DNA of 24,546 nt, taken from IMG/VR virus record IMGVR_UViG_3300018080_000574, positions 1 through 24,546 of that record. The stretch is one strand, 5' to 3'. Origin of the DNA: a virus. The translations under genes and the position numbers were made by a program. The notes below the pieces were generated by a model, which worked only from the letters and a program-made list of their open reading frames with translations, was not told the DNA's origin and did no database searches. Shown one piece after another: positions 1-24,546 of the stretch. Each line of letters begins with the position of its first letter. Position 1 is the stretch's first letter.

Positions 1-825
1 CTCACCGACGACGCCCAAATCGTGGACGCCGGTGCGGCCACCATCTCCAAGAGCATCTTCACGGACATGCTCCGCAAGATGCCCCAACAGTTCCTCCAGG
101 ATCCGGACCTCCGGTGGCTCGTTTCCCGGATGACCAACATTGACTGGATGGACACCATCGCGGACCGCGAAACCGCCTTGGGTGACGCCGCCTACCGTGG
201 CGACGCTCCCCCGGTGCTAGGAGTCCCGGCGTCCATCATCCCGCTGATCCCGGCGGACATGCCCGTGGCGGCTGGCGCGGTGGCCACTCCGGCCATCGTG
301 GTCGGGGTACAGTACGGTCCTTTCGAGATCCGTACCGGCGTCAATGACCTCATCGACATCGACGTGGACAACGCCGGAGCCTACGAGATGGCCCTTCCGG
401 AAGGCGTATGGGAGGCCATTCGTATCGCGGCCTTCATCAACGCCGACGCCACCTTCATCGCCAACGGTCTCGTGGCCTCAGACGATGACGGGAGGCTCAG
501 GTTGACCTCCTCCACCACCGGTGCCGCGTCCGAGATCGACATTCAGGCCCCGTCCACCCCGGCACAGGCGGCTTACGCCACCTTGGGCCTCACCATCGCC
601 GTCGTCACCGGAGCGGCGTCCGGAGCAGGGACCGTGTTGGAGGGCACTTTCATGTGGCTCGCCAACCCCATGAACTTCATCTTCGGAATGCTGGACCAGA
701 CCCGCGTGTTCAGCGAGTTCAACAAGGACTACGACCGCGTAGAGGTGGTCATGTACAATGAGGTGGCCGTCCAGATCGAGAATCTGGAGTCCATCGTCAA
801 GGCCATCAACATCAAGCGCAAATAG
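1..825 (+). CDS. Major capsid protein, 5' end missing
   Basis: The frame is open from the first base of the window, so the N-terminus lies upstream; 274 residues are visible. I read it as an HK97-fold major capsid protein, which assembles the icosahedral head shell. Support is the C-terminal pattern of this family: a region around visible residues 225-274 with Asn-Pro-Met-Asn, an Arg-containing turn, and a final beta strand segment of the type VEVVMYNEVAVQIENLE. Its position just upstream of connector genes fits. Codon use is strongly biased to C or G at the third position (ATC over ATT; GC is 70% by hand count over 541-600), as expected for a very highly expressed virion protein. It is followed at once by a palindrome. 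The family is assigned by pattern and context, not by a search. Confidence 0.78.
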   Translation, partial: LTDDAQIVDAGAATISKSIFTDMLRKMPQQFLQDPDLRWLVSRMTNIDWMDTIADRETALGDAAYRGDAPPVLGVPASIIPLIPADMPVAAGAVATPAIVVGVQYGPFEIRTGVNDLIDIDVDNAGAYEMALPEGVWEAIRIAAFINADATFIANGLVASDDDGRLRLTSSTTGAASEIDIQAPSTPAQAAYATLGLTIAVVTGAASGAGTVLEGTFMWLANPMNFIFGMLDQTRVFSEFNKDYDRVEVVMYNEVAVQIENLESIVKAINIKRK

Positions 826-829
826 TCCG

Positions 830-845
830 TTGCACACGTGTGCAA
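830..845. repeat. Perfect 16-base palindrome after the capsid gene
   Basis: TTGCACACGTGTGCAA lies 4 bases after the capsid stop codon and about 19 bases before the next start. It could fold in RNA as a 6-base-pair stem with an ACGU loop, or act as a symmetrical protein-binding site in DNA. A 15-base match occurs again just after the tail tube stop codon. There is no following T tract, so it is not a standard intrinsic terminator. Confidence 0.8.
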
Positions 846-864
846 TGAACTGAGGAGGTGAATT

Positions 865-1368
865 ATGGGCAAGGCTCACAGATTTGATTTGGTCATGGAC
901 CAAACAAAGTTCGTGAGAGGTTGTCCTTCCGGTAGGCGGTACTACTTCCAGGCGGGGACACCCCTGGAGGTGGCGGATGCGGACGTGGATTACTTCACGA
1001 AACAACCTGAGTTTTTCGTGGAGGTGGATGCTAAGAATCTCCCGGTCAAGCCGGATACTACCGAGGAGGGGGTTTCCCCGGCCCCCTCCTCACCCCCTAT
1101 CACGTCCAAAACCGTGACGGCGGGTAGGGTAAAGGGACAGCCTAAAAAGAAACCGGCCAAGAAGGAAGCTGCTCCGGAGCCTGAAGGGTACGACCTTGAC
1201 GCTCTGGACGCGGACACCATCATTGAAAATGACATCCTGGCCAAGAAGAAAAAAGGTCCGTGGACGTGTACCGTTTGCGGTAAGAAGGGGATTAAAACCT
1301 CCTCTGGCCTCCGCTCTCACGTCGGGTCCGCCAAGTGCGTGATCACGGCGCGGGAGAAGCAGGGGTAG
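865..1368 (+). CDS. Small head-region protein with C-terminal C2HC finger
   Basis: This 167-residue protein starts at an ATG behind a strong site (GAGGAGGTG). Residues 1-60 form a compact, beta-rich N-terminal part. Residues 60-130 are a disordered-looking linker rich in Pro, Ser and then Lys, with the run QPKKKPAKKEA near 92-102. Residues 133-158 carry a zinc-finger-like motif with Cys135, Cys138, His152 and Cys158 (C-x2-C-x13-H-x5-C). I do not recognise the family. Its place between capsid and connector suggests a minor head or head-completion protein, and the basic linker and finger could contact DNA, but that is inference. The zinc motif is seen directly; metal binding is untested. Confidence 0.8.
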   Translation: MGKAHRFDLVMDQTKFVRGCPSGRRYYFQAGTPLEVADADVDYFTKQPEFFVEVDAKNLPVKPDTTEEGVSPAPSSPPITSKTVTAGRVKGQPKKKPAKKEAAPEPEGYDLDALDADTIIENDILAKKKKGPWTCTVCGKKGIKTSSGLRSHVGSAKCVITAREKQG

Positions 1369-1371
1369 ACC

Positions 1372-2331
1372 TTGAGCAAGTACATCACATTGACCCGGCT
1401 TCGGGACGTGCTCGGTATCACCGTGGCGCAACTCTCGGATGCCGGGGCTTTGGATTTAATATCTAAGGTGTCGGCCTCCTTGGATCGTCTCACGGGACAA
1501 TTTTTCTCCCCCATGCTGGAGGTGCATCTTGCCTCTGGAGACGGTTCAAGGCTGGCCAGTCACCGGGATCTTGTCCCCATCCTGGAGGTAACGGGTCTCA
1601 GTGTGGACGTGAACGCCAATAGGACCAATTATTTCAGTGCGGCGGATAGGGTGTTTGGAAGGAACCTGAATGCCCAAAATCAGTACGATTTGACCCGGTT
1701 TGAAATTTCTTCCGATCTCAACTACCGGCTCCTCTCCCTCCTCCGGGGGGACTTTCCCATTGGGGTAAACAACATCCTGATGACGGGAGCTTTTGGGTAC
1801 TTGGAGAATCGGAAGGTATTTGAGACCACGTTGAAAACGGAGTTGGCGGCAGCGGCTACCACCATCGAGCTTGACGCGGTGAACAACGCCACGGGATGGA
1901 TCGACGTTGGTGATTTCGTGGTCATTGAGGTTCAGGCGGCTACTCCTGGAGTTCCAGCTTTGATCTACGTGGATATCGTGAAGGACATTGCCGGAACTGA
2001 TCTCACCGTTGATGCCGTGCAATCTCAGGCCGGACTCCCCATAGCCGCCGGAGCGACTGTGAGGTGCTTCGGGAAATTCCCGGTGGCGTTGGTGGAGGTC
2101 ATGGACGCTCTCATACTGAGGGCATGGGATGATGACCCACGTAACTCAAGCGGGAGTGGTGGTACGGATGACCGGATCACCTCTGAGCGTGTGGACAATT
2201 ATAGCTATCAGTTGGAATCAAAGTCCGTGGTGGCCAGCCGGGCCAGTGGCTTCGGCCTCATCACGGGGAGCGTGAGGCTGGACAAGGTGCTCCAGGGCTA
2301 TTGTCGGCCTCAGTACGTGGGGTTTGTGTGA
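1372..2331 (+). CDS. Head-tail connector (gp6-like) with inserted beta domain
   Basis: This 319-residue protein starts at TTG, 3 bases after the previous stop, with AGGGG about 10 bases upstream. The N-terminal half (1-50) has the helical pattern of gp6-like head-tail connectors, with LTRLRDVLGI and a Leu-rich second helix. The C-terminal part has the family-typical stretch DDRITSERVDNYSYQLES near 266-283, normally followed by the last helix. Such proteins form a ring under the portal that joins head and tail. Residues about 148-235 look like a separate beta-rich module (TTIELDAV, then GDFVVIEV, ending in GATVRCF) inserted between connector elements; similar modules are in the sheath protein. 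The insertion makes it longer than typical connectors of 100-200 residues. Confidence 0.72.
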   Translation: MSKYITLTRLRDVLGITVAQLSDAGALDLISKVSASLDRLTGQFFSPMLEVHLASGDGSRLASHRDLVPILEVTGLSVDVNANRTNYFSAADRVFGRNLNAQNQYDLTRFEISSDLNYRLLSLLRGDFPIGVNNILMTGAFGYLENRKVFETTLKTELAAAATTIELDAVNNATGWIDVGDFVVIEVQAATPGVPALIYVDIVKDIAGTDLTVDAVQSQAGLPIAAGATVRCFGKFPVALVEVMDALILRAWDDDPRNSSGSGGTDDRITSERVDNYSYQLESKSVVASRASGFGLITGSVRLDKVLQGYCRPQYVGFV

Positions 2332-2798
2332 TGGCGCGGAGACCAATTAGATGGAATCCAATGCCAATCAAGATCAAAGTCCTCACGCCAATCGGTGGGA
2401 CACCAGCCGCCGTTGGCAACACGGTGCTGGATGAAGATTTTGATGAGGTCATTGCCGGGGTGGACATCCCCTTTGCAAGTGACCTCCTGGAACTCCAAGC
2501 TCAGGTGGCGTACAAGAAGCATGATCGGAGAGAATCAGTCATAGGTGGAGACCTGGACCCCGGAGACGGGCACATTTGCTTCACCCTAGAGTATTTGGAA
2601 AGTGTGGGACTCAGCCCTTTGGTGGCTGGACCTAAAATTAAAAAGGGAGATCGAATCGTGGAGATCGCCAGCATAGAGACGGACTACCGGATCATCGAGC
2701 TACGACCTCAAGGCCATATCCGGACCACGGCTCAGGTTCCGATGCTCTACTTGGCATTTTTCGAGTTCCCGGCTGATCAAAGAGCAAGGGTGGTGTAA
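2331..2798 (+). CDS. Neck protein of unknown family, possible head closure role
   Basis: I start this 155-residue protein at the ATG that shares one base with the connector stop (TGATG). An upstream in-frame TTG at 2301 would overlap the connector by 31 bases and is less likely. The first residues are basic (MARRPIRWNP). The rest is mixed alpha/beta, with an acidic stretch at 34-42 and a middle segment rich in charged residues. I do not recognise a named family. The slot between a gp6-like connector and later tail-completion genes is where head-closure or stopper proteins usually sit, so that role is a positional guess. Confidence 0.7.
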   Translation: MARRPIRWNPMPIKIKVLTPIGGTPAAVGNTVLDEDFDEVIAGVDIPFASDLLELQAQVAYKKHDRRESVIGGDLDPGDGHICFTLEYLESVGLSPLVAGPKIKKGDRIVEIASIETDYRIIELRPQGHIRTTAQVPMLYLAFFEFPADQRARVV

Positions 2799-2799
2799 T

Positions 2800-3117
2800 A
2801 TGGGTATGCAGAGACAGCACGTGCCCGCCGGAGAGGACTTCGGTGACGCTAATAATCCGGGTATTTTTAATGTGGGCGGATCCTCGGACATGGTTGTCAA
2901 GAGGTTCTCTCTTGTCATGGGCAGTGAGTCTAAAGACGTAACCGTGACGGTGGTGAATGAGCACGGCCAAGAGTTCGGGAAGCTCTACGAGAAGCTGGCC
3001 ATGACCAATCAAAATGTGGACTTGGTAGGGATCATCCCTTTGGGTCCGGGAGAGTCCATCAAGGTGGTGACGGCATCGGCCACCGCTGAGATGTTTGCCA
3101 CGGCGCTTTACGATTAA
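2800..3117 (+). CDS. Small conserved-looking virion protein, unknown
   Basis: This 105-residue protein begins one base after the previous stop; a second in-frame ATG lies 6 bases later. The sequence alternates hydrophobic and polar residues (KDVTVTVVNEHG, SIKVVTASATAEMF), which suggests a small all-beta fold. It has no signal peptide, membrane segment or cysteine. Genes of this size and composition between connectors and fibres are often decoration or neck-attachment proteins, but I have no family match. Coding is supported by tight packing and the absence of any competing frame. Confidence 0.68.
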   Translation: MGMQRQHVPAGEDFGDANNPGIFNVGGSSDMVVKRFSLVMGSESKDVTVTVVNEHGQEFGKLYEKLAMTNQNVDLVGIIPLGPGESIKVVTASATAEMFATALYD

Positions 3118-3127
3118 GGAGCGTACC

Positions 3128-4828
3128 ATGGAAGGCTTCTTTAATTATGTGATCATAGAGGATGGGGTGGTAGTTGCTCCCGGAGGCGGAGGGGGCGTTA
3201 GCACTCTTAACTTTGAGGATGAGGGGGTTTCCCAAGGGACAGCCCCGATTCTTGACGTTACCGGTGCGGGGGCGTCCATTGCCGTTGGAGGTGGGAAGGC
3301 TACCCTGAACGTCCCCGCTGGAAGCTCCACCATTGAGGTCCAGGATGACGGATCCAAGATCGGAGACGCTCTGATCCTCGATTTTGCCGGGACCGGAATT
3401 CAATCAGCGTTTGGGGCCACTAAGGCTACCCTGACGCTCCCGGAAATTTCCACTGAATTGCTTTACGTCCATCCCGATTTTATTGACAACGCCCTTTTCG
3501 GCCAATATTCGACGGTGGAAGCGGCCATCACGCGGGCCAAGTCCCTTCGGGGTGTGGGCAAGTTCATTCTTATTCGGGTGCGAGCCGCTATCTACCAGCC
3601 CACGGTGCAATGGGACGTTCACGATGGCTACGGGATGATTTTTGACCCCGGCGTCTTGTTTGATTGGAGCCTATGGGTTGGGGGGACCACCTTCATCCAG
3701 TTGGCCGGGTTCACCTACATGAAAGCGGCCCCCCTTGCGTTCGGGATTGTAGGCCCCCACCCATTTACTGGCGGCAAGATCGTAGAAGCCCTTCGGGTTG
3801 ACCCGGTGACTTCCGTGGTTTCACTTGTCCAGGTGGAAGGTGCGTTCCTTTGGGACGGACAAGGGGGCGCTGGTACTTACGGCGTCCACCTTAATCCGAG
3901 TGGGGGAGCCTTGGGTGCAACCCCAACCATGCTTTTCTCAAATTCCCTTTGTAGCGTGTCTTCCGGTATTGGATCGGTGGTGGTGGAAGGGGATTGGGCC
4001 TTCAGCGCCGGTGGTGCCACCAAGATCGCTTGCCTTTTTGCTTCAGCGTTGAAGCAAGTTGATTCGGGGACAGACTACCCGTCTTGTGACATTGACATTA
4101 GCCATTTGCAATCATTCGGCGGTGTCGGGGTTTACGATTTCGAGAAAAGCCTCAACGGAACCGTGTCGATGAACGGGTCTATTTTGGAGTTGAAGCGTAC
4201 CAACATGGACTGGTTCACTGATCTCGCTGGCCTTGCGGACGGCCCGATCAACGAGTTGAACGTCCTCCAGTTTAGCTACCCGGACGTTGCCAAGCCGGTG
4301 GAGGAAAGGTACTCCCTGGAAGCGGCGTTGCTTTTAATTAAACAGGATATGCACGATCTAACGGTAGGACACGACCACGATGGTTCGGATAGTAGAAAAG
4401 TAGCCTACTCAGATTTAACTGGACTACCAGTGTTTGGGACTGAAGATGATGCATCCGAAAGTGATGGAGAATCTACTACAACGTCTACGTCCTTCCAAAA
4501 CAAGCTCACTTTGACCACGGCGTCTTTGCCCATCGGGACGTACCGGATTGGGTGGTATGCTGAGATTAAGTCCAACGATGGTACTAACGATGGTTGCGAA
4601 GGCCAAGTTGACCTGGACGCCGGGACAATTCTTGCCCAAGTGGAATCTATGAACGCTGACCCCGGAGGTATCTCTGGAGGTGATGGACATTGGCTTCCGA
4701 TGAGTGGAATGAAAAGGGTGGCCTTCGGTTCGGCGGCCACGCATACCATCGAAATTGATTTCAGGCAGACGAGTTCTAATACCGCTCGCATTCGTCGGGC
4801 GCGGATTGAAATTTGGAGGGTAGCATAA
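3128..4828 (+). CDS. Fibre or appendage protein with N-terminal repeats and H-x-H linker
   Basis: The ATG at 3128 is chosen because TAAGGAG lies just upstream and the previous gene stops at 3117; an upstream in-frame start at 3095 would overlap it. The product is 566 residues. Residues 25-62 and 68-105 are two diverged copies of one repeat (Asp-Glu/Asp-Gly, a Gly turn, then ILD(V/F)xGxG, then KATL(N/T)(V/L)P), a pattern known from phage tail-fibre and neck-appendage proteins. Residues about 140-390 are Gly-rich beta strands, perhaps a beta-helix. Residues 413-434 contain the fibre linker VGHDHDGSDSRKVAYSDL with His415 and His417, a pattern that in trimeric fibres can bind metal. The C-terminal 120 residues resemble a jelly-roll receptor-binding domain. 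The likely role is an adhesive head, neck or tail appendage. Confidence 0.75.
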   Translation: MEGFFNYVIIEDGVVVAPGGGGGVSTLNFEDEGVSQGTAPILDVTGAGASIAVGGGKATLNVPAGSSTIEVQDDGSKIGDALILDFAGTGIQSAFGATKATLTLPEISTELLYVHPDFIDNALFGQYSTVEAAITRAKSLRGVGKFILIRVRAAIYQPTVQWDVHDGYGMIFDPGVLFDWSLWVGGTTFIQLAGFTYMKAAPLAFGIVGPHPFTGGKIVEALRVDPVTSVVSLVQVEGAFLWDGQGGAGTYGVHLNPSGGALGATPTMLFSNSLCSVSSGIGSVVVEGDWAFSAGGATKIACLFASALKQVDSGTDYPSCDIDISHLQSFGGVGVYDFEKSLNGTVSMNGSILELKRTNMDWFTDLAGLADGPINELNVLQFSYPDVAKPVEERYSLEAALLLIKQDMHDLTVGHDHDGSDSRKVAYSDLTGLPVFGTEDDASESDGESTTTSTSFQNKLTLTTASLPIGTYRIGWYAEIKSNDGTNDGCEGQVDLDAGTILAQVESMNADPGGISGGDGHWLPMSGMKRVAFGSAATHTIEIDFRQTSSNTARIRRARIEIWRVA

Positions 4829-5076
4829 TGTCCACGATTTACGATTATGACCGGCCAGTGGAGCCAGTTCTTTTTCACAAGGAATCAAACCCCGATCCTC
4901 CGCCAGATTATTTTGAAAGCGGTATTCAGCCCGACGTACTGGCGTCAGAAATGACCAACAAGACCATTGAATGGTGCCGTTGGGACGAGGACACGGAGTT
5001 GCTGGAAATCAGTTTTACGGATGCGTTGGACGCGGGGGACAAGACCATTCTTGATGGCATTGTAGCGTCTAATTAG
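4828..5076 (+). CDS. Small acidic protein following the fibre
   Basis: This 82-residue protein starts at an ATG overlapping the fibre stop (TAATG), with GGAGGG 11 to 16 bases upstream. It is acidic and has no cysteine pair, signal or membrane segment. The C-terminal half reads like alternating strand and helix (ELLEISFTDALDAGDK). I do not recognise it. Translational coupling to the fibre gene suggests a partner such as a fibre chaperone or attachment protein; that is inference from position only. Confidence 0.65.
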   Translation: MSTIYDYDRPVEPVLFHKESNPDPPPDYFESGIQPDVLASEMTNKTIEWCRWDEDTELLEISFTDALDAGDKTILDGIVASN

Positions 5077-5084
5077 GAGGGACC

Positions 5085-5450
5085 ATGACTGAGCAAGGAT
5101 ACTTTTTTCGGGGATCAAAATTAATCCTGACCTCGCCTGACGGGTCCAAGAAGATGACGATGACCCTGGATAACGACGGAGCCTTGAAGTTGGCTGACGA
5201 TGCCGGGGCGAAACATCGTCTACTCGCCACAGGACTTAATAGCCAAAGCGGCGAGGTGGTGTTTAGCGATACTAAATCAATGCGGGTTGATTTTTCAAAA
5301 GAGTTTTCCAACTGGCCCGCGATTACGTTGACGATGTTGGATGAGAACAACACGCCGCCTTATCGTATTTGGCCGGGGAAAACCGGGTTTACGGTGCGGT
5401 TCAAAAACAAGTTTACCGGGTCCGTTTCCTGGGTAGCGATGGAGGCATGA
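5085..5450 (+). CDS. H-type-lectin-like adhesin or fibre protein
   Basis: A strong TAGGAGGG site precedes the ATG. The product is 121 residues. Residues 1-45 form a beta-hairpin-rich part. Residues about 54-120 match the H-type lectin pattern: a strand (MRVDFSKEF), then WPAITLTMLDENNTPPY, then a TGFTVRF strand, and a closing strand ending in WVAME. Proteins of this fold bind sugars in snails and Dictyostelium, and similar domains occur in phage fibres, so surface adhesion is likely. It sits directly after the larger fibre gene and may be a second receptor-binding or decorating subunit. Assignment is by pattern. Confidence 0.68.
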   Translation: MTEQGYFFRGSKLILTSPDGSKKMTMTLDNDGALKLADDAGAKHRLLATGLNSQSGEVVFSDTKSMRVDFSKEFSNWPAITLTMLDENNTPPYRIWPGKTGFTVRFKNKFTGSVSWVAMEA

Positions 5451-5451
5451 G

Positions 5452-5646
5452 ATGGCTCTGGTAATTACAATAACGGTGATTGATGATGAAGACTACGACG
5501 GTAATTCCGTCCAGATAAAACGGGCGTCGGTTACGTTGGATGGGGATGACCTTCCCTTTACGTATTCCTATGATGGGTTAGTTCTTGACGCCGATATTGA
5601 GGCAGCGGTGGAAGCTGACCTGACGGCTCGTGGATATTCTTGGTAG
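5452..5646 (+). CDS. Small acidic hypothetical protein
   Basis: This 64-residue protein begins one base after the previous stop. The sequence is acidic, with two beta strands at the N-terminus (ALVITITVIDD) and a helix near the end (DADIEAAVEADLTARGY). GC is low (37% by hand count over 5461-5520), well below neighbouring structural genes, in line with the fibre cassette having a different recent origin. The function is unknown. It is accepted as real because it fills the gap in a tightly packed operon. Confidence 0.62.
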   Translation: MALVITITVIDDEDYDGNSVQIKRASVTLDGDDLPFTYSYDGLVLDADIEAAVEADLTARGYSW

Positions 5647-5648
5647 TA

Positions 5649-6080
5649 ATGAGTAAAAAGGGGGTAGTTGAATTGGAAAAGTGGTATAGGTTTGTGCTGG
5701 TAGTAGCTCCCCTCACGGTGATGGTGGCCGTTTATGGGTGCTCTCGTGGAGGAGGAGGCTCTCTGGAAAGCACAATCTTTGGTGACAACCTCCAGGTGCT
5801 CTTGGAGTACGGGGGAATCCCGGCGGTCATCTTGTTATTTGGGTACTTGTACCTCCGGAGTTTGATGAAGGAGTACGGACGGCAACTTGGGCAAATGCAA
5901 GAACAGTTGAATAATCAACAAATTGCCATGAACGTCCTCATCCAAAATAACACTAAGGCTCTGACCCGGTTGGGCACGGCCATGATGATGGGGTGTCCCT
6001 ACATTAGGGGCCACTTGGACGCCAAGGATGTTGGTTGCGGGGAGGATGATGAAGAAGGACCAACAAAAGCTCCAGACTGA
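5649..6080 (+). CDS. Two-helix membrane protein with coiled coil, holin-like candidate
   Basis: Starting at the ATG at 5649 gives 143 residues. An in-frame TTG at 5673 has a better spaced GGGGG upstream and is a real alternative. Two hydrophobic segments are visible, at about 13-29 (FVLVVAPLTVMVAVYG, ending in Cys) and about 52-68 (GGIPAVILLFGYLYL). The second runs straight into an amphipathic region of about 40 residues rich in Gln, Asn and Leu, likely a coiled coil. The C-terminus is acidic. This plan, a membrane anchor followed by a coil, resembles small phage holin-like or BhlA/XhlA-type proteins, but no lysin is adjacent. It may act in lysis, membrane docking or exclusion. The Cys after the first helix is only a poor lipobox. 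Confidence 0.62.
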   Translation: MSKKGVVELEKWYRFVLVVAPLTVMVAVYGCSRGGGGSLESTIFGDNLQVLLEYGGIPAVILLFGYLYLRSLMKEYGRQLGQMQEQLNNQQIAMNVLIQNNTKALTRLGTAMMMGCPYIRGHLDAKDVGCGEDDEEGPTKAPD

Positions 6081-6318
6081 GGAGGTCCAGCGGCAAACGC
6101 GGGATTTGCTTGGAGAGCACTCCGATGCTCTGGAGATTTTTGATAGCCTCCCGAAGGCCAAAGGGGAGGCGGCTGATTGGGAGGAGAGCATGAGCGGTCC
6201 GAATGCCCCCTTCCCTTCCACCATCGAGGAGATAGACCATACTGAGGTGGTGGCGCAATCGGAGAACGGAAGCAAGTTTGTGAAGGCCATAAAGGGCCTT
6301 CTTAAAGGTAAAAAATGA
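6046..6318 (+). CDS. Small charged hypothetical protein
   Basis: The product is about 90 residues, starting at one of two adjacent ATGs (6046 or 6049) behind GGGGAGG; this overlaps the end of the preceding membrane protein gene by 35 bases. An upstream ATG at 6028 lacks a site. The N-terminal 35 residues are a charged helix (KKDQQKLQTEEVQRQTRD), the middle is acidic and Pro-rich, and the C-terminus is basic (AIKGLLKGKK). No family is recognised. The overlap suggests it is co-expressed with the membrane protein and may be its soluble partner. Confidence 0.6.
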   Translation: MMKKDQQKLQTEEVQRQTRDLLGEHSDALEIFDSLPKAKGEAADWEESMSGPNAPFPSTIEEIDHTEVVAQSENGSKFVKAIKGLLKGKK

Positions 6319-6785
6319 CGGTAACGATGAAAGAGTACGGTCCTTGGGATAGGTTCATGAGGTTCCCGGCTAAGTTGGCAAAGGGTCTCCCTCCCATCGC
6401 GGAGAGGGCTATCAACAACGAGACCAAAAAGATCGCCAACGCGCTGAAAAACACCATTGAATCTGGAGGGGCCGGAGGTCCGCCGCTCACGGCTGGTGTC
6501 ACGGCTCGGAAGGGCCATGGGATCAAGCTGGTGGACTCTCACGCTCTGGCCAACTCCATCGAGATAGACCCGGTGGCCGTGGGCCGGGAAGGCTTCGTGG
6601 GGATCAAGAACGGGGTGGGGCATCCCACCGGCATCTCCATGACGGCTTTGGCCACGATCCACGAATTTGGGACAGCTACTATTCCCCCAAGACCTTTTCT
6701 CCGGCCTACACTCCAGAAGGCGGGACCGGCAATGGTCTTGGGGGTCATCAAGATTTGGAATAAAATGGCCGCGAGGATTTGGTGA
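6315..6785 (+). CDS. Tail completion / virion morphogenesis protein (HK97 gp10-like)
   Basis: This 156-residue protein overlaps the preceding gene by ATGA. The hallmark is the C-terminal stretch LATIHEFGTATIPPRPFLRP at residues 112-131: a His-Glu-Phe-Gly turn followed by the Pro-Arg-Pro-Phe-Leu-Arg motif typical of HK97 gp10 and P2 gpS-type neck proteins. The N-terminal half is helical (RAINNETKKIANALKN), also typical. These proteins complete the head-tail junction. Its position before the putative terminator and sheath matches the usual order of head completion, tail completion, tail terminator, then tail. Confidence 0.8.
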   Translation: MTVTMKEYGPWDRFMRFPAKLAKGLPPIAERAINNETKKIANALKNTIESGGAGGPPLTAGVTARKGHGIKLVDSHALANSIEIDPVAVGREGFVGIKNGVGHPTGISMTALATIHEFGTATIPPRPFLRPTLQKAGPAMVLGVIKIWNKMAARIW

Positions 6786-8026
6786 TGCCAGCTTTGGTTT
6801 TAACTCCAGGAGACCCCGGCAATGTGCTCGATGAGGTGTGCATTGTGAACGGGGCGGTGCGGTTGATGGGGTATGACCCCAACGGCAACGCTGATTTTCC
6901 TGAGCTTAACCCAGCGGCGGAGTTCGTGACATCCGGGTCCATCACCTTCCGGCCTCTGAACCTCCGTGCGGTCCTGGACATATTTTTCGGGTCAGAGGGT
7001 GCCTATAAGATGCCAGGAGATTCGGTCATGCGGTGGCATTTCTCTTTTGACGGCGGGGCCACTGAGGTGGGCTACACCACGGTGCCTCCTGAGTACGTGT
7101 TTAGCTGGTTCAACAACATTGATGGGCCTCTCCCGGAGGTGCTCACGATCAGGCTGGAGTTGTTCGCCTCCACGGATCTGAGACAGACTCCGGAGTTGAG
7201 CCGCTTCCTCCTTTATGCCGAGACTGACTATGACGTGGTGGAGGATGCGGTCAGGACACTCAAGCGGGCCATCAAGGATCACGTCCACCCGGAAGCTCGT
7301 TCGTGGTTCGTACATGCTGGTGGGAACACCATCACTTTGAATTCTCGCATGGATACGGCTACACTAGGGGTATACAAAGAAAATGACCGTGGGTTGGCCT
7401 CCAACTTGGTTCAGAGCTACAATCCTACCACCCATGAGATCACCTTGACTCAATCGGTGACGGCTGGAACGCGGTTGGAGCTTCGGGGCAAAATGGCGTG
7501 GGCAACCACCCAAGACGAAAAAGGGGCGTTGCAAGTTAGGATCAGGCCGGAACCTGATTATATCAAGTCCCACACGCCGATGTTCGTGATTCGGCATATT
7601 GAGAGCAACTACTACACGGACGGGGCGTTGGCTGGAGACGAAACGGAGAAGCGGTTTGGATTCACTCAGGATGATAGGAAGGGCCGGGTCATGGAGAGGC
7701 CCCTACCCGTGGATCTCTTGCTTGCCGTGGACGCTGTTGCCGAGAGGGAGGTGGAGGCTTACGCCATGTGCCGGGCAGTCAGGAACCTCCTCATGCGGGA
7801 TGACAAGGAAGGCATTTGGCAATCGTATGGAATGGGGTACTTTTTTGACATCGTGGACGTTACGCCTCTCACGGACGTGTCTATTCCGGAGGATGAGTTC
7901 CATGATTTGCAAGTGAGGGCTATCTTTGGCGGCAAGGAGTACCAGTCCAGCGTGGATGAGGCTCCCTTGGCCGAAACCATTGAAATTCAAGTAGGCAACG
8001 ATGAAATTGTGGAGGTGGAAGGATGA
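6785..8026 (+). CDS. Large neck protein, possibly containing a tail-terminator domain
   Basis: The ATG at 6785 overlaps the previous stop as TGATG; in-frame TTG and GTG codons just upstream are less likely. The product is 413 residues. Residues 1-150 look beta-rich (VTSGSITFRPL, PEVLTIRLELF). Residues 155-240 contain a helical part and a beta hairpin region. Residues about 280-385 read like a compact alpha/beta domain with RPLPVDLLLAVDAVAE, a long helix, and final strands. That last domain and the position just before the sheath are consistent with tail terminator proteins, which are normally about 130-200 residues, so this may be a terminator fused to extra domains. This is a tentative reading; I do not recognise the whole protein. 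Confidence 0.6.
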   Translation: MPALVLTPGDPGNVLDEVCIVNGAVRLMGYDPNGNADFPELNPAAEFVTSGSITFRPLNLRAVLDIFFGSEGAYKMPGDSVMRWHFSFDGGATEVGYTTVPPEYVFSWFNNIDGPLPEVLTIRLELFASTDLRQTPELSRFLLYAETDYDVVEDAVRTLKRAIKDHVHPEARSWFVHAGGNTITLNSRMDTATLGVYKENDRGLASNLVQSYNPTTHEITLTQSVTAGTRLELRGKMAWATTQDEKGALQVRIRPEPDYIKSHTPMFVIRHIESNYYTDGALAGDETEKRFGFTQDDRKGRVMERPLPVDLLLAVDAVAEREVEAYAMCRAVRNLLMRDDKEGIWQSYGMGYFFDIVDVTPLTDVSIPEDEFHDLQVRAIFGGKEYQSSVDEAPLAETIEIQVGNDEIVEVEG

Positions 8027-8298
8027 AGGTAATTAAGAACAGGTCAAAGATGCTTTTGACCGTCAATCTTGGGGGCGGTAAGTCAGTGCATCTCCGGCCC
8101 AAGGACGTGACGGAAATTTCGGATGTCCAAGTTGGACATTCGGAGGTGGTAAAGCACTTGGCCAGAGGACGGCTGGTGCTGGTGGACGCTCCCAAGAAGG
8201 CGGATCCCAAACCAGTCAAGGCAAAAGCGGATCCGCCTCCGGCAAAAGCGGAAACCAAACCGGATCCCAAAGCGGATTCCAAAAAAGACGATAAATAA
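8023..8298 (+). CDS. Small protein with Lys/Pro/Asp-rich repetitive tail
   Basis: The start overlaps the previous stop as ATGA and is preceded by GGAGGTGG. The product is 91 residues. Residues 1-56 form a small beta-rich domain with LRPKDVTEISDVQ and a helix. Residues 57-91 are low complexity, made of Ala, Lys, Pro and Asp in diverged repeats (KADPKPVKAKADPPPAKAE). Small genes with this layout, a little domain plus a charged tail, are common just before sheath genes, but I do not know the function. The tail is expected to be disordered and could bind nucleic acid or acidic surfaces. Confidence 0.65.
   Translation: MKVIKNRSKMLLTVNLGGGKSVHLRPKDVTEISDVQVGHSEVVKHLARGRLVLVDAPKKADPKPVKAKADPPPAKAETKPDPKADSKKDDK
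8190..8294 (+). repeat. Low-complexity tandem repeat within the small pre-sheath gene
   Basis: Diverged copies of AAxGCGGATCC-like units recur (GCGGATCC twice, CCGGATCCC and GCGGATTCC as variants), encoding the Lys-Ala-Asp-Pro tail. The unit suggests expansion by slippage or unequal crossing over within the gene. It is coding and in frame throughout. Confidence 0.6.
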
Positions 8299-8309
8299 GG
8301 AGGTGGATC

Positions 8310-10277
8310 ATGGCTCAGGCTCCGGGCGTACACATCCGTGAAACGGACGTGCTAAGGACAATCGAGGGTGTCCCCGTAGACATCGCGGCGGCTTTTGGAG
8401 TCGCTCAAAGGGGACCGGACAATGAACTTCGGTTGGTCATCTCGTTTGATGACTTTCAGGGGAAATATGGGAGCTTTTATCAAGGCTCTTACCTCCCGCA
8501 TTTGGTCCGGGGCTTTTTCCGGCAAGGCGGGACGGCTCTCTACATCGGGCGCACGGTTGGCTCCGGTGCGGCCAAATCCGCTGGAGCGGCTGATGCCGTT
8601 GGCGGCGTGGCGGACACCGTGGACATCCAGGGCCGCGACGTGGGAGAGTACGGAAACTCCATCCTCTCCGATTTCACCAAAGCGGAAACTACCCTCACGG
8701 CGGCTTCGGCGGCGATTGACACGGAGATCACCGTGGCCTCCATCGGACAGTTTGAGTTGGGTGACTGCATTGTGATGAACGATGGCTCCAACAAGTACAC
8801 CGGGATCGTGGTTGGCGTGGACGTGCCCACCAAAAAGCTCAAATTGAGCGTGGCGGTAGGCTTCATCTTTGCCATCGGGGTGGAGGTCAAGACCTCAACC
8901 TCTCATCGAGCCAACACCAAAATCGTGACCGGTTTCGCGGTGGGAGCATCCACCGTCCAGTTCACCGTGACCAACTCCTTCAACATCCGGGTGGGAGACC
9001 TCCTGATGATCATGACGGGAGACATCTCCACGGACTATATGTTCACGGAGGTCCGCGTCACCGGCGTGAACGGGTCCACGATTTTCGCGGACGTTCTCAA
9101 TGAGGACAACAGCGTCATCACCACGATGCCAGCCGACGCTCACGTGACCGTCCAGGGGTTCAACGTCACCACCACCTACAACGGGGTGGGACAGACCTAC
9201 TCCTTCATCTCACTGGAGTCCGAGAACGCCATCGACTACGTGGATGAACGTCTTGGCGGAGAGCGCAACGAGTCCGATCTTGTTGAGTTGCTCGACGCCG
9301 GGAACGTGGAGGTCACCAACTGGCGGATCGAGCAATATCCCGCTCCCTACCAGTGGGCAATGTCCGGGGGCTTGGACGGTGCCGCTCCGGCGGACATCGA
9401 CTATCTCGGGACCAACCCGGCCAAGGCGTACAAGCACGGCATCCGTCTGATGGATGAAAATTACCAGATCAGCACCTTTGCCATCCCCGGTGTCACGTCG
9501 GCGGGCGTCATCGGCGGGGCCGATTCTTACGCTCAGGGAAAGCGTTTGGATTTCGTGGGAGACTGCCCTTTGGCGGCGGACACCCTGGATGAGCTTCTGG
9601 AGTACCGGAATTTCACCTTGGGACTGGACACCTCCTACACGGCCATCTATGCGCCGTGGTTCCGGGAGGAGAATCCCCAAATCCCCGGCGCTCTCTTGGA
9701 GCTTCCTCCCTCATGCCGTCAATTAGGAGTCAACTCCTCCACGGCGGCAAGAGAAGGCGTCCACAAGGCTCCGGCCAACGTGGAATACTACGATACGGTC
9801 AATCTGGTGGCGGATTTCTCCGAGACTGAGCACGGCATTCTCAACGAAGCCGGGATCAACCTCATTCGGATCTTCCCTGGACGCGGTATCAGGGTGTTCG
9901 GAGCGCGGACCCTCTACTCCGGCAGAGACGGCAGACAGTTCGTGCCCGTCCGGAGGCTGGCAAACTACGTGGAGAGGTCCGTGGCCAACTTGGCCTTTGA
10001 GTTCACGTTTGACGTTATCACGGAGGTCTTGTGGGCACGTATCGCCGGGGCCATTGACCGGTTCCTCCGCAACCTCTGGAAGGCGGGGATGCTCTATCCG
10101 CGTAACGACGCCACCCGCGCCTTCTTTGTCCTCATCAATGAGGGCCTCAACCCCACGGAGGTGGTCCGAGAAGGCCGCGTCCGGGGCAAGGTAGCGTTCT
10201 CTCCGGCCCCTCCGGCGGAGCAGATTGAGTTGGACATTGCACTTTGGGCGGGTAATTCCGAGATCGCTGAAGGCTAA
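8310..10277 (+). CDS. Contractile tail sheath protein
   Basis: AAGGAGGTGG precedes the ATG. The product is 655 residues. The N-terminus has the sheath signature APGVHIRETD followed by AAFGVAQRGP and later RQGGTALYIGR. The C-terminal third has the conserved sheath domain, with RRLANYVERSVANLAF, a long helix (WARIAGAIDRFLRNLWKAGM), and a last strand used in sheath handshaking. The protein polymerises around the tube and contracts on infection. Residues about 122-195 and 200-290 are two inserted beta-rich modules of similar plan (each with a TxxTVxx strand, then F-x-x-GD and a hydrophobic strand), probably exposed on the sheath surface. Codon bias is strongly toward C or G, as in the capsid gene. 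Confidence 0.93.
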   Translation: MAQAPGVHIRETDVLRTIEGVPVDIAAAFGVAQRGPDNELRLVISFDDFQGKYGSFYQGSYLPHLVRGFFRQGGTALYIGRTVGSGAAKSAGAADAVGGVADTVDIQGRDVGEYGNSILSDFTKAETTLTAASAAIDTEITVASIGQFELGDCIVMNDGSNKYTGIVVGVDVPTKKLKLSVAVGFIFAIGVEVKTSTSHRANTKIVTGFAVGASTVQFTVTNSFNIRVGDLLMIMTGDISTDYMFTEVRVTGVNGSTIFADVLNEDNSVITTMPADAHVTVQGFNVTTTYNGVGQTYSFISLESENAIDYVDERLGGERNESDLVELLDAGNVEVTNWRIEQYPAPYQWAMSGGLDGAAPADIDYLGTNPAKAYKHGIRLMDENYQISTFAIPGVTSAGVIGGADSYAQGKRLDFVGDCPLAADTLDELLEYRNFTLGLDTSYTAIYAPWFREENPQIPGALLELPPSCRQLGVNSSTAAREGVHKAPANVEYYDTVNLVADFSETEHGILNEAGINLIRIFPGRGIRVFGARTLYSGRDGRQFVPVRRLANYVERSVANLAFEFTFDVITEVLWARIAGAIDRFLRNLWKAGMLYPRNDATRAFFVLINEGLNPTEVVREGRVRGKVAFSPAPPAEQIELDIALWAGNSEIAEG

Positions 10278-10302
10278 CGCTGGAAGCTGAGGAGGTAAGA
10301 CC

Positions 10303-10815
10303 ATGGCCGATTTCCTTTTTGGAAAACGAGTGGATCCGTATCGTGGGTTCAGGTTCCGGGTGCTGGACGTATCCGGCGTTGAACTTGGCGGGTTTACCAC
10401 GGTCAGCGGCCTCAGAGACGAGACAGAGGTAGTTGAATACCGTGAAGGAGTGGATGGGATCACCGCCCGGAAGCTCCCCGGTTTCACGACCTCTGACAAC
10501 ATCGTCTTAGAGAGAGGTCTTTCCGTGGATGAAACCCTCCAAGAATGGCGGAATGAGGTATGGAGCGCCGAGCAGGACAACACCGTCCTACCGGACTCCG
10601 AGTTCCGCCGCGACATCATCATCCAGCTTCTCGATCAGAGAGGTCAGGTGGTGAAACAATGGAAGATCCTGGAGGCATGGCCCACCATCTATGAGGTTGA
10701 CACCTTGGATGCCATGTCCTCAGACGTTCTTCTTGAACGGGTTGAGTTGGCAAATGAAGGCCACTACCTTATCCCGACCGCAACGGGATTGGGTGGGGCC
10801 ACACCGCAAGGCTAA
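10303..10815 (+). CDS. Tail tube protein (T4 gp19 / Hcp-like)
   Basis: TGAGGAGGTAAG precedes the ATG. The product is 170 residues, the usual size. The gp19-type pattern is clear: FRFRVLD near the N-terminus, the segment FTTVSGLRDETEVVEYREG at 31-49, a KLPGFTTSDNIVLERG hairpin, then helix, and the final strands IIIQLLDQRGQVVKQW and VLLERVELANEG. Rings of this protein stack into the inner tube through which DNA passes. It follows the sheath, as is usual in contractile tails, and ends directly before a 14-base palindrome. Confidence 0.92.
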   Translation: MADFLFGKRVDPYRGFRFRVLDVSGVELGGFTTVSGLRDETEVVEYREGVDGITARKLPGFTTSDNIVLERGLSVDETLQEWRNEVWSAEQDNTVLPDSEFRRDIIIQLLDQRGQVVKQWKILEAWPTIYEVDTLDAMSSDVLLERVELANEGHYLIPTATGLGGATPQG

Positions 10816-10897
10816 TTGCACACGTGTGCATCATCCTTGGTTATCAGTCACCGTCTGACCTACGGTTGGGCGGCTGGCAGTAAATGAGGAGGCTAGA
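10816..10897 (+). promoter_or_regulatory. 82-base intergenic region with palindrome after the tube gene
   Basis: This is the longest gap between genes in the window. It starts with TTGCACACGTGTGCA immediately after the tube stop; the perfect palindrome TGCACACGTGTGCA is 10817-10830 and repeats the element seen after the capsid gene. A second weak hairpin is possible at 10850-10866 (ACCGT, 7-base loop, ACGGT). A strong TGAGGAGG site at the end serves the next gene. I see no convincing -10/-35 pair and no T tract for an intrinsic terminator. It may set different mRNA levels for tube and downstream genes. Confidence 0.6.
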
Positions 10898-11731
10898 ATG
10901 GAACAGGAAACGAAGCAGGGACCGCCCAAAGCGGCTCCCAATGTAGACCCGTCTGGAGTGCAACTTTTCAGGAAGCCCGTAGGGGAGGTGGAAATTGACC
11001 TTCCTTGCGGGCTTCTAATTGATGGAGAGGTCTACAAGAAGGCCGTCATCACCCCGCTCACTGGCCGGGACCGGAAGGCCATGGTGGACCAAAAATCCCG
11101 GAGCAACCCATCCAAGGTAGTCACCAAACTACTCACCAACCGGCTCCTCAGTCTCGGACCTTACAAGCATCCGGTGGCTGATGTCCGGATCAAGGCTCTC
11201 CTCTCAGGGGACAGGGAATACATCGTCTACAAGCTCTACGAGATCACCGACCCCACCAGGAAGGATCTGGAGGCCACCCTTCAGTGCCAAAACCGGGCGT
11301 GTGGTTCTAACTTCGAGTTCAACGTGCCCTTTGATGAGGTCAAGGTCATCCGAATGACCGACGCCGATCAGGAACGCATCCATGATGGCAAAAAGACCCG
11401 GTATTGGGAGTTCGAGGATGAGGAGTGGGCGGTCAAGGCCAAGTTCCGCTACGTGGACGGAAAAATCCAGGAGCAAGTGTCTCCCCGGCTGGCGTCAAAC
11501 CCGGTGGAGGGAGAGTACATGCTCTTTTCCAAGATGATCCTGGAGTGGAACGGCCTCACCAGCCTTACCATGGATCAAATCGAAACGCTCCCGGAGCCTC
11601 TCATTCGCAAGGTGGAGAAGGCTCTGGCGGACCATAAACTCGGGCCGGATATGGACCTCAACATCGTATGCCCGGAATGTGGCGTGGCCACCAGAGGAGG
11701 GCTGGATTTCACAACTTTTTTGTTCAGATAG
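10898..11731 (+). CDS. Tail assembly chaperone / T4 gp26-like protein, zero-frame product
   Basis: TGAGGAGG precedes the ATG. The zero-frame product is 277 residues. It has the plan of the T4 gp26-like (T4_baseplate) family found before tape measure genes in contractile systems: a beta-rich N-terminus, an LTGRDRKAM segment near 54-62, helical repeats with LLSGDREYIVYKLYE at 101-115, a Cys pair at 130 and 135, and a second pair in CPECG at 258-262. The two pairs probably form one zinc site. The family usually ends in Phe-rich residues shortly after the last Cys pair, as here. By analogy to lambda G and P2 E, it is expected to chaperone the tape measure before tube assembly. It stops at TAG within a frameshift signal. 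Confidence 0.8.
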   Translation: MEQETKQGPPKAAPNVDPSGVQLFRKPVGEVEIDLPCGLLIDGEVYKKAVITPLTGRDRKAMVDQKSRSNPSKVVTKLLTNRLLSLGPYKHPVADVRIKALLSGDREYIVYKLYEITDPTRKDLEATLQCQNRACGSNFEFNVPFDEVKVIRMTDADQERIHDGKKTRYWEFEDEEWAVKAKFRYVDGKIQEQVSPRLASNPVEGEYMLFSKMILEWNGLTSLTMDQIETLPEPLIRKVEKALADHKLGPDMDLNIVCPECGVATRGGLDFTTFLFR

Positions 11732-11976
11732 TGACCAATGACAAGCTCACCGATATGTATGACAAGGTGATGTTTGCTCTGGCGTGTGAGCTTCATTGGT
11801 CATGGCATGAAATGTTGGATATGCCGATCCCGGAGTTGATGAAATTTTTTACCCTCCTCAAGGAAAAGAAGGAAGCGGAGAAGGCGCATATGGACAAAGT
11901 GAACGCCAAGAGTAGGACAGGAGGGTCTAAACCGGCCCGGCGGTCCAGCGCCCGTCCAAGCAGAGGGAGAAGATAA
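10898..11976 (+). CDS. Extended tail assembly chaperone made by -1 frameshift
   Basis: At the heptamer T TTT TTG (11716-11722) ribosomes can slip back one base, avoid the TAG at 11729 and continue in the -1 frame from GTT at 11722 to the TAA at 11974. This gives a fusion of about 359 residues: 275 from the zero frame plus 84. The extension is helical (DKLTDMYDKVMFALACELHW, then a helix of MPIPELMKFFTLLKEKKEA) and ends in a Ser/Arg-rich basic tail. It lacks a good independent start: GTG at 11731 and ATG at 11755 have no ribosome site. The fusion ends one base before the tape measure ATG. This matches lambda gpGT and P2 gpE+E', which use the longer form to bind the tape measure. Confidence 0.8.
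11693..11803 (+). promoter_or_regulatory. Programmed -1 ribosomal frameshift signal
   Basis: Three elements are in order. An SD-like tract AGAGGAGGG is at 11693-11701, 14 bases before the slippery site. The heptamer TTTTTTG at 11716-11722 sits in the zero frame as T TTT TTG. A stem begins 9 bases later: 11732-11740 pairs with 11794-11802 (9 pairs) and, after a 2-base bulge at 11741-11742, 11743-11750 pairs with 11786-11793 (8 pairs), leaving a 35-base loop. All 17 pairs are Watson-Crick. The same three-part plan stimulates frameshifting in dnaX, and the same heptamer is used in phage P2 gpE. Confidence 0.8.
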
Positions 11977-14900
11977 ATGGCTTTTGGTGGCGGAGGAATG
12001 TCAAGCTCAGTAGGGCTTGGGTTCGTGATGGGACTCACTGATAACGTGTCCGGCACGGCGGGCAAGATTGGTGCGGCCATCGTGACTCTACGGACCCGAA
12101 TTCAGGCCCTCCAGACCGGCTTCCTTGTCCTTGGAGGCGCTCTGGCCGGGATGGGTGCCGCTCTTGGAGGGGTGCTCATGAAGGGGGTGAAGGACGCCGC
12201 TCAGTTTGAGGTACAGATGCGGATGCTCCAGTCCATCACCGGTCTCACGTGGCAAGAGACCAAACAACTTGGGGATGAGTTTGACCGTATCACTGCCACC
12301 CTTCCAATGTCCTCCTCCGAATTGGCCACCATGGCCATTGCCGCCGGTAAGCTCGGCTTGGCCTCCAAGGCGGGTGTAGAAGGTCTGAAGGAGGTGGCCA
12401 TCCAAGCCACCTACATGGGCAAGGCCCTTGGCTTCTCGGGAGAGGAATCCATCAACATGATTGGACGGTTGGGGACCGTCTTTGGGATGCTCGATGCCGG
12501 GAACATCTACAATAGCTGGGAAAAAAGCGCACAAGATTTTTATGATGTGGCGGCTATGGGGGCTGAAAAGAACAATTTGGTTCAAGCTCAGATGATGCAC
12601 AACGTCAAGGGGTTGGCGGCTTCGCTGACTCAGATGTCCTTTGCCTCCTCCCAGAGCGCGGATTTCCTTTCGGATATGTCCGTCCGTGCCGCTCAGGGTG
12701 CCAAGGTAATGCAAAAGACGGCGGCTGAAACCGTGGCCTTGGCCGGTATCTTGGCTGACGTTGGTGTGAGGGCTGAGGCTGGAGGAACAGCCTTAAACAA
12801 GTTCTTCACGGGTTTCCGTAAGAATATGGGCGGCTACGAGATGATGATAAAGGAGTTCGGGGCTGACAAGCTAGGGTTGGGATTCCAAGAGTTGAAGGAT
12901 CTTACGCGGGACAAGCCACACGAAGCGGTCAATCGTCTCCTGGAGGCCATGGGCAAGGCTAAGTTCCTCGATCCAGTCAAGTTTGAGGCCATGGCGGACG
13001 CCATGGGCATGAAAAACGTGAGGATCGCAAACGTGGTCAAGGGGTTGGCCGATGCCGGAAACACCATGGTGACGGTCAACGCGGGTATGTATGAAAGTTT
13101 CCTCAAGCTCAGTCCCGAATTGGCCTCCGTTGCTATAGACGCGGGGAACGGGGCAAAGAAAATCTCCAAGTTGCGTTGGATGCAGTTAATGTCTACCAAA
13201 GCATTTGATGAGGCTTCCGTCGCCGCCTCTGCGTACAATAACGTGGCTCAGACCACTGCAATGAACTGGAAAATTATGACGGGATCCATCACCAACGTCT
13301 CCAAGAAATTGGGAGGGATGCTTTTACCATCTATTCAAAATCTTCTCCAGACCGCCGTTAATTTGATGGGCAAACTTTTTGGCATGAATGACACCTTCTT
13401 CAAGATCACGGCGGCGGTGGTGGGGACCACGGCGGCTATCCTCGCGCTCTCGGGTGCGGTCCTTTTGGGTGCCTCAGCGTGGTCCATGTTCGGGAGCGCC
13501 ATGATGGCGGCACTATTACCAGCTCTGGTTATCGTCGGAGCCATTTCGGCGGCAGTTGCGGGATTCGTGGTGGTGATGAAGCTCTTGGGCAAGGAAGGTG
13601 AAGGTATATTTGGGACGTTTGCCCGACTCGTGGAGGGGGCGTTTACTCAGTTCTTAAATTTTGCTCAGGGATTCACGGAAGCGTGGGCGGCGATGAGCAA
13701 GCACTTTTTGAAGCCGTGGAATGAGGCCATGAGCCTCTTTAGGCAGGGCATTGATAATATCAAGGGAGTCCTTCCTCCATTGAAAGGCGCAAAAGATATG
13801 TTCCAAGCCCTTGGGGTGGTGCTGGCCACGGTTTTTGGATCTGCTCTCCGCAGGGTGGGGAAACAGGTAGAGTGGCTTTCGGTCATGTTCTCAGGGTTCT
13901 CCTTGGGATTCAGGATGCAAGTCGGAGACCGCTTAGTTGCTCCCATCAAAAGCATATTGAAGTCCCTTGAGCAAATTGGCGCGGCTTTTTTCAAAATTTT
14001 TGTGGGTCTCATGCCATCCGGAGTGAGGGATTTGACAAAGGATTTCCTCAAGTTTCGGGATAAGGGTAAGTCGGTGGCCGACAAGGTAGTGGCTGCCTTT
14101 GAGGCCATTGCGGGATCTTTGGAAGTTGTTGTGGGCCTATTGAATGGAGAAGGGCCTAAAGCCTTTAAGGCATTTGGTAAGGACGGGAAATATGCCGCAA
14201 ACTCATATGCAGAAGCCATTCTAAGGTTATCCAAGGCTTATGATGGCCTCTTTAAGAAAACCAAGATGCTCGATGCCTTCAGACAACTATGGGCGGATTT
14301 TTTGGGGGGCATGAAGGCACGGGCCATTCCTACGTTGCGGGGAGTTCTCCTCCTTGTTGCCGGGATTATGGAGGGCTTGGGTAAATCAGGACCGGCTTTA
14401 GAGTCCGGGATGGCCGGAATTGTCAGCATCATGGGGAGCATCGGAAAGGCGTTCTTGGGCGTCTCCAAATTGACCGGTAAGTTGACGGGGGTTCTCGGAG
14501 CCTTCTTGGGCGGAGCCGTCTCGTACCTCCTTCCTGGATTTTTGGATCTATGGGCGAGGGTGACTACGGTGATCGCCGGGATTTTGGCCCCCGTGGGGAC
14601 GCTTTTGCAAGCCTTGGGGGAGATGCCCATTCAGCTTGAGGCGTTTACCGCTTTGGGGGAGGGTGTAGGCAAGTTCCTGAGCGGCATTGGCAATGTTTTT
14701 GGGGTGCTAATTGAGCGGACGGGTAAGCAGACCAAAGCCTTTTTGGAGGGGTTTGTCCAAGGATTTGCGGCTTTTATAGTCCCCATTGGAGCGGCTTTGA
14801 ACGAGATTGCGGTCATGGCCGGATGGGTTTTTGGGATGATCGGAGATGCCCTCAACTCAGTAACAGGGGATTCGGAGAGTACCGGAGCGATGCTTAGAAC

Positions 14901-15789
14901 CATTGGCACAATAATAGGGGTCGTAATCGGAGGTGCGATTCAAATAATGCTGCTCGGGGTGGTGACGGTGATCTACGCTCTTGGGAACATGATCAACCTT
15001 TGGATGCTTTTCATTAATCTGGCCAAGGCAGGAACAACGGTTTTCACCAACGGTCCTCGAATTTTCATGGCAACTATAGACTTGTTGAAGGCCAAGTTGA
15101 CCAACGTGTTTGCCTCCTTGCAAGTTATGATGATCACGCTGGCGGCGGGCTTGGCCAAGGCTGTTTTGGTGGCCTTGAAAAGTATCCCTGGAATAGGGAT
15201 GCTCCTGGATCTAAAGGGAGCTTCAAAGCAGATCGACGCCATGAAGGCCGCCGGTATCGAGTCGGCGCAAGGCGGAAAAGTTGGGAGAAGCGAGATGGCC
15301 GGGTTGGAGGAGACCTTCAGAGGAGCGACGGCGGAGACACGTAATGCCGTTGGAGAAGCTCTAGGGACTTTTACGGAGGCAAGTTCAGTTGGATTCGACA
15401 AATGGCTTACCGCCGGGGACAACATTTTGAACGCTCAGGATCGGAGTGCGGATTCCACGGATAGGATTGCATCAATACTGGCGGCTGGACAAACCAATGT
15501 GGGGGAGCCTAAAGTGGTGGCAAGCCCTTCTCCTATAATCTCACCCACCCTCACGGCGGCTCCTACGGCGGCAGCGGCTCCGGTGATGGACCCGGCTCCG
15601 ATTGCGGCGGCAATTTCTAACGTGACGGTTGACCCCACGATTGAGAACACGGTGAATTTCACGGCGCAACAGAGCTACGTGCTTCATGCCACGGCGGTGT
15701 TCCCTGGAATTGCCAACACGATGAAGGCTTATGAGAGGCGGTTGTCCGCCGTGGAGCGTAGGTCAGTGGTACAAGGAGGAGGGACGTAA
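11977..15789 (+). CDS. Tape measure protein
   Basis: GAGGGAG precedes the ATG, which follows the frameshift product stop directly. The product is 1270 residues, the largest in the window. Residues about 30-60 are a hydrophobic Gly/Ala segment. Residues about 65-370 match the phage minor-tail/tape-measure domain (QFEVQMRMLQSITGLTWQE, TALNKFFTGFRK). Hydrophobic stretches at about 474-535 and 974-1015 could become membrane-inserted on ejection. Long helical regions and an Ala/Pro-rich segment near 1185-1215 follow. The protein sets tail length; at the usual 0.15 nm per residue it would predict a tail of roughly 190 nm. No peptidase or lysozyme motif is evident to me. Confidence 0.9.
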   Translation: MAFGGGGMSSSVGLGFVMGLTDNVSGTAGKIGAAIVTLRTRIQALQTGFLVLGGALAGMGAALGGVLMKGVKDAAQFEVQMRMLQSITGLTWQETKQLGDEFDRITATLPMSSSELATMAIAAGKLGLASKAGVEGLKEVAIQATYMGKALGFSGEESINMIGRLGTVFGMLDAGNIYNSWEKSAQDFYDVAAMGAEKNNLVQAQMMHNVKGLAASLTQMSFASSQSADFLSDMSVRAAQGAKVMQKTAAETVALAGILADVGVRAEAGGTALNKFFTGFRKNMGGYEMMIKEFGADKLGLGFQELKDLTRDKPHEAVNRLLEAMGKAKFLDPVKFEAMADAMGMKNVRIANVVKGLADAGNTMVTVNAGMYESFLKLSPELASVAIDAGNGAKKISKLRWMQLMSTKAFDEASVAASAYNNVAQTTAMNWKIMTGSITNVSKKLGGMLLPSIQNLLQTAVNLMGKLFGMNDTFFKITAAVVGTTAAILALSGAVLLGASAWSMFGSAMMAALLPALVIVGAISAAVAGFVVVMKLLGKEGEGIFGTFARLVEGAFTQFLNFAQGFTEAWAAMSKHFLKPWNEAMSLFRQGIDNIKGVLPPLKGAKDMFQALGVVLATVFGSALRRVGKQVEWLSVMFSGFSLGFRMQVGDRLVAPIKSILKSLEQIGAAFFKIFVGLMPSGVRDLTKDFLKFRDKGKSVADKVVAAFEAIAGSLEVVVGLLNGEGPKAFKAFGKDGKYAANSYAEAILRLSKAYDGLFKKTKMLDAFRQLWADFLGGMKARAIPTLRGVLLLVAGIMEGLGKSGPALESGMAGIVSIMGSIGKAFLGVSKLTGKLTGVLGAFLGGAVSYLLPGFLDLWARVTTVIAGILAPVGTLLQALGEMPIQLEAFTALGEGVGKFLSGIGNVFGVLIERTGKQTKAFLEGFVQGFAAFIVPIGAALNEIAVMAGWVFGMIGDALNSVTGDSESTGAMLRTIGTIIGVVIGGAIQIMLLGVVTVIYALGNMINLWMLFINLAKAGTTVFTNGPRIFMATIDLLKAKLTNVFASLQVMMITLAAGLAKAVLVALKSIPGIGMLLDLKGASKQIDAMKAAGIESAQGGKVGRSEMAGLEETFRGATAETRNAVGEALGTFTEASSVGFDKWLTAGDNILNAQDRSADSTDRIASILAAGQTNVGEPKVVASPSPIISPTLTAAPTAAAAPVMDPAPIAAAISNVTVDPTIENTVNFTAQQSYVLHATAVFPGIANTMKAYERRLSAVERRSVVQGGGT

Positions 15790-16328
15790 TGCCTTCAGGA
15801 TTCGGTTTCATACCTCCGGGGCAGGGAAGGTCTCCTGAAGATTGGAGGTCCAACCCTACCAAGGTGAGGTTCCTCAATCTGAGGTCACGGGAGACGCTTG
15901 CGATGATGTACAATCCGGAGGGGTTGTCCACCAGTGAGGAGGCCAAGTGGAGTGAGGTGACGGTTCCGGGTGCTCCTGATGTCTACCACCAGTTCGTCTC
16001 CGGCGGAGCCTTCAGCTTCGGGATGTCGCTATTTCTTAACGAGTTCAAGGAGGGGCGGAACTATGAGCGCGGGTACGTGGAAAACTCCATCCTTTTTTTG
16101 AGGGAGGCCATGATCTCGCGGGACTTGGAGTACGGCGGGAGAATCATCCGGCAAGCTCCTGATGTGGTCAGGGTGTTTTGGGGACAGATCAAGTTTTCCG
16201 AACCGGCTCCGGGGATCAACGTCATCATCACCTCCATGAATGTGGAGCGGATTATGTTTGACGGGGACACCGGTAACGCCGTGAGGGCATTTGTGGACCT
16301 GGAGCTAAAGAGGTTCTCCTTTGTGTAG
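15789..16328 (+). CDS. Tube-baseplate adaptor (CIS-tube-like protein)
   Basis: The start overlaps the tape measure stop (TAATG) and has GGAGGAGGG upstream. The product is 179 residues. Residues 25-80 have the pattern of the CIS-tube family: strands TKVRFLNL and ETLAMMYNPEGLS, where Asn-Pro-Glu is typical, followed by a variable loop and AFSFGMSLFLNEF. The C-terminal half is another tube-like barrel (GINVIITSMNVERIMFDG). Members extend the tube at its baseplate end, as gp54 does in T4. The next gene carries the LysM-like part that in some contractile injection systems is fused to this domain. Confidence 0.68.
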   Translation: MPSGFGFIPPGQGRSPEDWRSNPTKVRFLNLRSRETLAMMYNPEGLSTSEEAKWSEVTVPGAPDVYHQFVSGGAFSFGMSLFLNEFKEGRNYERGYVENSILFLREAMISRDLEYGGRIIRQAPDVVRVFWGQIKFSEPAPGINVIITSMNVERIMFDGDTGNAVRAFVDLELKRFSFV

Positions 16329-16340
16329 GGGGTAGGTGAG

Positions 16341-16649
16341 ATGCCGGTATTTCAAGGCTCAAGATACATAAAAGGAGTGGTCTACGGGATCGAGAGCGGA
16401 GGCCAACTCAAGCGCGTCCTCATGATGTTTGACCTCTTGACTGAGGACACCTTTGACACGCTGGAGTTCCGGGAGCATCGGGTGGTTGAGGGGGATAGGT
16501 TTGACACTTTGGCGGCTAAATATGGAGGGGACGCTACCAAATGGTGGGTCATTGCGGAGCTTAACGGCTTCGTGGGATTTCCCCTGGATATTGTACCGGG
16601 AACGACGTTGAAAATCCCTCCGCAATCGTATTTTGAGGAGGTAGTCTGA
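16341..16649 (+). CDS. LysM-like baseplate protein (gpX/gp53 type)
   Basis: The product is 102 residues, preceded by GGGGGTAGG. Residues 45-95 are LysM-like: EHRVVEGDRFDTLAAKYGG, then a WWVIAELNG helix and a closing strand GTTLKIPP. Such domains occur in P2 gpX and T4 gp53, where they link hub and wedges rather than digest the wall. Order after the adaptor and before the hub is the expected one. It overlaps the hub gene by one base. Confidence 0.75.
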   Translation: MPVFQGSRYIKGVVYGIESGGQLKRVLMMFDLLTEDTFDTLEFREHRVVEGDRFDTLAAKYGGDATKWWVIAELNGFVGFPLDIVPGTTLKIPPQSYFEEVV

Positions 16650-18037
16650 TGGCTGAGACCGTTGTTGCTAATGGCGCGGGGGAGAAGCCAGAGGTGCGTA
16701 CCTTCAACGCTCTTGGAGTGCCTGATGGCCAGTTTCGTCTTGTCAAGGACGTGCATACTCCGATCAAGTTCCTCGACTTTAAGGTGGGGACTGAGTGGGT
16801 GACGGCGGAGGAGTTGGATGTAGGCGGGCTGATTGTCAGTGTCTCCATAACGGATGCCGACAAGAGCAAGGACCAGTCTGGACAGATAGACTTTTGGGAT
16901 CCTGATGGGAGCCTCATTGAGTCCGAGTTGATCTCTGAGGGAGTGGAGGTGCGGATTGGCATGGGCTTCCTTGGGAACGTCCGTGACTTTGGATCTTGGC
17001 TCATCGAGACCGTGGACCCATCCATCGGGGATGACGCTCTGACCTTATCATGTAAGCTCAAGTCCAAGGCGGCGTTCATGGACCGTAATGCCACCTCCGC
17101 CCGGTATGACAACCTCACGGCGGGGGAGATTGCCAGGATCATCGGAGAAAAGTACGGCCTTGACCCGGAAGGAGTGGTTGATCCGGGGGAGGCCATCAAG
17201 GAGTTCTCTCAGGGCTTGGAGTCTGACACGTCCGTGCTGGACAAGCTGGCACAGGCTTACGGATATCAGTGGTATGTGGCGGACAACAAGCTCATTTTCC
17301 GGGAGCAAAAGCCTACCACCTCCGAGATCAAGTTGGTCTACCGTCCGGGGAAGGAGACCCAACTCCTGGACTTTGGCCAACTCAAAAGGGTGTCATATTC
17401 GTGTGACAAAAAGAAAAATAGTGGGAAGGGAAGCTCCACCAAAAAGATCAATAGCAAAGCCGGGGTACTCATGGAGGCCGTGAGTGACCTTTCCAATGAC
17501 CCGGAGATTCGGGCGCAACAAGAGTATTTCAAGAGCTTGGGAGAGGAGCCTATCCCCCTGGAGGAGTTCTATGGCTACGTGGACGCGGAGGGTAACAACC
17601 AACCATTCACGTTCTACATGAATAGTTTGGATTTGGACGCGGATGGAGCGGGTATCTTCTCCACACGGCTCACGGCGGCGGAGCGTAAAAGTAGCAAGGG
17701 GTGTACTCTTTCGGCGGACTGCTCCTACGGGATTCCAGATTTGGTGGCAGGGATCATGGTCCCGATCTTGGGTATAGGGAAAAAATACTCCGGTCTTTAC
17801 AAAATCGTGAAGGCCACCCACACCTACGGAGCGGATGGGTACACGACCTCTATTGAGGCGGATTGCTCCACCAGAGCCAAGGGAACGTCTGGCCGCACCA
17901 GTGGAAGGAGGCGACGGGGGAAACGGGGACAGGCTGGTGGAGGTAACCAGCCCGGAACCACAAGCGGTGGTAAGAGAGGAGTCAATCCCTTCCCCATCTG
18001 GAAAAAGGCTGGCCTCCTAAGAGAACGTGGAGAATGA
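16649..18037 (+). CDS. Baseplate hub protein (gpD / gp27-like)
   Basis: GAGGAGG lies just upstream and the ATG overlaps the previous stop (TGATG). The product is 462 residues. The late control gpD pattern is present: an N-terminal barrel starting LIVSVSITDADKSK, a second with GMGFLG and SWLIETVDP, the helical segment NLTAGEIARIIGEKYGL near 155-171, and DTSVLDKLAQAYGYQWYV near 194-211. Trimers form the hub ring between tube and spike. Residues about 405-430 are a basic Ser/Gly/Arg-rich tail (SGRTSGRRRRGKRG), which is unusual for the family and looks disordered. The family call is based on these motifs and on the gene being next to the spike. Confidence 0.84.
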   Translation: MAETVVANGAGEKPEVRTFNALGVPDGQFRLVKDVHTPIKFLDFKVGTEWVTAEELDVGGLIVSVSITDADKSKDQSGQIDFWDPDGSLIESELISEGVEVRIGMGFLGNVRDFGSWLIETVDPSIGDDALTLSCKLKSKAAFMDRNATSARYDNLTAGEIARIIGEKYGLDPEGVVDPGEAIKEFSQGLESDTSVLDKLAQAYGYQWYVADNKLIFREQKPTTSEIKLVYRPGKETQLLDFGQLKRVSYSCDKKKNSGKGSSTKKINSKAGVLMEAVSDLSNDPEIRAQQEYFKSLGEEPIPLEEFYGYVDAEGNNQPFTFYMNSLDLDADGAGIFSTRLTAAERKSSKGCTLSADCSYGIPDLVAGIMVPILGIGKKYSGLYKIVKATHTYGADGYTTSIEADCSTRAKGTSGRTSGRRRRGKRGQAGGGNQPGTTSGGKRGVNPFPIWKKAGLLRERGE

Positions 18038-19230
18038 GTCCAAGGTTTCAAATAGGTCCGGATCGGGCGGTCTTTATAGGCACGTACCGGGGGTTCGTGA
18101 TTCGCACGGATGACCCGGACCAGCAATTTCGGATCAAGGCCCGTGTGCCGCAAGTGCTCGGAGACCTTGAATCTAATTGGGCGTTGCCGTGCTTTCCTGG
18201 AGGGGCCAATGACCCGAAGCTCCCCCAAGAAGGCCAAATGGTGTGGATTGAGTTTGAGAACGGAGACCCCAACCTCCCCATTTGGAAGGGCGGGATGCCA
18301 AGCTCGTACCAAGGAGAGCAACCCTTACCGGCGGAGAGCCTTGGAGACGACGGGGAGACCGTGCTCCCTCCTAGAGGGACAGCTTCAGTTGATTTGGCTG
18401 ATGGCAGGACCATGAAGGAAGCCTACCCGGCGTTTGTTGGGGAGTACGGGGATGTCCAGTCCAGGGAGACCGCTTCAGGCCATCACCTGGAGGTAGACGA
18501 CACGCCGGACGGTGAGAGGCTGGCGGCAATCCACCGGACCGGCAATGCCGTGGAGATGGACGGCTCTGGAGGGATGAGGCGGAGACTGGCCAAGGATGAC
18601 CTTCTCATCTCGGGAGACAAGACGGTGAGGGTGATGGGCAAGCGCACGGAGGTCTGTGACGGACCCCAGTATGAGCAAAATATGAAGGACCGCAACACCG
18701 TGGATCAAGGGAAGGTGAGCCACACCCTTGTCGATGACCTCCAGGTGGTCCTCAACGGCGGGGAGAACGTGATCGAGTGCAATGGCACCTTGACCATCAC
18801 TGGAAACGGGAAGCTGGTCCTTGCCTTGGGCACGGCCCTGAGCAACGTGGTGGGAGGGAGCCTTCAGACCGGCGTGATGGGGTCTCAAGAGAGCATCGTG
18901 GTGGAGAGCAAGCAGGAGACCATCGGCAACGCCTCTCTCCGGCCAGACGGCAAGAAGGTGACGGTGGTGGTGGGCAACTACAATCTGGAGGCACTGGCCG
19001 GGCAAATGCTCCTCAACGGGGTTACCGTCCGGTTGGGTAATCCATTGACCTCAGTGGATGCTCTGGTGAAAGGGACAGCCTTCTTGACGCTGATGAACGA
19101 TCTCATTGCTTGGATCAACACGCATACTCATCCCGACCCGGTGAGTGGGGTGAGTGGACCTCCATCGGTACTATTCCCGTTGGTGATGAGTCCAGGGATC
19201 CACACGTCCCTGAAGGTGTTTACGGAATGA
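18034..19230 (+). CDS. Baseplate spike protein (gpV / gp5-like)
   Basis: The start overlaps the hub stop as ATGA. The product is 398 residues. Residues 12-90 have the OB-fold pattern of spike proteins: GTYRGFVIRTDDPD, then FRIKARVPQVLGD, and PQEGQMVWIEFENGD with PIWKGG. Residues about 100-200 are a linker. Residues about 215-345 are repetitive beta strands with Gly turns, as in the beta-helix of puncturing devices. Near the end is INTHTHPDPVSGVSGPP with His364 and His366, a pattern shared by many gp45/gpV-type proteins and perhaps metal-binding. No lysozyme domain is visible. It pierces the outer cell envelope. Confidence 0.87.
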   Translation: MSPRFQIGPDRAVFIGTYRGFVIRTDDPDQQFRIKARVPQVLGDLESNWALPCFPGGANDPKLPQEGQMVWIEFENGDPNLPIWKGGMPSSYQGEQPLPAESLGDDGETVLPPRGTASVDLADGRTMKEAYPAFVGEYGDVQSRETASGHHLEVDDTPDGERLAAIHRTGNAVEMDGSGGMRRRLAKDDLLISGDKTVRVMGKRTEVCDGPQYEQNMKDRNTVDQGKVSHTLVDDLQVVLNGGENVIECNGTLTITGNGKLVLALGTALSNVVGGSLQTGVMGSQESIVVESKQETIGNASLRPDGKKVTVVVGNYNLEALAGQMLLNGVTVRLGNPLTSVDALVKGTAFLTLMNDLIAWINTHTHPDPVSGVSGPPSVLFPLVMSPGIHTSLKVFTE

Positions 19231-19367
19231 AAAATGTGCCTCCAGTGGTGACACGCCTCCGCAAGATCGCGGAGATGGCCCGGCAAGTTTCCGTGGTCAT
19301 GAAGGCGGAGACTGACCGTAAGACGGAGACGTTGAAGAAGATTCAGGAGATACGGCGCAATGGCTGA
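19227..19367 (+). CDS. Small helical baseplate-region protein (46 aa)
   Basis: The ATG overlaps the spike stop as ATGA and the gene overlaps the next by 8 bases. The product is 46 residues, almost all helical and basic (RLRKIAEMARQVSVVMKAE, then KKIQEIRRNG). It is accepted because it is the only frame that fills the space and because both junctions are coupled. The function is unknown; a short coiled-coil linker is plausible. Confidence 0.6.
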   Translation: MKNVPPVVTRLRKIAEMARQVSVVMKAETDRKTETLKKIQEIRRNG

Positions 19368-20292
19368 GTGGCAACAGGTGGATATGTCAGACTTTTTCCC
19401 TGATGAGGTCTTGGATTTAGCCCAAGACGCCAAGGGGGTTGCCATAAGTGTGGCCGACGTATTTAATACCACGGCGGACTTTGTGGACACGCTGGCGGAC
19501 TACATTGTGGACTACGCTGACCCCATTGCCGCTCTGGTGGACGCTTTGATCCAGGAGATACGGAATTTCATCGGGGACTTGAGGAGAGCCGGAGCGTTTG
19601 CCCTCCCGGTGGTCCCCAAGGACCGGAACTACAAGGGCGGGATTGACGGATTCTACAACGCCGTCAACCTCTCGCTGAGGGATGAGGCTGACTTGGACCG
19701 GCCCATCTTCTCCCCGTCCTCTCAAATGGTGGGGTACGTTTTCGTCTACGGAGCCACGGATCTCAAGGCTTTGTATGAGGGTTTCTTGGCTCAGGCCAAG
19801 CTCCTTTTTGACTTTGGGGAGTTCAAGGATTGGGATTGGGCGCTTGACCCGGATGCCGTGCCTTCACGGGACTTGAGGAGGGCGGATAGCGTACCTCCCG
19901 ATTGGAAGGCGCTCAGGGTGGCGGATGTGTTTCCGTCCTATGACCGGCTTCTCGGGGAGTTGGAGAAGATGGTGGCTTCCCTTCAGAGGTCTCCATCAAC
20001 ACAAGACTTTGTGCAAATTATGGCCAACGTCCTCCGAGGGAAGGCGGATCAGTTGGAGGTTTTGGCCGATTTTATTGAGTTCTTTGCAGATCAGGTGGAG
20101 GCCCTATTCAACATGGATGACGTGTGGTACGTGAAGGTGGGGCCAATGGCCGGGGGCATGGAGGCGTTCTTGGCGGATTTAATCGCGGCGGCAAACAAAC
20201 CGCCTTTTCGGGGTGACTATTTTTACGTGACGGGGGTGGTGTTCGTGGCCGCTGGACCGGATGCCACCACGTTGGAGGAGCTTTTAGGATGA
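19360..20292 (+). CDS. Baseplate-associated protein of unknown family
   Basis: The product is 310 residues, starting at ATGGCTGAG that overlaps the previous stop, with GGAG 9 bases upstream. Residues 15-75 are an acidic helical region (ADYIVDYADPIAALVDALIQ). Residues 80-165 look alpha/beta with GGIDGFYNAVNLSL and SSQMVGYVFVYGATD. The segment 185-265 is again helical, and the last 45 residues contain strands (DYFYVTGVVFVAAGPD). No family is recognised. Its place between the spike and gp25 suggests a wedge or hub-associated structural protein. Confidence 0.68.
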   Translation: MAEWQQVDMSDFFPDEVLDLAQDAKGVAISVADVFNTTADFVDTLADYIVDYADPIAALVDALIQEIRNFIGDLRRAGAFALPVVPKDRNYKGGIDGFYNAVNLSLRDEADLDRPIFSPSSQMVGYVFVYGATDLKALYEGFLAQAKLLFDFGEFKDWDWALDPDAVPSRDLRRADSVPPDWKALRVADVFPSYDRLLGELEKMVASLQRSPSTQDFVQIMANVLRGKADQLEVLADFIEFFADQVEALFNMDDVWYVKVGPMAGGMEAFLADLIAAANKPPFRGDYFYVTGVVFVAAGPDATTLEELLG

Positions 20293-20675
20293 GAAGCATA
20301 GACAATGACACGCTGCTTCAGGTGATGACGGAATTGATGGAGGACGTGGCTCCTGAAAAGGAGGAACGGGCCAACCAAGCCATCACCGACTTGAAGAAGG
20401 AGCTTGCGGCGAAACAGGAGAGATTTCGGGCTATTGTGGCACGGATCGACAAGGTGAATGGGTTGATCGTGAACCTCAACGTCAACAATGGCCTCCCTGA
20501 AACCAAGTTGGTGATCAAGTCTCTGGAGGCCCGGCGGGATTCTCTGGAGGGTGAGGCCGAAACCATCAACTTGGGCAAGATGGTCAGGAAATTGGGCCTC
20601 CTGGAGAGGGATCTTCAGGCCATCAAGGACAACCAAGAGCTTATTGAGCAAATCCAGGAGAGCTTAAATGGCTGA
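20289..20675 (+). CDS. Coiled-coil protein in the baseplate operon
   Basis: The product is 128 residues; the start overlaps the previous stop as ATGA, with GGAGGAG upstream. Nearly the whole chain is predicted helix with heptad-like hydrophobics: a long first helix (ANQAITDLKKELAAKQERF), a short turn with NVNNGLPE, then further charged helices (RKLGLLERDLQAIKDNQEL). There are no cysteines. The function is unknown. It may bridge baseplate parts or act as an assembly factor. Confidence 0.66.
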   Translation: MRSIDNDTLLQVMTELMEDVAPEKEERANQAITDLKKELAAKQERFRAIVARIDKVNGLIVNLNVNNGLPETKLVIKSLEARRDSLEGEAETINLGKMVRKLGLLERDLQAIKDNQELIEQIQESLNG

Positions 20676-21081
20676 CAACCTTGGAACCGGGTGGAAATTC
20701 CCTTTCCAGTTCAATGATCGTGGCCGGGTGGACATCACGGCGGATCAGACGGACGGGAGCACGTCTCAAGAGGGACAGGTTGACCACCTCTACGGGAACA
20801 TCTACCAGCTTGTCCAGACCTCCGTGCATGAGAGGCTCATGAGGACTGAGCTTGGGTGTGGAATTCATGATTTCGTGTTCCAGCCCAACGATGAGAGTTT
20901 GGTGGCCCTCCTCTTGTTTTACGTGACGGACGTGGTAACTCAGTGGGAGCCACGGGTGGAGGTGGTTGACATCATCGCCTCTCAGGATCCCCAACTCGGA
21001 ATATTGAACGCAACCATCACCTTCCGCATCCGGCGGACCAACGAGTTTGGCAACGTGGTGGTGGTTTTGGGAGGTGCATGA
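20668..21081 (+). CDS. Baseplate wedge protein (gp25 / gpW-like)
   Basis: The ATG overlaps the previous gene by 8 bases and has AGGAGAG upstream. The product is 137 residues, the usual size. Typical gp25 features are IYQLVQTSVHERLMRTELGC at 45-64 with the Glu-Arg pair, IHDFVFQPND directly after, the EPRV motif at 94-97, and a final beta hairpin. gp25 forms the core of each baseplate wedge and its fold resembles sheath ends, nucleating the sheath. The next gene is the expected gpJ partner. Confidence 0.92.
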   Translation: MADNLGTGWKFPFQFNDRGRVDITADQTDGSTSQEGQVDHLYGNIYQLVQTSVHERLMRTELGCGIHDFVFQPNDESLVALLLFYVTDVVTQWEPRVEVVDIIASQDPQLGILNATITFRIRRTNEFGNVVVVLGGA

Positions 21082-22769
21082 TGCCGGAGAATGTGGTAGC
21101 CCCGAAAATCGACTATACGAGCAGGGACTTTGTGGCCGTCAAGGATGACGCTATTAAGGGCATTCCCAACTTCACGCCGGAATGGACAGACAACAACCCG
21201 GATGACTTTGGGATCGTGCTGGTGGAGCTTTTCTCCGGGATAGGAGATATGCTCAACTGGTACGCCGACCGCCTCACCAACGAGAATTTTCTTGACACCG
21301 CCGTCTCCAGGATTTCCGTGTCTCGGCTTCTCCGCATCATCGGGGAGACGCTCCGGGGGGTACAGTCCTCCGTGACAACGCTGGTGTTTTCTCTCCAGAG
21401 TATTGAGGTATCGGATGTTGTCATTCCAAAGGGGACGCGGGTACGGACCTCCTCCACCACCTCCCCCATCGACTTTGAGACGGATGAGGAGGTGACCATC
21501 TTGGCTGGCAACCTCCAGTCCCCTCCGGTCTCGGCTACTCAGGGGCGGACCTACAACGCCGTTCTTGGGACATCGGATGGAGAGCAATTTCAATCCTTCC
21601 AGATCACTCAGACCAGCATCTTGGAGGACTCCATCCAGGTCTTTGTGGATGCCATCCTTTGGCCGGAGACTGACTCTTTGGTCCTCATCGGACCAGTGGA
21701 CAAGGGCTGGCAACTTTGGAAAACCTCTGAGGAGGAGCTTTTCGTTCAGTTCGGAGACGGGATCAACGGCCTCATCCCGGTGGCCACGTCCTCCATCACG
21801 GCTGACTACCGGCAAAGCTCGGGGTCGGCTGGCAACGTCGGGATCGGGGCAATCAATGTGGTGGTGGACACGTTCCCGGTGACTGTCAATGTGGTCAACA
21901 CGGAGCTTGCCTCCGGTGGCGGAGATCCGGAGTCCATTGAAGCAGCCAAGAGAAGGGCACCGGCTACGTTCCGGACCTTGGGCCGGGCGGTCTCCTTGAG
22001 TGACTACGGGGCTTTGGCTCTGAACGTCAATGGCGTGGGGAAGGCCAAGGCGGCTTACGGAGGAGTGGCCCGAATCAACCTTTACATTGCCCCCGTGGGA
22101 GGTGGAGCAGCTTCTCAGGCCCTCTTGGATGACGTGGCTGACTACATGGAGACCGTGCGGATGGCTTCGGACGGGATCACGGTCCTCTCCGCCACCTACG
22201 TGGACGTGGACATTACGGGGACAGTTGAGGTGCTCTCCGCCTACCGGCAAGCGGACGTGGAGGCTGAGGTGCTCGCGGCCATCACCAGCTACTTTGAGGT
22301 GGAGAATCGTGAATTCGGAGACGCCACCACACCGGTGGGGGACGTGAGGATATCGGACGTGTTCAGCATCATTGAGGGGGTGGCTGGAGTAGACTTTGTG
22401 GAGCTTACCGTCCTCACCCGAGTCCCGGCCCCGGTGTTCCTCTTTGCTTCCGGTGATGCCACGTTCGGGGCGGTTACGGTTTCCCCGACCACGGTGGAGG
22501 AGACGTGGACGGTGGTGTTCACCTCTCCCACCACCTTCACCGTTCGTGGCTCCATCAGCGGCCTCCAGGTGGCAACGGGGACAGTTGGAGCGGCTTACGC
22601 TTCGGACAATGGCCAAGTGGTGTTCACCATCACGGCTGGAGGCACTCCCATGGCGTCCGGTGATCGGGCGGAGTTCAAGGTCTCTCAGAAGGTGGGGTCC
22701 GTGGACATCTCGGAAACGGAGATTGCCTCTGAGGGCGTCACTAATCTGACCTTCAATGGCGGGGTATAA
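21078..22769 (+). CDS. Baseplate wedge protein (gpJ / gp6-like) with C-terminal Ig-like domain
   Basis: Two adjacent ATGs (21078, 21081) follow GGGAGG; the second has the better spacing. The product is about 563 residues. The N-terminus is canonical baseplate J: DYTSRDF, then WTDNNPDDFGIVLVELFSGI, WYADRLTNENFLDTA and a following LLRIIGE. The middle contains FGDGINGLIP and the core ending in VDFVELT. Residues about 450-563 are an added beta-sandwich (TTFTVRGSISGLQ, GQVVFTITAGGTP), probably Ig-like and surface exposed. gpJ proteins form the wedge ring that triggers sheath contraction. Confidence 0.9.
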   Translation: MMPENVVAPKIDYTSRDFVAVKDDAIKGIPNFTPEWTDNNPDDFGIVLVELFSGIGDMLNWYADRLTNENFLDTAVSRISVSRLLRIIGETLRGVQSSVTTLVFSLQSIEVSDVVIPKGTRVRTSSTTSPIDFETDEEVTILAGNLQSPPVSATQGRTYNAVLGTSDGEQFQSFQITQTSILEDSIQVFVDAILWPETDSLVLIGPVDKGWQLWKTSEEELFVQFGDGINGLIPVATSSITADYRQSSGSAGNVGIGAINVVVDTFPVTVNVVNTELASGGGDPESIEAAKRRAPATFRTLGRAVSLSDYGALALNVNGVGKAKAAYGGVARINLYIAPVGGGAASQALLDDVADYMETVRMASDGITVLSATYVDVDITGTVEVLSAYRQADVEAEVLAAITSYFEVENREFGDATTPVGDVRISDVFSIIEGVAGVDFVELTVLTRVPAPVFLFASGDATFGAVTVSPTTVEETWTVVFTSPTTFTVRGSISGLQVATGTVGAAYASDNGQVVFTITAGGTPMASGDRAEFKVSQKVGSVDISETEIASEGVTNLTFNGGV

Positions 22770-24400
22770 TGGGCAACTTAGCTACCAACGTATTGCTCAG
22801 GAGAGCACTGGAGGGGCCTCAGCTAATCCTCTCCTGGACCAACCCGGATGACGCCGGGCTATCAGAGGTTCAGGTCAGGAGGGGTACGCTTGGCTTTCCC
22901 GAGTCCATCACTGAAGGGGTCATGGTTTACCAAGACACCTCTCCCACGGTCAGTGAGGAGGTGGTGTTCCCGGACGTGACGGTGGACGGACAGGTCACTT
23001 ACTATTACACGATCTTCACGGAGGTGACATCAGTTTGGTATCACGATTATACCGTCCAAAAGCGGGAGTTCCCTCTGGATGGGAGAGCGTTCCATAACTA
23101 CCTTTGGAAGCAACTCCCGTCCATTTACCGGCTTCGGGACGGGGACACCCAACAACTGGCGTTGGCTCAGATCCTCGATGATTGGGAGGGGTGGTTCAAC
23201 TATTGGGAGGATCAAGACGCCCGCTATGGACAGTTGTATCGCTTCTTGAAGGTCTACTCTTTGGAGTTCGGCAACCTCAATGAATTGGTAGCCTATTTTC
23301 AGGAGTTCTATGAGGTCTACACCGTCCGGGATGATTTCCTCCCGTACATTGCCAACCTCATCGGGGCCAAGATCATCGGGGGTATCTCGCTCCAACGGCA
23401 ACGGTTCCTCATCGCGGAGGCGGTGGCCCTTTTCAAGATCCGGGGGACCATTGACGGGGTGCTCAGGTTTGCGGAGGGGAATTTCAGGACTACTCCCCTC
23501 ATCCATGAGTTCGGCTACGATATGCTGGAGTCTGACCGGCTGGACCGGACCTCCGTGAGCGGTGATGCCATCACGCTCAATAATTGGGACGGTCCCTGGA
23601 ACACGATTGACTACGTGGTGGATGGGAGGCAAGGAGAAAAGTGGTCCTATCGTACCATCGGCCTTTTCTTTGATGAGGTGCTACGGACAGCTATAACCCC
23701 GGAGATGCTCAACATTGCGGAGCAGTTCTTTGCCGACTACCTTCCGGGGACCGGAGCATGGTACGCTTTCACGCATTGGGATTCGGAGTGGTTTGATGAC
23801 TTTACCAATCCGGCCCTCCCTTCCTGGACTAAGGTGGACGCCAAAGGCTACCTCAATGCTGCCAATAGCCTCTTGAATTGGAACGTGCCTTCCGGGGAGC
23901 CAACCTCCAGCCTTGCCACTTTGAGCCGGTTGGCGGAGCCGGTTGACGCGGAGTTTGCCTTCCAGGTAGATGCCCAAAACGTGGTGTTCGCACCGGCTGG
24001 CATAGCTAACAGCTACATGCAGTTGGCCGTGAATTTTACGGTGCCAGTCAATGTTCGTCTACAACTTGAAAAGACCTTTGCCGGGGTGTTGCAATATCGG
24101 GCCTACAAAGTCCCCGGATTTACTACCATAGGCATACTGGTGCTGGATGAGTCCACATTCACTACTGGAGGGCTTCGGATAGAGCGCGGTCCAAATAATC
24201 TGGTCAGGTGGTTGGGGAAGGTTGGGGACAAGTGGGAGTTGATCGCGGAGGTCGTTGATGCCGCTTATAGCCCCGTTTCCTTGGCCAGTGTTCGGCTTTC
24301 CTATTTTTGCGGGGCCAGTCCCACCGCGCAAATGAACGTGGATTCTGATATAATTTACAAATGGGGGACCAACACGGGTTGGGTACAGGTGCATCCATGA
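22769..24400 (+). CDS. Tail protein gpI-like with FnIII-like and lectin-like extensions
   Basis: The start overlaps the previous stop (TAATG). The product is 543 residues. Residues 15-98 look like a fibronectin type III-like domain (LILSWTNPDDAG to VTYYYTIFTEV). Residues 105-330 match the P2 gpI-type tail protein: YLWKQLPSIYRLRDGD, then FLPYIANLIGAKI and LFKIRGTIDGVLRFAEG at 221-237. Residues about 345-543 are beta-rich with many aromatic residues, like a concanavalin-type or jelly-roll sugar-binding domain. P2 gpI is about 176 residues, so both ends are additions. It likely sits at the wedge tip and anchors fibres or binds receptor itself. Confidence 0.84.
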   Translation: MGNLATNVLLRRALEGPQLILSWTNPDDAGLSEVQVRRGTLGFPESITEGVMVYQDTSPTVSEEVVFPDVTVDGQVTYYYTIFTEVTSVWYHDYTVQKREFPLDGRAFHNYLWKQLPSIYRLRDGDTQQLALAQILDDWEGWFNYWEDQDARYGQLYRFLKVYSLEFGNLNELVAYFQEFYEVYTVRDDFLPYIANLIGAKIIGGISLQRQRFLIAEAVALFKIRGTIDGVLRFAEGNFRTTPLIHEFGYDMLESDRLDRTSVSGDAITLNNWDGPWNTIDYVVDGRQGEKWSYRTIGLFFDEVLRTAITPEMLNIAEQFFADYLPGTGAWYAFTHWDSEWFDDFTNPALPSWTKVDAKGYLNAANSLLNWNVPSGEPTSSLATLSRLAEPVDAEFAFQVDAQNVVFAPAGIANSYMQLAVNFTVPVNVRLQLEKTFAGVLQYRAYKVPGFTTIGILVLDESTFTTGGLRIERGPNNLVRWLGKVGDKWELIAEVVDAAYSPVSLASVRLSYFCGASPTAQMNVDSDIIYKWGTNTGWVQVHP

Positions 24401-24546
24401 TAAAGATGAGGTATTCGATTCCTAAAGAGGGAGCGGGCACGGAGGAAGATCCCTACCGTCCGGAGTGGACGCCTACTGAGGTGGGAGAGAGTCTCAGGGT
24501 GGTCCGAGAAGCGGGGGATGATCTTGTGTGTGACGTGGTTGCCACA
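24397..24546 (+). CDS. Partial gene running off the window end
   Basis: The ATG overlaps the previous stop as ATGA and the frame stays open to the last base, giving 50 residues. The start reads MIKMRYSIPKEGAGTEEDPY and is followed by PEWTPTEVGESL. It has the look of short phage proteins found after gpI, but the fragment is too small to assign. It may be an accessory fibre or capping protein. Confidence 0.6.
   Translation, partial: MIKMRYSIPKEGAGTEEDPYRPEWTPTEVGESLRVVREAGDDLVCDVVAT

What the first reader, a model, noticed from the sequence alone, without database searches (positions are those of the whole stretch)
11693..11803. Three-part programmed -1 frameshift signal in the tail assembly chaperone gene
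Seen in the sequence: an SD-like AGAGGAGGG, 14 bases on a T TTT TTG heptamer in the right phase, then 9 bases on a 17-pair stem with one 2-base bulge and a 35-base loop. The zero-frame stop lies in the spacer. Slipping back one base joins an 84-residue reading frame that lacks its own good start and ends directly before the tape measure. Known: lambda G/GT and P2 E/E' do this, and P2 uses the same heptamer. The combination of an upstream SD-like tract with such a long downstream stem resembles dnaX and looks unusually strong for a tail chaperone.
Basis: partly seen in the sequence, partly recalled or inferred. Interest (0 to 1): 0.72.

Follow-up and report, generated by a model that had tools for sequence, protein, structure and literature searches.

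The report
Frameshift in a phage tail-chaperone gene

Summary
The three-part signal is present exactly as described: AGAGGAGGG, 14 nt, T TTT TTG, 9 nt, then a 17-pair stem, with the zero-frame TAG in the spacer. It very probably drives -1 frameshifting that fuses an 84-aa helical extension to the upstream protein. That protein is a T4 gp26-type (PF12322/phrog_150) hub-assembly chaperone, not a recognisable G or E homologue.

About 66 non-identical homologous loci fall into two groups. Fifteen, the window included, carry an in-phase T6[C/G] with the extension in the -1 frame. Fifty-one carry an in-frame TTT followed by C with the extension in the +1 frame; in some of these TTT is only 2-4% of Phe codons.

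The sister lineage L004 (tail tube 82% identical) ends in the same F-L-F-R-stop but reads TTC TTG TTT CGA instead of TTT TTG TTC AGA, with 2 extra bases after the shared TAG. Its extension is therefore in the +1 frame. It nests inside the -1 clade.

The SD-like tract and its spacing recur in relative L113. The stem does not, so the dnaX-like reading is only partly supported. The signal is a new member of a known kind; the direction flip runs against a published generalisation. No experiment has been done.

The parts
10898..11731 (+). zero-frame gene, 277 aa, T4 gp26-type tail/hub assembly chaperone (short form, TAC-N)
   Evidence: PF12322 E 6.5e-6 above its cut-off, phrog_150 E 9.9e-8; AF2 model pLDDT 89.7 matches T4-like hub-assembly proteins
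11693..11701 (+). SD-like AGAGGAGGG, probable 5' stimulator, 14 nt before the heptamer
   Evidence: duplex -12.5 kcal/mol, top 1% of 12-mers; same spacing in L113, -13.2
11716..11722 (+). slippery heptamer T_TTT_TTG in phase
   Evidence: in-phase T6[C/G] in 15 -1 loci including the window
11729..11731 (+). zero-frame stop TAG, overlapping a GTG (TAGTG) without SD
11732..11802 (+). downstream hairpin: 17 pairs, 2-nt bulge, 35-nt loop; possible 3' stimulator, seen only in this lineage
   Evidence: not conserved
11716..11976 (+). -1-frame extension ORF from the shift site (84 codons after the heptamer), three predicted helices, C-terminal part of the fusion (TAC-NC)
   Evidence: conserved domain in 34 loci; model pLDDT 82.8
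11977..15789 (+). tape measure gene, directly downstream
   Evidence: phrog_28 E 2.6e-27

Best explanation
The gene is a gp26-type tail-assembly-chaperone gene. Most ribosomes read ...TTT TTG TTC AGA TAG and make the 277-aa chaperone (TAC-N). A minority slip back one base on U_UUU_UUG, pass the stop, and make a fusion of about 360 aa (TAC-NC). By analogy with lambda G/GT, the fusion would link the tape measure to tail-tube subunits through its helical C-terminal domain. The upstream SD-like tract probably raises the slip rate, and the downstream stem may do so as well. The conserved trait in this family is the fusion, not the direction of the slip: the sister lineage L004 most likely reaches the same product by a +1 slip on UUU_CGA. 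Shown by computation: anatomy, homology, frames, codon-level conservation, tree. Inferred: slippage itself, its efficiency, the stimulators, the job of the proteins.
For: In-phase T6[C/G] with the extension in the -1 frame in 15 loci including the window. L113 (tube 79%) repeats SD-like tract, 14-nt spacing, TTT TTG TTC AGG TAG and the -1 frame. In 51 +1 loci every one has in-frame TTT followed by C near the stop, also where TTT is 2-4% of Phe codons. The extension is a conserved domain across both groups. 18 of 34 loci have no start codon before its conserved Trp. L040 holds both domains in one frame. Gene order tube - gp26-like - extension - tape measure. gp26 family.
Against: No experiment. 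The stem is not conserved. A GTG overlaps the stop (TAGTG), so a restart in this one genome is not excluded. Three other in-phase T6[C/G] occur in the window, so the heptamer alone proves nothing.
Confidence: 0.88

Rival explanations
1. The extension is a separate small gene translated by stop-restart coupling: GTG 11731 overlapping the TAG in the window, GTG 9422 in L004.
For: TAGTG overlap in the window; AGGA 8 nt before GTG 9422 in L004 (SD duplex -3.9); an ATG overlaps the zero-frame stop in L011.
Against: No SD for GTG 11731; 18 of 34 relatives have no ATG, GTG or TTG before the conserved Trp; the slip-site codons are conserved against codon bias; L040 has an in-frame fusion.
Confidence: 0.07
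2. Transcriptional slippage on the run of T changes the frame in the mRNA, not the ribosome.
For: The -1 group has a T run; PMC3711429 takes non-conserved direction among orthologues as a sign of transcriptional slippage.
Against: The run is exactly six T in all T6 loci and always in the phase a ribosome needs; the +1 loci, L004 included, have no T run longer than three or so at the site.
Confidence: 0.04
3. The L004 arrangement, and so the direction flip, is an assembly error or a decayed gene; only the -1 signal is real.
For: Only one +1 lineage is known inside the -1 clade, and all data there are metagenomic.
Against: L004 and L005, from different sample IDs, have the identical site, and L001 has the window's. 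L004 differs by a 2-nt gap plus codon changes that make exactly the TTT C site of 50 other loci, and its extension is still 45% identical.
Confidence: 0.04

Closest known systems
Phage P2 E/E+E' and P2-like phages of the Burkholderia cepacia complex (PMC3091744)
   Same: TTTTTTG heptamer, -1 shift, position between tail proteins and tape measure
   Different: different protein family; no downstream hairpin reported there; here an SD-like tract and a strong stem in one lineage
Phage lambda G/GT (PMC5009743)
   Same: short chaperone plus frameshifted long form, upstream of the tape measure
   Different: no G homology found; slip site and protein family differ
T4 gp26/gp51 hub assembly chaperones (PMC3004832)
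   Same: same protein family as the zero-frame product (PF12322)
Tail assembly chaperone of Pseudomonas phage Adele and Vandenendeviridae/Andersonviridae (PMC12846349)
   Same: poly-T (GTTTTT) -1 site near the end of the chaperone gene, extension annotated as a separate gene
   Different: one conserved direction in that family; no protein homology tested here
HF1-group haloviruses TTT-CGC +1 site (PMC7230728) and influenza PA-X UCC_UUU_CGU (PMC3498833)
   Same: TTT CGN, as in sister L004
   Different: the window itself has TTC AGA; HF2's chaperone is not detected by the gp26 profile
E. coli dnaX -1 signal (PMC5009743)
   Same: SD-like tract, heptamer and stem in the same order
   Different: A-rich heptamer (from memory), 11-pair stem; here the stem is not conserved, and the slip lengthens rather than shortens the product

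Membership tests
Tail assembly chaperone with programmed frameshift (G/GT type) | two overlapping frames between tail tube and tape measure | tested here: met
[quoted passage not shown]
Tail assembly chaperone with programmed frameshift (G/GT type) | extension conserved as protein and without a usable start of its own | tested here: met
   weak GTG 11731 noted
Tail assembly chaperone with programmed frameshift (G/GT type) | both products made in a fixed ratio and absent from or transient in the virion | not testable with these tools
   needs mass spectrometry or reporters
T4 gp26 family (PF12322 / phrog_150) | profile match above the curated cut-off | tested here: met
   26.4 bits against cut-off 24.5; 34 of 35 homologues match at E <= 0.01
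dnaX-type three-part -1 signal | SD-like tract 9-14 nt before the heptamer | tested here: met
   14 nt in window and L113; range from PMC5009743
dnaX-type three-part -1 signal | downstream stem conserved in relatives | tested here: not met
UUU_CGN +1 frameshift sites (for sister L004 only) | in-frame UUU followed by CGN, extension in the +1 frame | tested here: met
   TTG TTT CGA TAG in L004 and L005, +1 frame open 76 codons

The most novel reading that the evidence does not exclude
Programmed frameshift direction can flip between sister phages while the fusion protein is kept. Synonymous codon changes in F-L-F-R (TTT TTG TTC AGA against TTC TTG TTT CGA) plus a 2-nt indel replaced a -1 heptamer by a +1 UUU_CGA site, so L004 arrived on its own at the +1 site used by distant actinophages. 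PMC3711429 reports that direction is conserved among orthologues that use ribosomal frameshifting; in influenza PA-X, UUU_CGU to UUC_AGA, the Phe-Arg codon pair that the window carries, abolishes the +1 shift (PMC3498833).
Probability: 0.72. Interest if true: 0.6.

Novelty: new member of a known kind. Interest (0 to 1): 0.45.

Why it matters
It places programmed frameshifting firmly in the gp26-type chaperones of a wide group of uncultivated and Streptomyces myophages, where the extension is annotated as a separate hypothetical gene or missed. The window/L004 pair is a natural swap experiment: selection keeps the chaperone fusion while the slip direction changes. That makes the question of how frameshift sites originate and interconvert directly testable with short reporter constructs.

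Tried and rejected
G or E homology of the upstream protein: not found.

Covariation of the frameshift stem: only L113 is near enough and it keeps 17 of 27 pairs, so no support. Stems downstream in L011 (about 43 nt off) and L048 vanish against protein-preserving nulls.

SD-like tract as a family trait: rejected beyond the window, L113 and L004 group (L022 and a few others have weaker tracts).

Stop-restart as the general mode: rejected, since 18 of 34 loci lack any start codon.

Pattern scan for the FT.FLFR-stop motif: only known loci plus one chance match, L098. Genome-contig scan: two distant actinobacterial loci, not pursued. HF2 chaperone as a gp26 relative: not supported. Fold search of the extension: no hit below E 0.001. 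Rfam: nothing. search_dna_similar with the extension: no credible hit.

Full report
WHAT IS THERE. The window is a 24.5-kb virus record carrying a contractile-tail module: sheath 8310-10277, tube 10303-10815, a 277-aa gene 10898-11731, tape measure 11977-15789, then further tail and baseplate genes. In-phase T TTT TT[C/G] is found at 4 of about 8,080 codons in the window, so one lying 13 nt before the stop of exactly this gene is unlikely by chance. The stem has z -3.7; about 0.7% of sliding windows reach that value, and 4 of 2000 protein-preserving randomisations fold as well.

WHAT THE PROTEINS ARE. The upstream protein matches PF12322 (T4_baseplate) and phrog_150, as do 34 of 35 homologues. 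A T4 review lists gp26 and gp51 as hub-assembly chaperones (PMC3004832). The AlphaFold model (pLDDT 89.7) matches T4-like hub-assembly proteins in the viral library; its only plausible solved relative is the HK97 tail assembly chaperone 2ob9 (probability 0.87 but E 0.62; weak). The extension is predicted as three helices, and its family has a conserved aromatic G-W-S/T core. A contiguous in-frame fusion of both domains exists in L040, which supports the fusion as a functional product.

RELATIVES. Scans with tube and sheath gave about 90 loci with a gp26-like gene after the tube. The frame of the extension relative to gp26 splits them. In the -1 group, the window, L113, L011, L012, L013, L014, L015, L018-L022, L024, L048 and L095 have an in-phase T6[C/G] of exactly six T. 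L117 lacks it but has A_AAT_TTT in phase two codons before its stop (my reading). In the +1 group (51 loci, among them Streptomyces phages BRock, LuckySocke and pSt2308, and L004) every locus has TTT followed by C within a few codons of the stop, even where TTT is only 2-4% of Phe codons. These counts include near relatives and are not independent events. In 18 of 34 aligned loci there is no ATG, GTG or TTG before the conserved Trp of the extension, so a separate start cannot be the general route.

THE DIRECTION FLIP. L004 (and L005 from another sample) is the closest distinct lineage: tube 82%, gp26-like 53%, extension 45% identical. Both gp26-like proteins end F-L-F-R-stop. The window reads TTT TTG TTC AGA TAG; L004 reads TTC TTG TTT CGA TAG. 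The alignment puts a 2-nt gap just after the shared TAG, which leaves the L004 extension in the +1 frame. L113 (tube 79%) has TTT TTG TTC AGG TAG and the -1 frame. In a tree of tube plus gp26 without its last 12 residues, window and L004 are sisters (94/89), L113 joins them (98/99), and L011, L048, L012 and L014, all -1, lie outside. At least two changes of direction are forced, and grouping window, L113 and L011 without L004 is rejected (AU p = 0.007; that group was named after a first tree had been seen). So L004 most likely switched from -1 to +1 on its own. In influenza PA-X, UUU_CGU to UUC_AGA abolishes the +1 shift (PMC3498833); the window carries TTC AGA. A survey of prokaryotic genes states that direction is conserved among orthologues that use ribosomal frameshifting (PMC3711429); if the L004 shift is confirmed, this pair is a counter-example. 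A restart at GTG 9422 in L004 (AGGA 8 nt upstream) remains possible for that one lineage.

STIMULATORS. The SD-like tract recurs in L113 (GAAGGAGGT, -13.2 kcal/mol) at the same 14-nt spacing, inside the 9-14 nt range given for -1 shifts (PMC5009743). It also encodes a conserved Gly-Gly, and L004 has a G-rich tract there too, so it is suggestive rather than proven; most more distant -1 members lack a comparable one. The stem is exceptional in the window but not shared: L113 keeps 17 of 27 pairs with z -1.1, L004 has z -0.8. P2-like phages are reported without such a hairpin (PMC3091744), so a three-part signal in this position would be unusual, but here it rests on one lineage plus its near-identical copy L001.

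KNOWN OR NEW. Frameshifted tail chaperones are a known kind. TTTTTTG is the P2 site. A conserved GTTTTT -1 signal in tail-chaperone genes is published for Vandenendeviridae and Andersonviridae (PMC12846349). A +1 TTT-CGC site in this gene position was proposed for HF1-group haloviruses (PMC7230728; sequence seen). The window is thus a new member of a known kind. What I did not find described is the flip of direction between sister phages and the breadth of the +1 TTT C group in bacterial myophages. The literature at hand is open-access only, and Vladimirov et al. 2022 could not be read.

A SECOND RNA FEATURE. The most structured place in the window is not the frameshift stem but a hairpin in the first part of the same gene (10964-11023; z -7.5 for 10940-11040). 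Four relatives, aligned without gaps on their codons, keep 75 of 88 pair cells, with 5 of 22 pairs showing compensatory double changes, against 38-49 cells for slid partners. The structure was taken from the window, so the cell count leans its way; the double changes do not. It is reported under things noticed.

SHOWN AND INFERRED. Shown by computation: anatomy, homology, frames, codon-level conservation and the tree. Inferred: that ribosomes slip, at what rate, that the SD-like tract and stem stimulate, and that the products act as chaperones of the tape measure.

Noticed in passing
window 10964-11023 (L004 8647-8706, L113 4610-4669, L011 5908-5967): Very strong hairpin inside the first part of the gp26-like coding sequence, conserved in four relatives with 5 compensatory double changes in 22 pairs (z -7.5); hairpins also at the same place in L082, L065, L088. 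No Rfam family. Function unknown; mRNA processing or control of chaperone level would be first guesses.
   Followed up: partly
L007, L008, L009 and about 45 IMG/VR loci, e.g. L008 6716-6940: Streptomyces and related phages have a conserved TTT C +1 site at the end of the gp26-like gene; the +1 extension is annotated as a separate small hypothetical gene or missed.
   Followed up: yes
L040 3929-4192: gp26-like and extension domains lie in one continuous frame, a natural in-frame fusion (or an assembly error).
   Followed up: partly
L117 around 3413: -1 relative without T6[C/G] but with A_AAT_TTT in phase two codons before the stop.
   Followed up: no
window 13986, 14298, 16094: Three other in-phase T TTT TT[C/G] heptamers, two in the tape-measure gene and one in the gene at 15789-16328; probably chance.
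   Followed up: no
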